DNA from: Thermoproteota archaeon | GTDB lineage: Archaea > Korarchaeota > Korarchaeia > Korarchaeales > Korarchaeaceae | Assembly: GCA_027491435.1 (NCBI GenBank) | Contig: JAOZFG010000004.1 | Location: forward strand, 62,001 to 126,000 | Length of the DNA: 64,000 bases | Direction: 5' to 3' | Part shown: positions 1 through 64,000 of the stretch, one piece after another | Position numbering within the stretch: the stretch's first letter is position 1 | Layout of the letters: every line of letters begins with the position of its first letter | The notes under the pieces: generated by a model | Database searches by the model: none | What the model was told of the DNA's origin: nothing | What the model saw: the letters and a program-made list of their open reading frames with translations, nothing else | Made by a program: the position numbers and the translations under genes

Positions 1-657
1 GCCGACCCCTTTAATACGGCGGGCCTAGTCATAGATCCCCGGCTTCATGAAGGATTCATTTTCGAAATAATGGACGTGTTTGAGGACAAAGTGGTGGAGA
101 TGTCCTCTCCTGAGGAGATGTACGATATATTAGCCCTAATAGGCACTACTGGAAGGTACGTCATCAGGAGGGTCTTTAGGAAGTCTGACAGGGAAATAGC
201 AGCGGTGGTCAGCACCACAAGGCTTAGCCTAATAGCCGGTAAATACGTGGGTAAGGACGATCCAGTCGCCATAGTTAGGGCTCAAAGCGGTTTTCCAGCG
301 CTAGGTGAAGTATTAGAGCCCTATACTCTCCCCCACCTGGTGGCTGGGTGGATGAGAGGGTCGCACAATGGCCCCTTAATGCCTGTGGGGGAGAAGGACG
401 CTAGGCCAACTAGGTTCGACGGTCCTCCCAGAGTGATAGCCCTAGGATTCCAGATAAAGAACTCTAAGCTTATAGGACCCAGCGATCTCTTCTCAGATGT
501 GGCCTTTGATGAGGCCAGAAGGCTGGCAAACGTAATAGCTGACTACATGAGGAGACATGGGCCTTTCATGCCTCACAGGCTTGGGCCCGAGGAGATGGAG
601 TATACAACCCTACCTAAGGTCCTAGAGAAAATAAAGGAAAGGTTGAAAGAAGCCTAA
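1..657 (+). CDS. fbp: Fructose-1,6-bisphosphate aldolase/phosphatase, C-terminal part (cut by window start)
   Basis: This is the 3' part of the bifunctional archaeal gluconeogenic enzyme that condenses triose phosphates to fructose-1,6-bisphosphate and removes the 1-phosphate. The frame is open from base 1, so the gene starts outside the window and the ATG at 70 is internal. The YVGKDDP motif (Lys codon 253-255) matches the known Schiff-base Lys with its Tyr and Asp neighbours, and the late MEYTTLP motif carries the family's C-terminal catalytic Tyr. GWMRGSH and PTRFDGPPR are further family signatures. It converges on tpiA, which makes one of its substrates, with a 4-nt 3' overlap. Identification is firm. 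Confidence 0.95.
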   Translation, partial: ADPFNTAGLVIDPRLHEGFIFEIMDVFEDKVVEMSSPEEMYDILALIGTTGRYVIRRVFRKSDREIAAVVSTTRLSLIAGKYVGKDDPVAIVRAQSGFPALGEVLEPYTLPHLVAGWMRGSHNGPLMPVGEKDARPTRFDGPPRVIALGFQIKNSKLIGPSDLFSDVAFDEARRLANVIADYMRRHGPFMPHRLGPEEMEYTTLPKVLEKIKERLKEA

Positions 658-1349
658 ATTTTTACGAAAGGCTCGACTAATTCCTCAATTTTTCTTAATG
701 GATTAGAGCTCTTTGCAACAGCTGAAGCCACTAGAACGCCATAACTTCCTAACCTAACGGCGGCTGAGACGTCCTCTTCACTGGTAATTCCGGCCCCACA
801 CAAGACCTTGACGCTAGGATTCACGTCCATAACTGCTTTAACACTTTCAGTAATCACTTCTGGCTTTGCCCTAGATACAGGAATGCCCGTCCCTATAAGC
901 TCCGGTGGTTCTATCGCCACTGCGTCAGGACCAAAAACTGCTACAGAGGCGCTCTCTTCAGGAGTAGGCGCGCAGACCACCGAAGTAAGGCCAGCTTTTT
1001 TTAAAAGGTCCACAGAGGCCTTTATGTCTTTTAACATCAATTGCCTCTCAGAATGGTTAATTATTGATCCTCGGGCGCCTACAAATTTAATTAGTTCCGG
1101 GGAAATGTGTCCTGTGTGCGCTCCAGGATCCACCGGATCTACGTGTTGAGCGAATATAGGCAAGTCTGTTCTAGAGGCCAGAAAGGTTAGATCGATAAGG
1201 TTGGGAGCTATGCCTATAAGAACGCCCGTTTCCTTCCAGACCCTCTCGGCCTGCCTTACAATGCCTAAAGCCCTCTCACCTACGGCCTGGGGGTAAGCCT
1301 TTAGGTTTATCAAGAGCCTAGGAACCTGCATAGGTTTGGGATCTACCAC
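654..1349 (-). CDS. tpiA: Triosephosphate isomerase
   Basis: Interconverts dihydroxyacetone phosphate and glyceraldehyde-3-phosphate in the cytosol. The 231-residue length fits the short archaeal TIM rather than the 250-residue bacterial form. Catalytic residues are visible: Lys17 in INLKAY, His99 in INHSER and Glu147 in AIEPPE, followed by the CGAGI phosphate-binding loop. A start at Met7 (MQVPRLL) would also fit archaeal N-termini. It is convergent with the FBP aldolase/phosphatase gene and divergent from the DUF89 gene only 12 nt away, so both 5' ends must be nearly leaderless. Confidence 0.95.
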   Translation of the reverse strand: MVDPKPMQVPRLLINLKAYPQAVGERALGIVRQAERVWKETGVLIGIAPNLIDLTFLASRTDLPIFAQHVDPVDPGAHTGHISPELIKFVGARGSIINHSERQLMLKDIKASVDLLKKAGLTSVVCAPTPEESASVAVFGPDAVAIEPPELIGTGIPVSRAKPEVITESVKAVMDVNPSVKVLCGAGITSEEDVSAAVRLGSYGVLVASAVAKSSNPLRKIEELVEPFVKI

Positions 1350-1361
1350 AAATTTAATAAG

Positions 1362-2228
1362 GTGATTGGCTTGAGGATTAGGCCGGAATGCTTTTATTGT
1401 ATTTTCAGGGTCTTGAACAAAGAAGCCAGGCTTTTCAACTTGGATGGCGTGAACTTTGCCAAAAAATTCTTGAAGGAGGCTGCAAAGACCATAGATTCAG
1501 TGGTCACGCCGGCTGACATTGCTTACTTAAGGGAGTCCGTCCTCAAGGAAATACTCAACGAGGAAGACCCCTTCAAAGAGATAAAAAAAGAGAGATTGAG
1601 GAAGGTCTCCAAAGAGATAGCCCCAATTATAGAAAGGGAGCTAAAAAATCTGCCTGAGGGCTTCCACAGGTTTAGGTGGCTGGCCCTGAATGCAGCGTCC
1701 ATCAACGGGTACGAAGTCCCGTTGCACAGCGAGGGACCCGTAGAAACTTTTATCAACACCGTGAAAAAGGGATTGGCCATAGATAACACAGAAGAAGCCT
1801 TTGACATCCTCACTAGAACCTCTAGAGGGGAGTACGTGGTATACATACTCGATAACGCCCACGAATTCCCGGTGGACAGGTTGCTGATTAGGTACGTCAT
1901 GGGCTTAGGGAAGTCGGTTTACGTCTTCGCAAGAGGCAAGCCCGTGGCCGATGATATAACAAAAAGGGAAGTGCTCGAGCTGGATCCTGGACTAGAGGTC
2001 TTTTCCCTGTCAAGTCCATTGGGAGTGAGGCTAGAATTGGAGCACGAAACCAACAGAAGAATACTTCAGAACGCCAACCTAATTATAGCCAAGGGGATGG
2101 CCAACTACGAGACGTTAACTGAGTATGAACTAGATCCTCCGGTTCTCTACCTACTGACCGCCAAGTGCACGCCGATCGCTGAGGACTTAGGGATAAATAA
2201 GGGATCTCCTGTAGCCTTAATGGGGTGA
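1362..2228 (+). CDS. DUF89/ARMT1-like damage-control phosphatase
   Basis: The 288-residue protein has the archaeal DUF89 layout: an N-terminal CFYC pair (Cys10, Cys13), a helical region, then the phosphatase core with a YILDNAHEF motif (family usual LDNAGE), an ADDIT segment and a late KGMANYE motif. Known relatives are metal-dependent phosphatases that remove side-product sugar or nucleotide phosphates; the substrate here cannot be told. The start is GTG. The final TGA sits directly before the AMMECR1 gene, so the two are probably co-transcribed, as are often seen in archaea. The Gly-to-His change in the LDNA(G/H)E motif is worth noting. Confidence 0.85.
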   Translation: MIGLRIRPECFYCIFRVLNKEARLFNLDGVNFAKKFLKEAAKTIDSVVTPADIAYLRESVLKEILNEEDPFKEIKKERLRKVSKEIAPIIERELKNLPEGFHRFRWLALNAASINGYEVPLHSEGPVETFINTVKKGLAIDNTEEAFDILTRTSRGEYVVYILDNAHEFPVDRLLIRYVMGLGKSVYVFARGKPVADDITKREVLELDPGLEVFSLSSPLGVRLELEHETNRRILQNANLIIAKGMANYETLTEYELDPPVLYLLTAKCTPIAEDLGINKGSPVALMG

Positions 2229-2233
2229 TATTT

Positions 2234-2854
2234 ATGCCTTACATAAGCGATGAGGAGGGAGAATACCTCGTAAAGACGGCGAGAAAGTCCATAGAGTACG
2301 CATTTAAAGGAAGGAACGTCGAAGACGTGTTGGTTGATTTCCCGCCGAGATCAGAGAAGCTACTAAGGCCATCAGGAGCCTTCGTAACCCTCAACACTTA
2401 CCCTAAGAAGGAGTTAAGGGGGTGCATAGGATATCCAGAACCTTCATTGCCGTTAATAGGCGCCGTAGTTCGAGCCGCTAGGGCGGCAGCGTTTGAGGAT
2501 CCGAGGTTCCCTCCCCTAAGCAGGTATGAGCTAGATAGGGTGATAGTGGAAGTATCAGTTCTAACTCCGCCGGAGAAAGTAACTGGAGTGCCTAGGGAGG
2601 AGCTGCCCTCTAGAATAGTGATAGGGGTCCACGGGCTCATAGTCAGGTTCGGCCCCTACAATGGGCTGTTGCTTCCTCAGGTGGCGGTGGAGTACGACAT
2701 GTCACCCTCCGAGTTCTTGGATCACACGTGCCTTAAGGCGGGCCTGAGGCCTGGGTGCTGGAAGGATGAGGACGTCGAGGTGTACACCTTTTCGGCCGAG
2801 GTATTCACAGAGACATCTCCTAACGGAAGGGTAGTAAGAGAAAAGCTGGTGTAG
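2234..2854 (+). CDS. AMMECR1-domain protein
   Basis: A single AMMECR1 domain spans almost the whole 206-residue protein, with the hallmark LRGCIGYPEP segment and the downstream EDPRFPPL and VRFGPYNGLLLPQVA blocks. Structures of archaeal homologues are known, but no biochemical function is settled. I chose the ATG at 2234 because GGTGAT lies just upstream; a GTG at 2225 overlapping the preceding TGA is the alternative. It sits between the DUF89 gene and a glycosyltransferase with almost no spacing, which suggests one operon. Confidence 0.88.
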   Translation: MPYISDEEGEYLVKTARKSIEYAFKGRNVEDVLVDFPPRSEKLLRPSGAFVTLNTYPKKELRGCIGYPEPSLPLIGAVVRAARAAAFEDPRFPPLSRYELDRVIVEVSVLTPPEKVTGVPREELPSRIVIGVHGLIVRFGPYNGLLLPQVAVEYDMSPSEFLDHTCLKAGLRPGCWKDEDVEVYTFSAEVFTETSPNGRVVREKLV

Positions 2855-2857
2855 GGC

Positions 2858-4045
2858 TTGAAAGCCTACTTATCTGCCCTAGGAATAGGGCTTGGTCATG
2901 TATCTAGAAGCCTAGCACTAGCTAGGAGATTGACCAGAGCGGGCTTATCTGTAGCGATCTCCTCCTATGGAGACGCGCTAGAGTACGTTAAAATACATGG
3001 CGACGATATACTCGTATTTGATGGGGGTAGGGAGATTTCTTGGGTCATGGGCCCTTACGGTTCCCCTGACCTGATCAGGACCTTGAGAAATGTCCGGGAG
3101 ATACCGAAGTTCATAGAGCACGTAAGGGTGGAGATGTCCAACATAAGTAATTACGCCCCAGACGTAGTGATCTCTGACTCCAGGATATCCGCTGTCATAG
3201 CAGCTAAGGTGTTGGACGTCCCGGTGGTCGTCCTGCTGAACCAGCCCAAGCTTCTAATATCTCCTCTGATAACAGAAGCCATCTACAGGATAATCAAGGG
3301 TTTTTACTCGGACAGGATGATGAAGATTCCAGAAATTGTGGAGAGGGCGCTTAACACTGCCATGACCACCCTGTGGGCAGCTTCGGAGTTCGCCCTTATA
3401 GTGGACTTCCCCCCGCCGGATAACATATCCAGAGCTCAGACCAGCAACTTACCTAGGAGGATTCTGTCCAAAGCCGTCTTTACAGGCCCCCTAATAGAGG
3501 TGCCCTGTGAGCCCTCAGAGGAGGACCTCATCTTGATAATAGTTTCAGGCCCGGGGGCTGAGAGGAGGTCCTTGGCTGAAGATTTGCTAAAGATATCTGA
3601 TGATTTAGCTAGGGAGTTCCCAGAGTACGAGGTGGTTATATCCCTGGGAGAGCCGGGGTCTGATGAGGTTGTCGAGAGGGGAAATCTGAAGATCTACGGT
3701 TGGCTGCCAGATTCCGAGAAGTGGGAATACATGTCCAGGGCTAGCTTAGTGGTCTCTAGGGCTGGCCACACCACAATATCTGAAGCGTTGTTGTGTGGAA
3801 AGCCTTTAGTGCTCATCCCAACTCCAAAACACACTGAGAAGATTGAAAACGCCAAATCGGTCAGGGACAAGGGATTGGGCGTAGTAGTTGATCAGGTACA
3901 CGTCAGACAACAGTTAATAGGCGCGATAAAGAGAGTTCTAAGGGATCGAAACATGAAGGAGGGAGCGCTGAAGTTTAGGGAAAGGTACAAGGATTGGGAC
4001 TTTTTAGACAGGGCAGTCGGCCCTGTACTGGCTGCCCCCCGGTAG
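2858..4045 (+). CDS. GT-B glycosyltransferase, MurG/UDP-glucuronosyltransferase-like
   Basis: The 395-residue protein has a two-domain GT-B appearance. The N-terminal GIGLGHVSRSLALA loop resembles the glycine-rich start of MurG-type transferases. The C-terminal half carries SRAGHTTISEAL followed by GKPLVLIPTPKHTEKIENA, the nucleotide-sugar-binding block of GT28-like enzymes. It likely transfers a sugar from a UDP-sugar to a lipid, protein or glycan acceptor; neither donor nor acceptor is shown by sequence. The start is TTG three bases after the AMMECR1 stop. It ends immediately against the convergent coiled-coil gene with no gap. Confidence 0.75.
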   Translation: MKAYLSALGIGLGHVSRSLALARRLTRAGLSVAISSYGDALEYVKIHGDDILVFDGGREISWVMGPYGSPDLIRTLRNVREIPKFIEHVRVEMSNISNYAPDVVISDSRISAVIAAKVLDVPVVVLLNQPKLLISPLITEAIYRIIKGFYSDRMMKIPEIVERALNTAMTTLWAASEFALIVDFPPPDNISRAQTSNLPRRILSKAVFTGPLIEVPCEPSEEDLILIIVSGPGAERRSLAEDLLKISDDLAREFPEYEVVISLGEPGSDEVVERGNLKIYGWLPDSEKWEYMSRASLVVSRAGHTTISEALLCGKPLVLIPTPKHTEKIENAKSVRDKGLGVVVDQVHVRQQLIGAIKRVLRDRNMKEGALKFRERYKDWDFLDRAVGPVLAAPR

Positions 4046-4546
4046 CTATACCAAGGACCTCTCCACGGCCCACCTGAGCATCCTAAGGAAGTCGTTAAGT
4101 TCCTTCGACTTCAGGCCCTCGATTTCTAAGTATTCTAAGGTACCATCATCTTTAACCTTTAATTCGTACCTAGCGTTCGAAGACTCTTCGAATTCCTTCA
4201 TCTTCTTCAGCAGGAATGACTTGATTGGTTTGGACTCAGCGTCCACTAAGAGGCCCTCAGCAGGGGTGAACCTGAGGTAACCTTTAGCCCTATCTACCTC
4301 AACGATTCCGAGCGAATTCCCTCCCTTGCTGGTCAATTGAACCCTCTCCAGTTTTTTAGGCCCTTTTTCCACCTTTTTTCTCTCCAATTTATCCGCGGTA
4401 GTTAAGGTCTGCTCCAAGAGGGTCTCCTCTAGGGCCTCCAACATCTGTCTCAATCTGATAAGCTCATTCTCTAGCTTATTTATCCTCTTCTTGAGCAGTT
4501 CTCTAAGTTCTAGAAGCCTCTTTATCCTCTCATCATCCTGGGACAA
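4046..4546 (-). CDS. Conserved coiled-coil protein of unknown function
   Basis: I do not recognise this 166-residue protein. Residues 5-50 form a strongly predicted coiled coil with leucine heptads, followed by a lysine-rich linker (about 53-65). Residues 70-166 look like a compact alpha/beta domain with RFTPAEGLLVD and LEIEGLKSKELNDFLRML segments. The start overlaps the end of lysS by 14 nt on the same strand, so it is translated as the second gene of a lysS operon. The context hints at a translation- or nucleic-acid-linked role, but no motif proves it. Confidence 0.7.
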   Translation of the reverse strand: MSQDDERIKRLLELRELLKKRINKLENELIRLRQMLEALEETLLEQTLTTADKLERKKVEKGPKKLERVQLTSKGGNSLGIVEVDRAKGYLRFTPAEGLLVDAESKPIKSFLLKKMKEFEESSNARYELKVKDDGTLEYLEIEGLKSKELNDFLRMLRWAVERSLV

Positions 4547-6140
4547 TTTTACCTTCCTCCACGAGTTCCCTAAACATCTTCCTGAACCTCGACGGGCCGA
4601 CCCTCTGTATAAGGTTGCCCAGCCTCGGCCCGCCGTCCTGTCCCAGTATGGCCCTGTATATCGACCTGAAGAACTCTTTAGACTTTATCCCCTTCTCCTT
4701 TATCACTTGAAAGGCCAAGTTCTGTATGTCCTCTGCGTTCATGTCGTCTGTTATTCTGTCTAGGAATTCCTCTATGGCTGCGAGTACTTGCTGAGGTATG
4801 ACGACCCTTCCTTCCTCTTCTGAGAAGGAATCCACGTAATTCTTAGCGTACTCCACGTACTTAATGAACCATTCATCATCTAGAAGCCGTTCCAATGGTA
4901 GGTCGTAATATCTGGATATGATATCTCCAACGAACTTAATGAGTTCCTCCCTAGACAGGTCCCTGGGCGCCATCCTAGCTACCTTGAGCACCGCGGAGTA
5001 CTCGTAGGGTGGCGGAGGGGGCACCCCTTCAAGTAAAAACGTGTACTCTACCAGTCTTTTCAGAGATATTCTATCTCTTTCACTCTTTATTTTGTCAAGA
5101 TTATGATACAATTTAAGGTTTCTCTCAAACTCATTTATGTATTGAGGCGTATTCTGGAGGGAAATGTTTCTGGTGCCGTGGTACCTCTTGAACATGAGCA
5201 TCCTCAAGGTCTCAGGGGGGGAGTACTTCATCCACATCTGCGGGGTTATCACGTTACCCTTAGACTTGCTTATCTTCCCTCCAGTGGCGTCTAGAAACAT
5301 CTCGTACATAACTGTCATAGGGGGCTCATAAGAGAGAACCTCCTTAGCTATCCTGGCGTTTACTCTGAACGAATCAGTTATGTCCTTTCCGTGAGGCTCA
5401 AATACTATGCCTAAAGCAGCCCACCTGGCGGCGAATTCCCCTTTCCAGGAGAGTTTACCTTCGCCCCTCACGTAAGAGGCCTCTCCAACGTGACCACAGC
5501 CCTTAACACCCTTAAATTCCTGGTCACAGGCGTAGATAACCTTCTTCTCCTCTGGTATCACTTTGATGACCCTAGTAGTGTATATTCTGCCGCACTTCTC
5601 GCACCTAGGCCAGTAGTAGACCCACCCCTCCGGCTTACTGGATCCCACCTCTTCCCTCACTATTTTATCCACTTTATGGCTGTTCTCGATTAGCTTAGCA
5701 ACCTGTTCATCTAACAAACCCGAATTATAGGCTTCAGTCCCGGATATGAAGGTGAATTCGATGCCCAATTTCTCCAAAGCGTCTATAAGCATGCTACTCA
5801 TGTGTTCTCCGTAACTGGAGTGGCACCCCCATGGGTCGGGTATCTCGCTCACTGGCATGCCTAAATACTTCCTGTAATCCTCGGGAACTCCTGCGGGGAC
5901 CTTTCTCAACCCATCCCTGTCATCGCTATAAGCAATGAGTTCGCTCTTGAGGCCTCTAGCCTCTATCCCCAACTTTACCCCGTAGGCCCTCAAGGAGTCG
6001 CCTACTGAACCTATGTGTGGAAAGCCGCTAGCTCCTATCCCAGATTCCACCCTGAGCACGGTAAAATTTCTGCCCAACTTCTCCTCTCGCTCTATAATTT
6101 CTCTGGCTATCTTATCTATCCAGAACTCCGCCTTCCCTAT
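4533..6140 (-). CDS. lysK: Lysyl-tRNA synthetase, class I (apparent AUA start)
   Basis: Charges tRNA-Lys using the archaeal class I fold unrelated to bacterial LysS. It has the HIGH-type PHIGS motif, a KISKS loop (KISKSKGN) and a Cys4 zinc cluster (CEKC, then two single Cys). The first conventional start is a TTG at 6077, but the frame stays open upstream and encodes a conserved-looking N-terminus (FWIDKIAREI, compare HWAD in methanogen enzymes). Between the in-frame TAG at 6153-6155 and 6077 there is no ATG, GTG or TTG. An ATA at 6138-6140 lies 4 nt after a GGTGG Shine-Dalgarno (6145-6149), so I place the start there. A frameshift or sequencing error is the alternative. Confidence 0.9.
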   Translation of the reverse strand: MGKAEFWIDKIAREIIEREEKLGRNFTVLRVESGIGASGFPHIGSVGDSLRAYGVKLGIEARGLKSELIAYSDDRDGLRKVPAGVPEDYRKYLGMPVSEIPDPWGCHSSYGEHMSSMLIDALEKLGIEFTFISGTEAYNSGLLDEQVAKLIENSHKVDKIVREEVGSSKPEGWVYYWPRCEKCGRIYTTRVIKVIPEEKKVIYACDQEFKGVKGCGHVGEASYVRGEGKLSWKGEFAARWAALGIVFEPHGKDITDSFRVNARIAKEVLSYEPPMTVMYEMFLDATGGKISKSKGNVITPQMWMKYSPPETLRMLMFKRYHGTRNISLQNTPQYINEFERNLKLYHNLDKIKSERDRISLKRLVEYTFLLEGVPPPPPYEYSAVLKVARMAPRDLSREELIKFVGDIISRYYDLPLERLLDDEWFIKYVEYAKNYVDSFSEEEGRVVIPQQVLAAIEEFLDRITDDMNAEDIQNLAFQVIKEKGIKSKEFFRSIYRAILGQDGGPRLGNLIQRVGPSRFRKMFRELVEEGKIVPG

Positions 6141-6144
6141 GTTC

Positions 6145-6149
6145 CCACC
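6145..6149 (-). promoter_or_regulatory. Shine-Dalgarno GGTGG of lysS
   Basis: On the minus strand GGTGG lies 4 nt before the ATA at 6140-6138, a spacing like that of other starts here (GGTGAT or GGTGG with 4-6 nt). It is what decides the proposed non-standard start codon. Confidence 0.5.
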
Positions 6150-6180
6150 GGGCTAACCACGTGCAAGGAGGAATAAGAAG

Positions 6181-6238
6181 TTTTTGTTGAGGAACCGCTT
6201 ACCCTCAACAAAAATTTTAGAGGGGGCTTTTCCCCCTC
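6181..6238 (-). terminator. Double hairpin terminator downstream of alba
   Basis: Just after the alba stop (minus strand) a 7-bp GC hairpin, arms 6220-6226 and 6232-6238, is followed by an AT-rich run. It is then followed by a second 12-bp perfect inverted repeat, TTTTTGTTGAGG (6181-6192) with its complement at 6203-6214 around a 10-nt loop. Together they look like a strong terminator separating alba from lysS. The second repeat ends about 40 nt from the lysS start, so it could also bear on the lysS promoter. Confidence 0.6.
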
Positions 6239-6243
6239 CAGGC

Positions 6244-6525
6244 TCAGACCTGGGTAAGCTCTATCTCTATTACGCTTATGTCCCTCCTGTTACCCTCTTC
6301 GTCAAGGATCTCCTCAGTGCCAGTCCTGAGGTCGGTTATCTTGATCTTCCCAGGGAAGTACTTGAGCCTGGTTATCTCGGCGACGTCAACGGCCCTTGAT
6401 ATGGACCTGCCCCTGGCCTTGAGGATGATTTTCTTCACTCCCCTGTTTATCTGGAGGGTAGTAGCCATCACATAATTGATAGCGGGTTTCTTACCTACAT
6501 AGACGATTCCTTCCTCAGCCACCAT
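6244..6525 (-). CDS. albA: Alba chromatin / RNA-binding protein
   Basis: Small dimeric DNA- and RNA-binding protein that coats archaeal chromosomes. The 93-residue sequence has the diagnostic start EEGIVYVGKKPAINYVMA, with the lysine that is acetylated in Sulfolobus Alba, and the later KARGRSISRAVDVAEI helix. The ATG at 6525 is preferred over the GTG at 6534 because GAGGTGA lies 5 nt upstream of it. It has its own TATA-like box and a strong terminator, consistent with a monocistronic, highly expressed gene. Confidence 0.95.
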   Translation of the reverse strand: MVAEEGIVYVGKKPAINYVMATTLQINRGVKKIILKARGRSISRAVDVAEITRLKYFPGKIKITDLRTGTEEILDEEGNRRDISVIEIELTQV

Positions 6526-6578
6526 AGTACTCACCTCTTGCCCGCCACTTGTTCAGTTATAGAGCCGGGAGGGCGAGC

Positions 6579-6586
6579 TGATATAA
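6579..6586 (-). promoter_or_regulatory. TATA box of alba
   Basis: GGTTATATCA on the minus strand lies about 55 nt upstream of the alba ATG, which implies a short 5' leader carrying the GAGGTGA ribosome binding site. Assigned by eye. Confidence 0.4.
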
Positions 6587-6615
6587 CCAACCCTCCCCAA
6601 TTAAAAATGTTATCA

Positions 6616-6876
6616 TCACTCGTTGATGAGCTCGGAGAGCGGGAGTAGCACTACTTCCTTACCCGCTTTCCGCTCTACCAGTATAGGAAGCTTGCCCTTC
6701 CTTATCTCGAGTTTGGCCAGTTCTATCGGGTCATCTAAGCCTTCAGGTATCTCCTCTTCATCTAAAAATAAGGGAGAACCAGCAGCGATCTGCTGGGCCC
6801 TTATCGATATTATCCTGACCAGCTCGTACTTGGTTAATCTCTTTGGGCCCAGCAGACCGCCCTCACTCAAGGCCAT
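6616..6876 (-). CDS. rpoK: DNA-directed RNA polymerase subunit K (Rpo6)
   Basis: The archaeal counterpart of eukaryotic RPB6 and bacterial omega, which stabilises the RNA polymerase clamp. The 86-residue protein shows the family core LTKYELVRIISIRAQQIA, then a DPIELAKLEIRKGKLPI block. The ATG at 6876 shares one base with the thermosome TGA (TGATG), so translation is probably coupled to the chaperonin gene upstream. A thermosome-rpoK linkage is not one I know as conserved. Confidence 0.95.
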   Translation of the reverse strand: MALSEGGLLGPKRLTKYELVRIISIRAQQIAAGSPLFLDEEEIPEGLDDPIELAKLEIRKGKLPILVERKAGKEVVLLPLSELINE

Positions 6877-8516
6877 CACTCCTCCTTTTTCCCTCCTTTC
6901 TCTTCAAACTTCTTGCCGGCGGCAGCTATTATATCGTCTATCTTCAATATAGTCGTGGCGAACTCTGTGGCTGAGGTAATGGCCCTTCTAGTTACTCTCT
7001 CAGGCTCTATTATGTCCTTCTCTAACATGTTCTCAACTTCTCCGGTGTATATGTTGAACCCGTACTCCTTCTTACCCTCTGAGTGGGCCTTCCTGAGCTC
7101 AGACAGCTTGATAATCGGGTCATGACCGGCATTCTCAATCAAGGTCTTGGGTATTGACTCCACAGCCTCGGCGTACTTGAGCACCACGTTCTGCTCCTTA
7201 CCTCCTAAGGTCTTGGCGAACTCCTGAAGTTTGAGGGCAAGATCCATCCAGACGGCTCCAGCCCCCACAACTATCTTGCCATCTTCTATAACGTTTCTTA
7301 CTACGCTTAAGGCGTCATGTAAGTTCCTTTCAGCCTCGTCTATGACCTGTTTCTCTCCTCCCCTTATCAGTATGCTGACAGCCTTTGGGTTCTTGCAACC
7401 TTCAACGAACACCATCTTGTCCTCCCCAACTCTTCTTTCCTCAACTATTTCAGCGTATCCTAGGTCTGCTTCTGTTATCTCCTTGACGTTAACTACTATC
7501 TTGGCTCCAGTAGCCTTGGCGAGCTTCTCCATGTCGGACTTTCTGACCCTCCTCACGGCCAGTATGCCGTGCTTAGCTAGGAAGTGCTGGGCCACGTCGT
7601 CTATGCCCTTCTGGCAGAATACCACGTTGGCCCCGGTTGCGGCTATCTTCTCAACTAGCTCGGCTAGCATCTTCTTCTCCTGCTCTATGAACTCTTTGAC
7701 TTGAGCAGGTGAGGTTACCCTAATCTTTGACGAGATCTCAGGCTTCTTAACCTCAAGGGCACTCTCTATAAGTGCTATCTTGGCCCCGACAACCCTTCTG
7801 GGCATCCTTGGATGGACTACCTCCTTGTCCAGCACTATTCCCTGAATTAGCTTAGTGTCAAACAGGGAACCGCCCTCCTTCTTTTCTATCTTTATGTTAT
7901 CCAAGTCGACAACTCTCCTCCCGTCCTTTTCCTCAACAACCTGGAGAGCAGCGTCTACTACGAGCTCAGCCAGGTAATCTTTTGCTACAGCCACGGACTT
8001 AGAGCCCATAGCGATCTTAGCTACCTTTTTAAGGACCTCCTTGTCGTTCCAATCTACCTTAATGGCCACCTCATCCAGTATCTCCTTAGCCCTCTCCACA
8101 GCCTTTCTGTAACCCGATATTATGACGGTTGGGTGTATTCCCAGGTCCAATAGGTCCTCCGCTTTGGCTAGTAACTCACCAGCCAATATAACCACGGTGG
8201 TAGTACCATCGCCAGCCTCCTGCTCCTGAGACTTGGCTAGATCGACCATCATCTTAGCGGTAGGGTGCTCAACCTCTATCTCCTTCATTATGGTGGCTCC
8301 ATCGTGTGTTATGATCACATCGCCAAAGGGATCAACTAGCATCTTCTGCATGCCCTTGGGACTCAGGGTAGTTCTAATGGTGTCAGCAATTGCCTTAGCA
8401 ACGGTTATGTTGAGCCTCAATGCCTCCCTTCCTTTGGTTCTAGAAGTCCCCTCCTTGAGTATAAGGACGGGAATAGCTCCAGCTCCGGCACCTGCTCCAC
8501 CAGCTTCCATGGCCAT
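6876..8516 (-). CDS. thsA: Thermosome (group II chaperonin) subunit
   Basis: ATP-driven protein-folding chaperonin forming a double ring in the cytosol. It begins after a Gly/Ala-rich stretch, then shows the nucleotide-binding LSPKGMQKMLVD and EAGDGTTT motifs, the apical domain, and a late IVVGAGAVWMDLAL block. The tail is charged (GGKKEE) rather than the Gly-Met repeat of some subunits. The ATG at 8516 follows GGGTGAT by 4 nt; an upstream in-frame extension to 8555 lacks family similarity. It is first in an operon with rpoK. Only one thermosome gene is in the window. Confidence 0.96.
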   Translation of the reverse strand: MAMEAGGAGAGAGAIPVLILKEGTSRTKGREALRLNITVAKAIADTIRTTLSPKGMQKMLVDPFGDVIITHDGATIMKEIEVEHPTAKMMVDLAKSQEQEAGDGTTTVVILAGELLAKAEDLLDLGIHPTVIISGYRKAVERAKEILDEVAIKVDWNDKEVLKKVAKIAMGSKSVAVAKDYLAELVVDAALQVVEEKDGRRVVDLDNIKIEKKEGGSLFDTKLIQGIVLDKEVVHPRMPRRVVGAKIALIESALEVKKPEISSKIRVTSPAQVKEFIEQEKKMLAELVEKIAATGANVVFCQKGIDDVAQHFLAKHGILAVRRVRKSDMEKLAKATGAKIVVNVKEITEADLGYAEIVEERRVGEDKMVFVEGCKNPKAVSILIRGGEKQVIDEAERNLHDALSVVRNVIEDGKIVVGAGAVWMDLALKLQEFAKTLGGKEQNVVLKYAEAVESIPKTLIENAGHDPIIKLSELRKAHSEGKKEYGFNIYTGEVENMLEKDIIEPERVTRRAITSATEFATTILKIDDIIAAAGKKFEEKGGKKEE

Positions 8517-8570
8517 CTTTATCACCCCTTTATAATGTGGATTGCTCCGGAGCATCAGGCCATGAGCGAG

Positions 8571-8578
8571 TTAAAAAC
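8571..8578 (-). promoter_or_regulatory. TATA box of the thermosome-rpoK operon
   Basis: A GTTTTTAA stretch on the minus strand lies about 55 nt upstream of the thermosome ATG; a second candidate (CATTATAAAG, near 8530-8537) lies too close to the ATG for a standard leader. The choice is uncertain. Confidence 0.35.
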
Positions 8579-8650
8579 CTTATCTAGGGGTAAAGCCCGA
8601 TCAAGCCTGGCAGAAAGTGTGATCTCAAACGTGAGGGGGAATCTAGGATA

Positions 8651-11500
8651 ATGAATAGGTCATTAGAACAAATTAAATTTACTGAATGCTTAAGAAAAGC
8701 CATCAAAGATAAAGGTATCGCCACGTTAACTAAAATACAAGAGAAGGCCATTCCCATAGTTAGCTCCGGTATAAACGCCCTTCTAATGGCCCCCACAGGT
8801 TCAGGAAAAACGGAAGCTGCCCTATGGCCAATAATTGAGAAATCTGCCAACTTTAGAGGGGAGAAAGGGTTTAAGGTAATCTACGTGACCCCACTAAGGG
8901 CGCTAAACAGGGATTTAGAGGAGAGGATAAAGTACTGGGCATCTGCCTGCGAACTTAGGGTCGGCGTGAGACATGGGGACACCTCAAAGGGAGAGAGAGC
9001 CTCCCAATCAAGAAATCCGCCTGACCTAATGATAACTACTCCAGAAACCCTACAAATAATGTTGACTGGGCCTAAACTATCCTCGCATATGAAATCAGTT
9101 AGGTGGTTGATTATAGACGAGGTCCACGAGCTGTTAGACGATAAGAGGGGAGTTCAACTCTCCTTGTTGGTCAAGAGAGTTGAGGAGTTATCCAATCACA
9201 GGGTCCAGAAGGTGCTAATATCGGCCACTCTGGGCAACCCGGAGCTGGCCTTACGATTCTTCTTAGGAGATGAGGAGGGGGCTATAATAAGGGCTGAAGA
9301 AGATAGGCCCGTGGAACTGGAGATACTCTATCCTACGCCGGAAAAGGAGGATTACGAACTATCTAAAAGGACACTACTAGAACCAGGCGTGGTAGCTAGG
9401 CTAAGGGCCCTTGAACGGAGCATAAGGTCAGCGAAATCGTCGATAGTTTTCACTAACACGAGGTCAATGGCCGAAGCCCTTGGCTACAGGATATCCACAC
9501 TCAGGGATTTGAAGGTTCACGTCCACCACAGCTCTCTATCTAAGGAGGCAAGGGTGGAGAGTGAAACGCTCCTCAGGGAGGGAAAGCTAGCAGCTGTCAT
9601 AAGCACCAGCAGTCTAGAGTTGGGGATAGACATAGGGCACGTAGACCTTGTAGTCCAGTACGGATCTCCAAGACAGGCGACTAAACTTGCTCAGAGGGTG
9701 GGTAGGTCCGGTCACGGGCCTGGAAGGAAGGCTAGAGGGATCATAATAACATTAGATTCAGATGACTTCTTGGAATCTTTAGTATTGGCCAGAAGGGTAA
9801 TCAGCAAGGAGATCGAGCCCATCAAACCTCTGTCTAAGCCTTACGACGTGCTCTTCCACTTCATAATGGGCCTCCTTATAAGAGAGAGGAGGGTCAGTTT
9901 AAGCAGAGTTCTGGAATTGGTCAGGAGAGCCTGGCCTTACAAAAGCTTGGAATATGAGGAGTTGAGGGCCCTCCTGGAGTTCATGTCCAAGTCTTGGCCT
10001 AGGCTGTTCTGGCTCAACGAAGATGACACATTATCCATAAACAGGGTGTATAGGAATACCTACGCCTATTTCTTCGAACACCTATCCACAATACCCGAGT
10101 CCACCAGCTATCCAGTCATAGATGACGAGACTGGATTTTACGTCGGTCAGCTGGATGAAGCCTTTGTCTTAGAGCACGTTCATCCTGGAGTTAAATTCGT
10201 CTTCAGAGGGGCCGTATGGAGGGTAAAAAGGGTGGAAGGAGGGAGGATATACGTAGAACAGTCGCCGGATCCTTTAGGGGCCATCCCGAGCTGGGTAGGG
10301 GAACAACTTCCCGTCCCCTTTGAGGTCAGTCAAGAGGTCGGCAGACTTAGGAGACGCTTCGAGGATCTCTACAGAAGGGGTCTTAGCTTAGAGGAGATAG
10401 CATCTGAGCTTAGAGACGAATACCCTTTCTTCAAGCTGGAAGAAGGCGTTAAGGCCCTTGAAACTTTGCAGAGCCATTTGAACAGGGGTTATCCTATGCC
10501 AACGGATGAAAGGATAGTCGTAGAGGAGGTACCCCCTGACGGGGTAGTGGTTCACTCTTGTCTGGGCACCCTGATCAACAGGACCGTCTCTAAGTACCTC
10601 TCCAAGGCGATACTAGACAGGTATAAGGTGAGAGTTCACACGTTTGACGACCAATGCAGGATAGTCGTTGTAGGGACTACTAAGGGCGTGGTGATGGAAG
10701 CTCTATCTGCTTTGGAGGTGGTTAGTCACTCCTACCTGGTTAAGGCCGTTGAAGATTCCTCCTTCTTTAGAATAAGGTTGCTTAATGTGGCTAAGAGGCT
10801 AGGCTTGATCAGGACTGGAACTAGTTCTAGGATAATAAGCCTGAGCAAACTAGCTAAGGCCTACGAGGGAACTCCTGTTTACAAAGAGGCCATAAGGGAA
10901 ACTCTAGTGAAGGATTTTGACGTAGAGGGCACTATCTCCTTCTTCAGGAGGGGAGTCACGTTACAACTATCTGAAGTCAAGGGCCCAAGCCCTCTATCCA
11001 TGATTGGCCTAAATAGATCTGCGGTCCTGTTGGAAATACTCCCCGAGGACAAGTTGAGCGAGAGGCTTTTAACAGACTTCAAGTACAGGCTGCTCAGACA
11101 ACAGATCTTCCTAACATGTTCTAAATGTTGGTCCTGGGGCTCCGACTTCACCGTGTCCTCTCTATTGGAATTGGATGAGGTAAGGTGTCCCAAGTGCGGG
11201 AGCTCCAGGGTAGTGGCTCTATCGGGCAAGTGGATCAGGAGAGCTAAAGGAGCATTAGAAGAAGCTAAGAGAGTAGGTAAGCCAATAGTAAGGGATTGGG
11301 AGTTGGCCAACAGGGTATATGAGTTGGGAAGGCTCGCTGAGAGGTACGGAAAGCTGGCGTTGGTGGCCATGTCCGTGAGGGGGCTAGACCCTATGGACGT
11401 CAGGGAGCTCATGATGAGACATAAAGAGTTGTCTGATGAGTTCCTAAAGGATCTGGCTAAAGCTGAAACCGAAGCCATAAAAAGAAAATTATTGAGTTAA
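8651..11500 (+). CDS. Lhr-family superfamily 2 helicase
   Basis: Large ATP-dependent nucleic-acid helicase of the archaeal Lhr group, implicated in repair or RNA metabolism in other archaea. Domains in order: RecA1 with APTGSGKT (about residues 47-54) and DEVH, SATLG as motif III, RecA2 with STSSLELGIDIG and QRVGRSGH, then the winged-helix and Lhr core domains. Near the end a CxxC pair at 823-826 and another at 846-849 form a probable zinc ribbon. The 949-residue length is normal for archaeal Lhr. Its 3' end overlaps the convergent hexulose-phosphate synthase gene by 12 nt. The aLhr1/aLhr2 assignment is unresolved. Confidence 0.9.
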   Translation: MNRSLEQIKFTECLRKAIKDKGIATLTKIQEKAIPIVSSGINALLMAPTGSGKTEAALWPIIEKSANFRGEKGFKVIYVTPLRALNRDLEERIKYWASACELRVGVRHGDTSKGERASQSRNPPDLMITTPETLQIMLTGPKLSSHMKSVRWLIIDEVHELLDDKRGVQLSLLVKRVEELSNHRVQKVLISATLGNPELALRFFLGDEEGAIIRAEEDRPVELEILYPTPEKEDYELSKRTLLEPGVVARLRALERSIRSAKSSIVFTNTRSMAEALGYRISTLRDLKVHVHHSSLSKEARVESETLLREGKLAAVISTSSLELGIDIGHVDLVVQYGSPRQATKLAQRVGRSGHGPGRKARGIIITLDSDDFLESLVLARRVISKEIEPIKPLSKPYDVLFHFIMGLLIRERRVSLSRVLELVRRAWPYKSLEYEELRALLEFMSKSWPRLFWLNEDDTLSINRVYRNTYAYFFEHLSTIPESTSYPVIDDETGFYVGQLDEAFVLEHVHPGVKFVFRGAVWRVKRVEGGRIYVEQSPDPLGAIPSWVGEQLPVPFEVSQEVGRLRRRFEDLYRRGLSLEEIASELRDEYPFFKLEEGVKALETLQSHLNRGYPMPTDERIVVEEVPPDGVVVHSCLGTLINRTVSKYLSKAILDRYKVRVHTFDDQCRIVVVGTTKGVVMEALSALEVVSHSYLVKAVEDSSFFRIRLLNVAKRLGLIRTGTSSRIISLSKLAKAYEGTPVYKEAIRETLVKDFDVEGTISFFRRGVTLQLSEVKGPSPLSMIGLNRSAVLLEILPEDKLSERLLTDFKYRLLRQQIFLTCSKCWSWGSDFTVSSLLELDEVRCPKCGSSRVVALSGKWIRRAKGALEEAKRVGKPIVRDWELANRVYELGRLAERYGKLALVAMSVRGLDPMDVRELMMRHKELSDEFLKDLAKAETEAIKRKLLS

Positions 11501-12121
11501 TAGTCCAGCAGCTTTCAAAATCCTCTTAGCCGCTTCCTCAGGGTCGCCGGCCTTGGTGATGGCCCTGCCGACCATGACGAAGTCAGCCACCTCTCTGACC
11601 TTGGGTAAGCTATCCTCGTTGATCCCTCCAGCCACGCCCACCTTTATGCCAAATTCCCTCAGCTTGTCAACGAGCTCAAAGTCGGAGAATATTCCCTCAT
11701 CCACTCCCTTATGCAAACAGATCCTGTGAACCCCCAGCTTCATGAGCTCCCTCACTCTACTCTCTACATCCCTAACCCCCAGGGTATCTGCTAGGACCTC
11801 CTTTCCCCACTTATCCGCTTCTTTAACCGCTGAAAGTATGGTCTCATTAGGAGCCGCTGCCATAACGCTCATGATGTCTCCCCCTGACTTGAAGACCAAC
11901 TCGGCCTCTAGGGAGCCGGTGTCCATGGTTTTAGTGTCGGCGAAGATCGTGAGTTCAGGGAATTTCCTCCTAAACTCCTTTACAGCCCTCATACCCTCGC
12001 TCTTTATCAGGGGAGTGCCTATCTCCAGCTGTTTAAAACCTGCTTTAACAGCTTTCTCTGCTATCTGTAACGCATCGGTCAAGCTTATGAGGTCTAATGA
12101 GAGGAAAACTTCACGCAGCAT
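11489..12121 (-). CDS. hps: 3-Hexulose-6-phosphate synthase (OMPDC superfamily)
   Basis: Aldol condensation/cleavage between ribulose-5-phosphate plus formaldehyde and hexulose-6-phosphate; in archaea the reverse reaction often supplies pentose phosphates. The 210-residue TIM barrel has the ADTKTMD metal-binding motif (about 61-67), the VMAAAPNETI block, ADTLGV, and the VGRAITKAGDPEEAA phosphate-binding end. The family also holds keto-gulonate-phosphate decarboxylase, so substrate is assigned by overall similarity. No phospho-hexuloisomerase is next to it. It overlaps the upstream DUF131 gene by 11 nt, suggesting co-transcription. Confidence 0.85.
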   Translation of the reverse strand: MLREVFLSLDLISLTDALQIAEKAVKAGFKQLEIGTPLIKSEGMRAVKEFRRKFPELTIFADTKTMDTGSLEAELVFKSGGDIMSVMAAAPNETILSAVKEADKWGKEVLADTLGVRDVESRVRELMKLGVHRICLHKGVDEGIFSDFELVDKLREFGIKVGVAGGINEDSLPKVREVADFVMVGRAITKAGDPEEAAKRILKAAGLLTQ

Positions 12122-12380
12122 AAAACCCCTCCAAGTACTTTTTCAACAGATATATAAAGGCAATCAGGATCAAGAGGGAGATTATGATCAGGGTGAAGGC
12201 CGTTAAAGGGGAGACGTCCCTCCCAACCGCCACGAAGAACGGTCCAACTACTACTATGACGTTACTTCCTTCCGGAGATTTAACTTGAGAGAAGCCTATT
12301 ATCATTATGCCGAACATGATCAGGGATGCTCCTACGAAGAGGAGGAAGGACCTGTAAAGATAAGCCCTTTCATCCTCCAT
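12111..12380 (-). CDS. DUF131 small membrane protein (copy 2)
   Basis: An 89-residue protein with two hydrophobic segments, about residues 8-28 and 58-80. Between them lies VVVGPFFVAVGRDV, matching the IIGPIPIVFG loop of DUF131 in the next gene, so the two are tandem paralogues. Function of the family is unknown. The ATG at 12380 follows GGTGGGTG by 6 nt and is preferred over the GTG at 12389. Its reading frame overlaps both neighbours, so the cluster wecB, DUF131, DUF131, hps is tightly packed. Confidence 0.7.
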   Translation of the reverse strand: MEDERAYLYRSFLLFVGASLIMFGIMIIGFSQVKSPEGSNVIVVVGPFFVAVGRDVSPLTAFTLIIISLLILIAFIYLLKKYLEGFYAA

Positions 12381-12615
12381 GAAGGGCACCCACCAGGATG
12401 AGCATGCTTATAGTCATTAGAAGGGCCATTCCCGCCAGCAATATGAGCCAAGTCACCTTAACGTTCTTACCAAACACTATAGGTATAGGGCCTATCAGGA
12501 TTATCCCGGCAACGGAACTCTCACTGGACTTAACTTTAATAGGCTTTATAAGGGCTAGCACTATCATGACGAGCCCTACGACTATTAACAGAACGCCTAG
12601 CAGGGTCAGCTCCAT
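12370..12615 (-). CDS. DUF131 small membrane protein (copy 1)
   Basis: This 81-residue protein has two predicted membrane helices (about 3-23 and 53-77) around an IILIGPIPIVFGKNV loop that is the DUF131 signature. It lies one base after the end of wecB and overlaps the second copy by 11-20 nt. No function is known; possible roles at the membrane are not shown by sequence. Confidence 0.75.
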   Translation of the reverse strand: MELTLLGVLLIVVGLVMIVLALIKPIKVKSSESSVAGIILIGPIPIVFGKNVKVTWLILLAGMALLMTISMLILVGALHGG

Positions 12616-12616
12616 A

Positions 12617-13981
12617 CTAGCTTAGGATAAGTCTCTTCAGCTTTTTAATCATTCTCTTCTCCCCCCTGATCCTAACCTTATGGCCTTTCACCAGGGGGGT
12701 TGATAAGTTGAAACTGTAAGGCATGCCGGAGTTATCATAAATTGAGATGACCTCCACGCCAAATTCGTCCATGAGTTTGGCGACCGTGTAGTCCTGCATC
12801 CTTCCTGACACGACGAAGGAGTAGTAGTAGGGAGAACCCTCATCAAACCTAGGAGAGTCATATGGGTTAATTAAATCAACTCCTTCCAATATCTTGACTA
12901 TTCTCTTCGCAGCATTACCGTCCCCGAATGGATTAGTATAATCCTTCTTGGATAATTGATGTTCTTCCCTGTAGAAGAAATCCCTCACAGAGGCTATGAT
13001 CGTCGATGGATTGGTTCCAGCTATCTTGCCTAATCCTAAATCGATTACCTCAGGTCTCTCCGTGTTGTTCCTCAGTATAACACATGGAACCCTTAACGTC
13101 GCAGCTTCCTCCTGAACCCCGCCTGAGTCCGTAGCCACTATCTGAGATGAGGATAGAAGCTTTAGAAAATCTAAGTAACTAAGGGGCTCAGTTAAGATAA
13201 CGTGCTTAGTAGACAGCAGGTCATCCAGTAAATTGAATCCCTTCAAGGCAGCCTCAGTCCTGGGATGCAGCGGCCAAACCACGACGAACTCATCTAACTC
13301 CTTTATAGCCTTGACTATACCCCCCAACCTGTATTCCTTTTCGACGTTCTCTCTACGATGCACTGTCACAAGGAGTATGGGATCTTCCTCGGTCAAGTCG
13401 AGCTCCTCCATAACCCTGGATCTATTGGCGAGGGGTAGCATCCTATTAACGGCATCTACCACAGTATTTCCTGTGAGGAAGACTTTAGAGGGGCTTACCC
13501 CCTCTTCCAGCAAGTTAACCTTGGCCCTCTCGGTGGGGGCCATGTTAAAGGAGGCTATGTGATCGGCAATTCTCCTATTAATCTCCTCGGGCATGGAGAA
13601 ATCGTAACTCCTTAAGCCGGCCTCCACGTGGACGAAAGGTACCTCCTCCTTCACGGACGCCATTGCAGTGCCTACGACGGAATTAGTGTCGCCTACGGAG
13701 ATTACCAGATCCGGCCTATACTTCTCAAGAACGTCCTCGATTCCCACCATGACAGCTGCCGTCTGCCTGGATTGAGATCCGGAGCCCACGCCCAGGTGCA
13801 TGTCTGGCTCAGGCAGGTTAAACTCTTTGAAAAAGATGCCGCTCATGTTCCAGTCGTAGTGTTGCCCGGTGTGGACTAAAACGACGTCAAAAGTCTTTTT
13901 CCTATAGAGCACCTCCAGTATGGGAGCCATCTTTATTATCTCAGGTCTGGTGCCTACCGTCGCTAGGAGCCTCACTTCCAA
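12617..13981 (-). CDS. wecB: UDP-N-acetylglucosamine 2-epimerase with C-terminal extension
   Basis: Makes UDP-ManNAc from UDP-GlcNAc for surface glycans. Residues 1-367 cover the whole non-hydrolysing epimerase: VGTRPEIIKMAP at the N-terminus, VHVEAGLRS, the catalytic PEEINRRIADH region, HRREN, and SGGVQEEA with RNNTERPE near the end. A further 87 residues (368-454) are not part of the family. They end in SFNLSTPLVKGHKVRIRGEKRMIKKL, which resembles the beta-strand pattern of RCK-C/TrkA-C ligand-binding domains. The start is TTG after GTGAT. It heads a packed run with two DUF131 genes and hps. Confidence 0.9.
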   Translation of the reverse strand: MEVRLLATVGTRPEIIKMAPILEVLYRKKTFDVVLVHTGQHYDWNMSGIFFKEFNLPEPDMHLGVGSGSQSRQTAAVMVGIEDVLEKYRPDLVISVGDTNSVVGTAMASVKEEVPFVHVEAGLRSYDFSMPEEINRRIADHIASFNMAPTERAKVNLLEEGVSPSKVFLTGNTVVDAVNRMLPLANRSRVMEELDLTEEDPILLVTVHRRENVEKEYRLGGIVKAIKELDEFVVVWPLHPRTEAALKGFNLLDDLLSTKHVILTEPLSYLDFLKLLSSSQIVATDSGGVQEEAATLRVPCVILRNNTERPEVIDLGLGKIAGTNPSTIIASVRDFFYREEHQLSKKDYTNPFGDGNAAKRIVKILEGVDLINPYDSPRFDEGSPYYYSFVVSGRMQDYTVAKLMDEFGVEVISIYDNSGMPYSFNLSTPLVKGHKVRIRGEKRMIKKLKRLILS

Positions 13982-14004
13982 TCACTCAACGCTATATGTA
14001 ACTG

Positions 14005-14013
14005 TTTTTAATA
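14005..14013 (+). promoter_or_regulatory. TATA box of atpI
   Basis: TTTTTAATA lies about 40 nt before the atpI ATG at 14049, placing the start site near 14034 with a 15-nt leader that holds GGTGGT. Confidence 0.4.
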
Positions 14014-14048
14014 ATCCCTAGCCGGGTGTCGGGGTGCAGGTGGTCATT

Positions 14049-16448
14049 ATGCTCAAACCTGAGAGGGTTGTCAAGGCTTACATGTACACGACTAGGCTTC
14101 ATGCAGACTCGCTGGCAGAGGCTATAGTTGAATTTGATGACATACACGTTGATATCCCTGAGGGAGTTCCCGGGGTGAAGCCTCCCGAGGAGGTAAATAC
14201 GGCGACCCTCATGGAATACGAGAACATAGTCAGGGCGCTTGAAAGAATGAGTTCACTTACAGGGATATCTCTAGACGCGGTAATTTCAGAGCTCGTTAAG
14301 TTAGATCAGGGGATTAACGTAGAAAGTGAAATAAAAGAGTTAGACGACTTAGTCGGCAGGTATCTATCCCTCAGAAGGGAGCTGGATCTCGCTAAAAAGG
14401 TCAAATATCTTCTGAGGGAGAGGAGTAAGAGGATAGAGGAGCTAGAGGAAGAACTACTCAACCTGGAGTTAAAAATAAAAGAGTATTACAGCGCTACTCT
14501 GGAAATAACAGAAGAGGACCCAGCCAAGCTCAGATTAGGGAGGAACCTCATAGAAATAGGTAGGGGAATAATTAGACTCACCTCGTTGATCGAGACCTGT
14601 TTAGACAAATCCATGACCATGGATAACATCAAAGAAGTGTTAAAGAACGCCGCCGAAATTGTTGAGGAAATTTACACTAAAGTGAACTCTATAGAGGGGG
14701 AGGTGGGCAGCGACAGGGTTGCTGAGATGAAATCTATAATTGAGGAGCTAAAGGAAGATCTATACAACATAGTGAGCAAGATAGACGAATACTTGCTAAA
14801 CAAGGATAAGTTGGATGAGTTGAAGGCCGTAGAATCCATGTGGCTTAAGATGAAGGAGAGGGTAAGGAGGGTACCAGAACTTACGCCATTACTCGCTGAG
14901 AAAGAGCCAGCCATAGCTAAAGTTTCGCAACAGATATCTGAGTTATCCCAGGAGCTTGATGCAGCTGAACTCACGATAAGGAACGAGATATCTTCCTTGA
15001 GAGCAAAAGTAGGGGAGTTAGAGAACAAATTTGTAGATTTGAGGGACTCCCTCATTTCAATAAAGGTCGTTGCTGCTGGAGAAGCAGAGAAGAGGGTTGT
15101 GGAGCTCCTAGAAGAGGCCAAACCTCTGATAATAGAACTGGGGAAGTTGAGGGAGGAGGTGCAAAAGCTTTCTAAATTATCCGATAAGAAAGAACAAGAG
15201 AAAATGATTAAAGAGCTAAATGAATTAAAGGAAAAGATATTAGAAAAGTCGAGGAGGCTGGCATCCTACGCTCTCTCAATTAAGAGAGAAGCCGCTGTAC
15301 AGAAGGTTCGCACTATGATCTACGAAGGTGAAGAAGTTGCCATAGCTACGGGCTGGGTTCCGGCTAGGAAGACAGATGAGTTTGAAAAAGCTCTTAAGGA
15401 CAAGCTGGGGAATTACCTAGCCGTTGAATACGAAGAACCTAAAGAGGAAAGTAAAGCCCCTTCTAAAATAAAAATACCGAATATTTTAAAACCAGTCAGC
15501 TTGTTAGTGCACGACTTATATGGATTACCCTCTATATTTGAGATTGATCCAACGGTAATAACGTCAATTCTCTTCCCCCTAATGTTCGGGATGATGTACG
15601 GCGACATCGGTCATGGACTTACTATGGCCCTATTCGGCCTCTTCCTCTACATCAAGTTCTCTGGATCAATAAAGAAGCTGGGAGGACTAATGGTATATAT
15701 GGGAGTAGCTGCGGCATTCTTCGGGTATCTGTACGGTATGATGTTTTTCGTGGAAGTAATGGATCCCATTATAAGCCCAGTCCATGACACGATGAAGCTA
15801 ATGGCATTGGCTTTGGAGCTAGGAGCAGTTGCCATGATGATAGGGTTCTTCATAAACTCTGTTAACCGAGTCATTAAGGGGGAGATATTAGAGGCAATAT
15901 TCGAGCATGGGGGCATTGCCACGTTGCTCATGTATCTCTTCGCCGTAATAGCCGCTATAAGAAATGAAGCAGACATAGGGGCAACCGTGAAGGATCCCTT
16001 AATGATACCTGGTGCAGTCACCCTGTTGCTAGTCACAATAGTATTCCCCATAATTAAGGCGAAGATCCACAATCACCCGGTGGGCGAGGGGGTATCAGAG
16101 GCCATAGTGACCTTCTTAGAGAGTGTACTTGCCTTATTCAGCAACTCACTTTCCTTCATTAGGTTAGCAGCTTTCGCCGTCATACATGAGGTCTTTGGGG
16201 TGCTGGCCGCAACTTCCTTAATAGGGAAAGAAGTTGTAAAAATAAGCGACCTTCACTTGCTAATGAATCCTTTAATCCTGGTGGCTTGGATATTAATCAA
16301 CGTAGCTGTCATGGGGTTAGAGGGTATGCTCTCCTTCATACAATCCACCAGGTTGACCTTTTATGAGTTCTTTACCAAGTTCTACAGCGCTATAGGCAGG
16401 AGGTTCAAGAGAGTCTCGGAGCTCCTGGCCCTTACGACCTACTCATAA
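14049..16448 (+). CDS. atpI: A/V-type ATP synthase subunit I (a)
   Basis: Membrane stator subunit that forms the ion half-channels of the archaeal ATP synthase. The first ~470 residues are soluble and largely coiled coil; from about residue 480 on there are seven or eight hydrophobic helices, including MFGMMYGDIGHG, HNHPVGEG and SNSLSFIRLAAFAVIHE, where the essential Arg sits (SFIRLA). The ATG at 14049 follows GGTGGT; a GTG at 14034 is the alternative. Only subunit K follows it; the remaining seven subunits are 40 kb away. Confidence 0.93.
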   Translation: MLKPERVVKAYMYTTRLHADSLAEAIVEFDDIHVDIPEGVPGVKPPEEVNTATLMEYENIVRALERMSSLTGISLDAVISELVKLDQGINVESEIKELDDLVGRYLSLRRELDLAKKVKYLLRERSKRIEELEEELLNLELKIKEYYSATLEITEEDPAKLRLGRNLIEIGRGIIRLTSLIETCLDKSMTMDNIKEVLKNAAEIVEEIYTKVNSIEGEVGSDRVAEMKSIIEELKEDLYNIVSKIDEYLLNKDKLDELKAVESMWLKMKERVRRVPELTPLLAEKEPAIAKVSQQISELSQELDAAELTIRNEISSLRAKVGELENKFVDLRDSLISIKVVAAGEAEKRVVELLEEAKPLIIELGKLREEVQKLSKLSDKKEQEKMIKELNELKEKILEKSRRLASYALSIKREAAVQKVRTMIYEGEEVAIATGWVPARKTDEFEKALKDKLGNYLAVEYEEPKEESKAPSKIKIPNILKPVSLLVHDLYGLPSIFEIDPTVITSILFPLMFGMMYGDIGHGLTMALFGLFLYIKFSGSIKKLGGLMVYMGVAAAFFGYLYGMMFFVEVMDPIISPVHDTMKLMALALELGAVAMMIGFFINSVNRVIKGEILEAIFEHGGIATLLMYLFAVIAAIRNEADIGATVKDPLMIPGAVTLLLVTIVFPIIKAKIHNHPVGEGVSEAIVTFLESVLALFSNSLSFIRLAAFAVIHEVFGVLAATSLIGKEVVKISDLHLLMNPLILVAWILINVAVMGLEGMLSFIQSTRLTFYEFFTKFYSAIGRRFKRVSELLALTTYS

Positions 16449-16515
16449 TACCATAAATTTTTATTAGTAATGGGTTGAAGTAACGAAGCTCCGTTGGAGG
16501 CTTGGGGTGGTATGG

Positions 16516-16839
16516 ATGTCCATGAAGGCTAAGAGGCTTATAGCCCGTGTAATACTTGCTATGCCCCTGCTCCTACTACCCGTATCGATAATGGTAGCTG
16601 CTGCTCCGGGAGAGGCCGGGACTGGAGATGCGGCTGGCCTTAAGTACATAGGGGCTGGCATCTCAATAGTAGGAAGTACGATCGCCGCAGGCATTGCACT
16701 TTACGGTATAGGCATAGGGGGTAGCGCTCTATTGGCTGAGAATCCCAACGCTTTCACTCAGGTCCTCATATTGGCTGGCTTGGCCGAAGGTGTGGCCGTT
16801 TACGGTATATTGATAGCCTTTATGATTCTTGGAGCTTAA
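16516..16839 (+). CDS. atpK: A/V-type ATP synthase proteolipid subunit K (c)
   Basis: Forms the rotor ring that carries ions across the membrane. After a basic, hydrophobic leader that looks like a cleavable signal (residues 1-31, ending near AAAPGE), two helices form the hairpin: GAGISIVGSTIAAGIALYGIGIGG and LILAGLAEGVAVYGILIAFMILGA, with the ion-binding Glu in LAEGVAVYG. The ATG at 16516 is 5 nt after GGGGTGG; an upstream GTG at 16507 is less likely. A signal-like leader is known in some archaeal c subunits. Confidence 0.93.
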   Translation: MSMKAKRLIARVILAMPLLLLPVSIMVAAAPGEAGTGDAAGLKYIGAGISIVGSTIAAGIALYGIGIGGSALLAENPNAFTQVLILAGLAEGVAVYGILIAFMILGA

Positions 16840-16889
16840 ACCCCCTTCCCATATTTTAATAAAAAGTATTTGCTTTCCGTCTACTCAGC

Positions 16890-16896
16890 TTTTTAA
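16890..16896 (+). promoter_or_regulatory. TATA box of the surface-protein gene
   Basis: CTTTTTAAG centred about 21-24 nt before the ATG at 16914 fits a leaderless transcript starting at or near that codon. Confidence 0.45.
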
Positions 16897-16913
16897 GGTT
16901 GGATGTTCCTCAA

Positions 16914-17801
16914 ATGATGATGAGGCGCTCAACAGCGGTGGCACTTGCCACGTCCCTATTAGTCGTCTTTCACCTTAACGCTTTAGCTTTGACGGCATCT
17001 CCAATCAAGGCCAACGTCCCGATTTTCGTTCCAGCGGACGTTCCAGTATCTGGTTGGGTGTGTCTACCCAACGAGATGGCCGCTGGGCTTAAGGCCAAAC
17101 TTTACGTGGATGGGGATTACTTAACTGAAGGAGAAGCTAATGAGACGGGTTGCTACAGGGTGACCCTACCCCCTCTATCTCCAGGAAAACACGATCTATT
17201 TACGGAGATTTACAAGGGGCCATTGGAAGTAGCCACCATTTCGGCGGAGGTAACGGCAATTCCTAACATGATATACGTAGGTCCCAACCCTCTGACTGAA
17301 ATCCCTTTAGGCAGTCGCGTTAACGCTACCCTGATACTGATGAATAAATCGCCCATAGATCTGGAGGACGTCATCGTGGAGATAGAATCTCCAGTGCCTG
17401 CCTTCGGCGTTGGGATGACTAGGAGAGATAACGTATTAAAGGGAAGCTTTGGGAACGTTCCTGTGAACAGCACGCTGAAAATACCGTTAACGTTAGCTGT
17501 ACCTAGGACGTTTTCACTCAGAACTGGTGAGCTAAATATCAAAATAATTTACAAAATAGGGGATTTCACCTACGAGATAAAAAAGGTTGTGACGTTCACG
17601 GTAACGAAGGGAGGGACGGCGCAGATCGAGGCGAAGTTAACTACCTCCCAACCCACGACATCTACCAGCCAGACAGTGAGGCCCGATCTTGGAAGCAAGC
17701 CCAGCTTGGAGCTACCCTTAATTATACTGCTAATTGCGCTAATTGCCATGATGCTTGGCTTCATAGCTTTGATGAGGAGGAAGGGTAAAATTGAAGGATA
17801 A
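16914..17801 (+). CDS. Secreted, membrane-anchored surface protein (CARDB-like)
   Basis: Not assignable to a named family. A signal peptide (residues 1-26), a beta-rich extracellular part including an adhesion-type repeat (about 110-215, LTEIPLGSRVNATLILMNKS with later VTFTVTKGG), then a Ser/Thr-rich stalk (TTSQPTTSTSQT) and one C-terminal membrane helix followed by MRRKGK. This build suits a cell-surface adhesin or S-layer-associated protein. The ATG at 16914 agrees with the TATA spacing; a TTG at 16899 is possible. Its 3' end overlaps the TudS-like gene by 11 nt. Confidence 0.7.
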   Translation: MMMRRSTAVALATSLLVVFHLNALALTASPIKANVPIFVPADVPVSGWVCLPNEMAAGLKAKLYVDGDYLTEGEANETGCYRVTLPPLSPGKHDLFTEIYKGPLEVATISAEVTAIPNMIYVGPNPLTEIPLGSRVNATLILMNKSPIDLEDVIVEIESPVPAFGVGMTRRDNVLKGSFGNVPVNSTLKIPLTLAVPRTFSLRTGELNIKIIYKIGDFTYEIKKVVTFTVTKGGTAQIEAKLTTSQPTTSTSQTVRPDLGSKPSLELPLIILLIALIAMMLGFIALMRRKGKIEG

Positions 17802-18330
17802 TAGAGGCAACAAAGTCATTCTAGTTGCTCACTGTCTCCTAAACCAAAACTCAGTAGTTTTAGGCAGGGCTAGGAGAAAGGGACCAGTTAAGGAGCTTCT
17901 AGATGAGCTAATTAAGGAGGAAGTGGGGATAATACAACTTCCCTGCCCTGAACTGATCCACTTTGGGGTTAGGAGATTCTGGCAGGTCAAGGAACAAATG
18001 GATAGCGTTGGCTTCAGGGAGACCTGTCGCAAGCTAGCTAACGAGGTAGCTAAAGCGGTGAGAGAGCTGGAAAGAGGAGGAGTCGAAATACTGGGAGTGA
18101 TAGGGGTAAAAGGAAGCCCTTCCTGCGCTGTTACTGAAGTTAACTCGGGCAATTGGGCCGGCCCTCCTCTAGAGGCCAAGGAAAAACGTAAAGTTCCTGG
18201 GATGGGCGTTTTCATGGAGGAGCTGTCCTTACTACTGGAGGAAGTTCCTTTTATAGATTGGGACTGGGATAACATAGACAGCTCCCTAAATGAGGTCAAG
18301 TCCATGCTGAGAGGTCAGCTCGGGGGGTGA
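17791..18330 (+). CDS. TudS-like putative desulfidase (DUF523-related)
   Basis: The 179-residue protein has three conserved cysteines in family positions: AHCLLNQN (Cys13), QLPCPELIHFG and GSPSCAV. In thiouracil desulfidase TudS and relatives such cysteines hold a [4Fe-4S] cluster that removes sulfur from a thiolated base. Here the GVIGVKGSPSC block fits the family, but the substrate is unknown. The start is TTG, inside the end of the surface-protein gene. It is followed 4 nt later by TIP49, so the three form a likely operon. Confidence 0.7.
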   Translation: MKDNRGNKVILVAHCLLNQNSVVLGRARRKGPVKELLDELIKEEVGIIQLPCPELIHFGVRRFWQVKEQMDSVGFRETCRKLANEVAKAVRELERGGVEILGVIGVKGSPSCAVTEVNSGNWAGPPLEAKEKRKVPGMGVFMEELSLLLEEVPFIDWDWDNIDSSLNEVKSMLRGQLGG

Positions 18331-18334
18331 CCTT

Positions 18335-19690
18335 ATGGTCGAAATTGAGGAGGTGAGCGGCTCAAGCCCATTTGAGAGAGTCGGCGCCCACAGTCATATA
18401 AGAGGGTTAGGGCTGGACAAAGACGGCAAAGCGCGGCCCGTGGCCGATGGACTCGTAGGCCAGATAAGGGCCAGGGAAGCTGCTGGCCTAGTCGTAAAGA
18501 TGGCTAAGGAGGGCAAGCTAAGCGGAAAGGCCATACTCTTAGCAGGCCCTCCGGGAACTGGCAAGACAGCAATAGCTGTGGGGATTGCCAGGGAACTGGG
18601 GGAGGACGTGCCTTTCATACAGCTGAGTGGCGCTGAGATATACAGCACTGAGAGGAAAAAGACGGAAGTCCTCATGGAGGCCATGAGGAAGGCGATAGGG
18701 GTTAGGATAAGGGAGTTCAGGAGGGTCTACGAGGGAGAAGTCATGTCATTGGACGTGAAGATGGGCTCTAGCGTTTACAACCCGTTCATAAAGGTTCCAC
18801 AGTCAGCTACCATCAAGTTGAAGACTAGGGACGATGAGAAGACGCTTAAGGTAGGTCCAAATGTAGCCAGACAGCTCGTTGAACTGGGGATATCTGAGGG
18901 AGACGTGATAATGATAGACTCGGAGGACGGCAGGGTATCTAAGGTGGGAGTTTCGAAGGAAGCTGTGATGTTTGACTTGACCTCCGAGAGCGTGGTGCCC
19001 AGGCCGGAGGGCCCAGTCCTCAAGGATAAGGAGTTCACATACATAGTCACCCTAGACGACTTGGATAGGATGGTCTCCAGGAGGAGGGGAGGCGGCCTCT
19101 TTTCCCTGATACTGGGCGTTGAGACTAAGGAGATAGATCCTGAGGTTAGGGCGATGGTAGATAAACAGGTCAGGGAGTGGGTGGAGCAGAACAAGGCAGA
19201 GATAATTCCCGGGGTCATGTTCATTGATGACGCTCATCTAATGGATATAGAGGCCCTCAGCTTCATCAGCAGGGCCATGGAAGGGGAGCTAGTCCCCATA
19301 ATAATCATGGCCACTAACAGGGGGATCACGAACATCAGAGGGACCGACGTTAAGGCCCCGTTTGGCATGCCCCTGGACCTGTTAGATAGGCTCGTCATAA
19401 TAACGACGGACAAGTACACTAGAGACGAAGTAGGGGAAATCCTAAAAATAAGGGCCGCTGAGGAGGGCATAGATATAGACGATAAGGCCCTAGAGATACT
19501 AAAGGACGAAGGGGAGAGAAGGTCTCTCAGGTACGCCGTCCAGATATTGGGAATAGCTGGAGTTAAGGCTAGATCTGAGGGGAGAGATAAGATAACTGAG
19601 GAGGACGTGAAGGAGGTGGCAGAGAGGTTCAGTGACGTGAAGGACGCCATACAACACCTGAAGAAATACGAAGGCGAGTTACTAACTTAA
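18335..19690 (+). CDS. TIP49/RuvB-like AAA+ ATPase
   Basis: Archaeal relative of eukaryotic RuvBL1/2, which act in chromatin and snoRNP assembly. Walker A GPPGTGKT is at 71-78 after the typical HSHIRGLGLD start, and an internal OB-type insertion spans about 120-240. Walker B reads FIDDAH at 296-301, with Asp where the family normally has the catalytic Glu (DEVH). Sensor and C-terminal helices (ATNRG, GMPLDLLDRL, LRYAVQIL) are intact. The Asp may weaken hydrolysis or be a lineage trait. It is downstream of the TudS-like gene. Confidence 0.92.
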   Translation: MVEIEEVSGSSPFERVGAHSHIRGLGLDKDGKARPVADGLVGQIRAREAAGLVVKMAKEGKLSGKAILLAGPPGTGKTAIAVGIARELGEDVPFIQLSGAEIYSTERKKTEVLMEAMRKAIGVRIREFRRVYEGEVMSLDVKMGSSVYNPFIKVPQSATIKLKTRDDEKTLKVGPNVARQLVELGISEGDVIMIDSEDGRVSKVGVSKEAVMFDLTSESVVPRPEGPVLKDKEFTYIVTLDDLDRMVSRRRGGGLFSLILGVETKEIDPEVRAMVDKQVREWVEQNKAEIIPGVMFIDDAHLMDIEALSFISRAMEGELVPIIIMATNRGITNIRGTDVKAPFGMPLDLLDRLVIITTDKYTRDEVGEILKIRAAEEGIDIDDKALEILKDEGERRSLRYAVQILGIAGVKARSEGRDKITEEDVKEVAERFSDVKDAIQHLKKYEGELLT

Positions 19691-19748
19691 CCTTTTAGAT
19701 GTAAGGTGAACCAGTTAGCGGCCCAACGCGTCAATCCTAGGGTAACGT

Positions 19749-19779
19749 GTTTAAAGGCTTCCATCAGGAAAGGAGGGTG
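19749..19779 (+). promoter_or_regulatory. TATA box and Shine-Dalgarno of the surface-protein gene at 19785
   Basis: GTTTAAAG at 19749-19756 is a TATA-like box, and GGAGGGTG at 19772-19779 is a strong ribosome binding site 5 nt before the ATG at 19785. This supports that start over the many in-frame alternatives. Confidence 0.45.
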
Positions 19780-19784
19780 TTCTC

Positions 19785-21263
19785 ATGAAAAAAGTGGGCT
19801 TAACATTGGCCCTGTTTATCTTACTCCTGCTACCACCTCTATCGGTCTTAGCGACCCGAAAAGAGCCTTACTGGGTGGATCCCCTGGAGATACCCCAGCT
19901 GGCCAACTTAGACGTAAAATACCTCGGAGTTACCGGCTCCGATGGCAACTACACCGTGAGAATAGGATTTTACGGGAAGGTGCCTGAGAGGTTCCTGGGG
20001 AACATATACCTTAACGACTTCAAGGTGGGAACTGGGGTCGACTCCGGGCCATTCAAGGGAGCTGACTTGCTGATTTCCTTCTACTCCCCCAACCTGTGTA
20101 GCGCCATGCCCTACGACCCTCTAAAGAAAGGATTCAGTCAAACGACCTTAATAAAGTGCAGTTCTGAGGTTAAGGGAGATGAAATCATCGTTAAGCTACC
20201 TAACGTCAAGGCGCTAGGCTTCCCCGAGACATTCGGGGTTAAGGCAGTTGTATGGTCATCTATCTTGGACGAATTAGGAAGCGGCGTGTACACGCTCGTC
20301 CCCTCTAAGGTAGAGCCAAAAGTCGACGGCAATATGGTCGAATGGAAGGGCTTATCCCCCATAATCGTAGATGAGGATGAGAGCCTGCCTAAGGTTACCG
20401 ACTTCAAGGAGTTATACGGGCTGGTGAAGAAGACCTCCTTCTACTTCGCAGTGGTTCCACATGATAAGCTCGCTTGCGATATAAAGGGGAGAGGGGCTGA
20501 CATAGAGTGGTACTTGAACGTAGAGATAGACGCTGACATGAATCCAAACACTGGGCTTAACGGGAAAGAGTTGGGAGCCTCCTTCCTTTATTCATGTGGA
20601 TGGGACGGCAGAGTGTGGGCTTACATCTCTGGGTTCCCGAATTACTTCTACACCCACAGATACGGGAGTAGTGCGGCAGGAGACGTCCTGGAGGGTTTCA
20701 TCTTCATAAACCCAATATACCCAACTGTTATGAAGGACAAGAAGTTCGAAGTCACGGCCTCGGTCCTGACCAGGGTGAAGGACAGGGTGCCTGACAGCGG
20801 GTGGATAATCGTCGGTTCAAGCGGGTTGAAGTTATCAGAGTTCACAGTTGTCGGCTCAAAGGTCGACAAGGAGATGTCCCCAGACTTAATTTCCAAGTTC
20901 AAAGGCGAGGGAGAGTCTACCAGAGTAGTTAGGTTAGGAGGTCCCAACGTAAACGACAAGTATAGTGCCCCAATCTCATTCGTGAAGAACTCCCAGGGAC
21001 TTTACGCCGGCGTGGAGGTAAACGGCAGGAAGTACTGGTCAACCTACGGCAGCGTAGACTTTGCAGTAGTTAACGTCAAAAAGCTCTCTCAGGGGTACGA
21101 GATTACTGTGGCCGGAATTACCAGGTACGGAACTAGGGCCGGTCTGATGTGGCTGATCGAACACCAGAACTTCTTAAGACAGGGAACCTACGTACTTAGT
21201 TGGTTTGATGATGGGGATGGCGTCGTAGAGCTTAGTGAGATAGGGGAGGTCATAGCTCCATGA
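19785..21263 (+). CDS. Secreted cell-surface protein, S-layer-like
   Basis: A 492-residue exported protein with a clear signal peptide (residues 1-23, ending LSVLA). No membrane anchor follows. The middle contains VDGNMVEWKGLSP, a segment of the kind found in carbohydrate-binding domains of secreted proteins. Residues ~385-490 (RLGGPNVNDKYSAPISF to AGLMWLIEHQ) resemble a repeat module of archaeal S-layer and envelope proteins. The exact family is not certain. It overlaps the next gene at its stop (ATGA). Confidence 0.6.
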   Translation: MKKVGLTLALFILLLLPPLSVLATRKEPYWVDPLEIPQLANLDVKYLGVTGSDGNYTVRIGFYGKVPERFLGNIYLNDFKVGTGVDSGPFKGADLLISFYSPNLCSAMPYDPLKKGFSQTTLIKCSSEVKGDEIIVKLPNVKALGFPETFGVKAVVWSSILDELGSGVYTLVPSKVEPKVDGNMVEWKGLSPIIVDEDESLPKVTDFKELYGLVKKTSFYFAVVPHDKLACDIKGRGADIEWYLNVEIDADMNPNTGLNGKELGASFLYSCGWDGRVWAYISGFPNYFYTHRYGSSAAGDVLEGFIFINPIYPTVMKDKKFEVTASVLTRVKDRVPDSGWIIVGSSGLKLSEFTVVGSKVDKEMSPDLISKFKGEGESTRVVRLGGPNVNDKYSAPISFVKNSQGLYAGVEVNGRKYWSTYGSVDFAVVNVKKLSQGYEITVAGITRYGTRAGLMWLIEHQNFLRQGTYVLSWFDDGDGVVELSEIGEVIAP

Positions 21264-21892
21264 AGGATCCAAGGCTTGCAGTGGCGGAGATAGCTTTAGG
21301 CCTCCTCAAGGAAGTTCCCCAGAAGATGATTCGATCAATAGACCTTAAAGGATTAGCTGCCGAGGTAAAAACCCTCTCCTTCAGTTTTATGTCATTGGAG
21401 GAACTCAACGATCAGGGAATGCTCGTTGGACTTGTGAGCTATGGGCAGAAGCTCAAAGAGGTGTGGGAGGAATGGAAGGACAGGGCTAAAACTCCAGGGG
21501 ACAGGCTGGCCCTGGCTAAGGTTAGGTTCGCCTCCATAATATTCGGTGGCATTCAAGAGAGGGTAGGCAGAAGGGCGGAGATATTCTATGGGACTGATTC
21601 CTACTGGGGAAGGCTAGTTGACGTGAAGGAGTTCAATGGACTGAGGAAGACTGTAGTGGAGGCTAAGGAAAGGTTTGACGTTGTCACCAACATGACGGTG
21701 TCTAGGGGTGACTTGTTAGCGTTCGCCATACTCCCTCCCAAGAGGTTCGGCGACTACGTGAGTGAAGGCATGTTCTTTGAGGCTGAGGGAGAGGGTCAAC
21801 CGGGATCGGTTCCTATACCTACTGGGAGAGGGGCTAAAAGCGTTGAATCGGTTCTCAGAGAGGAAGCTGCTAGGCTTAACATCAAGATCTAA
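21260..21892 (+). CDS. tRNA-binding OB-fold (EMAP/Myf-like) domain protein
   Basis: The C-terminal half has FDVVTNMTVSRGD and PPKRFGDYVSEGMFF, matching the V-x-N and S-x-GM motifs of the EMAPII/ARC1 tRNA-binding OB fold. Residues 1-110 are helical and without known motif. Such small proteins bind tRNA in cis or in trans for synthetases. The ATG overlaps the preceding TGA by 4 nt (ATGA). The 3' end overlaps the convergent C5-epimerase-like gene by 11 nt. Confidence 0.6.
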   Translation: MKDPRLAVAEIALGLLKEVPQKMIRSIDLKGLAAEVKTLSFSFMSLEELNDQGMLVGLVSYGQKLKEVWEEWKDRAKTPGDRLALAKVRFASIIFGGIQERVGRRAEIFYGTDSYWGRLVDVKEFNGLRKTVVEAKERFDVVTNMTVSRGDLLAFAILPPKRFGDYVSEGMFFEAEGEGQPGSVPIPTGRGAKSVESVLREEAARLNIKI

Positions 21893-23012
21893 CCGATTCT
21901 ATTATGGAAAGCCAGATATCAGTAACCTCCCTGGCCCTGGGCAACTCTGACTTCGCTCCCGCCCTTATTAAGTAGCTATCCCACTTTTTTGCGTATTCTA
22001 AGAGAGCTGGAACGTTCTCAACCTTTCCTAGGTAGTAGAGAAGCCTTATGTGTAGCCTATGGTACCTCTCGTTCGCCTTACCGTGTTTTGGTGAGTAGAG
22101 CGACCAGCTACCGCAATCGTACTCGGGGAGTATCTTTATCAGGGTAGCAATGCCCTCTTCAAGGTGCTTCTTAGCGATGGGATCTTCTACTAACTTAGTG
22201 TATATGGAAAGCCCTTTTAGGGATAACATGAACCCGTTGAGGACGTGATCGTCCGACGCGTGAGAGTACTCCAAGTAGAAGGGACCCTCAGGCAAACTAA
22301 TCCTGAACCCGCCCTTACTAAGGGGGGTTCCAAAGCTCTTGGCTAGGCCTCTAGCGACCTCTAAATAGGTCTCATTTCCCGTCTTGAGATAGGCTAAGGC
22401 GTAATAGCCGGCCCCTATTCCCTGGGATATGGAGCTCACCCACGGTATCTTGGCCGTCTCCCAGGCAAAGTAGAACTTAAAGAAGGCGACGTCCCCCTGG
22501 AACTCGAGGTATCTGAGCATGCCATCAAGTATTCCCAGGAACTCGCTCCAATTGTTCCTGTAGATGAGGGCTGCCGTTGCCAAGTTTAGGGAGTTTATGT
22601 GGTGAACGTTGAACCCTTGATTGTTTAAGTAGACCAGGGGGACTCTAACTCCAGGCGGACGGTAGTTCTCGAAGAGGCTCGGGTTACCTGAGTAGTGGAC
22701 GTCCGAATTTAATGAGTCAACAAGCTGGTAGAAGGCTTGTCTAGTGAGGTTCACAGAGGAATACCTCTTGAGTAGGTCTAAGATCTCATCCCTGAACTCC
22801 GACCTGTTGCAGGCCTCTCTAGTCAACTTCAGGAAGTTATCCACCTCCCTGTAGGCGACTCCAGCGTCTACAGCCTTATCAGCCAAGGACCTGATCTGAT
22901 CATCAGGCAGATAGCAGTTAGCAACCTCGTAACTCCTCCTCATCATAAACGCGTGGATGGCCAGAAGGGCTAAGATCAACGTTGAAACGAAGAGAATCTT
23001 AAGGACTTTCAC
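21882..23012 (-). CDS. Membrane-anchored D-glucuronyl C5-epimerase-like protein
   Basis: An N-terminal membrane helix or signal (residues 4-23) precedes an all-alpha catalytic domain. SISQGIGAGYYALAYLKTG, GGFRISLPEGPFYLEYSHASDDHVLNGFMLSL and a later YHRLHIRLLYYLGK match the C-terminal (alpha/alpha)6 domain of D-glucuronyl C5-epimerase, which inverts uronic acids within polysaccharides. The protein lacks the beta domain of the animal enzyme. It overlaps the PAPS-reductase-like gene by 14 nt, so both are co-transcribed. Uronate epimerisation is inferred from family only. Confidence 0.7.
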   Translation of the reverse strand: MKVLKILFVSTLILALLAIHAFMMRRSYEVANCYLPDDQIRSLADKAVDAGVAYREVDNFLKLTREACNRSEFRDEILDLLKRYSSVNLTRQAFYQLVDSLNSDVHYSGNPSLFENYRPPGVRVPLVYLNNQGFNVHHINSLNLATAALIYRNNWSEFLGILDGMLRYLEFQGDVAFFKFYFAWETAKIPWVSSISQGIGAGYYALAYLKTGNETYLEVARGLAKSFGTPLSKGGFRISLPEGPFYLEYSHASDDHVLNGFMLSLKGLSIYTKLVEDPIAKKHLEEGIATLIKILPEYDCGSWSLYSPKHGKANERYHRLHIRLLYYLGKVENVPALLEYAKKWDSYLIRAGAKSELPRAREVTDIWLSIIESVRS

Positions 23013-24663
23013 TGGATACTACCCCCACAGTGGCCCTGCTGTAATAAGAGAGGGGACATACCTCATTACAAAGCCCGCAAGAAGTGCACCTCTCAGCGTT
23101 CACCCTGATGCCCTCGCTCAAGTAGAGGGCATCGCAGTAAGTGGTACAGACCCCGCACTCGGTGCAAGAGCTTACCCTCACGTATATCCTAGCGAGCTCC
23201 TTTAGGGCTTTACCCTCGAACTCAACGGCGTTCTCCTTGAAGATGAGTCGGCCCTTCTCCAGGTTCAACTTACCGTCATCTGGTTTACCTAAGGTGATCG
23301 AGAGCTCCTTCACCCTGCTGGTAAAGTTACCTGTTAAGGCCAAGTTCTCCCTGATTTTTAAGGTGGTTAAAGGGGGCCTCTTGTATATGCCGAGCCTTCT
23401 GAAGCCCTTGGGTGGCTTAATCCACCTCCAAAGTCCTAGCTTCACCCACTCCTCACTGTAACCCCTTTCGCCAGCGTACTTCCTCAGAAAGGATTCCCAC
23501 CTATCCCAGAGATCTGGATACCTCTCCTTAACCATGAGGTAATCTGCTATCTTAGCCGCGGGGCACAGATAACAGCCTAACCTCTTAAATCCTTGGTAGT
23601 ACAGGGGGTTGAGCTCGACGCCCCTGCTCCAAGCGTAGAGCCACACAGACAAGGCGGTCCAATCGTTAATCGGTGAGGCCGACAGGAACCCGGGCATCCA
23701 AGGGTTTCTCCAGATTGGCGGAGACTTGGATCTAGCGATGGACTCGAACTTCCTCTGTCCTACCAATGTGAGGGCTGGCATGAAGGGCTTCAAAGCCCTG
23801 AACGTAGGTGCTAGTTTAATTACTTTGCAGCACCACCTATAATCCCTAGCAGGCGGTCCAAACTTACCCACATACCTCCAAAAGGAGTCCCCAGCATCCC
23901 CTACTATGTCCACACCCACCTTCTCGACGAACTTTAGGGTTTCAGGTAGTTCTAGCCCGGTGTCGTTGAAATAGACCTTGAAGTCCACGTCGCTCCTGCT
24001 CACCAAGTCGAGCAGAGTGGAGCTGTCCTTTCCCCCGGAAAACGAGAGAATAAGCCTTCTCTTTTTAGCTAATCTCCTAATAAAAAGTATAGATTTACCC
24101 ATTAAAGAGTTTAGACAGTATTCATTTAACTTGATCATCCTCTTCCTGTCGTGAGGGACTTCCAATGGCTCGGGGCCCGGCTTAAAGACCTTTACCTGAA
24201 CGTATTTATTGCCTTGTCTCTCAGCTAACCCGTTTTTAGTGAGTACAAATTTAGGGTCATCCTCCTTGGCCTCTCCAATGACGGTTCCTTTATCGCCAGA
24301 GGCATTTATCTTGTCCAAGTAACTTCTAAGCCTCTCCGCTCCCGCTCGAGAGGGCTTGAAGTACCACCTAAAGTCGAAGATGTCGAAGAACAAGTGACCT
24401 AAAACGACTCCGTCAGCAATGATCTCATAGGATAGATCCAAGTACGGGACCTTTCCCATCAAGATTACTTGATCACCGTTGGGGAGAAGTTTCTGATAAC
24501 TGCCGGTCCCAAATTGATCTTCTAAAACGCTCTTTAACAATTTTAGATCGAAGTCTGTGGCTGGAGAGGGATCGCTCCACTTCGAAGTTCTGATAACCCT
24601 GACCTCCTCCCCTGAGCAGCCCTTAAGTAGGGGCACGTTGTTTTCAACGTCCCAGAGGAGCAT
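22999..24663 (-). CDS. PAPS-reductase-family protein fused to 2x[4Fe-4S] ferredoxin
   Basis: Archaeal fusion: a PUA-like N-terminal half, an ATP pyrophosphatase domain with SGGKDSS (210-216) and DTGLELPETL, a CC pair (Cys279-280) plus GCYLCP (Cys365, Cys368), then a C-terminal ferredoxin with CTECGVCTTYC and CTSCGLCNEVC. The layout suits reduction of adenylylated sulfate or sulfur transfer with internal electron supply; the substrate is not proved. ATG at 24663 follows GGAG by 5 nt; a TTG at 24666 is the alternative. It overlaps the next gene, the C5-epimerase-like protein. Confidence 0.85.
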   Translation of the reverse strand: MLLWDVENNVPLLKGCSGEEVRVIRTSKWSDPSPATDFDLKLLKSVLEDQFGTGSYQKLLPNGDQVILMGKVPYLDLSYEIIADGVVLGHLFFDIFDFRWYFKPSRAGAERLRSYLDKINASGDKGTVIGEAKEDDPKFVLTKNGLAERQGNKYVQVKVFKPGPEPLEVPHDRKRMIKLNEYCLNSLMGKSILFIRRLAKKRRLILSFSGGKDSSTLLDLVSRSDVDFKVYFNDTGLELPETLKFVEKVGVDIVGDAGDSFWRYVGKFGPPARDYRWCCKVIKLAPTFRALKPFMPALTLVGQRKFESIARSKSPPIWRNPWMPGFLSASPINDWTALSVWLYAWSRGVELNPLYYQGFKRLGCYLCPAAKIADYLMVKERYPDLWDRWESFLRKYAGERGYSEEWVKLGLWRWIKPPKGFRRLGIYKRPPLTTLKIRENLALTGNFTSRVKELSITLGKPDDGKLNLEKGRLIFKENAVEFEGKALKELARIYVRVSSCTECGVCTTYCDALYLSEGIRVNAERCTSCGLCNEVCPLSYYSRATVGVVSSESP

Positions 24664-24696
24664 CAACTCCGGCCCACCCCCTAGTCGGCAGAACGC

Positions 24697-24704
24697 CTTT
24701 TAAG
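24697..24704 (-). promoter_or_regulatory. TATA box upstream of the PAPS-reductase fusion
   Basis: CTTAAAAG on the minus strand is about 37 nt from the ATG at 24663, giving a leader of about 12 nt with GGAG. The reverse reading CTTTTAAG could also drive plus-strand transcription into the gap. Confidence 0.35.
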
Positions 24705-24834
24705 CGTAGTGTTCTATGTCCGAACACGAAAATGTTCGGTCAAGTTTAGTCACGCGAGGACGTTGGAGCGAGGGCTCAGGACGTCTGGGTGAGAGGGAGA
24801 GCGGTTATCCTTTGAACCCTTAACAACCCGCCCA
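24705..24834. other. Gap with hairpin and no recognisable gene
   Basis: The stretch between the PAPS-reductase fusion and archaemetzincin holds a 7-bp hairpin, CCGAACA (24720-24726) with TGTTCGG (24733-24739). A 35-codon ORF starts at the ATG at 24717 and runs to a TAA at 24822-24824, ending ...GYPLNP; it is Arg- and Ser-rich and not recognisable. The rest is moderately GC-rich. I see no matching known RNA family. Confidence 0.25.
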
Positions 24835-25377
24835 TCACCTCATAGCCATGAGTTTGAACAGCTTCTCTAGACAGGAGTTGCAAGGCCTCCAGTCCTTACG
24901 ATCTACCTCTTCTATGGTCTCACTGAAGCTCATTACGCACTTCGGGTTGAAGCAGTGATCTAATCCAAAAAGGTGTCCAAGCTCATGAGATACCTCCTTT
25001 AGAGCTCTGACGTAAAGTAGCTCATCGTCCTGCTCGTAGGGCCTCAACCTTGCCAAATAGACCACGCCAAATTTCCCATTGACCTCAGCCTGCCCGAATA
25101 TGAAATTAGTGTTAGTTGCGTACCCATCGTCATCTACGATGATTATAACCTTTTCATCGAGCCTCCACCTATCTACTGCCCTTAGATAAGTTATCAGTTT
25201 TTCACTCTTTATCATTCCGTCTCTCTCTTTATCATAAACGTGCGGCGGTACCCTTATGCCCCTCTCATCAATTCTAACGTTGACTGGATAAGCTTCTGGT
25301 AACCTCTCACCGATGAACTCCAGCAGAGAGATCTCGATGAAGTTAGCAGGCACTAGCACCACGTTCACGGGCTCCAT
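24835..25377 (-). CDS. amzA: Archaemetzincin-type zinc peptidase
   Basis: Cytosolic metalloprotease-like protein; the archaeal family has weak or no known peptidase activity. The signature EVSHELGHLFGLDHC is present with the family's Cys-rich structural zinc site (HCFNPKCVM, then CNSC). The ATG at 25377 (MEPVNVVLVP) looks like the natural start; an in-frame ATG at 25395 would add six residues and fits a leaderless transcript less well. The TATA-like TTAAATA lies at about 25407-25414, within the end of the small membrane protein upstream. Confidence 0.9.
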   Translation of the reverse strand: MEPVNVVLVPANFIEISLLEFIGERLPEAYPVNVRIDERGIRVPPHVYDKERDGMIKSEKLITYLRAVDRWRLDEKVIIIVDDDGYATNTNFIFGQAEVNGKFGVVYLARLRPYEQDDELLYVRALKEVSHELGHLFGLDHCFNPKCVMSFSETIEEVDRKDWRPCNSCLEKLFKLMAMR

Positions 25378-25413
25378 GAAGGATCGAGTAATCATCACAA
25401 CGGATTATTTAAG

Positions 25414-25587
25414 TTAACGCGGTCCGCCTATTAAATATGAAAGCAGGATAGTGCTTAAATTAACGTAGTAGGCGGAGCCCATCCAGATCGGCCTTAACTG
25501 GAATCTGGCGACGTAGAACCCGGCTAGGACGGCCATTATGATCAGGAATATCAGGCCTATGAGCCTACTAACACGCACCCTTCTCAT
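25414..25587 (-). CDS. Small two-helix membrane protein coupled to nth
   Basis: A 57-residue ORF that starts with ATG at 25587, overlapping the nth TGA (ATGA), and ends with TAA at 25414-25416. It has a basic N-terminus (MRRVRVSR), one helix of about 18 residues (LIGLIFLIIMAVLAGFYVA) and a second hydrophobic stretch near the end (LSTILLSYLIGG). Overlap and composition point to a real translated gene. No family is recognised and no function can be given. Confidence 0.5.
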   Translation of the reverse strand: MRRVRVSRLIGLIFLIIMAVLAGFYVARFQLRPIWMGSAYYVNLSTILLSYLIGGPR

Positions 25588-26246
25588 TCCCTCACACCTA
25601 TTTTAGGGCATATATCGCTTAGCGGGCATGATTCGCATTTAGGATTTCTGGCCTTACAGTAAGTCCTGCCCAACTTTATCAGCAAAAGATGTCCCTTCAA
25701 GTAATCTTCTGGACTGAAGAACTCCATCAGAAATCTCCTAGCTTCCTCGTAGTTAGCGTCCTCGGGAACTAAGCCGAGCCTCTTGCTGACCCTCATCACG
25801 TGAGTGTCAACTGGGAAGGTCGGGTAGTTAGCGGTCATCAAGAGGACCACGTCAGCAGTTTTAGGTCCCACTCCTCTGAGGGACTTCAGGACTTCTCTAG
25901 CAGATTCCCCGTCCATGCTCAGGATTTTGTTCAGCTTACCGTTGGTCAAGTTAACTGCTAACTCCTTAATAACCCTGGCCTTTTGGCGGTATAGTCCGGC
26001 TGGTCGGATGGCTTGCTCAATCTCCTTAACGTCAGCCTTGGCCAGGGCTTCTGGGGTTATCTTGTAGATCTTCTTCAAGTTGTTCAGGGCCCTGAAGGAG
26101 TTCTTGTCAGTGGTATTCTGGGATAACACCGTGGCGACTAAGACCTCGAAGGGGTTTTTGGTTTTAGACGCCTTTAAGGCTATAAATTCCTCATCTCTTA
26201 TCTCAAAGGCCTTCTGAAGTCTACTTATCAACTCTTTTGGACTCAC
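25584..26246 (-). CDS. nth: Endonuclease III (DNA glycosylase/AP lyase)
   Basis: Base-excision repair glycosylase that removes oxidised pyrimidines. Helix-hairpin-helix LRGVGPKTADVVLL with the catalytic Lys, the catalytic Asp in FPVDTHVMRV, and a [4Fe-4S] cluster CKARNPKCESCPLSDIC are all present. The start codon is GTG and lies 26 nt inside the end of the thioesterase gene. Family length (about 211-220 residues) is normal. The stop overlaps the start of the small membrane protein. Confidence 0.95.
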   Translation of the reverse strand: MSPKELISRLQKAFEIRDEEFIALKASKTKNPFEVLVATVLSQNTTDKNSFRALNNLKKIYKITPEALAKADVKEIEQAIRPAGLYRQKARVIKELAVNLTNGKLNKILSMDGESAREVLKSLRGVGPKTADVVLLMTANYPTFPVDTHVMRVSKRLGLVPEDANYEEARRFLMEFFSPEDYLKGHLLLIKLGRTYCKARNPKCESCPLSDICPKIGVRE

Positions 26247-26622
26247 TTATGGCACCTCTGACTTTGTTCAGGAACTTCTCCAGGTTAACGATGTATCTCT
26301 CGTGCTCTCCCTCGCCTATGAGCACATCCCTCCAGTAAGCCTCCACCCTGAAGGTGAGCTTTCTCCCGCTCACGTCAACCAGCTTAACTCGAACCCTCAC
26401 TACCTCTCCTACTGGAGCCGGCGCTTTATGAGAGACGCACACTTTGGTTCCCACAGTGGTGTGTCCCTCGGGTATCCTGTCCTGCACGAGCCTGTGGGAG
26501 GAGATCTCCATTAGGCCTATCATGGACGGAGTTGACAGCACCTTCACTTCCCTTATGTGACCTGCAGCCATCTCCTCGCTAACTTCGTAAGAGAACTCGC
26601 CTTCTAAACCCCTTTCAAGCAT
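26221..26622 (-). CDS. Hot-dog thioesterase family protein
   Basis: A 133-residue single hot-dog fold protein. STPSMIGLMEISSHRLVQ and PEGHTTVGTKVCVSHKAPAPVGE are the family blocks, close to the fluoroacetyl-CoA thioesterase (FlK) group with its Thr/Glu/His-like catalytic pattern. It likely hydrolyses an acyl-CoA, but the substrate is unknown. The gene starts from the TATA shared with the divergent small gene and overlaps nth, a repair gene, without obvious link of function. Confidence 0.8.
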   Translation of the reverse strand: MLERGLEGEFSYEVSEEMAAGHIREVKVLSTPSMIGLMEISSHRLVQDRIPEGHTTVGTKVCVSHKAPAPVGEVVRVRVKLVDVSGRKLTFRVEAYWRDVLIGEGEHERYIVNLEKFLNKVRGAISESKRVDK

Positions 26623-26651
26623 AACATCACCACCTAGAGACCCTAGAAACG

Positions 26652-26660
26652 TTTATATAT
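26652..26660. promoter_or_regulatory. Shared bidirectional TATA box
   Basis: TTTATATAT is almost self-complementary. It is about 25 nt upstream of the ATG at 26681 (plus) and about 34 nt from the ATG at 26622 (minus), so both divergent genes could use one box with little or no leader. Confidence 0.45.
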
Positions 26661-26680
26661 CCTTCTAAAAGTCAAGACCT

Positions 26681-26992
26681 ATGAGCTCATGGGAGTCCGG
26701 GGTAAAAAAGGCCATCGAGAGATTTAACGAGATGAGGAGCCCGGAGGCTGTGGCCGAGATATTGCTGTTGGAGGGCGATAACCTCATAATAAGGATAAGT
26801 GGGCCATTCTGTGCATCATGTGGACTCTTTGACTACTTTGATGACTTGGCCTTCCTCTTAGAAGAGGAGTTAGGCGTCCTGGTCTCAGTAGAAGAGGTTG
26901 AGGAGCTGGAGGACTCATCCTACCTGGCCTTGTACAAGATAGGGGTTAAGGAGAAGAAGGACAGGAGGCTGGAACCTGTCTTCAACCCCTGA
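26681..26992 (+). CDS. Conserved small protein of unknown function
   Basis: A 103-residue protein not assigned to any family by me. It has one CASC pair in GPFCASCGLFDYFDDL (Cys46, Cys49), a mixed alpha/beta pattern and an acidic middle. The close TATA spacing suggests a leaderless transcript starting at the ATG. The 3' end overlaps the convergent histone-deacetylase-like gene by 11 nt. Confidence 0.65.
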   Translation: MSSWESGVKKAIERFNEMRSPEAVAEILLLEGDNLIIRISGPFCASCGLFDYFDDLAFLLEEELGVLVSVEEVEELEDSSYLALYKIGVKEKKDRRLEPVFNP

Positions 26993-28022
26993 CGTTCCAG
27001 TACTTGGAGAAAACCTTCTTACCCTCATCTATCAGGGCCCTCGTCCTCCTGATAACCCGATCATCTTCTATTTCAGGGGATCCGTCAACCTCCCTGGGGT
27101 CCTTGGGAAGTACCTCACCCATGAACCCATAAGATAAAGCCAGCCACCCCCAGTTCCTTATCTCCTCGTTGTACCCGCTGATCAGAAGGTTCACCTTGCT
27201 TTTTGACTTAAGAGAGGAGGCCCATCCACCAAGCTCCCACAGGCCCTCAATGGTCTGACCTAAGTTGGTTAGCGGGTCTGAGTAGTGGGGGTCGCTCCCC
27301 CCATGAGCGATCACGAGGTCTGCATCGAAGCTCTCAGTTATGGGCACCACAAGCTCCTCTATAGCTATCTTGTAGGACTCGGGCCCCGCTTTAGGGGGTA
27401 GGGGGACGTTAACCGTGTACCCTTCGCCCTTACCCCTTCCAACCTGGTGTAGAAATCCAACTCCAGGGTAAATAGTTGCTGGATCCTGATGGAGGCTTAC
27501 GTACAAGACGCTATCGTCTTCATAAAATATTTCCATAGTCCCGTTACCGTGATGGGCGTCGTGGTCGAATATTAGGACTCTATCAACTCCCTGAGATTGG
27601 GCCCATCTGGCAGCTACCGCAACGTCGTTGATCAGGCAAAAGCCTCCCCCCTCTCTCACGCCCGCGTGATGGGCGCCCCCAAATCCTAAAGAAGATCCCT
27701 CTCGAAGGGCGACCCTTATAGCCGATAGCGCCGAGTACACTAAACTTAGGGAAGCTTCCCACATACCCTTAAAAGCGGGGGTATCTAGGGAAATCAGCCC
27801 AAACCCCTTGCGGCTCATCTCAATTAGTTTATCTAAGTACCCCTTGTCGTGAACCCTCAATAAATCTTGAAAGGTGGGAGGTTCTCCTACGGGGTCTATG
27901 ATCTCTATTGGAGCGCCTAATCTTCTAATGAACCTAACAAATTTGGGGAATCGATCACCCCGGAAGGGGTGACCGTACCCAAAGTCATAGTCCTTAACTC
28001 CTGGTACGTATGGGAACTTCAT
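26982..28022 (-). CDS. Histone deacetylase-superfamily hydrolase
   Basis: Zinc-dependent deacetylase or amidohydrolase related to acetoin-utilisation AcuC and acetylpolyamine amidohydrolases. GGAHHAG gives the His-His pair, DHDAHHGNG the Asp and His metal ligands, and HGGSDPHYSDPL the second Asp region (usual GFDAHxxDPLG, here altered to SDPHYSDPL). Length 346 is normal. It overlaps the PEP-synthase-like gene by 4 nt, in one minus-strand unit with the SAM hydrolase. The substrate (protein lysine or polyamine) is not shown. Confidence 0.88.
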   Translation of the reverse strand: MKFPYVPGVKDYDFGYGHPFRGDRFPKFVRFIRRLGAPIEIIDPVGEPPTFQDLLRVHDKGYLDKLIEMSRKGFGLISLDTPAFKGMWEASLSLVYSALSAIRVALREGSSLGFGGAHHAGVREGGGFCLINDVAVAARWAQSQGVDRVLIFDHDAHHGNGTMEIFYEDDSVLYVSLHQDPATIYPGVGFLHQVGRGKGEGYTVNVPLPPKAGPESYKIAIEELVVPITESFDADLVIAHGGSDPHYSDPLTNLGQTIEGLWELGGWASSLKSKSKVNLLISGYNEEIRNWGWLALSYGFMGEVLPKDPREVDGSPEIEDDRVIRRTRALIDEGKKVFSKYWNVRG

Positions 28023-29674
28023 GGTATCTCAAGCAATTTCCTGACCTCTATCTTGTAAATAAGCTGTCTGTAATATGAGGGCTTACCCCCAACGGCCACT
28101 CCATAAGCCCCCTCCATTATTGCGGCCTCTATAAATTTAGGCGTCAAGGGGCCGTGTTTAACGCTGACTATGAACTTCTTACCTTTCATGCTGGATAGAA
28201 GTCTGTTTATGTAGACAACCTTGCCCATCTCGCTGCTAAATGGTTTTATCAGAGAGGGCACGTCCAGTATTACCTTATCCCAATCTAAGGTGATTGCTGC
28301 ACCGGGGTTTCTCATGACAGCCCACAGGTCTTTTACGCCATATCCCTTCAACAAGCTTAAGTAGAGTTCTATCTCATCCGTGGTCTCAGCTATTATAGCG
28401 TAAGACCTGTACACGGATCTGCTGATCTTATTCTCCTCGAAAGGCACGCCTCTTGGCAGTAGGGCTATAACCTCTTTCCCTTGTATTGAAGGGGCTTTGT
28501 CCAGAGTGGTGATAACGCCGTCGAACCTGTCAACGTTCTTAGGCGATGAGCTCCTGAGAAACAGCCTGGTTCCCGTGACCACGCTCACCACGATGGGCTT
28601 TCTGTAATGCTTCTCCTCCACCACAACCTCCTTGGCCTTCTCCACTTCGGCCTTCTCCTTATTCACCTCAACCTCCCTACTCAAGCGCTGTACGGGCTGA
28701 CTCAAGAATTCTAAAACCCTCTTCTCCACGGCTCTCACCGGAGGTCTCTCAGGCTCCTTGTGAGCCTGTATAACGTATAGGTCAGAGGTCCCATCTTGAA
28801 CTATCCACTCCACCCTTGTCGGGGTGCCGAAGACCTTCGATAGGTTGACAGAGGTCCTAGTTATCTCTATTATTTTGGCCTCATCTAGGGACGAGTTAAC
28901 CCAGAGGTTCTGAGGGACCTCCTCCCTTTTAATCCCCTGCGGGGTGGGAACTGCCCTGAACCTCTTCTCCTCAACCTCGCTTTCAACGACCCTCATGTCT
29001 TCCACTAACACCTTAAACCTGTCTTTAGCGGAATCTGCTGCCATTAACCCCCAAGTGGACTCTATAAGAACTTCTCCAGCCCTTCTAGATGGACAACATA
29101 CAGCTATGCCAGAGGAGAGTGGATAAATAACCTTCTGAATGATGGCAGCTATGCTTATGTCTTCCGGAGGAATACCCAGATCAATTAACCTGGCTATCAA
29201 CCTTAGGGAAAAGGCCTCAAGCCAGAGGTTGGTGAGAGCTCGCTTTATCCCTTCCTTATTAGCTCTATCAAACCAGACCCTAGTCCTACCCTCTAGATCT
29301 CCGTCTTTAAGGCCCATGGCATATGGAGACGGCCTGACCACTATGAACTTGGCTGATAGGTCATCCAATTTCTCTAAGATCCCCTCTATGAGCTCATCAG
29401 GCACCTCCATCGACTGGGCTTTCCTGAACACCCTGTCAAGCCATTCCTTAACTTTCGCCAGGTTTGCCTCATCTTCTCTCAAGTAGCGGGCTAGCCTGAA
29501 GATCTCATGCCTGAGGCCCTCCCTCTGCAACCACCTGTTGAACTGACTTGTAGTCACCACCAGCCCAGGAGGAACCCTAATGCCGCTCTCTATAACCCTG
29601 TAGAGGTTCTTTGCTTTAAAACCGACGTCTTCCTCCGGAGCTCCCCTCAAATCACTCAGGTACAGGATAGTCAA
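28019..29674 (-). CDS. Degenerate PEP-synthase-like protein lacking the phosphohistidine domain
   Basis: Residues 18-300 follow the PEP/pyruvate-binding ATP-grasp domain of PEP synthase: GFKAKNLYRVIESGIRVPPG (usual GGKGASL...VPPGF), VRPSPYAMG in place of VRSSATAED, VIYPLSSGIAV, and ESTWGL. No GGxTSHAAI phosphohistidine motif is present. The end (VKHGPLTPKFIEAAIMEGAYGVAVGGKPSYYRQLIYKIE) resembles the last strands of the PEP-synthase C-terminal barrel. So the protein keeps both ends but not the swivelling middle, and is probably not a standard PEP synthase. It lies between the deacetylase-like and SAM hydrolase genes. Confidence 0.6.
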   Translation of the reverse strand: MTILYLSDLRGAPEEDVGFKAKNLYRVIESGIRVPPGLVVTTSQFNRWLQREGLRHEIFRLARYLREDEANLAKVKEWLDRVFRKAQSMEVPDELIEGILEKLDDLSAKFIVVRPSPYAMGLKDGDLEGRTRVWFDRANKEGIKRALTNLWLEAFSLRLIARLIDLGIPPEDISIAAIIQKVIYPLSSGIAVCCPSRRAGEVLIESTWGLMAADSAKDRFKVLVEDMRVVESEVEEKRFRAVPTPQGIKREEVPQNLWVNSSLDEAKIIEITRTSVNLSKVFGTPTRVEWIVQDGTSDLYVIQAHKEPERPPVRAVEKRVLEFLSQPVQRLSREVEVNKEKAEVEKAKEVVVEEKHYRKPIVVSVVTGTRLFLRSSSPKNVDRFDGVITTLDKAPSIQGKEVIALLPRGVPFEENKISRSVYRSYAIIAETTDEIELYLSLLKGYGVKDLWAVMRNPGAAITLDWDKVILDVPSLIKPFSSEMGKVVYINRLLSSMKGKKFIVSVKHGPLTPKFIEAAIMEGAYGVAVGGKPSYYRQLIYKIEVRKLLEIP

Positions 29675-30450
29675 GCTATCACCTCTACCACATCTCCTAC
29701 GCCGGCCCCCGATAACTTCGCGGCGTTGCCCCTAGCCACTGAGATTTCCATAAGGTTCGTGCTTCCCCTTATTATAAGGAACCCCCTTCCCTCGTAATAA
29801 GGTGACCTATAGGCCTGTAGAACGGCCCTTCCCACCTTTATGAAAGCCCTTTTAAGGTTCTTAACCTCTCTCCATGGGATGTTGGTCACCAGGTTGCCAA
29901 ACCTATCGACGTTCATTATCTCGCCGATTATCCTGTTGCCGGATCTTCTATAGTTCCATATGTTTAGCTTGATCAGGTCCTGTATTGACTTAGGGAATCC
30001 GAAGCTTTCTATATTCCTTCCACACGAGATCATACCAGCTATCGGGGCAAACACGTCCCTGCCATCGAAGGTGCCAGTTCTCCTGAAGGCTAGTCCCGTC
30101 GACTCTAAGTCTATCTTGTAGGCTTTGTAGGACCTACCCTCTATAGAGGGCCAGAAGAGCCCGTTATCAGGTCCGACGAAGGTGAACTCCCCGGTAAGCA
30201 CTATAGGATCCCTATCGGACCCAACCCCCGGGTCAACCACCCCCACCACTATAGCTCCCTTAGGGATGGCCGTTAGGGATTGCCATATAAGAAAGGATCC
30301 ATGTTTGACGTTGAACGGGAGAACCTTGTGCGTTATATCGTACACGTTGGCGCCTGGGCACTCCCTCTTTATGGCTCCCTTAAGAGCTCCAACGTAATAG
30401 CTCTCATCTCCGAAGTCGGTTATCAGGAAAATTGGGGCACTCATCATCAT
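29671..30450 (-). CDS. SAM hydrolase (DUF62 / SAM-hydroxide adenosyltransferase)
   Basis: Cleaves S-adenosylmethionine with hydroxide to adenosine and methionine in known archaeal homologues. ITDFGDESYYVGALKGA, VVDPGVGSDRDPIV, VGPDNGLFWPS and the RFGNLVTNIP block are all present. The start ATG at 30450 follows GGAGTGG; a longer upstream extension has no family similarity. It overlaps the PEP-synthase-like gene by 4 nt. Confidence 0.92.
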   Translation of the reverse strand: MMMSAPIFLITDFGDESYYVGALKGAIKRECPGANVYDITHKVLPFNVKHGSFLIWQSLTAIPKGAIVVGVVDPGVGSDRDPIVLTGEFTFVGPDNGLFWPSIEGRSYKAYKIDLESTGLAFRRTGTFDGRDVFAPIAGMISCGRNIESFGFPKSIQDLIKLNIWNYRRSGNRIIGEIMNVDRFGNLVTNIPWREVKNLKRAFIKVGRAVLQAYRSPYYEGRGFLIIRGSTNLMEISVARGNAAKLSGAGVGDVVEVIA

Positions 30451-30465
30451 AACCACTCCTAACCC

Positions 30466-30472
30466 TTTATAA
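30466..30472. promoter_or_regulatory. TATA box between SAM hydrolase and small membrane protein
   Basis: TTTATAA (TTATAAA on minus) is about 19 nt from the SAM hydrolase ATG and about 38 nt from the plus-strand ATG at 30507. It may serve one or both genes. Confidence 0.35.
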
Positions 30473-30506
30473 GGTCCCGCGCTCACCTGCCCTTGAGGGA
30501 AAGAGG

Positions 30507-30725
30507 ATGGATAGATCACGTGGCCTAACCATTAAGGCCATCGTCATCATGGCCTTCGGCGTGGCCCTAGTTGTATCGTCCTTTTTAGTCATGGTAATGG
30601 ACATCAGCTCCCTCCTTCTAGTCCTGAGGGTAACCACTTTCTCTTGGATGTTCTTACTGGGCCTGGTTCTCATACTAATATCGTATAAGCTGATGACTCT
30701 CAGGCCTCCTCCCCCTCAAGAGTGA
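30507..30725 (+). CDS. Small two-helix membrane protein
   Basis: A 72-residue protein with two hydrophobic helices (about 10-30 and 46-62), starting MDRSRGLTIKAIVIM and ending in a proline-rich tail (RPPPPQE). No family recognised. The TATA box is about 35-40 nt upstream. The 3' end overlaps the convergent ThpR gene by 26 nt, the longest convergent overlap in the window. Confidence 0.55.
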   Translation: MDRSRGLTIKAIVIMAFGVALVVSSFLVMVMDISSLLLVLRVTTFSWMFLLGLVLILISYKLMTLRPPPPQE

Positions 30726-31278
30726 GCGGGAAGGAGTGCAGCGTCTCGTAAATGGGCCCCTTAGGCGTTAACGTGCTCTTCTTAAGTCTAACTTCCCTCA
30801 CCTCAATCTCGCCGATCTCCACGTTCTCAACTCTAGTTATTAGGCTGGGCAGGTCAGAAGACCTGTACTTAACCCTGGCTATTGTCAAATGAGGTTCGAA
30901 GGACCTCTTCTCCTTAGGAAACCCGACCTTCCTCAAGGCGTCCTCTACTAGGTTGGCGAGCCTAATCAGCGAATCCCTCCCGTCGCTGACCCCCACCCAT
31001 ATTACGTTGGGCCTGCTTACCCTAGGGAAGGCGCCCACCCTCTCTAGCCTAATCCTGAACGGGTCAACTCCCTTAAGGGCTCCCTCTAGGGCCTTCACTA
31101 TCACGGGTATTCTAGTCTCCTCTACCTCTCCCAGGAATTTCAGGGTTATGTGGAGATTCTCTGGCTCAACCAGCTTTATCCTGGCCGAGGAGGAAGATAT
31201 CTCTCTCTGTATATCAACTATCTTACCCCTTACGAGCTCGTCCTCTAAATCAACGGCTACGAAAGTCCTCAGCCTCAT
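30700..31278 (-). CDS. thpR: RNA 2',3'-cyclic phosphodiesterase (ThpR, 2H family)
   Basis: The two catalytic H-x-T/S motifs are HITLKFLGE (about residue 43) and HLTIARVK (about residue 130), as in the 2'-5' RNA ligase/cyclic phosphodiesterase family, which hydrolyses 2',3'-cyclic phosphates at RNA ends. Length 192 is normal. It lies directly downstream of the cupin gene on the minus strand. RNA end processing is also served by RtcA and Clp1 elsewhere in the window. Confidence 0.92.
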   Translation of the reverse strand: MRLRTFVAVDLEDELVRGKIVDIQREISSSSARIKLVEPENLHITLKFLGEVEETRIPVIVKALEGALKGVDPFRIRLERVGAFPRVSRPNVIWVGVSDGRDSLIRLANLVEDALRKVGFPKEKRSFEPHLTIARVKYRSSDLPSLITRVENVEIGEIEVREVRLKKSTLTPKGPIYETLHSFPLTLEGEEA

Positions 31279-31279
31279 T

Positions 31280-31633
31280 TCACCTCAGCTCTGGCGGAAC
31301 CCCCTCATTGGGTATCATGCAGAGGAACGTCACTTCCTCGTAGGCCTCGTAGGAGTGGGGAAGGTTGGGAGGTATGAAGATCGCGTCGCCTTCCTTAACT
31401 TCGTAATCTTCTCCTCCTATGGTTATCTTACCCCTCCCCTTCAGTATTAGGATTTCATGCTCCCAGGGGTGCTTGTGTTCGGGTATCTTGCCCCCTTCAT
31501 CCATCCTGAATATCCTCATCGAGAAGTTGGGGACACCGTCCTTTGGGGAGAAGACCCACTTTATCCAGGTCTTCTCTGCTATTTCAACTGGTTTGAACTC
31601 TAGCTCCTCCAAACTCTTGATGATCGGTTTCAT
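31280..31633 (-). CDS. Cupin-domain protein
   Basis: A single 117-residue cupin barrel: HKHPWEHEILILKGRG (motif 1, with two His and Glu) and PPNLPHSYEA (motif 2 with the His ligand). Such proteins bind metal and small molecules or sugars; the function cannot be narrowed. It sits one base upstream of thpR on the same strand, so the two may be co-transcribed. Confidence 0.85.
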   Translation of the reverse strand: MKPIIKSLEELEFKPVEIAEKTWIKWVFSPKDGVPNFSMRIFRMDEGGKIPEHKHPWEHEILILKGRGKITIGGEDYEVKEGDAIFIPPNLPHSYEAYEEVTFLCMIPNEGVPPELR

Positions 31634-31677
31634 ATAACGTTATAACGACGACAGGGTATTAAATTTAGCGAGGTAGC

Positions 31678-32568
31678 ATGAGGGCCCTGGTAACAGGAGC
31701 GAGCGGCATGCTCGGCTTGAACCTAACAGAGCTTCTACTGAAAGAAGGGTGGGATCTAACCTTCTTGGTGAATCCAGGGAGCTTAAAGAAGAGGCCTTGG
31801 GCGAAAAGCCTCCTTAAGGGGAGAATAGTAGAGTCTAGAGTGGAGGAATTCGGGGAAAGGTTGGACGTAGATGTGGTGTTTCATCTAGCGGCGGTGATGA
31901 GGGGCCCCACCTGGAGGATCAACTATCAGGGAACGAAAAACGTCCTAGAAAGGGTCTCATTCGATAAGTTCGTACTGGTTAGCAGCATTCTAGCCTTAGG
32001 GGACTCCCTGAATCAAAATGCGTCAGAAGACACTCTATGCAGGCCTAGAACTGGTTATGAGAAGTCCAAGTGTGAGGCTGAAAGGGAAGTGTCTAAGCTG
32101 GAGGACTTCGTTATAGTCAGGCCCGGTTGGATATACGGCAAGTATTCCATCAACCCAGACATACTTAGCATCGTCAGGTTAGTTAAGCGGGGGATCGCAC
32201 CGGTGTTGATTGATGAAGAGCTGCCTTTAGCTATGGTCAACGCTAAGGACGTGGCTAGGGCCATTTTACACCTGGTAAAGATAGGGGCTAAAGGGACGTT
32301 CAACGTGAGAGGGCCTAGGATGTACTCTATGGGGGAGCTAATTGATGTTATATCCTCTGTCTTAGGTAAGAAGCCCATTAAAGTTAGGTTGCCAAAGCTA
32401 GCTGTAAGCCTGTATTCCAAGAGGGTGGACGTAGCTAGATACCTGTTGCTAGCACCGAGAGACGTTCCTATAGACAGGTTAAGGGAAACAGGCTTCAACC
32501 CTTCTGTGGAACTCGATGAAGGGATGGAAGAGGCCATATCTTGGATGAGGGGGCAGGGGATAATCTAG
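31678..32568 (+). CDS. NAD-dependent epimerase/dehydratase (extended SDR)
   Basis: Rossmann GASGMLGLN motif at the N-terminus, VFHLAAV, a catalytic YEKSK and VRPGWIYG are all classic of nucleotide-sugar or 3-beta-HSD-like extended SDRs. The 296-residue length fits. The product (sugar epimerase, reductase) is unknown. It starts 44 nt from the divergent cupin gene and is followed by tRNA-Met. Confidence 0.85.
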   Translation: MRALVTGASGMLGLNLTELLLKEGWDLTFLVNPGSLKKRPWAKSLLKGRIVESRVEEFGERLDVDVVFHLAAVMRGPTWRINYQGTKNVLERVSFDKFVLVSSILALGDSLNQNASEDTLCRPRTGYEKSKCEAEREVSKLEDFVIVRPGWIYGKYSINPDILSIVRLVKRGIAPVLIDEELPLAMVNAKDVARAILHLVKIGAKGTFNVRGPRMYSMGELIDVISSVLGKKPIKVRLPKLAVSLYSKRVDVARYLLLAPRDVPIDRLRETGFNPSVELDEGMEEAISWMRGQGII

Positions 32569-32610
32569 ATCAAAGTTTATAAATGGGCAAGCCCCTCCCA
32601 TTCTCTGGGA

Positions 32611-32720
32611 GCCGGGGTAGCTCAGCCTGGTTAGAGCACCGGACTCATAAGCTGGATGGGCCCACGGTGCTCTGCTGGGAAATCCGGGGGTCCCGGGTTC
32701 AAATCCCGGCCCCGGCACCA
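32611..32720 (+). tRNA. trnM: tRNA-Met (CAT), elongator, with 32-nt intron
   Basis: Cloverleaf with acceptor GCCGGGG/CCCCGGC, T arm CCGGG-TTCAAAT-CCCGG and encoded CCA. The anticodon stem is CCGGA/TCCGG with CAT at 32646-32648. An intron of 32 nt at 32650-32681 lies after position 37, the canonical archaeal bulge-helix-bulge site. The anticodon stem lacks the GGG/CCC pairs of initiator tRNA, so elongator Met is preferred; a lysidine/agmatidine tRNA-Ile is unlikely by the acceptor. Confidence 0.9.
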
Positions 32721-32722
32721 CT

Positions 32723-33493
32723 TCAAGTTAAGTCTCCGCAGTTACAGTAGACCTCGTGTATTATGTCATAAAGCTCGTCGAACCCGCTTCCAGATAGGGC
32801 TGAGACCCTGACCAGCCTGGTCGCTTGTCTGTAGTCGTCCATGACCTGAACCAGGGACTGAGCCAGGTCTGCCCTTACTCCAGCTTCCCTGCTCAACGCT
32901 TCCATCAGAACGAGCTCCTCCTCCAAGGATCTGGCCACCTCATCTGAGATCTCAACGTCCGCCTTGTTGAGTATGGGTATGCTGTCCACGTCCAACCTGA
33001 GCTGTATTACTGTGGCCATCAGCTTGAGAGCTACTAAGTCAGAAGGTTTCTTAGCTAGCAGGGGGTCAAAAACAACTATAGCGACTGGAAAGCCTATCCT
33101 CTTCAAAATGCCCAGGAGCTCGGGTCCATTTTCCCTGAAAACGAACAGCTCCATCTGACCGGGGGTGTCCACTAGCACGTAGTCTGATGGTATCCTCACA
33201 AGCTCTCTATATATCTGATCGCCAAGCTCCAGCATTAAGTCAGCGCTCTTGATGAAGGCCCCATTAGGGCCCAAGTTGTATTTCTTCATGACGTCGGTGA
33301 CTCTGATGTACTTCCTGATGTCAAAGTCTGGCTTGTAAGGGAGGTAGTCTGCACCAGGATCCAAGTTAACGTACCCAACTTTCACGCCCCTGCTCTCCAA
33401 CCATCTGCCGTAACTGCCAACAAGGGTGGTCTTTCCAGATCCAGCCGGGCCCAGCACCACTACAAACTGCTTTGACAGGAGGAACTCAAACAT
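32723..33493 (-). CDS. GPN-loop GTPase
   Basis: Member of the GPN family, related to eukaryotic factors for RNA polymerase II assembly. G1 is GPAGSGKTT (about residues 15-23), the diagnostic GPN motif is in LGPNGAF (about residue 76), the switch DTPGQMELF, and NKAD for G4. Length 256 is normal. It converges on the tRNA-Met gene, ending just 2 nt past it, and is last in a minus-strand run behind the PIN pair. Confidence 0.93.
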   Translation of the reverse strand: MFEFLLSKQFVVVLGPAGSGKTTLVGSYGRWLESRGVKVGYVNLDPGADYLPYKPDFDIRKYIRVTDVMKKYNLGPNGAFIKSADLMLELGDQIYRELVRIPSDYVLVDTPGQMELFVFRENGPELLGILKRIGFPVAIVVFDPLLAKKPSDLVALKLMATVIQLRLDVDSIPILNKADVEISDEVARSLEEELVLMEALSREAGVRADLAQSLVQVMDDYRQATRLVRVSALSGSGFDELYDIIHEVYCNCGDLT

Positions 33494-33504
33494 TTTTGAC
33501 CCCC

Positions 33505-33894
33505 CTAAGGGAGAACCTCCACTCCCCTTCTTAAGGCTTTTACCCTTAATTCCTCATCAAAAGTTACTATAGGAGCTCTATAATCTTCAGAAATTATGAG
33601 TATGACCTCATCTTCCCAGTTACCTATACCTTTAAGCAGGCCTTCGATTAAAGACTCTGGGCTAGGACAGATGACGCTAGCCCTCCTATCGGATAAAACC
33701 CTGACAACAGCGGAGATGGCATCTTTATCTCCGAGGCCGGCTCCCCTTAAGAACCATATAAGCTCGTGGATAACCACGTCTGGGATTATCCACTCACTTG
33801 CCTTGTTTAGGACTGTCTTGGCTTTCTCGTGAAGTTTTTGATCTTCAAACAAGTAGTAGATTACAGCGTTAGTGTCGACAACGACCCTCCTCAA
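33505..33894 (-). CDS. PIN-domain ribonuclease, probable toxin
   Basis: A 129-residue PIN fold with the acidic residues in place: VVDTNAV (Asp7), IHELIW (Glu), NWEDEVIL (Asp) and VTFDEEL (Asp). Such proteins are usually RNases of VapC-type toxin-antitoxin pairs. A small ORF overlaps its start by 4 nt and would be the antitoxin. The pair sits between tRNA-Pro and the GPN GTPase gene. Confidence 0.8.
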   Translation of the reverse strand: MRRVVVDTNAVIYYLFEDQKLHEKAKTVLNKASEWIIPDVVIHELIWFLRGAGLGDKDAISAVVRVLSDRRASVICPSPESLIEGLLKGIGNWEDEVILIISEDYRAPIVTFDEELRVKALRRGVEVLP

Positions 33895-34079
33895 CTCTTG
33901 GCACCGTGGGCTATTAGCTCTTTTATCTCATTAACGTTGACCTCCCTGCCCAGCGCAAGCCTGTTGTGAGCCTCAATGGGTCGAATCACTACAGCCTCAC
34001 CTTCAAGCTTTTCAATCAAGTAGAAGGAACGCTCGGCTTGTAAGCATAGCTTTCCCCTAACGGGCCTGACTACCCTCAA
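33891..34079 (-). CDS. Small antitoxin-like protein paired with PIN gene
   Basis: A 62-residue protein with a TTG start, 4-nt overlap with the PIN gene and GGGTGAT about 4 nt upstream, between the tRNA-Pro 3' end and the start. The sequence (VVIRPIEAHNRLALGREVNVNEIKEL) has a strand-helix pattern as in small DNA-binding antitoxins, but no family match is certain. The genomic position is the main evidence that it is the antitoxin. Confidence 0.55.
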   Translation of the reverse strand: MRVVRPVRGKLCLQAERSFYLIEKLEGEAVVIRPIEAHNRLALGREVNVNEIKELIAHGAKS

Positions 34080-34513
34080 AAGATCACCCTAATGGGGCCG
34101 CCGGGATTTGAACCCGGGACCTCCGGCTCCCAAGGCCGGCATCCTACCAAGCTAGACCACGGCCCCTCCCTTAACTGGGTCTCAGGTATTAAAGACTTTA
34201 CGGAGGAACAGTCCACCCTTATGACCGGCCCCTTGTTCACAACTAGGGAGACCTTCTCCCCCTTAACCCTAAAGCTAACCCTAGAGTGGGGCTGAAGTGG
34301 TATTACCTTGTTTATAACCCTGGCGGACCCCCCGCGAAACTCAACCATCAATACGATTTCCAGGTAATCTTCTCCCTTATTTTCAACTGTTAAGAGGCCT
34401 CGCTCACATCGGGCGATTACGTCAGATGAGTACAGGTGTCCGGTCGCCCCGTGGCTCAGAGTTAGGGCGGCTATGGAGGTGAGTAGGAAAGATACAAGGA
34501 GCTTATTCCTCAC
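34076..34513 (-). CDS. Putative secreted protein whose ORF continues through tRNA-Pro
   Basis: Signal peptide at residues 1-24 (LLVSFLLTSIAALTLSHG) followed by a small beta-rich domain (about 28-105). No stop precedes the tRNA-Pro gene on the same strand. Residues about 116-141 are encoded by the tRNA sequence itself, and the frame ends at the TGA overlapping the antitoxin start. Either the protein really ends with tRNA-derived sequence, or the transcript is cut by RNase P before translation ends. Unknown family; the N-terminal domain alone is probably the functional part. Confidence 0.5.
   Translation of the reverse strand: MRNKLLVSFLLTSIAALTLSHGATGHLYSSDVIARCERGLLTVENKGEDYLEIVLMVEFRGGSARVINKVIPLQPHSRVSFRVKGEKVSLVVNKGPVIRVDCSSVKSLIPETQLREGPWSSLVGCRPWEPEVPGSNPGGPIRVIF
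34093..34166 (-). tRNA. trnP: tRNA-Pro (TGG)
   Basis: Acceptor GGGGCCG/CGGCCCC with discriminator A; the anticodon loop CTTGGGA is closed by the CCGGC/GCCGG stem and holds TGG at 34132-34130 (minus). T arm CCGGG-TTCAAAT-CCCGG. The 3' CCA is not encoded, unlike the tRNA-Met and tRNA-Leu in this window. It lies inside the reading frame of a secreted-protein ORF and 13 nt before an antitoxin-like gene. Confidence 0.93.
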
Positions 34514-34886
34514 CGTTAACCCTCTCTACGAACCACCTGGGCTCTCCCCTTAGCCTTATGTGGGGAATCGTGATTCCCTCCGTTGTGGTTGGGGCCTCCG
34601 AAACGTAAAACCCCTCCCCATTTTCATCAGCCCTGTATATGAGGAAGCCTCCGTCAACCCTCTCCTCTACGGTTACGTATGAGAATATGTCCGGCTTCAT
34701 CGATCCGTAGTTCCCTGAAAAGGTGCCCAGGACGTACCTACCTAACTTATCGCTCCAGAAGCCTATTATAACTCCACCGGAGTTAGAGCTGGCTATAAGC
34801 CTAAGTAAATCGTTCACAGAGGAAAGCTCAAAGAGTTCCATTTCCCAATCGCTACACTCTTTATTATCCCCCTCCATCTGGCTCAC
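34503..34886 (-). CDS. Conserved protein of unknown function, TrmB-linked
   Basis: A 127-residue protein without a recognised family. The middle reads VIIGFWSDKLGRYVLGTFSGNYG and the end HIRLRGEPRWFVERV; it looks like one alpha/beta domain without membrane segments. It overlaps the TrmB-type regulator gene by 4 nt upstream and the secreted-protein gene by 11 nt downstream, so these three are translated as one unit. Confidence 0.6.
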   Translation of the reverse strand: MSQMEGDNKECSDWEMELFELSSVNDLLRLIASSNSGGVIIGFWSDKLGRYVLGTFSGNYGSMKPDIFSYVTVEERVDGGFLIYRADENGEGFYVSEAPTTTEGITIPHIRLRGEPRWFVERVNGEE

Positions 34887-35560
34887 CCTTGTCCGATCGT
34901 GAAGGACATGGTCCTAACTATATAAAACGTTGCTTTCATGGATTTAAGTAAGTCCCCGTCTGTGGTATAAATTCCCTTACCCTCGGAGTAAATGATCAGG
35001 CCCTCTTTATCCCCTATGACGCCAGAAAAGGGTGAATTACATATTCTAAGCTCCTCCAATAAATCCTTTGCCTTGATAGCGGCCCTAATGGAGGTGAACA
35101 TAACCTCCCAACCAGCCTCACCCCTGTAATGCCTCAAGAAGCTTTCTACTAGGTCCTCGTTCACTATAAAGAGGGCCTTCTTGACCCTGCCTGCTATGCT
35201 CTCAAATATGTATTTTATGATGCTCCCAAACACGGGGACTACCTTATCCTTACCTATCAGGTAGATGGGGAGCTTAAAGGGCTTAATAGCCCCTACAAGC
35301 GAGACTTTCCTGCCGAACTCCTCTATTACATGATTTAACAGCAAAGAGGTCAGCTTATCCCTAGGAGGTCCTATGAACAGAGTGGGCCTGTAACCGACTA
35401 TCCTTATCAGCCCCTTATCCTCTAAAGACCTGCCAACTTGGTAGACTTTGGTTCTAGGTATGCCTGTCATCCTGCTGATCTCGTCAGCTTTCATTGGCTT
35501 TTCCGCTTCTATGAGTGAAGAGAGCATGATCGCCTCGTATCTAGACAGCCCTAGCTCCAC
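34883..35560 (-). CDS. TrmB-family transcriptional regulator
   Basis: An N-terminal winged helix, LGLSRYEAIMLSSLIEAEKPMKADEISRMTGIPRTKVYQVGRSLEDKGLI read over residues 2-53, matches the TrmB DNA-binding domain. The C-terminal ~150 residues are a sensor domain of unclear ligand. The GTG start lies 20 nt after the TRAM-protein stop. In other archaea TrmB regulators respond to sugars; the target here may be its own operon with the unknown and secreted proteins, by inference. Confidence 0.8.
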   Translation of the reverse strand: MELGLSRYEAIMLSSLIEAEKPMKADEISRMTGIPRTKVYQVGRSLEDKGLIRIVGYRPTLFIGPPRDKLTSLLLNHVIEEFGRKVSLVGAIKPFKLPIYLIGKDKVVPVFGSIIKYIFESIAGRVKKALFIVNEDLVESFLRHYRGEAGWEVMFTSIRAAIKAKDLLEELRICNSPFSGVIGDKEGLIIYSEGKGIYTTDGDLLKSMKATFYIVRTMSFTIGQG

Positions 35561-35580
35561 AAAAACTTTCGAAAGACCCT

Positions 35581-35883
35581 TTAACCCACCAATTCGGCCA
35601 CTATCTTGTTTCCCTGTACCCTCCTCACCCTCGCCTGAACCTTTATCCCCGGATCTGATGCCCCTACCACCGTTACGTTTCTCCCCTTGTATTTCCCTAC
35701 GCCCTCCCCCCTCCTGGTGACTGTCATTATTAGGACCTCTATTATGTCTCCGGGTTTCACGTCCTCCCCTTTCTCCTCCTTTACCTCATACCTGGTTATG
35801 TATATGCCTGTCCTACCCTTCCTACCCAACCTTCCGCGCCAACCCTTGGAAGCATCTTCTACTTTGGGATTCCTTCTCGGCAT
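35581..35883 (-). CDS. TRAM-domain RNA-binding protein
   Basis: A 100-residue protein with a basic N-terminus (MPRRNPKVEDASKGWRGR) and a C-terminal TRAM domain: VKPGDIIEVLIMTVTRRGEGVGKYKGRNVTVVGAS and VQARVRRVQGNKIVAELV across residues 42-99. Stand-alone TRAM proteins of archaea act as cold-shock-like RNA chaperones. The ATG at 35883 follows GTGGGG; a longer ORF to 35940 is not needed. Confidence 0.82.
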   Translation of the reverse strand: MPRRNPKVEDASKGWRGRLGRKGRTGIYITRYEVKEEKGEDVKPGDIIEVLIMTVTRRGEGVGKYKGRNVTVVGASDPGIKVQARVRRVQGNKIVAELVG

Positions 35884-35948
35884 GAATCCCCACAACCAAA
35901 GGAAACTTGTTGAAGCCTCAATAAAAATGTTCCCCTGCATTTACTCAT

Positions 35949-37178
35949 CTAGGGTGCTGTGAGAGGTCTTTTACCTATTTCGTTTCCCATCTCATCAAAT
36001 CTAACGTAACCTAAGGCCAAGGCGTCGAATTGATCCGTGGAGGCTAGCAAAGATGCCCTGCGGGACTTAAGGTCCAGCTCCTTAATTATTCCAACCCCCA
36101 CACAGGTTCGCCCTCTGATCAAACCAACGTAGAGGTTAGAGTAGTCTCTGACGTTCCCCAGCCTAACCTCCTTGTTCAACAGCCGAGATATGGTGTTGAC
36201 CCTGTACTGGTCAGCTTCCCCCTCATGCAGGATTACAAGGGAGTCAGGAGACTCCTCAACCCATACCACGTTAACGCTTAACAACTCCTTCAGAAGTCCC
36301 GAGTATTCAAGCCTTTGGTTCCCGGTCAACAAGGACGTGTTTAACAGCCTAATATCGTTAAGATCCACCTGAACCTCCCTAGAGTCCTTCATGAAGAAGT
36401 CGAACATCTCCATCCTGGCTGCCCTCCTATAATTTCTCGATTTTGAGGACACCTCTTGAGGAGATCTGACTTTTATCACCCTCGCCCAAGGTGGAAGGCT
36501 CCTCTCTATGTGTCTTAAATCTCCCTCATCCTTTTCTATTAACACGACGACGTCTGGGTCGTAGGCCTCAACTTTATACCTTTTTAACGCTCTTGCAGGG
36601 CTCCCGTCCACGTAGCCCGTGGTGTTCAACAACTGGGTTCCTTTACCGACCGTGTCGGAAAGGGCCTTGACGCCAACCACCATGGGAAGCAGGTGTCCTC
36701 GGGGAGTTGTATCCCCCACGAAGTACATGTGATCGGGGTTGAGCAGCCTGAGGTGCACGAACGTCTCCCCTACCTTTTTCGCGGCTATTACTCCAGGAGG
36801 GCCTAGATCAGACTGACCTACGTCCGAGTCCACTATAGCCACTTCCTCACCACTCGCTATCAGCTTGCTGGCAACGTACATTATCGTAGAACTCTTGCCG
36901 GAATCAACCCTGCCTATTAACATAACCTTTCGATCGAGAGCCTCTTCGACTAACTCATCCCACCAGCTGGGGATCGGGTTCTCGACCTTCCTAACTTCTC
37001 CGACTACCTCCACCTTAGATCTCTCCTGACTCCAGACTAGGACGTCGATGCCCTCCATGTCTACCGAGATAGAGTTTACGTCGAAATACCAAGCTTTAGC
37101 GCTGCCATCCAACACCTCCAACCTGAAGGGGCTCCTGAGAAGGATCCCCGTCCCCTTAGTCAGCTCCACAGTGACCAT
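35949..37178 (-). CDS. Clp1-family RNA 5'-kinase
   Basis: Polynucleotide kinase of the Clp1/Grc3/Nol9 family, phosphorylating RNA 5'-OH ends. Walker A is GRVDSGKSS (about residues 88-96), with DSDVGQSDLGPPG, TTGYVDG and the SLLASTDQFDALALGYVRF end typical of Clp1. Length 409 matches archaeal members. The start codon (MVTVELT) is divergent from the RuBisCO-like gene with 42 nt between. RtcA and ThpR in the window act on the other RNA end. Confidence 0.88.
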   Translation of the reverse strand: MVTVELTKGTGILLRSPFRLEVLDGSAKAWYFDVNSISVDMEGIDVLVWSQERSKVEVVGEVRKVENPIPSWWDELVEEALDRKVMLIGRVDSGKSSTIMYVASKLIASGEEVAIVDSDVGQSDLGPPGVIAAKKVGETFVHLRLLNPDHMYFVGDTTPRGHLLPMVVGVKALSDTVGKGTQLLNTTGYVDGSPARALKRYKVEAYDPDVVVLIEKDEGDLRHIERSLPPWARVIKVRSPQEVSSKSRNYRRAARMEMFDFFMKDSREVQVDLNDIRLLNTSLLTGNQRLEYSGLLKELLSVNVVWVEESPDSLVILHEGEADQYRVNTISRLLNKEVRLGNVRDYSNLYVGLIRGRTCVGVGIIKELDLKSRRASLLASTDQFDALALGYVRFDEMGNEIGKRPLTAP

Positions 37179-37220
37179 TTAGCCCACCTCAGATAACGAT
37201 TTAAGTTAAGGTTGTAACAC

Positions 37221-38222
37221 ATGACTGTGGACGGCGACCGCTTTCACCTGATAGAGGTGCTGCTTGATTGTGAAAAACGTTTACACGTGGTTCCTGAGGG
37301 GTTTGAGGTTGTCGATGAAGGGGGCTTCAGGATCAGGCTTAGAGCGCCGACGGCCTCTCCTTCGGAACTGCTCGGCATGCTGTGGGAAATCTCCTTGGAC
37401 GAAAATGGGGAGCCATGCAGGATAAAGGAAGTCAAGGCACCAATCAATAGGAGGACTGGCTTCAGGGGAAAGACCGTCCTCAGGAGGATACTGGGGAGGG
37501 GCCCTATGCTAGCAGCCTCAATAGCTAAGGGAAGGATATTGGATCCCAGGAATCACGCCAAACTTTTCTCTGAGATGGCTAGACAGGGCTTAGATATAGG
37601 CATGGATCCGCTACACTATTCTGACTTAGAGCTTTACGAGAGAGCCTATCACATAGAGGAGGAGATCGACAGCTTTAAGGAAGAAGGAAAAAGAGTTTTA
37701 TACGTCTACAACGCCCCTAAGACAGCCGATTTACTGGAAAAGGTGATCTCTTTAGGGGCCAAGGCCTTCAGGGTGGACTCGTTAAACTTGGAGCTGTTTA
37801 ACTTGCTGGCCGATGTCAAGGTAATGATCTTCTTAACCAGACCTTACCTGCTCCCCCGATTAAGCCTAGAATCAATATACAACCTGCTCCCTCCCTTCGG
37901 CTTTGAAGCAATTGAAAGGCCGTCCTCAAGTAAATGGACTAAAGCGGAGCATTTAGATCGATTAATAAAGAGGACTGGTTCACTTCCAATGACCTCTCCG
38001 GATGTAACCCCAAGAAACTTGGATTACAACATGTCCGACCTAGACGTAATAATATGGGCCGATGTCTTCATCTACGCTCACCCCTCCGGGCCGTTAGCTG
38101 GAGTTAGGGCAGCTAGGGAGATGATAGATTCATACCTTAGGGGAGAGAGCCTCATAACAGTAGCGAGAAGGGTTGAGGAGGTAGGGCAGGCTGTTGAGAA
38201 ATGGGGCTTGGAGCTGAGGTAA
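37221..38222 (+). CDS. RuBisCO-like protein without the RuBisCO active site
   Basis: A 333-residue homologue of archaeal RuBisCO large chain that has lost its catalytic residues. From about residue 85 it follows the barrel: LGRGPMLAASIAKG lines up with the RPIxGxVPKPK strand, GLDIGMDPL (123-131) with GADYMKDDE, where the carbamylated Lys is Met128 and the metal-binding Asp and Glu are Pro130 and Leu131, and TRP (206-208) with the HR motif. The end HPSGPLAGVRAAREMIDSYL (287-306) and VEKWG closely match the RuBisCO tail, but the phosphate-binding GGG before it is absent, and the loop-6 region is shortened. Normal length is about 420-440. Function unknown; neighbour is DUF72, overlapping by 22 nt. 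Confidence 0.75.
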   Translation: MTVDGDRFHLIEVLLDCEKRLHVVPEGFEVVDEGGFRIRLRAPTASPSELLGMLWEISLDENGEPCRIKEVKAPINRRTGFRGKTVLRRILGRGPMLAASIAKGRILDPRNHAKLFSEMARQGLDIGMDPLHYSDLELYERAYHIEEEIDSFKEEGKRVLYVYNAPKTADLLEKVISLGAKAFRVDSLNLELFNLLADVKVMIFLTRPYLLPRLSLESIYNLLPPFGFEAIERPSSSKWTKAEHLDRLIKRTGSLPMTSPDVTPRNLDYNMSDLDVIIWADVFIYAHPSGPLAGVRAAREMIDSYLRGESLITVARRVEEVGQAVEKWGLELR

Positions 38223-38935
38223 AGGTAGGGTGTTGCGGCTTTCCTATAAGCAAAAGAAGGTACTATGAAGAGTTCAGGGTTGTTGAAGTTCAGAAAACTT
38301 TCTATAAACCACCAAGAGTCGAAACAGCCCTGAAGTGGAGGGAAGAGGCTCCTGATGATTTCGAATTTACGGTAAAGGCTTGGATGGCTTTCACGCACAA
38401 CCCCAAATCTCCCATGTGGAGTAAGAGCGGCTTGCCTAGGAAAGAGGGTTATGGGCTCCTCAAGCCCACGTCCAAAAACTTAGAGAGGTGGGAGGAGTTC
38501 CTAAAGGTAGTAAGGGCTTTAAAATCGAAAGTCGTGGTATTTCAGAGCCCACCGTCCTTCAAGGCCACGGAAGAAAACATGAAGAACGTTAAAGAATTCT
38601 TCAGGTCGATCAGGGGAGACGTCGAGCTGATTGGCTGGGAGGTCAGGCATGAGAGCTGGAGCGGCCCCTTGAGGGAGATCCTACCAGAATTGGACTTGAT
38701 ACATGTGGTCGATCCACTTTATGAGCTTCCAGTTCACGGAAATGTGTTATACTTCAGGCTTCACGGGAGGAGGGAGGGCAGGAGAATAGTGTATAACCAC
38801 AGGTACACGGGTGATGAGCTAGAGGAGGTTATGAGGGTGCTAGCTGATCTGGGCAAGCCCGGCTACGTGATGTTCAATAACGGGATATTCATGAGGGAGA
38901 GCGCCCTAAACTTCCTGAAGAAGATTCAGACGTAG
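38201..38935 (+). CDS. DUF72 (YecE-like) protein
   Basis: TIM-barrel-like DUF72 protein, 244 residues: VKVGCCGFPISKRRYYEEF at the start, FYKPPRVETALKWREEAPDDFEFTVKA, and VVFQSPPSFKATEENM. Family function is unknown; it is sometimes found near nucleases or metabolic genes. The ATG overlaps the end of the RuBisCO-like gene by 22 nt, so the two are translated together. The 3' end overlaps the convergent crenactin gene by 10 nt. Confidence 0.85.
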   Translation: MGLGAEVKVGCCGFPISKRRYYEEFRVVEVQKTFYKPPRVETALKWREEAPDDFEFTVKAWMAFTHNPKSPMWSKSGLPRKEGYGLLKPTSKNLERWEEFLKVVRALKSKVVVFQSPPSFKATEENMKNVKEFFRSIRGDVELIGWEVRHESWSGPLREILPELDLIHVVDPLYELPVHGNVLYFRLHGRREGRRIVYNHRYTGDELEEVMRVLADLGKPGYVMFNNGIFMRESALNFLKKIQT

Positions 38936-40212
38936 TGCCAACCCTCCAAAGTTGACCAGTTCCACCTCAACGTCTCGGGAACTGCCATCCCATAGACTAC
39001 AGATCCTCTCCACACGCTGTATTGCGGGTCTGAAACCATCTTGGGCTTTGTTTCAATTCCCAGCTTGGAGAGCATTAGCTTCATCTTGGTGGGCGAGTCA
39101 GTCGCTACCCCCTTGAGAGCGGGTGGAACTGACCAGTTGAAGGCGCCTCCTGATAGTATCAGGTTCTTGGATATGGCAGCCTGTAACTCCACAGGAGTCT
39201 TAGCGATGGCCCTTTTTACCGCCTCAGCCAAGCTAACATTCCCAGGTATAACCTCACCACCTATTAGAGTGTCCTTGGGCGGGGTGAACCCCCTGCTATA
39301 GTAGCTCTCGAAGATCTCGTGGGAGGGGTTGAAGAAGTACTCGCCGATCAGGAACCTCTGCCAGACCTTGTCGCCCATGTCCACCTCGACAGCTGTTCCG
39401 GGTATCCTGAAGACGGACTGGAGTACGCTTGGGTGCTCTTTCGCCCACTTAATGGCCTTATCTAGGTCTATAGGGACAAGGCCCACTGACTCTTTGAATA
39501 TCCTAACGAACTTCTCCTCCCTGGCCAGCTCGGGGTAGCCTAGATCCCTAAGTATTTGAGCAGCTATCCTATCGGAATCGCTCCCTCCCCTGTTTAGCGG
39601 TATAAGGGCCGTCCTTATCACGTCCCTGCTTATGGGCGTTATCTGAGTGTTACCATGACCAGCTTCTATCACTATGCAAGTGGTGGCCCTCTCAGCTATG
39701 GCAACTGCTAGGGGTTGAGGTATTATGGTAACAGCCCTTACCAAGTTCCCCCCTTCCTCAGCGTTCACCTCCTCGTGTATGCTAAACATCCTTTCAAACA
39801 TGTAAGTGGGGGACTGCGCTGCGAGGGAAACCACCACGTAAAATCCGTTGAAGGGGGTCCCGTCAACGGCCTTCTCACCTGGGTAGTACTTCTTCAACCC
39901 ATATCTCACTAGCTCCTTGATTACCCTCCAACCCCTCTCGTCGTTTCTCTCCACTATACCGTTCCTCATGGGGTAGTGTAACCGGGTCAAGTCAGCCCTA
40001 GACTCGAGGTATTCGGTGACCTCGGGGCCGACGATAACCTCTCTCGGAGTAATCCCCCTGATCTCAGCTGAAACCTTTGAGATCTTTGGGAAGTAGCCCC
40101 TGTTCTCAACCACGTCGGGTCCCTTCTTCATTAGCCACCAGGGTCCAAACTTATAGAAGGACGTGCCGAAATCAGAGGCGAACACGTGCTTGCCAGACTT
40201 CGACAGCTTCAC
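38926..40212 (-). CDS. Crenactin (archaeal actin homologue)
   Basis: The sequence follows the Pyrobaculum crenactin closely: ASDFGTSFYKFGP (phosphate 1), RGYF, LHYPMRNGIVERNDERGW, IIPQPLAVAIAERATTCIVIEAGHGNTQI (phosphate 2), ILSGGAFNW (adenosine), and SEPQYSVWRG-like SDPQYSVWRGSVVYG at the end. Length 428 is normal. Crenactin forms double-stranded filaments in Thermoproteales. None of the neighbours looks like an arcadin. Its start lies 41 nt inside the Ogt gene. Confidence 0.92.
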   Translation of the reverse strand: MKLSKSGKHVFASDFGTSFYKFGPWWLMKKGPDVVENRGYFPKISKVSAEIRGITPREVIVGPEVTEYLESRADLTRLHYPMRNGIVERNDERGWRVIKELVRYGLKKYYPGEKAVDGTPFNGFYVVVSLAAQSPTYMFERMFSIHEEVNAEEGGNLVRAVTIIPQPLAVAIAERATTCIVIEAGHGNTQITPISRDVIRTALIPLNRGGSDSDRIAAQILRDLGYPELAREEKFVRIFKESVGLVPIDLDKAIKWAKEHPSVLQSVFRIPGTAVEVDMGDKVWQRFLIGEYFFNPSHEIFESYYSRGFTPPKDTLIGGEVIPGNVSLAEAVKRAIAKTPVELQAAISKNLILSGGAFNWSVPPALKGVATDSPTKMKLMLSKLGIETKPKMVSDPQYSVWRGSVVYGMAVPETLRWNWSTLEGWHYV

Positions 40213-40810
40213 TCACCTCCACAAGCCTCGTCAGTTCCTCAGCCTTTAACAGTCTTGAGGGTTCCAACTTACCACTCTCCATGTCGACGGGGATCCCTTC
40301 CCTCATAAGGATGAAGGCCTTAACTATGGGTCCGTAGGAGTACCCTCCTACCCTTAAATCGCTTCTCACGACCCTGTGGCAGGGGATTATCAGGGGTATC
40401 GGGTTCTTGGCCATGTAGTTTCCTATCGCCCTGGGAGATGTCCCCACAGCCTTGGCCAGCTCGCTGTACGTGGTGTACCTCCCCTTAGGTATCAGCTTGA
40501 CCGTCTTTAAGGCCTTCACCATCTTCTCCCTAGGTGGCAGCAATACCCTGATCTTTGGAGGGTTAGCCTCCTTTCCTAGGTAAAGCTCGTCGATGTAGTT
40601 AGCTATTATGCTGGTCATCGGGTTGTAGCTGTCCCTATAAAGGAACACCCTTTCCCCCCAGGCAGTTATGCAGTTTATCCTGAGGTCGGCCAACGCCTCC
40701 TCCTCATTCTTAAGGGGTATGGTGTTGCATACCAACCCCTTCCTAGTTATGCCAACCCCAACGTACCCTGAGCTCACCTCTTCCACCGAAATCACTATTT
40801 GCAGTCGCAT
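40172..40810 (-). CDS. ogt: O6-alkylguanine-DNA alkyltransferase
   Basis: Suicide repair protein that moves alkyl groups from O6-guanine to its own Cys. The active-site PCHRVV motif is in PLIIPCHRVVRSDLRVGGY, preceded by the helix-turn-helix YTTYSELAKAVGTSPRAIGNYMAKNPIP. The N-terminal ~100 residues match the variable domain of archaeal enzymes. Length about 212. ATG at 40810 directly follows GGGTG. It overlaps crenactin by 41 nt and is divergent from rtcA. Confidence 0.95.
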   Translation of the reverse strand: MRLQIVISVEEVSSGYVGVGITRKGLVCNTIPLKNEEEALADLRINCITAWGERVFLYRDSYNPMTSIIANYIDELYLGKEANPPKIRVLLPPREKMVKALKTVKLIPKGRYTTYSELAKAVGTSPRAIGNYMAKNPIPLIIPCHRVVRSDLRVGGYSYGPIVKAFILMREGIPVDMESGKLEPSRLLKAEELTRLVEVSEAVEVWQARVRL

Positions 40811-40840
40811 CACCCTTCAGGAGGTGACCTCCCACTCGTC

Positions 40841-40849
40841 TTATTTAAA
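40841..40849 (+). promoter_or_regulatory. TATA box of rtcA
   Basis: TTATTTAAA centred about 26 nt before the ATG at 40871 fits a leaderless transcript and supports that start over a TTG/ATG further upstream in the frame. Confidence 0.5.
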
Positions 40850-40870
40850 GGGAATCTGGGCAGCGGTAAT

Positions 40871-41920
40871 ATGATGGAAGTAATACGGGTGGATGGGAGT
40901 TACGGGGAAGGAGGGGGCTCGATACTAAGGTATGCCCTGGCCTTATCCGCTGTCACCATGAAGCCAGTCGAGGTCTACAATATTAGGGCAAAGAGGAGCA
41001 ATCCAGGGTTGAGACCACAACACCTAAATGCGGTGAGGGCTTTAGCGATGATATCATCGGCTAAAGTAGAGGGGGCTTACGTGGGATCGATGAGGATCTA
41101 CTTCGAGCCGAGAAGCCGCACAGGAGGGAACTTCAAGGTAGACATAGGCACCGCTGGGAGCATAAGCCTGATAATACAAGCCATACTGCCGGCCGCCCTT
41201 TTCTCCGAAAGGGAAAGCAGGTTCACCATAAGGGGAGGGACCGATGTCAGGTTCGCGCCCCCCATAGACTACATGAGGGAAGTCTTCTTGAAGAACATGA
41301 AGAGGTTAATGGGGGTTGAGGCTGAGATAAGGGTGATTAAGAGGGGGCATTACCCTAAGGGCGGTGGTCTAGTTGAGCTTACGGTGAAGCCCTCTGAGTT
41401 GAAGCCATTCAAGGCCGTTGAAAGAGAAGAAGTAAGCTCAATAATGGGGAGAGCCCACGCCGTTAAGTTGCCTAAACATGTCGCGGACAGAATAGCCTCT
41501 TCAGCCGAGTCAATCCTTAGGGAGAGGGGATTCCGGGTGAGCGTAGAGAGGGAATGGTCCAAGAACGATCATCTAGGTCCCGGCGCTGGGATAACCTTAT
41601 GGACTGAAGGTGAAGTGGCAATCGGGGGAGATTCATTAGGAGAGAGGGGAAAGCCCAGCGAAAAGGTGGGGCGAGAGGCAGCCCTCAAACTTCTTAATGA
41701 GCTAGGGACGGGAATGGCCTTGGATAGTCACATGGGAGACATGATAATTCCCTATATGGCCCTAGCCAAGGGCGAATCCGTGGTCGGCATATCCCAGCTT
41801 ACGATGCACGCAATCTCCAACATATGGCTGACTGAGAAGTTCCTTCCTGTGAAGTTCAACGTTGAGGGCCAGCATGGGAAGCCTGCTAAGGTCTCTGTGA
41901 TGGGAAGTGGTCTTCCATGA
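40871..41920 (+). CDS. rtcA: RNA 3'-terminal phosphate cyclase
   Basis: Makes 2',3'-cyclic phosphate at RNA 3' ends using ATP. DGSYGEGGGSILRYALALS is the family N-terminus, RPQHLNAVRA and GTAGSISLIIQAILP follow, and the nucleotidylated His is probably His287 in LDSHMGDMIIPYMAL. About 349 residues, as expected. An in-frame extension upstream of 40871 has no family similarity. It overlaps the RPA gene by 4 nt (ATGA). Confidence 0.95.
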   Translation: MMEVIRVDGSYGEGGGSILRYALALSAVTMKPVEVYNIRAKRSNPGLRPQHLNAVRALAMISSAKVEGAYVGSMRIYFEPRSRTGGNFKVDIGTAGSISLIIQAILPAALFSERESRFTIRGGTDVRFAPPIDYMREVFLKNMKRLMGVEAEIRVIKRGHYPKGGGLVELTVKPSELKPFKAVEREEVSSIMGRAHAVKLPKHVADRIASSAESILRERGFRVSVEREWSKNDHLGPGAGITLWTEGEVAIGGDSLGERGKPSEKVGREAALKLLNELGTGMALDSHMGDMIIPYMALAKGESVVGISQLTMHAISNIWLTEKFLPVKFNVEGQHGKPAKVSVMGSGLP

Positions 41921-43578
41921 ACATGGACGAGCTGGAGTTCAGGAGGCTGGTTAAGTACGTGGCCGAGAAATCCGGCCTATCGGAGGAAGAGGTTCTAGAA
42001 AGGGTTAACAAGTACATACAGGAGATGTCCGGTTTAATAAAACTGGACGGAGCGCTCTACCTCGTGGCTAGCGATTTAAACGTGGAATTGCCCATGCCCG
42101 GCTCTCCTGTACACGAGACCATACAGATAGGGAAGCTCGTCCCAGGGATGAGGAGGGCGGTAGTCGAGGGAAGGATAGTCAAGATGTACGGGGTTATAAA
42201 ATACGTGAACAAGAGTGGTGAGCCTTCAGAGAGGCTCGAGTTCAGAATAGAAGACGAAACCGGGGAGGCCGTCGTGGTGATCTGGTCTAAGAGCATGGTA
42301 GATTCTTTGAGGGATAAGCTCAAGGAAGGTGATGTGATCAGAATAATAAACGCCAGGGTCAGCCACAGCTATGGAGAGCTGAGTTTACACGTGGACTCCT
42401 CAGGGGAGGTTGAGCTAATTAGATCCTCTCAGGGTTATCCGCTCGTCAACGAGAGGGTGTATACCGTGTCAAACATCCCCATGAAACATGGAGAGGAGGT
42501 CGACGTTAAAGGCAGGGTCGTCAGGATGTTCGAACCGTCCACATTTGAAAGACAGGACGGGAGCCTTGGGAGGAGATCCTCTTTTCTGCTGGGAGATGAT
42601 GAGAGTTCTATAAGGGTAGTGCTCTGGGGCTCTCAGGCCGACAACGTCACCAAGCTTAAGGTGGGCTCCCAGGTCCTGATAAGGAACGCTAGGGTGGTAA
42701 TAAGGGATTTCGGCATTGAACTCCACAGCTCTCCCAGGACTAAGATAGAGGTGTTAGGTGAGACCGAGGACTTATATCATGAGTTTAAAGTGCTGTACAG
42801 ATTTGAGCCAGAAGTATTGAGCGTGAAGAAGTTAGTCTACATGGACTTACTCGTGCAATCGGATAGCAAGAGGTCCATACTCAGGGTATGGGGAGAAGAC
42901 ATGGTGTCTAAGCTCTCATCTGCTCTGCTGCCAGCTATCATAAGGGTGAAAGGGACTTATTCCAGGGATGGTATACTCCACCTGGGTAAGAGCGGTAGCT
43001 TAGAGTTAGTGGAGGAGGGGGTTGGAGAGCTCCCTGAAGGGATTGCTAGGCTAGCTAGACAGGTTAAATACAAGAGATCATGGATAGGAGAGTCGTCAGA
43101 CGGTTACAGGGAGTTCAGGGGAACCATAACATGGGTTAGCGAGAGGGCCCGGATAAGTTGGTACTGCCCTAACTGCGGATCCCGCGTTGAGTACGAATAT
43201 GACAGGTTCTTCTGCCCTAACTGCGGTGAAATAGAGGATGCCGAACCTCTCTTAGGATTTTCCTTCATGATAGATGACGGTACGGGCGTAGCCAGGGTTC
43301 AAGTCTACGGGAGGAGGGCAGAGCTCTTGTTAGGGGCCAAGACGCTAGAAGTCATAGAGAAGGCCAACGAGTATGGCGAGGAGGACTTCTCCATACCGTT
43401 GGACTTCCTCTCCCAGGAATTGGTCGGAAAGGAGGTAGTAGTCAGGGGGAAGGCAGCCTACCTGGAAACGGGCATGGTCAGAGTCATACTGGACGAGATG
43501 GAGGATGCTGACTTAAGGGAAGAGGCTGAAAAGCTGGCTGACGAAATCGAGAGAATCTGGTTAAACGTCGAGAGATGA
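41917..43578 (+). CDS. rpa: RPA-like single-stranded DNA-binding protein
   Basis: A 553-residue protein with repeated OB folds: GRIVKMYGVIKYVNKSGEPSERLEFRIEDETGEAVVVIW (about 83-122), a second similar repeat (about 185-275), a third, weaker one, and a zinc-containing fourth. The zinc ribbon is CPNC at 417-420 with CPNC at 433-436, as in the large RPA subunit. It protects ssDNA in replication and repair. It starts inside the rtcA stop and is followed 6 nt later by the XPF nuclease gene, a sensible repair operon. Confidence 0.88.
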   Translation: MNMDELEFRRLVKYVAEKSGLSEEEVLERVNKYIQEMSGLIKLDGALYLVASDLNVELPMPGSPVHETIQIGKLVPGMRRAVVEGRIVKMYGVIKYVNKSGEPSERLEFRIEDETGEAVVVIWSKSMVDSLRDKLKEGDVIRIINARVSHSYGELSLHVDSSGEVELIRSSQGYPLVNERVYTVSNIPMKHGEEVDVKGRVVRMFEPSTFERQDGSLGRRSSFLLGDDESSIRVVLWGSQADNVTKLKVGSQVLIRNARVVIRDFGIELHSSPRTKIEVLGETEDLYHEFKVLYRFEPEVLSVKKLVYMDLLVQSDSKRSILRVWGEDMVSKLSSALLPAIIRVKGTYSRDGILHLGKSGSLELVEEGVGELPEGIARLARQVKYKRSWIGESSDGYREFRGTITWVSERARISWYCPNCGSRVEYEYDRFFCPNCGEIEDAEPLLGFSFMIDDGTGVARVQVYGRRAELLLGAKTLEVIEKANEYGEEDFSIPLDFLSQELVGKEVVVRGKAAYLETGMVRVILDEMEDADLREEAEKLADEIERIWLNVER

Positions 43579-43584
43579 CCCAAA

Positions 43585-44235
43585 ATGAGGATAATAATGG
43601 ACGATAGGGAGCCTGCCACCATAGAGGCCATCTTGAGGTCTAGAAACGTCAGGGTTGAAAAGAAGAGGATAGAAGTGGCCGACTATTTAGTTGGCCCGGA
43701 GGTGTGCGTCGAGCGGAAGACGGTTTCCGACTTCCTGAAGTCAATATACGAGGGAAGGCTTCAAGATCAGGTCAGCAACATGCTTGACTCCTGTTCCAAG
43801 GTCATAGTAGTGGTCGAGGGGAGGCCTCATTACGTTAAAGGCAATGCGAGGCTCCACATGCTCGGAGCGTTGGCCTCTCTAGCCTATAAAGGGGCATCCA
43901 CTGTGACCACGCTTACGATGGAAGACACAGCTCTCTTCCTGGTTTACCTGGCCAGGAAAATACAAGGAACTCAGGACAAGGTGATGCCGATCATCAGGAG
44001 GAAGAGGCCCAAGGGATGGGAGAACGCCCTGGCCATACTAACCAGCTTTCCGGGTATAGGGGTGAAGTCGGCTGAAAAGGTGTTAAGGGAATACAGGAAC
44101 TTGAGGGAGGTCTTTACATCAGATTTTAACAAGCTCAGAAAGGTTTTGGGGGACTATAGGGCCAGGAAGATGGTAGAAACGCTCGACACACCGTTCAAGA
44201 TAGTTAAGGAGGAGAAGCTTGAGGATCAGGGGTAA
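43585..44235 (+). CDS. xpf: XPF-family structure-specific endonuclease (short crenarchaeal type)
   Basis: Cuts branched DNA at ss/ds junctions, normally bound to PCNA. The ERCC4 nuclease motif is VCVERKTVSDFLKSI with the preceding DDREP, and the C-terminal HhH2 is SFPGIGVKSAEKVL. No helicase domain is present, so it is the short form of 216 residues. It is in operon with RPA; the 3' end overlaps the convergent asnS by 10 nt. Confidence 0.93.
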   Translation: MRIIMDDREPATIEAILRSRNVRVEKKRIEVADYLVGPEVCVERKTVSDFLKSIYEGRLQDQVSNMLDSCSKVIVVVEGRPHYVKGNARLHMLGALASLAYKGASTVTTLTMEDTALFLVYLARKIQGTQDKVMPIIRRKRPKGWENALAILTSFPGIGVKSAEKVLREYRNLREVFTSDFNKLRKVLGDYRARKMVETLDTPFKIVKEEKLEDQG

Positions 44236-45533
44236 AGTCTAGTGGGCGTTCTTGGGAAGGCTATGGCATCTCTAACGTGTCCTATTCCAGTTATCCACCT
44301 GACCAGCCTCTCTACCCCCAACCCAAACCCAGAATGAGGGACGCTGCCGTACCTCCTTAGGTCCAAATACCATTGGTAATCGTCTGGATTAAGCCCCTCC
44401 TCCCTTATCCTGCCTAGCAGCTCATCCAAGTCCTCTATCCTCTGACCTCCCCCCACTATTTCCCCTATTCCCTCTGGGGCTAAGAGGTCGGCGCAGAGGA
44501 CCACTTCTCCCCTGTTAGGATCCGGCTTATGGTAGAAGGCCTTGGCCTCCTTAGGGTACCTGTGGACAAACACCGGCACGTCGAACTCGAGGGATATGGT
44601 CCTCTCAGCTTCAGTTCCCAGGTCATCCCCCCAGGATATATCTACCCCCTTACTCTGAGCTATGTCCACCGCTTCATCGTAGGAAATCCTCGGGAACCTC
44701 TCCTCTACAGGGTTAAACTTCCTGTTCAACGCCTTCAGGTTCTCAGAAGCCTTATCCACCACCTCGTGGGTTACATAGGTAATTAAGGACTCCACCACGT
44801 CCATCATGCCGTCCAAATCGGCCCACGCCATCTCAGCTTCAGCGTGCCAAAATTCAGTTAAGTGCCTCCTAGTCCTGGACTTCTCAGCCCTAAAGCTGGG
44901 TTGAATTGTGTAGACGTTTTCGAATGCGAATATCAAGGCCTCCAGGTAGAACTGGGAGCTTTGCGTTAGATAAGCCTTCCTGCCGAAGTAAGGTACCTCG
45001 AAGAGAGTAGCTCCTCCTTCCACGGCAGCGCCGACGAACGTAGGCGCTTCAACCCTAACAAAACCGTTCTCTCGGAACCACCTATCTACAGCTGAGATGA
45101 CGACCTCCCTTACTTTTAATACGTTTCTCATGTAAGTGCTCCTGATGTGGAGGTGCCTATTGTCCAGAAGAAACTCCTCGCCAGCTCCCGGCCTGATCGG
45201 ATAGTTCTCCGAGGGGCCTATCAACCTGAAGTCCCTGGCCACCACCTCGACTCCACCGGGGGCCCTAGGATCTCTCCTCACGACGCCCTTTACCCATATT
45301 GATGACTCAATCCCTGCCTTTCTGGCCTCGTCCACCCTCTCCTTTGGAAGGTTTCCCTCTTTGAAAACAACTTGAACAGCTCCCGTGGAGTCCCTGAGCC
45401 TGAGAAACAACAACCCCCCTAGCTCGCTCCTCCTGTACACCCAGCCCTGAAGAGATACCTCCTCCCCTTCATCGAGGGACCAGAGCTCCTTTACGAAGTG
45501 CGTTCTACTACCGAATTTCCACAAGCGAGACAC
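44226..45533 (-). CDS. asnS: Asparaginyl-tRNA synthetase (class IIb)
   Basis: OB-fold anticodon domain (residues ~22-110, SLQGWVYRRSELGGLLFLRLRD) followed by the class II core. Motif 2 is FRAEKSRTRRHLTEFWHAEAEM and motif 3 is GFGLGVERLVRWITG, then HVRDAIAFPRTP. The TQSSQFYLEALIF and HAEAEM segments point to Asn rather than Asp recognition, although archaeal AspRS and asparagine-synthetase relatives are close. Length 435 is typical. Confidence 0.85.
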   Translation of the reverse strand: MSRLWKFGSRTHFVKELWSLDEGEEVSLQGWVYRRSELGGLLFLRLRDSTGAVQVVFKEGNLPKERVDEARKAGIESSIWVKGVVRRDPRAPGGVEVVARDFRLIGPSENYPIRPGAGEEFLLDNRHLHIRSTYMRNVLKVREVVISAVDRWFRENGFVRVEAPTFVGAAVEGGATLFEVPYFGRKAYLTQSSQFYLEALIFAFENVYTIQPSFRAEKSRTRRHLTEFWHAEAEMAWADLDGMMDVVESLITYVTHEVVDKASENLKALNRKFNPVEERFPRISYDEAVDIAQSKGVDISWGDDLGTEAERTISLEFDVPVFVHRYPKEAKAFYHKPDPNRGEVVLCADLLAPEGIGEIVGGGQRIEDLDELLGRIREEGLNPDDYQWYLDLRRYGSVPHSGFGLGVERLVRWITGIGHVRDAIAFPRTPTRLYP

Positions 45534-45576
45534 CCCCGACTGACGATAGGGTAAAAGCTATCCTACTTAATAACCC

Positions 45577-46902
45577 TTGGTGCCAAAGGTGGAACTAAGG
45601 CGGGCCGTTAACTTACTAGCCAGTAGGGGTCTGCTGGATACAGTCGATAGGAGGTCGGTGATCTATCAGATAGCTAGGGAGCTCAAGATAAGGGACGGTA
45701 AGAGGGCACTCTTGGTTAAAGAACCAATCCTCCCAAGCGGTGAGAGGTCCGGGATCAGGGTGGTCGGGGGTATAGCCACGAGCAGGGAGACAATATCCGC
45801 CGCTACGGGCCTACCCTACTCAAAGCTGAGGGAGCGCATGAAAGAGGCTATAAAGAATAGGGTCCCGCCATCTAGAGGTTCCCCATTGTGGAAGAGGGCC
45901 AACCTCAGCTTACACGAATTGCCTATACTGAAACACTATCAAGGAGAACCGGGAAGGTATTTGACGTCCTCAATAGTCATATTCAGGGACGAATCCGGCA
46001 ACTACTCAGCATCTTACCACAGAATGCTCCTTCTTCCAGGAAATAGGGTGGTTCTCAGGGCAGTAGAGGGGAGGAAACTCCACAGGACAATATCCAAGTT
46101 TAGAGAGATTGGGGAGGATTTGCCAGTAGCAGTCTCCATAGGATCCCCAGTCGACGTGATGCTGGCTTCGGCGATGCCTGCCGAAGGTTACGATAAGCTC
46201 TCAATAGCCGGCGCCATTTCAGGAAGGTCAGTCCCAATATCGCCTTGCGAGGATGTAGACGCTTGGGCACCTTCGGAGTCAGAGATAGTTCTGTGCGGCA
46301 GGATAACCGGAAAAGATGAGAGAGAAGGACCTTTCTACGAGATATTAGGCAAGGATATCGTTAGAAGACAACCAGTCATGGAGGTCGATGAGATTCACCT
46401 CAGGGAAGGCGCCATATATCAGGCCATACTGCCGGCCAGCAGGGAGCACGAGCTCTTAATGGGGATGCCAGTCGAGCCTCTGATAATGGAGAGGGTCTCT
46501 GAAGTGGCTGATGTGGTTGACGTGGCCATGACCCCAGGGGGAGGTGGGTGGATAGAGGTCGCCATCTCCATAAGAAAGGAGAACGATGATCAGCCAGCCT
46601 TAGTGGGTTTAATGGCGATTTCAGCTCATAAGAGTCTTAAGAAGGTCATAGTGGTGGACGAGGACGTTAACGTGAACGACTACGTTGAAGTCATGAAGGC
46701 CGTCGTCCAGAGGGCACACCTTCCTGACGATTACAAGTTTATATCTGGAGTTAAGGGCTCCTCCCTCGATCACAGTAACCTCAGGTACGTCCAAGTGGAT
46801 GGAGAGATCAGGTTGATCAAGCTTCCCCAAGGAAAACTCATAATAGATGCCACCAAGAAGGGGCCGAAGGAGCTATTCGAACCCCCCGTAATCCCCGAGT
46901 GA
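45577..46902 (+). CDS. UbiD-family decarboxylase (possible anhydromevalonate-phosphate decarboxylase)
   Basis: Prenylated-FMN-dependent decarboxylase fold. LPILKHYQGEPGRYLTSSIVI, SYHRMLLLPGNRVVLRA and EIHLREGAIYQAILPASREHELLMGMP carry the UbiD signatures, with the catalytic Glu pair. In many archaea the UbiD homologue decarboxylates trans-anhydromevalonate-5-phosphate in the modified mevalonate pathway, a likely but unproved role here. The start is TTG at 45577; GTGs at 45580 and 45589 are close alternatives near a TTAATAA box (45567-45573). Confidence 0.85.
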   Translation: MVPKVELRRAVNLLASRGLLDTVDRRSVIYQIARELKIRDGKRALLVKEPILPSGERSGIRVVGGIATSRETISAATGLPYSKLRERMKEAIKNRVPPSRGSPLWKRANLSLHELPILKHYQGEPGRYLTSSIVIFRDESGNYSASYHRMLLLPGNRVVLRAVEGRKLHRTISKFREIGEDLPVAVSIGSPVDVMLASAMPAEGYDKLSIAGAISGRSVPISPCEDVDAWAPSESEIVLCGRITGKDEREGPFYEILGKDIVRRQPVMEVDEIHLREGAIYQAILPASREHELLMGMPVEPLIMERVSEVADVVDVAMTPGGGGWIEVAISIRKENDDQPALVGLMAISAHKSLKKVIVVDEDVNVNDYVEVMKAVVQRAHLPDDYKFISGVKGSSLDHSNLRYVQVDGEIRLIKLPQGKLIIDATKKGPKELFEPPVIPE

Positions 46903-46912
46903 TTTCGTTTAT

Positions 46913-46920
46913 TTTTTATA
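46913..46920 (+). promoter_or_regulatory. TATA box of hflX
   Basis: TTTTTATA about 31 nt before the TTG start of hflX at 46949, fitting a leader of a few bases. Confidence 0.4.
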
Positions 46921-46948
46921 CCCCCATGCCCCTGGATTACACGAGGGG

Positions 46949-48067
46949 TTGTGGGATAGGGTGAAGGGACCTAGAGTAATAACGGGGATGGTTAAGACCA
47001 ATGTTCATGACCATTACCTCTACAAGATTCAGATGGGCGAGCTCGAGTCCCTACTTAAGGCCCTGGGTTACAGGATAATAGAGAGGATCATACAGGTGAG
47101 ACCTAAAACCACTGTAGACTACGTGTTCGGCAAGGGAAAGGTGGAGGAGATTAAAGCTAGGGTCAGGGCCTTAGACCCAGAGGCATTCGTAATATATAAC
47201 ACGCTCAGCAGCAAGCAGAAGTGGAACTTGGAGAGGGCCTTGGGCGTCGAAGTCATCGACAGATATGACGTGACCCTCATGATCTTCAGGGAGGCGGCGA
47301 GCGACGTTTTGTCGAAACTTCAGATAGAGCTGGCGACCTTGGAGAAATCCTTCCCTTACATAAAGCTATCAGCCTCTATGAAGTACAAGAAGATGAGAGC
47401 AGGCTTTAGGGGCGGGGGAGAATACGCCTATCATAAGCAGCTCAGAGCAGTTCAGAAGAGAATGAAAATACTGAAGAAGAAGATAGAGAAGTTGAGCGCT
47501 CATAAGGAAATGGAAATATTGAAGAGGTTGGAAGACGGATCCAAGATCTCCGTGCTGACCGGATATTACAACGCGGGTAAGACAAGCCTGTTCAACGCTT
47601 TGACAGGGTTTAACAAGCCAATTAGTGACATGCCCTTCACTACCCTGTCCAGCAAGTACGGAGCAATAAACGACAGGGAGCTCTACCTGGTTGACACGAT
47701 AGGCTTCGTCTTGGACCTGGACCCAAGGCTTATAGCGTCTTTCAAGATAAACCTACTCGATATAAAGTACTCTGAGAGGCCAGTTTTGGTCGTTGACACG
47801 TCTGATGACGATCTGGTGATGAGGATAAAGATAAGGGAATCGATGAAGGTATTAGAATCGGTGGGCAAGGATCTCAGATCCATAGTTGTGGCCGCCAACA
47901 AGGTGGATGAGCTCACCCAAGAGGAGATTAAGAGGAAAACTAGGCTGATAAGGGATGTTTTGGGGGTGGACGTGCCAATAATACCCGTCTCAGCCAAGGA
48001 TGGCATTGGTCTAGATGACCTTGTAAGAGAGCTGACTAGGGAGTCTGTAGCGGTTAGGGTAAGGTGA
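46949..48067 (+). CDS. hflX: HflX-family GTPase
   Basis: Ribosome-associated GTPase linked to rescue of stalled ribosomes. The N-terminal HflX domain (KTTVDYVFGKGKVEEIK), a coiled coil at about 140-195 with GFRGGGE, then the GTPase: G1 GYYNAGKTSLFN, G2 TT, G3 DTIGFV, G4 NKVD and G5 SAKDG. Length 372 is normal for archaea. The TTG start follows a TATA box. Confidence 0.92.
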   Translation: MWDRVKGPRVITGMVKTNVHDHYLYKIQMGELESLLKALGYRIIERIIQVRPKTTVDYVFGKGKVEEIKARVRALDPEAFVIYNTLSSKQKWNLERALGVEVIDRYDVTLMIFREAASDVLSKLQIELATLEKSFPYIKLSASMKYKKMRAGFRGGGEYAYHKQLRAVQKRMKILKKKIEKLSAHKEMEILKRLEDGSKISVLTGYYNAGKTSLFNALTGFNKPISDMPFTTLSSKYGAINDRELYLVDTIGFVLDLDPRLIASFKINLLDIKYSERPVLVVDTSDDDLVMRIKIRESMKVLESVGKDLRSIVVAANKVDELTQEEIKRKTRLIRDVLGVDVPIIPVSAKDGIGLDDLVRELTRESVAVRVR

Positions 48068-48090
48068 TCGAGGGACACGGTTTAATCGTA

Positions 48091-48098
48091 TTATATAC
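48091..48098 (+). promoter_or_regulatory. TATA box of the ECF-S-like gene
   Basis: TTATATAC is about 48 nt from the ATG at 48143. The predicted start site falls at about 48117, just before a palindrome. Confidence 0.45.
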
Positions 48099-48120
48099 GC
48101 AACATTTTTATTTTTGTAAG

Positions 48121-48139
48121 GATACCCGGCACGGGTATC
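48121..48139 (+). promoter_or_regulatory. Perfect palindrome just before the ECF-S-like start
   Basis: GATACCCG (48121-48128) and CGGGTATC (48132-48139) form an 8-bp perfect inverted repeat around GCA. It ends 3 nt before the ATG and no Shine-Dalgarno is visible, so as RNA it would sit at the very 5' end of the message; as DNA it could be an operator at the start site. Confidence 0.5.
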
Positions 48140-48142
48140 TTC

Positions 48143-48721
48143 ATGAAAGCCAGTAACTTCAATAGGCCCATTAGCAAGGCCATCGGCCTTATAGCTCTGT
48201 TAGGAGCCCTAGGAAACCTTTTATCCATACTTTCGACTGCCCTAGGGAACATACACCCTCAGATAGCCGTAGACCTTTCACACATAGCCACCATAATGGC
48301 AGCTTCTATGATGGGAGCCATCGGAGGCCTGGCGGTGGGCGCCATATCCTCAATAACTCCCTACATCAGGTTCGGCCCCATGGGGTACCTGGGGCCCCTT
48401 GTGGGGCTACTCATCTTCCCAGGCAAGGCAATGACAGGGGCCTTTGCTGGGATCCTTATAGAGAAACTCAAGAGGCCGTCAATATCCCTGATAATAGGTT
48501 ACGTGCCGGAATCTCTGTTCACATGGCTCTCCTTCAAGGTCTGGATACCCTTGCTCCTTCCTCAAATGTCCCGGTGGATAACCGATCCCATAGTCTACGG
48601 GATACTGATAAAGGCTTGGTTTGAGATTTTGATAATAGCAGCACTATCTGAGAAGTTAGTACCTAAGGTGTGTGATGTGGTCGGAAATTGTCTTATAACA
48701 AGCTTAAATATAAAAACCTAA
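48143..48721 (+). CDS. ECF-transporter S-component-like membrane protein
   Basis: A 192-residue protein with about six hydrophobic helices. AASMMGAIGGLAVGAISSITPYIRFGPMGYLGPLVGLLIFPGKAMTGAFAG has the pattern of vitamin-binding S components of energy-coupling-factor transporters, and GYVPESLFTW is also in that style. The ligand is not readable, and no EcfA or EcfT gene is in the window, as is usual for group II ECF systems. It has its own TATA box and a palindromic leader. Confidence 0.6.
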   Translation: MKASNFNRPISKAIGLIALLGALGNLLSILSTALGNIHPQIAVDLSHIATIMAASMMGAIGGLAVGAISSITPYIRFGPMGYLGPLVGLLIFPGKAMTGAFAGILIEKLKRPSISLIIGYVPESLFTWLSFKVWIPLLLPQMSRWITDPIVYGILIKAWFEILIIAALSEKLVPKVCDVVGNCLITSLNIKT

Positions 48722-48746
48722 TATTTATGATGATCGTAAAAACGTA

Positions 48747-49625
48747 CTAGAGGCCTAGGTTACCTCGGCGCCTTCTGGAGTGGTAGGCGATGGTCTTGTA
48801 AATGAGCTTAGCCACCGCTAGGGAGTCGGCTCCCATGTGAGGGCAGGGCCTGAACTCCACGAAGTCCATTGAAACTACCTTGAAGTTCTCTATAATGCCT
48901 TTAACTGTGGAGACGGTTTCTCTCCAAGTTAGGCCGTCTGGTTCAGGTGTTCCTAGACATGGAAGAACTGAGGGATCCATCACGTCTAAGTCCACGCTTA
49001 GGTGAACTCTCTTTCCCAATAAATCGCTCAGCTTATCCTTCCAAGTGTCGAGTTCCTCCCTCAAGACTATTATAGACCCCCTGGAGTTCTCGTACTCCTC
49101 CCAATCGGCAGTCCTCACCCCTATAACTGCTACCCTCATGAACTCGCTTATCCTCTTGGAGGTACAGGCATGGCTATAGTTGCTCCCCTCATAGCTCTCG
49201 TAAAAATCCATGTGGGCATCAAGCGAGATGAATGCCTCAGCTCCCCACCTCTTGGCCGCCCTAGCGGCCCCTATAGACACCGTGTGCTCACCGCCCAGCA
49301 GCACAGGTACCTTATTATCTCTGAGAACACCATCAACCAGCTCCTCCACCTCCTTCAGGGCCTCTAGAGGGTCTACCTTGGGTTCAATCTCAGGTAGCGT
49401 GTATATGCCCACCTCTGCCGGTACATCTCCTGTCTCCAAATCGAATGTATCGAGGTACTTAGAAGCCTCTATAATGCTATTGGGGCCGAGCTTTGATCCG
49501 GGAAGCCAACTTGACGTGTGCTCGTAAGGGTACCTTATTATCACGTAATTTGACTCATCGTAAGTGTACTCCAGCGATAGGAAGCTATCCACGACAAATG
49601 AGTTTCTAAACCGCTCAGAGTTCAT
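48747..49625 (-). CDS. speB: Agmatinase-family ureohydrolase
   Basis: Hydrolyses agmatine, or N1-aminopropylagmatine in thermophiles, to a polyamine and urea. Manganese-binding motifs are PVLLGGEHTVSIG, SLDAHMDFYESYEGSNYSHAC and SVDLDVMDPSVLPCLGTPEPDG. Length 292 is typical. ATG at 49625 overlaps the stop of a 14-codon upstream ORF (ATGA), and GGGAGGTG lies 5-12 nt before it. Confidence 0.9.
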   Translation of the reverse strand: MNSERFRNSFVVDSFLSLEYTYDESNYVIIRYPYEHTSSWLPGSKLGPNSIIEASKYLDTFDLETGDVPAEVGIYTLPEIEPKVDPLEALKEVEELVDGVLRDNKVPVLLGGEHTVSIGAARAAKRWGAEAFISLDAHMDFYESYEGSNYSHACTSKRISEFMRVAVIGVRTADWEEYENSRGSIIVLREELDTWKDKLSDLLGKRVHLSVDLDVMDPSVLPCLGTPEPDGLTWRETVSTVKGIIENFKVVSMDFVEFRPCPHMGADSLAVAKLIYKTIAYHSRRRRGNLGL

Positions 49626-49666
49626 CTAGGCACCTCCCAAAGAACCTCATCGAATAAAGCCTCCAT
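49622..49666 (-). CDS. Possible 14-residue leader ORF before speB
   Basis: MEALFDEVLWEVPR, starting at ATG 49666 and ending in the TGA that overlaps the speB ATG. The short frame is open upstream of the ATG as well. It may be a leader peptide whose translation affects speB, or chance. Nothing else supports it. Confidence 0.25.
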   Translation of the reverse strand: MEALFDEVLWEVPR

Positions 49667-49708
49667 CCTCTCCCCAAACCCTATGTCATCACGGGGACAC
49701 TTGAGTGG

Positions 49709-49716
49709 GAAGATTT
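49709..49716. promoter_or_regulatory. TATA-like box between speB and the 49782 gene
   Basis: TTTTTAAAT on the plus strand, readable as ATTTAAAAA on the minus. It could serve the plus-strand gene with a leader of about 45 nt and the minus-strand speB unit. The plus leader has a GCTAG/CTAGC hairpin near 49732-49746. Confidence 0.35.
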
Positions 49717-49781
49717 TTAAATAGAAAGCACGCTAGGAAAACTAGCCCATCGCATTGCGGGCATGGACCGAGGTGATACAT

Positions 49782-50030
49782 ATGGCCGCTAGGAGAGTTG
49801 GTGTACCTATGACCGACCGGATTCTTGAATTTCTAGATGAGAAGCAGCCTGGCCTGAAGTCCAGCGTCTGGAAGATCTTCTATCCCATGAGGGACGAGCA
49901 GCCTATAGAAGTTAGTGTGAAGCCTGGCTCCCTGGCCGGCGGCACCCTCGAGCTCGATTTTGAGGGAAGGAAGCTGATAGTAAAGGAGGAGCCTGTGGAG
50001 AGAAGGCCCGCCGGCAGGTTAGGAATGTAA
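49782..50030 (+). CDS. Small protein of unknown function
   Basis: An 82-residue protein without a recognised family: a basic start (MAARRVGVPMTDRILEFLDEK), a middle with WKIFYPMRDEQPIEVSVKPGS and an end rich in Arg and Glu. The ATG at 49782 is set by GAGGTGAT 5 nt upstream; a longer frame starting at 49755 would lack such a site. A hairpin and T-rich run follow the stop. Confidence 0.6.
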   Translation: MAARRVGVPMTDRILEFLDEKQPGLKSSVWKIFYPMRDEQPIEVSVKPGSLAGGTLELDFEGRKLIVKEEPVERRPAGRLGM

Positions 50031-50048
50031 AGGGGCCCACGCCCCCTT
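50030..50048 (+). terminator. Hairpin terminator after the 49782 gene
   Basis: AAGGGGC (50030-50036) pairs with GCCCCCTT (50041-50048, one C bulged) and is followed by a T-rich run up to about 50075, the usual archaeal stop context. Confidence 0.5.
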
Positions 50049-50159
50049 ACTCTTCACTATTTTCGCCGTTATTTTTCGATTGACGGCTTATCCTTTATCA
50101 CAATTTACGTTAGTTTAAGTTCACTAGAAATATTATCTGCTGACAGCGTTAAATGTGAT

Positions 50160-50168
50160 TTTATATAA
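50160..50168 (+). promoter_or_regulatory. TATA-like box upstream of the por genes
   Basis: TTTATATAA lies 58-66 nt before the porD ATG, and a weaker TTTTAT about 30-35 nt before it. Which one is used is not clear. Apart from these boxes and the terminator, the ~195-nt stretch before porD holds no recognised gene. Confidence 0.3.
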
Positions 50169-50225
50169 CCATGTCTTCAACCCAAATTTTATCTTGGTGT
50201 GCTGGCCTATTGATCGGTGCACCTT

Positions 50226-50492
50226 ATGTCATCGGTTGAGGGAGACATTATCATACCGGTTTCTAAACCCTCACCTGGTTCTGCGGGGGACACCGGACTT
50301 TGGAGGGTATTTAAGCCAGTGGTACATGAGGATAGGTGCATAAAATGCTGGTTATGCTGGCTGTATTGTCCTGAAGAGGTGATATCTGAGGGTGAGAACG
50401 GTTTCCCCGAGATAAACTACAGCTATTGCAAGGGCTGTGGGGTCTGCGCAGACGTGTGTCCGAAAGACGCAATAGAAATGGTTCCCGATTGA
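50226..50492 (+). CDS. porD: Pyruvate:ferredoxin oxidoreductase delta subunit (2[4Fe-4S])
   Basis: Small electron-transfer subunit with two CxxCxxCxxxCP motifs, CIKCWLCWLYCP (about residues 40-51) and CKGCGVCADVCP (about residues 69-80). Preceded by the family's FKPVVHEDRCIKC. The ATG at 50226 follows GGTG; a GTG at 50217 is possible. First of porD-porA-porB. Confidence 0.9.
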   Translation: MSSVEGDIIIPVSKPSPGSAGDTGLWRVFKPVVHEDRCIKCWLCWLYCPEEVISEGENGFPEINYSYCKGCGVCADVCPKDAIEMVPD

Positions 50493-50501
50493 GGTGATAT
50501 C

Positions 50502-51716
50502 ATGGGCGGTACTTGGGAGATAATCACGGGCAACCACGCGGCAGCGATAGCCGCCAAGCTGGCCAGGGTTAAGGTAGTTCCGGCCTACCCTATAACTCCT
50601 CAGACCACCATAGTGGAGTACATAGCCTCCTTCATAGAGTCAGGCCAGATGGACGCTGAGTACATTAGAGTAGAGAGTGAACACAGCGCCATGGCCGCAG
50701 CCATAGGTGCTTCAGCAGCGGGGGTCAGGGCCTTCACGGCCACCGCCAGCCAAGGGCTTTTGTTGATGCACGAAGTAGTCCACTGGGCGGCTGGCTCTAG
50801 GCTACCTATAGGCATGGCAGTAGTAAACAGGGCGGTAGGTCCGCCTTGGAACATTCACGTGGATCATCAAGACTCCATGTCACAAAGGGATACTGGCTGG
50901 CTACAGATGTACGTTTCTTCGAATCAAGAGGTGCTGGACACCATACTGATGATGTTTAAGGTAGCTGAGAGCCCGGAGGTCCTGCTCCCCTTCATGGTCT
51001 GCTTGGACGGCTTCGTCTTAAGCCATACCTACATGCCCGTTAACATACCAGATCAAGAGGAAGTTGACGAGTTTCTCCCGCCCTACAAACCACCACACTG
51101 GTCTCTGGACCCAGAGAATCCAATAACCTTCGGCAATCTGGCCTTGCCCGATGAATATCAGGAGATGAGGTGGTCCATGGACATGGCCATGAGGAGAGCC
51201 CATGACGTCATAGAGAGGGTGGTCGAGGAGTTCAGGGAGAGGTTCGGCAGGTATCATGGCGGTGTAGTCTGGGAGTACAAGTTGGAAGACGCTGATTACG
51301 TGGTAATAGCCATGGGAACTTTGGCATCAGAGGCGGAAGTGGCCGTTGACGAGCTGAGGGATAGAGGAGTCAGGGTGGGCCTCCTCAAGGTGAGGTCCTT
51401 TAGGCCCTTCCCACACAAGGAAGTGCTTAAGGCTCTAGAAGATAAGAGAGGAGCTATAGTGATAGACAGGAGCATTGCCTTCAGCTCAGGAGGTCCTTTA
51501 GGCATAGAGGTAAAGGCCTCCATATACAACCAGCTTGATCTCCCCATCGTGAACTTCATCACTGGGCTGGGAGGGAGAGACGTAACATATCAGGACGTGG
51601 AGCAGATGGTTAGGGAATCCATGGACAGGATACTCTCTGACAGGGTGGACAGGCCCTACTATTGGTTCAAGCTGAAACCGGAGTTTGAGAAGGCGGAGAT
51701 TAGGGAGGGATACTGA
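50502..51716 (+). CDS. porA: Pyruvate:ferredoxin oxidoreductase alpha subunit
   Basis: Subunit carrying the pyrimidine-binding half for TPP. YPITPQTTIVEYIASF and RVESEHSAMAAAIGASAAGVRAFTATASQGLLLMHEVVHWAAGSRLPI are classic of PorA, as is NIHVDHQDSMSQRDTGW. It is co-transcribed with porD (9-nt gap) and porB (1-nt overlap, TGATG). Length 404 is typical. Confidence 0.95.
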   Translation: MGGTWEIITGNHAAAIAAKLARVKVVPAYPITPQTTIVEYIASFIESGQMDAEYIRVESEHSAMAAAIGASAAGVRAFTATASQGLLLMHEVVHWAAGSRLPIGMAVVNRAVGPPWNIHVDHQDSMSQRDTGWLQMYVSSNQEVLDTILMMFKVAESPEVLLPFMVCLDGFVLSHTYMPVNIPDQEEVDEFLPPYKPPHWSLDPENPITFGNLALPDEYQEMRWSMDMAMRRAHDVIERVVEEFRERFGRYHGGVVWEYKLEDADYVVIAMGTLASEAEVAVDELRDRGVRVGLLKVRSFRPFPHKEVLKALEDKRGAIVIDRSIAFSSGGPLGIEVKASIYNQLDLPIVNFITGLGGRDVTYQDVEQMVRESMDRILSDRVDRPYYWFKLKPEFEKAEIREGY

Positions 51717-52603
51717 TGCCTCTAACTATATACGACTTGATGAAAGAGAAGGGATCTTACCTGCCTGGGTCTGCCGCTTGTCCCGGATGTGGGGCGACCC
51801 TGGCCTTCAGGATAGCCTCCAGAGTTCTAGGCCCTAACACAGTTTACGTGGTCCCGGCCTCTTGCTTCAGCGTCATACAGTCCCCGTTCCCCAAAAGCGC
51901 TGTAGGGGCTCCCCTATACAACATAGCCTTCCCTGCTGCAGCGGCCACAGCCTCTGGTGTGTGGAGGGCTTTTAAAACCCTTAACAAGGAAGTAAACGTT
52001 GTAGTATGGGCTGGAGATGGTGGAACCGTTGATATAGGACTTCAGGCCCTATCAGGAGCGGCTGAGAGGGGTGAAAACATAATCTACGTGTGTTACGATA
52101 ACGAAGCCTACATGAACACTGGGATACAAAGGTCCGGAGCCACCCCGCCCTACGCACTTACTAAGACCACCCCCACAGGGAAAAGGGAACCCTCCAAGGA
52201 CATGCCCCTAATAGTGGCAGCTCACAGGGTTCCCTACGTAGCTACGGCCAGCGTTGGTTACCCGTTCGACTTGGCCAAGAAGTTTGAAAAGGCGAAGAGG
52301 ATAAAGGGGTTCAAATACATACACATATTCTCACCTTGCCCGCCCGGATGGGACTATCCGGTTGAAAAGACTGCAGAGATCGGCAAGCTGGCGGTTGACA
52401 CGTACTTCTGGCCCCTCTATGAGATAGAGAACGGGAAGCTCAAGATAACCCTGAAGCCAAGGAGGAAACCACTCAAGGAGTTTATCAGGCTCCAAGGAAG
52501 GTTTAGGAAGATGTCCGATGAGGAAATAGCCGAGCTGGAGAAAATGGTCGTGGAGAGGTGGAAGTTCCTGGAGCACCTGGAGAAGTCAGAGAGGATTTTC
52601 TAA
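51716..52603 (+). CDS. porB: Pyruvate:ferredoxin oxidoreductase beta subunit
   Basis: Holds TPP and a [4Fe-4S] cluster. CPGCGATLAFRI supplies two cluster cysteines, and WAGDGGTVDIGLQALSGAAERGENIIYVCYDNEAYMNTG the TPP-binding GDGG-x(28)-N motif. HIFSPCPPGW gives another Cys. A separate gamma subunit is not seen next to it. The 3' end overlaps the convergent metallopeptidase gene by 18 nt. Confidence 0.95.
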   Translation: MPLTIYDLMKEKGSYLPGSAACPGCGATLAFRIASRVLGPNTVYVVPASCFSVIQSPFPKSAVGAPLYNIAFPAAAATASGVWRAFKTLNKEVNVVVWAGDGGTVDIGLQALSGAAERGENIIYVCYDNEAYMNTGIQRSGATPPYALTKTTPTGKREPSKDMPLIVAAHRVPYVATASVGYPFDLAKKFEKAKRIKGFKYIHIFSPCPPGWDYPVEKTAEIGKLAVDTYFWPLYEIENGKLKITLKPRRKPLKEFIRLQGRFRKMSDEEIAELEKMVVERWKFLEHLEKSERIF

Positions 52604-54391
52604 CCCCCTCACCCTCATTTTAACTCCCCACACTTCGAGTTCATCCCCTTCTTTAAGCGGGGTCTCTTCAATTTTTTCTCCATTTAGGAGGACGTCTACA
52701 CTTTCAGGCCTTAGGATCCACCCATCCTCTAACCTTATGAAGCTGAGGGCTCCCTCACCTTCAACTCCTAAGTCTACGGGAGTGACCAACATGGAATCGG
52801 TTATAGTAACGCCAAAGGGCTCTAGGAGAATTCCCTGAGCTACTTCCACATCTTCTCCCTTCGACTTAACCACAACCGAGACTATTAATCCTATAACGGC
52901 CGCTTCCATGAAGAAGCCTAAGAAGGTCATGAATATCACTTCCATGAGCAGGGATTCACTGTCAGGGGAGTTGACATCACTACCCTCTCTCAGAATCTTC
53001 TCGGCCAGCCAGACCAGGGGGTTAAACCACCTGGTTCTGTTCACGTATTGTTCGGCAGCGTTCAGCATTCTCTCCACGTGAGACGTCACCATAGCCTCCT
53101 TAGGTATGCCCAACCTGATCAAAAATTGGGCTACATCCTTTCCGGTGGCTTTATTCATGTAATAAACGAACTTGGCTAGCGTGTTCACCTTGGCCCTATC
53201 TTCCCTGACCTTGTGGAAGAATCTCTTGTAAATAGAAGGCCCCCCGTACTCCTTAGCGAGCCTGTATATGAGGGCCAGACTAGCTGAATAGTACAGGTAG
53301 GGATTATCCGGAAGCCCCCCGCCTTTCCAGGATACCACGAAGCTGTAATCGTTGACGTGTTTTTCGACGAACTTAACTGCATCCTCAAACTCCTTCTCTA
53401 CTTTACCGTCGAACCCCAAAGCATCTCTGACGATGATCCCGCTTAAGTACTGGGCAAGCCCCTCATGAGCCCATCTCAGGTCGATGGTAAGCCCGGAGTA
53501 CTGCATGTACTGGTGGAGGAGCTCATGTGTTAGCGTGTTGGGCAGCTCGGTGTAAACCATCCTGACTAACATCATGTTGAGGTTTACGACCCCAGGGGTT
53601 ATCACATCGGACGTGTACCTAGGACCTGTGTAGCCCAGGGTCAGTATGTCCCTCATGCTTCCCGGGACGAAGAATTTGACCTTAATGTTCAACTCGCTGT
53701 CGGCAGCGGTGTAGTCCATTATCTCATCAATCAAGGCCTTATAATACTTTGACACGTTTTCAGCTAGATCCTCATATCTTGGAGGGTACACTATCTCCAA
53801 ATTCCCAACTTTTTTCGTAAGAAACTTAGCTTTCTTGACTTTAAACGCTATTAGGACCCTCATCGTGTTGTTTTCAGCGCCATCCAAGTTGTAGGTGATG
53901 TACTTGAAGTCCTCTTTTTCGTTAAATGTGAAGTGAGGGGGCTCCACCTCCAAGTCTTTGAACTCCTTGGGAAGCTTAACGACTATCTCAGCGTCGTCTC
54001 CTCTACTAAACCCTATTTGCGTGGAGAAAAATACCCCGTTAGGCTCTATTATCAATGCTCCAAACCTGTAAGACCACCTCATTTCAAAGACCGTGTTGTC
54101 CTCGTACGCGAAGGTGAAGTTGGCGTAGAAGTAGTATTCCGTCTCATTTATGATCTTTTTATCAAATATTCTGCCTGAGAGGACCTTCAGCTTATATTCC
54201 CTGAACTTTGGAACCAGGAGCCAGCTCCTTCCGGCAGCCTTCCCCTCGAACTTTATGGTTATGTGGGTCCATCCAGTTTCTTCGACCTCATAAATGTAAG
54301 TATATTTTCCCCCGTCAGGCTCGGCCGTTGACGGGAGGACGTTCAGTAGCAGTAGTAGCGCTAAGATGACGGCCAGCCTTCTCATGCCCAT
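52586..54391 (-). CDS. Membrane-anchored gluzincin metallopeptidase with cytosolic FHA-like tail
   Basis: Signal peptide at residues 1-23, an extracellular domain of about 220 residues, and a peptidase MA-type domain with HELLHQ (His289, Glu290, His293) and the third ligand Glu310 in WAHEGLAQY. After a long helical part comes a membrane helix (about 478-505), then about 90 residues with VDVLLNGEKIEETPLKEGDELEVWGVKM, a pattern like the FHA or similar ubiquitin-size beta fold. A protease facing out coupled to an intracellular binding domain is unusual. Substrate unknown. Confidence 0.7.
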   Translation of the reverse strand: MGMRRLAVILALLLLLNVLPSTAEPDGGKYTYIYEVEETGWTHITIKFEGKAAGRSWLLVPKFREYKLKVLSGRIFDKKIINETEYYFYANFTFAYEDNTVFEMRWSYRFGALIIEPNGVFFSTQIGFSRGDDAEIVVKLPKEFKDLEVEPPHFTFNEKEDFKYITYNLDGAENNTMRVLIAFKVKKAKFLTKKVGNLEIVYPPRYEDLAENVSKYYKALIDEIMDYTAADSELNIKVKFFVPGSMRDILTLGYTGPRYTSDVITPGVVNLNMMLVRMVYTELPNTLTHELLHQYMQYSGLTIDLRWAHEGLAQYLSGIIVRDALGFDGKVEKEFEDAVKFVEKHVNDYSFVVSWKGGGLPDNPYLYYSASLALIYRLAKEYGGPSIYKRFFHKVREDRAKVNTLAKFVYYMNKATGKDVAQFLIRLGIPKEAMVTSHVERMLNAAEQYVNRTRWFNPLVWLAEKILREGSDVNSPDSESLLMEVIFMTFLGFFMEAAVIGLIVSVVVKSKGEDVEVAQGILLEPFGVTITDSMLVTPVDLGVEGEGALSFIRLEDGWILRPESVDVLLNGEKIEETPLKEGDELEVWGVKMRVRGLENPL

Positions 54392-54478
54392 CCTCTATGG
54401 GGGACATAAACCCATTGAAAAATGTCACGTTGTCTGTTGTCCTTCAACATATTAGCACGCGACGCAATGCCAAAATCC

Positions 54479-54486
54479 TTTATTTT
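54479..54486 (+). promoter_or_regulatory. TATA box of the SAH/MTA deaminase gene
   Basis: TTTATTTT about 27-34 nt before the ATG at 54513, fitting a nearly leaderless transcript and favouring this ATG over the upstream TTG at 54492. Confidence 0.4.
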
Positions 54487-54512
54487 CTCAGGTGCTATGC
54501 CCGGGGAGCCTC

Positions 54513-55820
54513 ATGGAGATATTGCTTAAGGGGGCCAGGTATATAGTAACGCAGGATGATTACCGGAAGGTGTTGAGGAACAAGGATGTGCTGATAAAAG
54601 ATGGGCTTATAGAAAAGATAGGCGACGTCAAAGGGTCATTTGACGAGGTGATAGATGCTAGGAACTACCTTGTGCTTCCTGGCCTGATAAACACGCACAC
54701 CCACATACCAATGGGTCTGTTCAGGGGAGTGGCCGATGACATGGAACTGTTCTCTTGGTTAACCCAGAAGATATGGCCGATGGAATCTCACCTAAAGCCT
54801 TATCACATAAGAGCGGGCACAATGCTGGGCATCCTAGAGTTGCTGAAGACGGGTACTACGACGTTCTTTGACATGTATTTCTTTGAGGGGGTAATAGCCG
54901 AGGTTGTTCAGGAAATGGGAGTTAGAGGGGTACTGGCCCAGGCAGTGCTGGACTTCGAGACCATGGAAGGTGAGGACAGCCTTAAACTGGCCGATAAGTT
55001 CGTAAACGAGTGGAAAGGTAAGGATAGAGTGTTGCCCTGTTATGGCCCCCACGCCCTTTACACGGTCAGCAAGGAAAGGCTGGAATATGTGGTAAACAAG
55101 GCTAAAGAGCAAGAGGTGCCCGTACAAATGCACTTATCTGAAACGGAGAGGGAGGTTAAAGAGGTCAAGGAAAAGTACGGTAAAACTCCTACCGAAGTCA
55201 TAAGGGACCTTGGCCTACTGGACGTAAAAGCTGTCCTCGCTCATGGGGTATGGGTAAGCGAGGAGGAGATGGGGCTTTTGAAGGCAGACAACGTGCTAAT
55301 ATCGCATAACCCCATAAGCAACCTCAAGCTATCTTCTGGCATAGCTCCCATTCCTGAAATGTTGAGTAAGGGCGTTAAAGTTTCTCTGGGGACCGACGGG
55401 CCGGCTAGCAACAACACTCTAGACATGTTCGAGACCATGAAGGTTACGGCCCTGATCCACAAGGTGGCTAAGATGGACCCAACCGTTGTGAAGGCGCAAG
55501 AAGTGTTGGACATGGCTACTAAAGTACCTGGAGAATTCCTCCCATGGAAGGTGGGGTCGGTGAAGGAGGGATACGAGGCAGACCTCGTACTCTTAAACGT
55601 CAGGAGGCCTTGGTGGGTGCCCATTCACTCGCCCGTCTCCAATCTAGTGTACTCGGCCAGATCTCCAGACGTGGACTACGTTATAGTAAAGGGGAGGGTT
55701 TTAGTTAGACAGGGTAGGTACGAACTCGCTGACGAGAATAAGATACTGGAAGAGGCCGAAAAGGCAGCTCTGGATCTGCTAGATAGGTCTGGAGTGGAAT
55801 CAATGCTCAAGGAAAGCTAG
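54513..55820 (+). CDS. mtaD: S-adenosylhomocysteine / methylthioadenosine deaminase-like amidohydrolase
   Basis: Zinc amidohydrolase with HTHIPMGLFRG (His-x-His), a mid His in HLSET, the Glu region and SLGTDGPASNN with the catalytic Asp. KGARYIVT and the C-terminal VWVPIHSPVSNLVYSA-like WWVPIHSPVSNLVYSARSPDVDYVIVKGRVL fit MtaD/SAH deaminases, which convert SAH, MTA or adenosine to inosyl products and return adenosyl groups to salvage. Length about 435 is normal. The 3' end overlaps the convergent CYTH gene by 21 nt. Confidence 0.85.
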   Translation: MEILLKGARYIVTQDDYRKVLRNKDVLIKDGLIEKIGDVKGSFDEVIDARNYLVLPGLINTHTHIPMGLFRGVADDMELFSWLTQKIWPMESHLKPYHIRAGTMLGILELLKTGTTTFFDMYFFEGVIAEVVQEMGVRGVLAQAVLDFETMEGEDSLKLADKFVNEWKGKDRVLPCYGPHALYTVSKERLEYVVNKAKEQEVPVQMHLSETEREVKEVKEKYGKTPTEVIRDLGLLDVKAVLAHGVWVSEEEMGLLKADNVLISHNPISNLKLSSGIAPIPEMLSKGVKVSLGTDGPASNNTLDMFETMKVTALIHKVAKMDPTVVKAQEVLDMATKVPGEFLPWKVGSVKEGYEADLVLLNVRRPWWVPIHSPVSNLVYSARSPDVDYVIVKGRVLVRQGRYELADENKILEEAEKAALDLLDRSGVESMLKES

Positions 55821-56360
55821 TAACTCAACGTAACTCGGTCTAACAACCCTACAAGTTAAATCTAACTTTTCTACCAGCTCGATAGGGTTTTCCCCCTCTA
55901 TCTCTACGAACTCTCCGAGGCCCTGAACCCTGTCAAGGAATATCAGATCAGAGATCCCCTCAACCTGCACGATGGTTCTCCTCTTCCTAACTCTCAGCTT
56001 CTCAGAGAATCCAGCCAGCTCAAGGGATCTAATAACCTCCTCTTGGGAGGAACAGCCAGCATCTACCCCTATGGCCTTTAACGCCCTTACACAGTCTTCG
56101 CTTCTTAAGGCGCCCTCTATTTCCTCTCTCTCCTTGTGAACTCCCTGCCTTCTAGGCCCTTTATAAGTCACCAGAACCCTATTTCCCAAAATTCTCACCC
56201 TGAAGGCCTTATCCTCCAGCAGAAGGGAGCACTTGTCGTCGTCAAAGTAGATGTCCTCAGTCGCGAAGCTCACGGAGACCTTGTATCTCAGGCCAGATTC
56301 CCTTAATCGCTGTAAGAAGGCTACGTGACCTAATTTCAGCTTTATCTCCCTTTCCATCAT
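55800..56360 (-). CDS. CYTH-domain protein (class IV cyclase/triphosphatase fold)
   Basis: Triphosphate tunnel enzyme: the EREIKLKL start gives the E-x-E-x-K signature, followed by EDIYFDD, FRVRILGNRVLVTYKGPR and KRRTIVQVEGISDLIFLDRVQGLGEFVEIEG, all in CYTH order. Activity (thiamine triphosphatase, tripolyphosphatase or adenylate cyclase) cannot be told. ATG at 56360 follows GGTGAT. It lies directly downstream of tRNA-Leu on the same strand. Confidence 0.85.
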   Translation of the reverse strand: MMEREIKLKLGHVAFLQRLRESGLRYKVSVSFATEDIYFDDDKCSLLLEDKAFRVRILGNRVLVTYKGPRRQGVHKEREEIEGALRSEDCVRALKAIGVDAGCSSQEEVIRSLELAGFSEKLRVRKRRTIVQVEGISDLIFLDRVQGLGEFVEIEGENPIELVEKLDLTCRVVRPSYVELLAFLEH

Positions 56361-56395
56361 ATGATCACCGATTAGGGGTGGCGGCGGGGCCCGAT

Positions 56396-56483
56396 TGGTG
56401 CGGGGGGTGGGATTTGAACCCACGAACCCCTAAGGGAGCGGATCTTAAGTCCGCCGCCTTTGTCCTGGCTCGGCCACCCCCGC
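56396..56483 (-). tRNA. trnL: tRNA-Leu (TAA)
   Basis: Class II tRNA with acceptor GCGGGGG/CCCCCGC, a long variable arm (CTCCCTTAGGGG region), T arm GTGGG-TTCAAAT-CCCAC, and encoded CCA (56396-56398). The anticodon loop CTTAAGA is closed by GCGGA/TCCGC and reads TAA (56447-56445, minus). No intron. Confidence 0.95.
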
Positions 56484-56508
56484 TCACTTACAAGTATACG
56501 ACCTCTCT

Positions 56509-56516
56509 TTTTATAT
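56509..56516 (+). promoter_or_regulatory. TATA box of the ATP synthase operon
   Basis: TTTTATAT about 35-42 nt before the TTG at 56551, placing the start of transcription near 56537. It lies between tRNA-Leu (minus) and atpF (plus). Confidence 0.45.
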
Positions 56517-56550
56517 TTTCTCCACTTTGTTGGAGAAGGGGTGTGTTCCA

Positions 56551-56895
56551 TTGGACACTAAGGGAAAGCTGGTGTCATCCCCTATCGCTGTCACAGACGA
56601 CGAGGTGCTGGCTCTTGGCTTTGAGATGATAGGCATTCAAGCTAAGGTGATAAAGGGAAGGAGGGAATTGTTAAGGTTCTTCAGGGAGAACGAGGCCTCT
56701 CTACCCCATATAGTCTTCATTAATGAGAGTGTAGCCGAGCAAATTAGGGACTATAGGCAAGATCTCATCAGGAGGGGCAGAGTTACCCCTGTGTTCGCCA
56801 TAGTCCCCGACTTGGAGGGGTCCAGGGGCACCAGGTTGGAGGAGTTAAGAACTTTATTGGTTAAGGCCCTTGGGAGTGAGGAGTTGAAGATATAA
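56551..56895 (+). CDS. atpF: A/V-type ATP synthase subunit F
   Basis: Central-stalk subunit of the A1 motor. PIAVTDDEVLALGFEMIGIQAKVI is the family N-terminus, FINESVAEQIRDYR follows and the C-terminal helix is RLEELRTLLVKALG. The first GGGGTG ribosome site fits a TTG at 56551; an upstream TTG at 56527 is in frame but would leave no site. First of an F-H-E-A-B-D-C operon. Confidence 0.88.
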   Translation: MDTKGKLVSSPIAVTDDEVLALGFEMIGIQAKVIKGRRELLRFFRENEASLPHIVFINESVAEQIRDYRQDLIRRGRVTPVFAIVPDLEGSRGTRLEELRTLLVKALGSEELKI

Positions 56896-56907
56896 GAGGT
56901 GGGGTGA

Positions 56908-57204
56908 ATGCCTCGACTTGTTGAAGTAATTATGGAAGCCGAGGAGGAAGCAAACAAGATTATTAAAGCTGCTGAGGAAGAAGCAAAAAGAATAATAGAA
57001 GAAGCGGAAGAGCAGGCAAAGAAAATTATAGAAGAAGCCAAGACGAAGCCCATAGAAGTGGCCCGGCTAGACAACGTAGACCAAGAGTTGAAGGAGCTAA
57101 TTAGGAAGGCTGAGCAGGAAGCTAAGGCTCTAAAAGAGGCGGTTGGGACTAAAATGGAGGAGCTAGTTGAGATGATAGTGGGGGAGGTGCTAAAGGTTGA
57201 GTGA
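56908..57204 (+). CDS. atpH: A/V-type ATP synthase subunit H (peripheral stalk)
   Basis: A 98-residue protein made of one long charged coiled coil (EEEANKIIKAAEEEAKRIIEEAEEQAKKIIEEA read across residues 12-45). This, size and position mark it as the H (G) subunit of the peripheral stalk, which pairs with E. The stop overlaps the atpE start by 8 nt. Confidence 0.8.
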   Translation: MPRLVEVIMEAEEEANKIIKAAEEEAKRIIEEAEEQAKKIIEEAKTKPIEVARLDNVDQELKELIRKAEQEAKALKEAVGTKMEELVEMIVGEVLKVE

Positions 57205-57844
57205 GAAGGTGGTATTGGATAAGGACTCCCAAGCCATTGTGGACGCTATCTTGAGAATTGCCAGGGATAGGGCTGAAGCCATAAGAAAGGAGGCCCAGAA
57301 GAGAGCCCAGGAAATCTTGGAAAAGGCTAAACTGGAGGCCGAGGAGATACTCAAATCCAGGAGGGAGAGGGCTGAGAAGGAGGTTAGGGAGGAATTATCC
57401 AGAAGGAGAAGCGCCGCTGAGGTAGAGGCAAACCAGATACTCCTGAGAACTAAAGCTGAGATAATAAACGAGCTGTTTGAGAAAGTCCGGGAGAGGTTAG
57501 AGGCTATAGCTGAGGGCAGAGATGAGAAGTGGAATTACAAGGATGTGCTAATAAGCCTGGCTTTAGAGGGAGCCAAGGCTTTAGGGGAGAAGGAAGTGGT
57601 CTTAATGGGAAGGGAGAAGGACAGGAAGCTGTTGGAAGAGGTGGCCAAGGAACTCTCATCCAAGGGAATAAGGGCCACTGTGGATGAGAGAGCAGTACCC
57701 ATACTGGGCGGCCTAGTGATCAGGGACGTTGCCGACACCAGGAGGTATTATAACACGTTTGACGGCAGGTTGAGGGCTTACAGGGAGGAGAAGGAGGTAG
57801 AACTCCTTAAGAAGCTGTTCCCGAAGGAGGAGACTGTCATCTAA
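57197..57844 (+). CDS. atpE: A/V-type ATP synthase subunit E
   Basis: Peripheral-stalk subunit: an N-terminal coiled coil with RKEAQKRAQEILEKAKLEAEEIL, then the globular C-terminal domain ending GGLVIRDVADTRRYYNTFDGRL. Length 215 is typical. The start is TTG at 57197, inside the atpH stop. Confidence 0.92.
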   Translation: MSEKVVLDKDSQAIVDAILRIARDRAEAIRKEAQKRAQEILEKAKLEAEEILKSRRERAEKEVREELSRRRSAAEVEANQILLRTKAEIINELFEKVRERLEAIAEGRDEKWNYKDVLISLALEGAKALGEKEVVLMGREKDRKLLEEVAKELSSKGIRATVDERAVPILGGLVIRDVADTRRYYNTFDGRLRAYREEKEVELLKKLFPKEETVI

Positions 57845-57858
57845 TAGGAGGTGATGTC

Positions 57859-59643
57859 ATGTCAGAGTTAATGTTTGAAAAGGGGGTTATATCCCATATA
57901 AAGGGACCTGTGGTAATAGCTGAGGGCCTGAGGGGGGCTAAGATAAGGGAAGTGGTTCTGGTAGGCGAGGAGAGGCTAATAGGCGAGATAGTCAGGATAG
58001 AGGGGGACAGAGCCACCATACAGGTATATGAGCCCACCGGAGGTTTAAAAGCAGGAGAACCAGTAGAGAGGACTGGAGAGCCGCTGTCAGCCGAGCTAGG
58101 GCCTGGACTCCTGGGCCAGGTTCTGGACGGGTTGGGCAGGCCCTTGGAGGCCATCGCCGTTGAGGCCGGCGGCCCCTTCATAACCAGGGGTATAAAGGTG
58201 CCCACGCTCCCAAGGGACAAGAAGTGGCACTTCACCCCTGTTATCAAGAAGGGAGATGACCTGGAGCCAGGCGACGTAATAGGGACAGTTCCAGAGGGTG
58301 CCATAACTCACAAGGTTATGCTCCCGCCCAACTACGGCAGGGTTAAAGTTCTAGACGTCGTGCCGGAAGGAGACTACACCGTTGAGGAAGTAATAGCTAC
58401 TGTTGAGTACGCTGGAACGAAAGTAGACCTCAAAATGTACCACAAGTGGCCCGTTAGGAATCCTAGACCGTTTAACCTGAAGCTGGCCCCTGTAGAACTC
58501 TTGGTAACTGGTCAGAGGGTTATAGATACCTTCTTCCCGATAGTCAAGGGAGGTACCTCGGCAATACCAGGCGGCTTCGGCACAGGAAAGACGGTGACTT
58601 TACATCAGGTCTCGAAATGGGCAGACGCCGACGTCGTCGTCTACGTAGGATGTGGAGAGAGGGGCAACGAGATGACAGACTTGTTACACACCTTCCCCAA
58701 ACTGGTCGACCCTAAGACGGGCAAGCCCCTCCTTGAGAGGAGCGTCCTAATAGCTAACACAAGTAACATGCCCGTTCCGGCTAGGGAGGCCAGCATATTC
58801 ATAGGGGTGACCTACGCTGAGTACTTCAGGGATATGGGGCTACACGTGGTACTGACCGCCGACTCGACTTCTAGATGGGCCGAGGCCCTAAGGGAGCTGA
58901 GCTCAAGGCTTGAGGAGATACCTTCAGAGAGGGGGTTCCCAGCTTACCTCCCTGACTTCATAGCAAGCTTCTACGAGAGGGCCGGCAGAGTTTACGTTAA
59001 GGGAAGGAGGGACGAGGTGGGCTCGGTGGCCATAATAGGGGCGGTAAGCCCGTCAGGAGGCGACCTGAACGAGCCCGTCACTCAGCATACCATGAGATAC
59101 GTGGGCGCCTTCTGGGCGCTAGACAAGAACCTGGCGTTCAAGAGGCACTTCCCGGCCATAAACTGGTTAAGGAGCTTCTCTAAGTATACCGAAGGTTTAA
59201 GGGAATGGTGGATAAAGAACACAGGCCATGACATGATGGCCTACAGGGAGAAGGCCATGGACATACTTCAGAGAGCCTCCAGCTTGGAAGAGGTCGCCAG
59301 GGTCGTTGGAGAGGCCGCCTTGTCCGACGAAAACAGGTTGATATTGCTGGCGGCAGACCTGATAAAGGAGGGCTTCCTGGTTCAAAACGCCTACCATGAG
59401 GTAGACACCTACTGCTCTCCGAAGAAGCAGGCCCTTCTACTTAAGACCTTGGTGGAGTTCTATGAGAGGGCTAGGCCCATGATAGACGCGGGAGTTCCCA
59501 TATCCAGAATACACGAGATGAAATCACTGGGAACGCTCAGGAGGCTCAAGTTCATACCCGAGGAGGAGTTTGAGAAGGCCGTTGAGGAGGCTGTGGCCCA
59601 GCTAGAGAGTGAGATATCCTCCCTGATAGCCGAGGTGAGATAA
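57859..59643 (+). CDS. atpA: A/V-type ATP synthase catalytic subunit A
   Basis: Catalytic nucleotide-binding subunit. P-loop [10 protein letters not shown] (usual GPFGSGKT), [12 protein letters not shown] with the catalytic Glu, [15 protein letters not shown] and [13 protein letters not shown] are present, as is the bulge domain at about 110-180. 594 residues. Its stop overlaps the atpB start (ATAATG) by one base. Confidence 0.97.
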
Positions 59644-61046
59644 TGTCCATATACGGCATGACTTATAGGGGGATCGATCAGGTTAAGGGTCCCCTCGTCA
59701 TAATGAGGGGGGTCCCAGGGGTCGCCTACGAGGAGGTAGTTAGGATATTCTCCGAGGACGGAAGGGAGTGGATGGGACAAGTCCTAGAGGCTGGCAAGGA
59801 CAAGGTGGTTATACAGGTGCTTGGAGACACTGAAGGCCTCGAGTCCAACGCTATAGTGAAGTTCACTGGGTCCACGCTGAAGTTACCGGTCTCCGATGAA
59901 ATGCTAGGCAGGGTCTTTAACGGAGCAGGGGAGCCCATAGACGGCGGTCCACCGATCAGGGCTGAGGATTGGAGGGACATAAACGGGGCTCCCATAAACC
60001 CGGCTAAGAGGGACTACCCAGATGAGTTCGTCGAGACCGGTCTGTCAGCCATAGACGGAATGCTCAGCTTGGTCAGAGGGCAGAAGCTGCCCATATTCTC
60101 GGAAGCAGGTCTGCCTCACAACCACGTGGCCGCTCAGATAGCCAGACAGGCCATAGTGCCCGGCAAGTCTGAGAGGTTCGCTATAGTGTTCGCAGCTATA
60201 GGTCTGAAATACGACGACGTCCTCTTCTTTAGGAGACAGTTCGAGGAGTTTGGAGCTCTAAGCAGGTCAATACTCTTCCTAAACTTGGCTAACGATCCTG
60301 TCATAGAGAGGATAACCACTCCCAGGGTTGCCCTCACCGCAGCAGAGTACCTGGCCTTCGACCTGGGGATGGACGTTTTGGTCATAGTCACTGATATGAC
60401 CAACTACTGCGAGGCTTTAAGGGAGCTGAGCTCAGCCAGAGAGGAGGTTCCCAGCAGGAAGGGTTATCCCGGTTACATGTACAGCGACCTGGCCTCAATA
60501 TACGAGAGGGCTGGGAGAATAATCGGGAGGCCAGGCTCCATAACTTTCATGCCAATACTCACCATGCCCGGCGGAGACCTGACTCACCCAATACCCGACC
60601 TGACCGGTTACATAACAGAGGGTCAGATATTCTTGGATCTGGACCTCCACAACAGAGGGATTTATCCGCCAATAAACGTCCTTCCAAGCCTTAGCAGGCT
60701 AATGAAAGACGGTATAGGACCTGGGAAGACTAGAGAGGATCACAAAGAGGTATCCGATCAGCTTTACGCTGCCTACAGCCAGGGGAGCAAGGCTAGGGAG
60801 CTTGTTCAGATAGTGGGAGAGGCAGGCCTCAGCCCCAGGGAGAGGAGATACTTGGAGTTCGCCAGGAGGTTCGAGAGGGAGTTCGTGGCCCAGGGCTTCA
60901 AGGAGAGGAGGAACATAGAGGAGACTTTGGAGATAGCCTGGGATCTACTAGCAATGCTTCCTGAGTCCGAGCTCACCAGGATAAGCGACAAGACCTTGGA
61001 GAAGTACCACCCGCGCAGGAGGAGGGAAAGAGCAGTAGCGAGGTAA
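59643..61046 (+). CDS. atpB: A/V-type ATP synthase regulatory subunit B
   Basis: Non-catalytic partner of [26 protein letters not shown] stands in for the P-loop, and [40 protein letters not shown] and [18 protein letters not shown] are signature blocks. Length 467 is typical. Confidence 0.97.
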
Positions 61047-61056
61047 GGGACCTATC

Positions 61057-61683
61057 ATGAGCTTTAGGTCGGTAGGGAGGGTCCTCCCTACCAAAGGTTT
61101 TCTTATAAGGCTTAGGGAGAGGACCCAGCTGCTGAAGAGTGGCGTGGAAGCTCTTAAGATGAAGAGAGATCAACTGGTCAGAGAGAGCCAGGAACTGTTA
61201 GAGTTCCTAAAGACTAGGTCGGAAGTTGAGAAGAAGCTCGAAGAGGCCTATCGAATGCTAAAACTAGCTTACACAGCGGCAGGCCCCACAGAGATGAGAA
61301 AGGCAGCCCTTTTAACTATGCCTTTGCTGACGGAGGTCAAGGTTAGAAGCGTAATAGGCGTAGAGGTTCCAGAGATAGAGTTCAAGGAGTTTCACCTAGC
61401 CGCATCGCCCTCACTGGAAGCCGTGGTAATAGCCGCTGCTAGGAAGTTCGCTGAGGCGGTAAATGAGCTATTACCCCTAATAAATGCTGAGGCCAAGTTT
61501 GAGAGGATAGCTGAGTCGCTGGCTGATACCATGAGGAAAGTCAACGCGTTGGAGAAGATAATAATACCCGATCACGAGGCGGCCATCAAGTACATAGAGG
61601 AGGCCTTAGAGGAAGACATGCTCGAAGAGTTTCTGAGGGTTAAGAAGTATAGAGATATAAAGAGGAGGGAGGAACTTGGTTAA
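61057..61683 (+). CDS. atpD: A/V-type ATP synthase subunit D
   Basis: Central shaft. PTKGFLIRLRERTQLLKSGVEALKMKRDQL is the conserved N-terminal coiled coil, and VNALEKIIIPDHEAAIKYIEEALEEDMLEEFLRVKKYRDI the C-terminal helix. 208 residues. Confidence 0.95.
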   Translation: MSFRSVGRVLPTKGFLIRLRERTQLLKSGVEALKMKRDQLVRESQELLEFLKTRSEVEKKLEEAYRMLKLAYTAAGPTEMRKAALLTMPLLTEVKVRSVIGVEVPEIEFKEFHLAASPSLEAVVIAAARKFAEAVNELLPLINAEAKFERIAESLADTMRKVNALEKIIIPDHEAAIKYIEEALEEDMLEEFLRVKKYRDIKRREELG

Positions 61684-62734
61684 GGCCAAGGTAAGATATC
61701 TGGCAGTCAGGACTCATGGACTCTACTCGCACCTCCTAGATCTGGATGAAATGAGGTCTTGGGCCCTAATAGACAGCGACGAAGAGCTGTTCAATAGAAT
61801 GACTAACACGGATTATGGGGCCTTCTTTGAGGGACCCCAAGACTTGTCTAACGTTTCAAAAGTGGAGGAGGCCATATACCGTTCCCTTTCAGTTAGGTTT
61901 AGAAGGCTGCTATCCCTGGCCAGGGGCACTAAGATGGAACTGCTCCTGAGGAACTTCCTCAGCAAATACGACATAGAGAACTTGAGGAGGATAGTCTTCT
62001 CCCTAACCTATGGTAGAACCCCGGAGGAGCTCTACCTAATACCTATAGGGGGATTTAAGCTGGACATAGGTAAGCTGTCGAAGACGACTAAGGTAGAACA
62101 CCTGGTGGACCTGTTGGAGGACAGAGGGCTGGCTAAAATAATTCAGGGCTGGTATGCCAGCGAGTACAGGGAACCTTACAGGTTAGACCTAAGCCTCGAC
62201 TCGTACTACGTAAGAACGCTGTTGTCTATGTTGGAGGGCATTAGAAAGTCAGTAGTTAAGAAAAGAAGTCCAGCCGGTCAGTTAATACTGTCTTACGCCG
62301 AGAGCTACATTATGAGAAGCGCGTTGAAGGCCCTTTACTTAGACATAAAGGGTGACGAGGTAACCAGCATTTATGGGAAGCTTCCGTTTAAGAGATTAAT
62401 GAACGTGATTAATTCTTCCTCAAACATAAATGAATTGCTGGATAACCTGCTAAAAATTGAACCATATAAGCCTTATGCCTATGAGATAATGGAGGCCATG
62501 AAGGAAGTTGGAGAGCCTTGGGTGATCGAGCACACTATACAGAAGAAGATATACTTAGAATCCCTTAGAATTTCACTTAAACGGCCAGTGAGTGAAGCAT
62601 ACATTCTAAAATACCTCAACGCAACTGAGTGGGAGGCTCAGAACGTAAAGACGATATTGCTGGGGAGAATAAGCAAGATATCAAGGGATACCCTGTATAA
62701 GCTGTTGGAGCTTCCCACTACAACATCTTTCTAG
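61676..62734 (+). CDS. atpC: A/V-type ATP synthase subunit C (d)
   Basis: Funnel-shaped subunit joining the shaft to the c ring: three helical repeats, with YGAFFEGPQDLSNVSKVEEAIYR, LLRNFLSKYDIENLRRIVFSLTYGR and LNATEWEAQNVKTILLGRISKIS. 352 residues. The TTG start overlaps the atpD stop by 8 nt. Last gene of the operon. Confidence 0.93.
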   Translation: MVKAKVRYLAVRTHGLYSHLLDLDEMRSWALIDSDEELFNRMTNTDYGAFFEGPQDLSNVSKVEEAIYRSLSVRFRRLLSLARGTKMELLLRNFLSKYDIENLRRIVFSLTYGRTPEELYLIPIGGFKLDIGKLSKTTKVEHLVDLLEDRGLAKIIQGWYASEYREPYRLDLSLDSYYVRTLLSMLEGIRKSVVKKRSPAGQLILSYAESYIMRSALKALYLDIKGDEVTSIYGKLPFKRLMNVINSSSNINELLDNLLKIEPYKPYAYEIMEAMKEVGEPWVIEHTIQKKIYLESLRISLKRPVSEAYILKYLNATEWEAQNVKTILLGRISKISRDTLYKLLELPTTTSF

Positions 62735-62809
62735 AAACCCCTTCCCCATTATTTACTTCAAAAGAAAGTACAAACTAAGTCTAAGTGTAAAGCGACAGGG
62801 TTCTTTCCT

Positions 62810-63124
62810 CTATGCGGACGCCGTGGCGGTGCCTAACTCAGTTAACTCATATACTCCTGCACTCACCTTCTTTATCAATCCCTTCCTGACCAAAAATCTG
62901 ACCTTTCCAGCCACCTTCTGTGTACTCATTTTGGCTTTTTCAGCTACTTCTTTTATCCTAGCTGGCGACCCTAGGTCCAAGAAGGCCTTAAGTATAGTTT
63001 TTGTGTCAGGATCTACCTCTATCGGCTTAACAGTGGGTTCGACGGTAGCCTTTTTGCTAGCCTTTCTACCGGAAGTCCTCTTACCCTTAGAGGATGTCTT
63101 CTTACTGCCCTTCTTACATGGCAT
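62810..63124 (-). CDS. Lysine-tailed winged-helix DNA-binding protein
   Basis: A 104-residue protein with a very basic N-terminal tail (MPCKKGSKKTSSKGKRTSG, residues 1-19) and a winged helix (about 45-100) reading LKAFLDLGSPARIKEVAEKAKMSTQKVAGKVRFLVRKGLIKKV. The layout suits a small chromatin-associated or RNA-polymerase-linked protein, but no family name is certain. ATG at 63124 follows GGTGAC by 4 nt. Confidence 0.7.
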   Translation of the reverse strand: MPCKKGSKKTSSKGKRTSGRKASKKATVEPTVKPIEVDPDTKTILKAFLDLGSPARIKEVAEKAKMSTQKVAGKVRFLVRKGLIKKVSAGVYELTELGTATASA

Positions 63125-63154
63125 AATGTCACCTACGGATACTAGCTTACCCAT

Positions 63155-63629
63155 AAATTATAAACGTAACTAGGGGCTCTAATGGCCTACTATTATCTCG
63201 TTATATGCAAAATTAAGCCTTTAAGCTGATAAAATAATTAATAGATTAACGTATATTATATAAAATAAATTTGGTTAATCTCCAATCCATTTATTAGTTT
63301 GTCACTTAATGGATCATATCCTAGGATTGAGAGTTATAGAGGGATATCTGACCGTCATTTTCAACATTAAATCTAATTGGGAGTTATCTTTGGATTTATT
63401 ATTAAATTGGATAAATTATCAAAATATTATTTATTATAGTGGGATATATTTAAGAAGATTTCAGAAAAATGTTAGCGAGCCCTAAACGTCAAGCTATTGA
63501 ATAATCCTGTGGTTCAGTTAATAACCAATCATCGTTTCCGCCTGACTAAAGCCGTTAAGCTTCTGATTCGTCAATTGTTGAATCACGCCTATAAAATAAT
63601 ATGTCTACGAGTACCTAGGAGGTGGCGAG
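63155..63629. other. AT-rich intergenic region
   Basis: About 475 nt without a convincing gene, the longest gap in the window. It is much more AT-rich than the rest, with runs like ATAATTAATAGATTAACG and TATTTATTATAG, several TATA-like stretches and loosely related repeats around CCAATCCATTTATTAG and AATTGGATAAATT. It may be a regulatory or origin-like region. A plus-strand ORF at 63497-63682 is probably chance. Confidence 0.35.
63618..63625 (+). promoter_or_regulatory. Strong Shine-Dalgarno of the 63630 gene
   Basis: GGAGGTGG about 4 nt before the ATG at 63630, matching the 3' end of archaeal 16S rRNA (ATCACCTCC) well. Confidence 0.5.
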
Positions 63630-63884
63630 ATGGTTCGAGTTATCGATTGGAACAATTTCCCCGATGTCCCCCCCGGGTTTAAGGAGGTAGATGTGGTTGA
63701 GGTTAAGAGAGTTTATGACTACGAATTACCTCCCTTGGTCGTCTACGTAGGTGTGGCCGTTACTAATGAGGGCGAAGAGATTCCAGCTATAGCTGTCGTC
63801 GAAGAAGGCAACAACTACGCTAAGCTTTACCTGTTAATAGATAAGGAAACCGAGGCCGAGGAGCTCATATCAGCCTTTGCTTAA
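63630..63884 (+). CDS. Small conserved protein of unknown function
   Basis: An 84-residue protein without a recognised family. It is rich in beta strands and acidic residues (PPLVVYVGVAVTNEGEEIPAIAVVEEGNNYAKLYLLID). The strong GGAGGTGG site supports expression. It is followed, 58 nt later, by the start of 3-hydroxyacyl-CoA dehydrogenase. Confidence 0.6.
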   Translation: MVRVIDWNNFPDVPPGFKEVDVVEVKRVYDYELPPLVVYVGVAVTNEGEEIPAIAVVEEGNNYAKLYLLIDKETEAEELISAFA

Positions 63885-63942
63885 GCCTGGCTTAGGAGTT
63901 ACTTTTTTCTTATTTTCAATCACTCACTCTCGGTGATCGGGT

Positions 63943-64000
63943 TTGATTAGGCGTATCACTGTTTTAGGAGCCGGTACCATGGGTCATGGTATAGCTCAAG
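63943..64000 (+). CDS. 3-Hydroxyacyl-CoA dehydrogenase, N-terminus (cut by window end)
   Basis: The first 19 codons read MIRRITVLGAGTMGHGIA with the TTG start counted as Met, followed by Gln. This is the NAD-binding start of 3-hydroxyacyl-CoA dehydrogenase, with the GxGxMG fingerprint. GGTGATCGGG lies just upstream. The rest of the gene is outside the window. Confidence 0.75.
   Translation, partial: MIRRITVLGAGTMGHGIAQ

Follow-up and report, generated by a model that had tools for sequence, protein, structure and literature searches.

The gene for a class I lysyl-tRNA synthetase (lysS) raises the question of which codon opens its reading frame. It lies on the minus strand of the window, the 64,000-nucleotide stretch of korarchaeal DNA analyzed here, and spans 4533..6140 when its 535 codons are counted from an AUA. 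The product matches PF01921 at E 1e-106 and 1IRX, a solved class I LysRS structure, at E 2e-57, and it passed the curated family model TIGR00467 (lysS_arch) with 276.8 bits against a cut-off of 147.55. Upstream, the frame is closed by an in-frame TAG (6153..6155, minus strand), while the first ordinary start within it is a TTG (6075..6077, minus strand). Between the two, the minus strand reads TAG (6155-6153) CCC GGT GGG AAC ATA (6140-6138) GGG AAG GCG GAG TTC TGG ATA GAT AAG and continues ATA GCC AGA GAA ATT ATA GAG CGA GAG GAG AAG to the TTG (6077-6075), with no ATG, GTG, or TTG in frame. The initial annotation had reported this absence together with the coordinates, the encoded peptide, and a GGTGG ahead of the ATA, all of which the sequence bore out.

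Judging from its substitution pattern, the stretch 5' of the TTG is coding and under purifying selection. When the 16 codons of FWIDKIAREIIEREEK were compared with 12 genus members, the reading frame showed 52 synonymous against 63 non-synonymous codon changes; the two alternative frames gave 18/105 and 18/110. The differences at codon positions 1, 2, and 3 were distributed 52:23:94, a third-position bias. The proposal that this extension corresponds to the conserved N terminus of class I LysRS held up as well: its FWIDKIA pairs with WADYIA of 1IRX, placing tryptophan 7 on tryptophan 4 of the structure, and removal of the extension lowered the family score from 312 to 304 bits. The W-x-D N-terminal segment is included only if translation starts upstream of 6077. 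Translation from the TTG, yielding a protein without its first helix, would agree with TTG being the second commonest Shine-Dalgarno–linked start in the group. It is nevertheless very improbable, as this codon sits 16 codons inside a segment that is conserved as protein across the genus and matches the N terminus of 1IRX, and as a conserved promoter lies about 95 nt upstream of it. Thus, we rejected TTG 6077 as the start.

Comparison with the relatives pointed instead to the ATA at 6138..6140 (minus strand). All 12 of the genus relatives carry an ATG 7 to 8 codons before the FW[I/L]D motif; here an ATA stands 5 codons before it. In the nucleotide alignment with G008, ACATAGG of the window falls on ACATGGG, that is, ATA on ATG. 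A separately listed LysRS fragment in G008 proved to be part of the split gene of G008 itself, which has an ATG. The proposed start is preceded by a Shine-Dalgarno–like core, GGTG (6146..6149, minus strand), located 5 nt before the ATA, which is the modal spacing for ATG genes of the group. In those genes the spacing forms a sharp peak, on which both lysS and the RadA gene of the window genome lie. RadA also shares the layout of lysS, with GGTGGGA-N-C before its ATA. The lysS core comprises only 4 bases, and the general Shine-Dalgarno consensus served as the reference. The ATA had been described as the only candidate, which is too strict, since further ATA and ATT codons from 6119 on are near-cognate too; it is, however, the sole one with GGTG at the usual spacing and at the site of the relatives' ATG. 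Together, alignment and spacing support AUA 6138 as the best candidate for the lysS start codon, in agreement with the initial annotation.

The region further upstream contains a promoter-like AAACTTCTTATT (6172..6183, minus strand) that is conserved upstream of lysS in most genus members. The distance from the promoter-like TTCTTATT to the start is 27 to 29 nt in most relatives and 31 nt to the ATA here, which would put the 5' end of the mRNA a short way upstream of the ATA. We also observed a 7-codon mini-ORF starting with GTG (window 6137-6160, minus strand), not seen in the relatives, whose TAG overlaps the proposed start as ATAG. Ribosomes terminating on this mini-ORF (GTG GTT AGC CCG GTG GGA ACA TAG, 6160-6137) might restart at the ATA, and in Rpp29, too, the AUA closely follows the stop codon of the preceding gene. 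Yet relatives lack such a mini-ORF before lysS, as judged by eye, and from the position of the promoter the leader would probably be too short to contain it. We therefore regard reinitiation as very unlikely, and it would still be initiation at AUA.

The AUA start of lysS is confined to one species, its relatives having ATG, and the single ATA base could be an error or a population variant. The initial annotation had treated it as an unusual case in one gene, a view that had to be widened, since AUA, AUC, AUU, and CUG starts recur in other genes, several of them genus-wide. These emerged from a screen for conserved ORFs in which no ATG, GTG, or TTG precedes the conserved start; it covered 384 kb of the 1.64-Mb window genome (about a quarter) and 390 kb from each of G001 and G013. 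In the window genome, this partial screen yielded three more AUA starts, in an M20 peptidase (TGA ATA GAT ATA), the RNase P protein Rpp29 (TAA GCT ATA), and RadA (TAA CCG GAA GGT GGG AGC ATA CCC; found via orthologs), and a CUG start in TFB (TAA CTG). In all four genes, the open frame upstream lacks any standard start. Including LysRS, near-cognate starts thus account for 5 of 273 conserved ORFs of at least 70 codons, a rough figure that misses genes with a chance upstream start and is based on an ORF list including some antisense artifacts.

Several of these starts are conserved at the same position across the genus. In RadA, 15 readable members use ATA (seven), ATC (six), or ATT (two) at one position, with AGGTGA or a similar sequence just upstream, whose TGA in most members is itself an in-frame stop; in the sister genus G016, the site is ATG. 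G005 has a TTG two codons upstream as a possible alternative start. Across the genus, RadA start codons end in A, C, or T but never in G, as if AUG were avoided. In Rpp29, ATA is the start in every one of 15 readable members; two also have a GTG three codons further on. In a gene resembling GGPP synthase, AGGTGA with its in-frame TGA is followed by ATA in 10 members, and the window genome has GTG or ATG. All 15 readable members carry CTG in TFB; in the window genome, G010, and G011, an in-frame stop leaves no other reading, and in several other members a GTG inside the Shine-Dalgarno sequence is an alternative start. In contrast to these four genes, LysRS and M20 show no such conservation, their relatives having ATG. 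Cases limited to one or two species comprise Sir2 with ATA and YfcE and HisRS with CTG (G013), PorG with CTG (G001), and a KH-CPSF nuclease starting with ACG (G001 and G013).

This recurrence, and the conservation across the genus, make a sequencing error or a pseudogene very unlikely. An assembly error at lysS itself, with the true codon being ATG or a missing base that would bring the GTG at 6147-6145 into frame, gains some credit from the metagenome-type assembly in 43 contigs and from the restriction of the LysRS AUA to the window genome. We consider it quite unlikely, as AUA recurs in M20, Rpp29, and RadA of that genome, Rpp29 and RadA look alike in independently assembled relatives, and the LysRS frame is otherwise clean over its 535 codons.

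A bulk count behind Shine-Dalgarno sequences found ATA 37 times in frame versus 17 expected and CTG 27 times versus 10.5. The standard starts were prominent in this count and the near-cognates only weakly enriched, with many chance hits; thus, the case rests on gene-by-gene conservation. Among 203 ORFs of the sister genus G018, one or two may start with CUG and none clearly starts with AUA, as compared to about 10 AUA cases among the 1,037 ORFs taken from the three genus genomes; this contrast alone is not statistically strong. The control pair G037/G059 was uninformative, its proteins being about 92% identical and antisense and flanking frames being conserved too.

Taken as a whole, the data make it very probable that lysS is translated from AUA 6138, positioned by GGTG and read by a CAU initiator tRNA, as one instance of a genus-wide habit. 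The small ribosomal subunit would be positioned by the nearby Shine-Dalgarno–like GGTG, and the ordinary CAU initiator tRNA would be accepted at AUA with a third-position mismatch, the first residue presumably being methionine. Across the genus, AUA, AUC, AUU, and CUG would serve as starts where the Shine-Dalgarno sequence is well placed, and we infer that such placement lets the normal CAU tRNA initiate at codons with one mismatch. In this scheme, the dependence on the Shine-Dalgarno sequence, the methionine at the first position, and an underlying loosening of start-codon proofreading are inferred. The sequence comparisons point to an inherited trait, Shine-Dalgarno–driven initiation at near-cognate codons.

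An aberrant initiator tRNA was considered as a cause, but that of the relatives is normal, with a CAU anticodon; in at least 10 genus members it is canonical, with a conserved anticodon arm. We did not find an initiator tRNA-Met in the whole of the window's own assembly (G000), which is probably an assembly gap, or the gene may carry an intron or be split. In this assembly, the elongator tRNA-Met and tRNA-Tyr genes carry introns (G000:C5:94611-94717 and G000:C16:38226-38343), and ARAGORN misreads the intron-bearing elongator tRNA-Met as tRNA-Ser. Wrong starts are rejected by the factor aIF1. Its absence as a cause was ruled out, since aIF1 is present. In the genus and in G016, G018, and G020, the factor has lost its zinc-knuckle cysteines and one residue of basic loop 1, apparently the aromatic counterpart of P. 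abyssi Y32. In P. abyssi, this tyrosine stabilizes the 30S:mRNA state, and the knuckle is found in about 64% of archaeal aIF1 (PMC6237735); its absence alone is thus not uncommon. Neither change is limited to AUA users, and because G018 has both without a clear AUA start in its 203 ORFs, they are at most permissive.

AUA starts have hardly been reported in cellular genomes, to our knowledge. In mitochondria, where AUA also serves as a start, it means methionine via a modified tRNA; in contrast, AUA is common here internally at conserved Ile/Leu/Val positions, and no change of the code is indicated. Bacterial infC, which encodes translation factor IF3, has an AUU start and is autoregulated by its own product. 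The present cases share with infC a near-cognate AUH start that is conserved between species in an essential gene, and differ in involving several unrelated genes of one archaeal genus, AUA and CUG in addition, and no known regulator. Standard archaeal initiation shares the Shine-Dalgarno sequence at fixed spacing, aIF1, and the normal CAU initiator tRNA of the relatives; however, the start codons named in a review are AUG, GUG, and UUG alone (PMC7531240), unlike the AUA, AUC, AUU, and CUG starts proposed here. A reconstruction of start switches from 61,358 ancestral AUG starts lists two CUG, one AUU, and no AUA (PMC5622118). Our text search of the open-licence literature returned no report of AUA starts in archaea.

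The start-codon rule thus looks looser in this genus, where lysS, plus RadA and other basic genes genus-wide, appear from their sequences to use AUA or a similar codon as their start. We consider it reasonably probable that AUA, AUC, AUU, CUG, and perhaps ACG are routine in about 2% of genes, including aminoacyl-tRNA synthetases, an RNase P subunit, TFB, and RadA, given a strong and well-placed Shine-Dalgarno sequence, and that selection, e.g., for low or regulated expression, keeps AUH in RadA. As far as we know, common gene finders disallow AUA starts, and essential genes of the group would therefore carry wrong N termini in databases. A natural experiment on how far start selection depends on the Shine-Dalgarno sequence and how far on the codon is offered by RadA, whose start behind a Shine-Dalgarno sequence varies among AUA, AUC, and AUU at a single position across 15 species. 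A separate observation concerns a Tat-signal solute-binding protein located before hisS (in G001:C4, and in G013:C2 at about 304034), whose start is absent from its frame in both species. In each of them, the sequence reads ATG GGG GAT TTA G|TTC ACC TCT AGG AGA and would need a +1 shift.

Follow-up and report, generated by a model that had tools for sequence, protein, structure and literature searches.

A RuBisCO-like protein without the RuBisCO active site, conserved in Korarchaeaceae and present without the AMP pathway in Korarchaeum

The window analysed here is a 64,000-nucleotide stretch of a Korarchaeaceae contig (JAOZFG010000004.1, positions 62,001 to 126,000 of the forward strand; assembly GCA_027491435.1), and all coordinates are counted from its first letter. 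An open reading frame at 37221..38222 (+), with an ATG start and a TAA stop, encodes a 333-residue RuBisCO-like protein stripped of its active site, as judged from the ORF, homology, individual residues and a structural model; limits and length were exactly those given in an earlier, sequence-only reading of this DNA. The product of this ORF is referred to below as the window protein, and the window protein together with its 15 orthologues as the stripped clade. On one side lies a Clp1-type P-loop kinase gene (35949..37178, -; PF16575, 2.1e-32), the anchor of a conserved locus. The two genes are divergent and only 42 bp apart (37179-37220), so that their promoters must overlap or sit partly within genes. 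The Clp1-side cluster also contains a TrmB-type transcriptional regulator (34883-35560, -), which is conserved across much of the family, including genomes without the RuBisCO relative. On the other side, the start of an ORF for a 244-residue DUF72 (YecE-like) protein (38201..38935, +; PF01904, 1.1e-40) overlaps the end of the RuBisCO-relative ORF by 22 nt (38201..38222, +). An actin-family protein is encoded at 38926-40212 (-; PF00022, 1.5e-11) and is among the slowest-evolving genes of the locus. An assembly artefact or contamination was rejected, since the contig that carries the gene is 266 kb long and the local gene order is common to five genera.

Single-sequence searches detected chiefly the C-terminal third of the window protein. 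NCBIfam rubisco_III (TIGR03326) matched residues 249-328 (3.7e-9), Pfam RuBisCO_large matched at 2.7e-5, under its gathering cut-off, and the top phmmer match in the PDB was MtnW 2oek (4.6e-8). Homology to RuBisCO had been described as clearest at the C-terminal end. Profile matches were well above chance: the window protein scored 56 bits (2e-17) with a profile built from catalytic archaeal homologues, the best of 200 shuffles reaching 3.5 bits, and chance similarity was rejected by this comparison. A profile including relatives was aligned to form III RuBisCO 8dht over positions 41-359 of 361 (E 2.7e-31). In the profile-profile comparison that had been proposed as a check, the stripped clade without the window protein was matched to catalytic homologues over 370 columns (hhalign; probability 100, E 2e-54). 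An AlphaFold2 model of the window protein, built from 11 sequences, had a pLDDT of 75.7 and a pTM of 0.77, and 50/50 of the Foldseek PDB matches listed were RuBisCO or RuBisCO-like proteins (best E 3.9e-16; TM normalised to query 0.70-0.76 among the matches listed). The model of a Methanodesulfokora orthologue (pLDDT 88.2) likewise matched only RuBisCO or RuBisCO-like proteins among the 50 matches listed (TM 0.79-0.85). The predicted structure of the window protein overlays on RuBisCO and not on another TIM barrel, so that neither of the two observations named beforehand as counting against the homology, a better profile match elsewhere or a failure to overlay, was made. Assignment to another TIM-barrel family was rejected on the top fold and sequence matches, all RuBisCO, and membership of the window protein in the RuBisCO superfamily (large-subunit fold) is confirmed.

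Catalytic residues are numbered as in RuBisCO (Lys175, Lys201, Lys334 etc.), which we take to be spinach numbering. Column alignment bore out the residues picked out in the sequence-only reading. The PKPK motif (Lys175/Lys177) is replaced by IAKG at residues 101-104 (37521..37532, +), with Ala102 in the Lys175 column and Gly104 in the Lys177 column, and Met128-Asp129-Pro130-Leu131 (37602..37613, +) stands at the KDDE motif of the carbamylated Lys201 and the metal ligands Asp203 and Glu204. The loop-6 Lys and the GGG motif are absent; the first Gly of this P1-phosphate loop is replaced by Asp281 (38061..38063, +), which is invariant in the clade, the column being Gly in 34/34 catalytic homologues and Asp in 10/10 stripped-clade representatives. 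Thr206, Glu232 and Ser237 occupy the His294, His327 and Lys334 columns. The window protein is without Lys175, Lys334, His294, His327 and the phosphate-binding Gly residues of forms I-III, and it does not qualify as a catalytic RuBisCO of these forms, since it carries Met128, Pro130 and Leu131 where they have the carbamylated Lys201, Asp203 and Glu204. It agrees with RuBisCO at only 3/21 catalytic or near-catalytic columns (Glu33 at E60, Arg207 at R295 and Ser259 at S379, none clade-conserved), so the description of essentially the whole active site as lost holds.

Across all 16 clade members, 0/21 of these columns keep the RuBisCO residue; catalytic homologues keep nearly all. Lys201, Asp203 and Glu204 are retained by all catalytic homologues. 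Among the 16 clade members Met, Phe, Ala, Leu, Arg and Val occur in the Lys201 column, and the Asp203 column is mostly Pro (9/10 representatives) and otherwise Ile, a pattern that leaves no metal site there. Without the carbamate and the metal ligands, the known mechanism allows neither RuBP carboxylation nor the MtnW enolase reaction. The structural HPxG motif is retained as HPSG at residues 287-290 (38079..38090, +) and is kept in 16/16 clade members. Arg307-Gly308-Glu309 (38139..38147, +) forms a clade-specific RGE signature, invariant in the clade; neither its Arg nor its Glu is consensus in catalytic RuBisCO.

The stripped protein was found in 16/24 Korarchaeaceae (f1) genomes and in 0 of about 370 other archaea. 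Profile scores in 394 archaeal genomes were at least 376 bits for the stripped clade and at most 213 bits for all others. A scan of 84,980 prokaryote genomes with a motif built from a 6-row alignment, which detects only motif-bearing sequences, returned stripped-clade loci only. The clade was monophyletic and separate (support 100/99) in a tree that has long branches, includes no bacterial form IV and has no fixed root; because of the long branches its position among RuBisCO forms is unsafe. An origin by recent duplication from the catalytic RuBisCO of Korarchaea was not supported, the clade lying outside all catalytic sequences, with the same reservation about its exact position.

Within the family, the genus of the window (g1, Korarchaeum or a close ally, called Korarchaeum here) was represented by 16 genomes and the other genera (g2-g5) by 8. 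The stripped gene is retained at the same locus in 9/16 Korarchaeum genomes, the window's included. In six others Clp1 is followed directly by DUF72 with no stripped-gene remnant detected, and one (G004), 63% complete, is uninformative on gene presence. On the tree of eight neighbouring genes this distribution needs three changes and is best read as largely vertical descent with about three losses, which would make the role a dispensable one.

Repeated gene loss and graded shortening, from about 400 residues in g3 through 356-361 in most Korarchaeum to 333 in the window, are what would be expected of a relic gene decaying into a pseudogene. We regard such a relic as most improbable, because all 16 ORFs of the stripped clade are intact and free of internal stops, close clade pairs have a dN/dS of 0.05-0.19, and the window protein keeps clade-invariant residues; an outright pseudogene was not supported on the same grounds. 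The dN/dS values were obtained by a simple Nei-Gojobori method for pairs with estimable dS, dS being high in some, and the flanking Clp1 and DUF72 genes gave similar values. The nearest relative of the window protein is about 40% identical, too distant for dN/dS on the window's own gene. The window protein retains 22/26 residues that are invariant in eight other representatives, at an overall identity of 24-36%. Selection in the absence of the catalytic residues, as in a pseudoenzyme, is shown for the clade, and for the gene of the window protein itself only indirectly.

Residues 271-330 are the most conserved stretch, and Asp281, Arg233, Arg307 and Glu309, as well as Pro130, are fixed or nearly fixed in the clade. 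In the stripped clade, 18 catalytic or near-catalytic columns had a mean pairwise identity of 0.226 versus 0.321 for all columns, and 95.7% of random column draws were at least as conserved. The same 18 columns in catalytic homologues gave 0.875 versus 0.470. Adding the invariant Asp281 column lifts the stripped-clade value to only about 0.27 (arithmetic estimate). The old substrate pocket of the stripped clade is relaxed, and since its columns vary more than average a non-catalytic role is favoured over new chemistry at the same site. Asp281 nevertheless lies in the old pocket, and together with the other clade-fixed residues it makes a new catalytic or binding site possible. A neo-functionalised enzyme, with a site perhaps built on Asp281, Arg233, Arg141 and Asp129 and a substrate that is not a sugar bisphosphate, would account for the clade-specific invariant polar residues and the strong purifying selection, and RuBisCO-like proteins with other reactions provide a precedent (PMC1821046). 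We consider this enzyme doubtful, though to be kept in view: taken together, the old catalytic columns show below-average conservation, no metal site is left at the Lys201/Asp203 columns, and Asp281 (with Pro130) is the only newly fixed residue in the pocket.

Gene order was compared across the family. In g2, g4 and g5 the stripped gene is followed by a ribose-1,5-bisphosphate isomerase gene (opposite strand), DUF72 and the actin-like gene, and in g2 and g4 Clp1 lies on the stripped gene's other side. In g3 the isomerase gene adjoins the stripped gene, and DUF72 is absent between the isomerase and actin-like genes. The isomerases of g2-g5 scored 425-437 bits against TIGR00511 (cut-off 314). 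In Korarchaeum the 22-nt overlap with DUF72 is the same in eight other loci and so is found in 9/9 loci with the gene (one contig is cut within DUF72); it results from loss of the isomerase gene from between the two. The sequence-only reading had proposed translational coupling to DUF72 and a possible partnership. The overlap is real and coupled translation likely, which speaks for a functional unit of the two proteins; the specific partnership did not stand, and we think such a unit very unlikely. DUF72 is present in 15/16 Korarchaeum genomes, including the six without the RuBisCO relative, and the co-occurrence survey that had been suggested came out against the pairing, since these six have DUF72 alone, the isomerase gene intervenes in three other genera and a fourth genus has no DUF72 at the locus. 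On these grounds DUF72 was also rejected as an ancestral partner, and the overlap is weak evidence of partnership.

Ribose-1,5-bisphosphate isomerase makes the substrate of RuBisCO in the archaeal AMP pathway. Catalytic form III RuBisCO, isomerase and AMP phosphorylase were present in 8/8 g2-g5 genomes (one AMP phosphorylase partial), and the three-enzyme pathway has been reported for Korarchaeia in a published survey (PMC10667645). The 16 Korarchaeum genomes yielded 0 form III RuBisCO and 0 AMP phosphorylase or isomerase above cut-off; one had a weak AMP phosphorylase match below cut-off. A non-catalytic partner or regulator of the pathway, for example one that forms mixed oligomers with form III RuBisCO or binds the isomerase, is suggested by the isomerase gene adjoining the stripped gene in four genera and by the presence of catalytic RuBisCO alongside the stripped protein in 7/8 g2-g5 genomes. 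We judge it unlikely, because Korarchaeum keeps the stripped protein without any of the three enzymes, because one g5 genome (G019) keeps the isomerase and catalytic RuBisCO but, in the stretch from Clp1 to the isomerase gene, has no stripped gene, and because the isomerase and stripped genes are convergent and form no operon. The stripped protein and the pathway therefore separate in both directions, and the stripped protein is no obligate partner of the AMP pathway today.

The window protein shares with form III RuBisCO (8dht, 6hun, 3a12) its fold, the order of its elements, HPxG, the WG end and the 370-column profile match, and in related genera its gene adjoins that of the AMP-pathway isomerase. 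It differs from form III in being without the carbamylation Lys, metal ligands, GGG loop and loop-6 Lys, in its length (333 versus about 430 residues) and in occurring without the pathway. MtnW, the 2,3-diketo-5-methylthiopentyl-1-phosphate enolase (4nas, 2oek, 2zvi), ranks with the top matches by structure and by single sequence and has a short loop 6 in common with the window protein; however, Lys175, SGG and the carbamylation motif KDDE, all retained in the MtnW-like homologues L017 and L024, are absent from the window protein. Its scores fell far below the MtnW enolase cut-offs (34.7 bits vs 409 for PRK09549.1; 31.2 vs 513.6 for TIGR03332), and the carbamylated Lys and metal ligands of that enzyme are not present. 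The form IV proteins of Chlorobium tepidum (1ykw) and Rhodopseudomonas (2qyg) resemble the window protein in having the RuBisCO fold and an altered active site. These two are generally known to keep part of the RuBisCO site, whereas the stripped clade conserves no part of that site and is unconstrained in its pocket columns. Form IV has been used for RuBisCO-like proteins without the RuBisCO active-site residues (PMC5575542), and in that loose sense the stripped clade belongs to form IV, as a new and extreme kind. A limited search of the literature on Korarchaeota RuBisCO, RuBisCO-like proteins and pseudoenzymes, with key literature outside its reach, found no such group, as the earlier reading had also stated.

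A second RuBisCO-like protein is encoded in the same genome (G000 contig 9, L072, 4467-5705, -; 413 residues). Unlike the window protein it keeps KDDE, His-Arg, His327 and SGG, and it falls outside the stripped clade; its loop-6 Lys334 is replaced by Ser, Thr65/Trp66 are altered and the GGG is broken. Its gene lies on a 7.9-kb contig among neighbours mostly without Pfam matches. A degraded, stop-containing copy of this second protein (HRTMHTAFTKNRDHGVDMKVLIKLFRVAGADIRHIG) was found in another Korarchaeum species (G001 contig 11, L073, about 3500-4100, -).

The reading we favour, with about even confidence, makes the window protein a RuBisCO-superfamily pseudoenzyme that outlived its pathway. 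In the Korarchaeaceae ancestor a RuBisCO-related gene would have adjoined that of ribose-1,5-bisphosphate isomerase; we infer this original link to the AMP pathway from gene adjacency only. The lineage lost the carbamylated Lys, metal ligands, conserved phosphate-binding residues and loop-6 Lys, and the N-terminal domain was largely lost at a later stage; the barrel scaffold and C-terminal part remained under selection. The stripped protein most likely binds another protein or a non-bisphosphate ligand, in a regulatory or scaffolding role and without catalysis; judged from the loss of the site and the relaxed pocket, a non-catalytic role is the most likely one. The conserved scaffold and C-terminal part fit a binding role, and the relaxed pocket argues against a replacement active site there. 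In Korarchaeum, this role would have outlived the AMP phosphorylase, isomerase and RuBisCO pathway. The sequence-only reading had left a choice between a non-catalytic and a re-purposed barrel; the protein now belongs to a site-stripped, selected group found only in Korarchaeaceae, and the relaxed pocket columns tilt the choice towards the non-catalytic.

As far as we know, every RuBisCO-like protein characterised to date is an enzyme in which parts of the RuBisCO site are put to renewed use. We think it probable that the stripped clade is an undescribed RuBisCO clade of the Korarchaeaceae alone, which dropped the site, took on a regulatory or scaffolding role or new chemistry, and survives without form III RuBisCO or its pathway. 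A selected clade without the site would demonstrate that reuse of the RuBisCO scaffold does not depend on its chemistry. Within the family the protein shortens by degrees, from about 400 residues with the pathway to 333 without it, a natural series along which the route from enzyme to pseudoenzyme can be tested.
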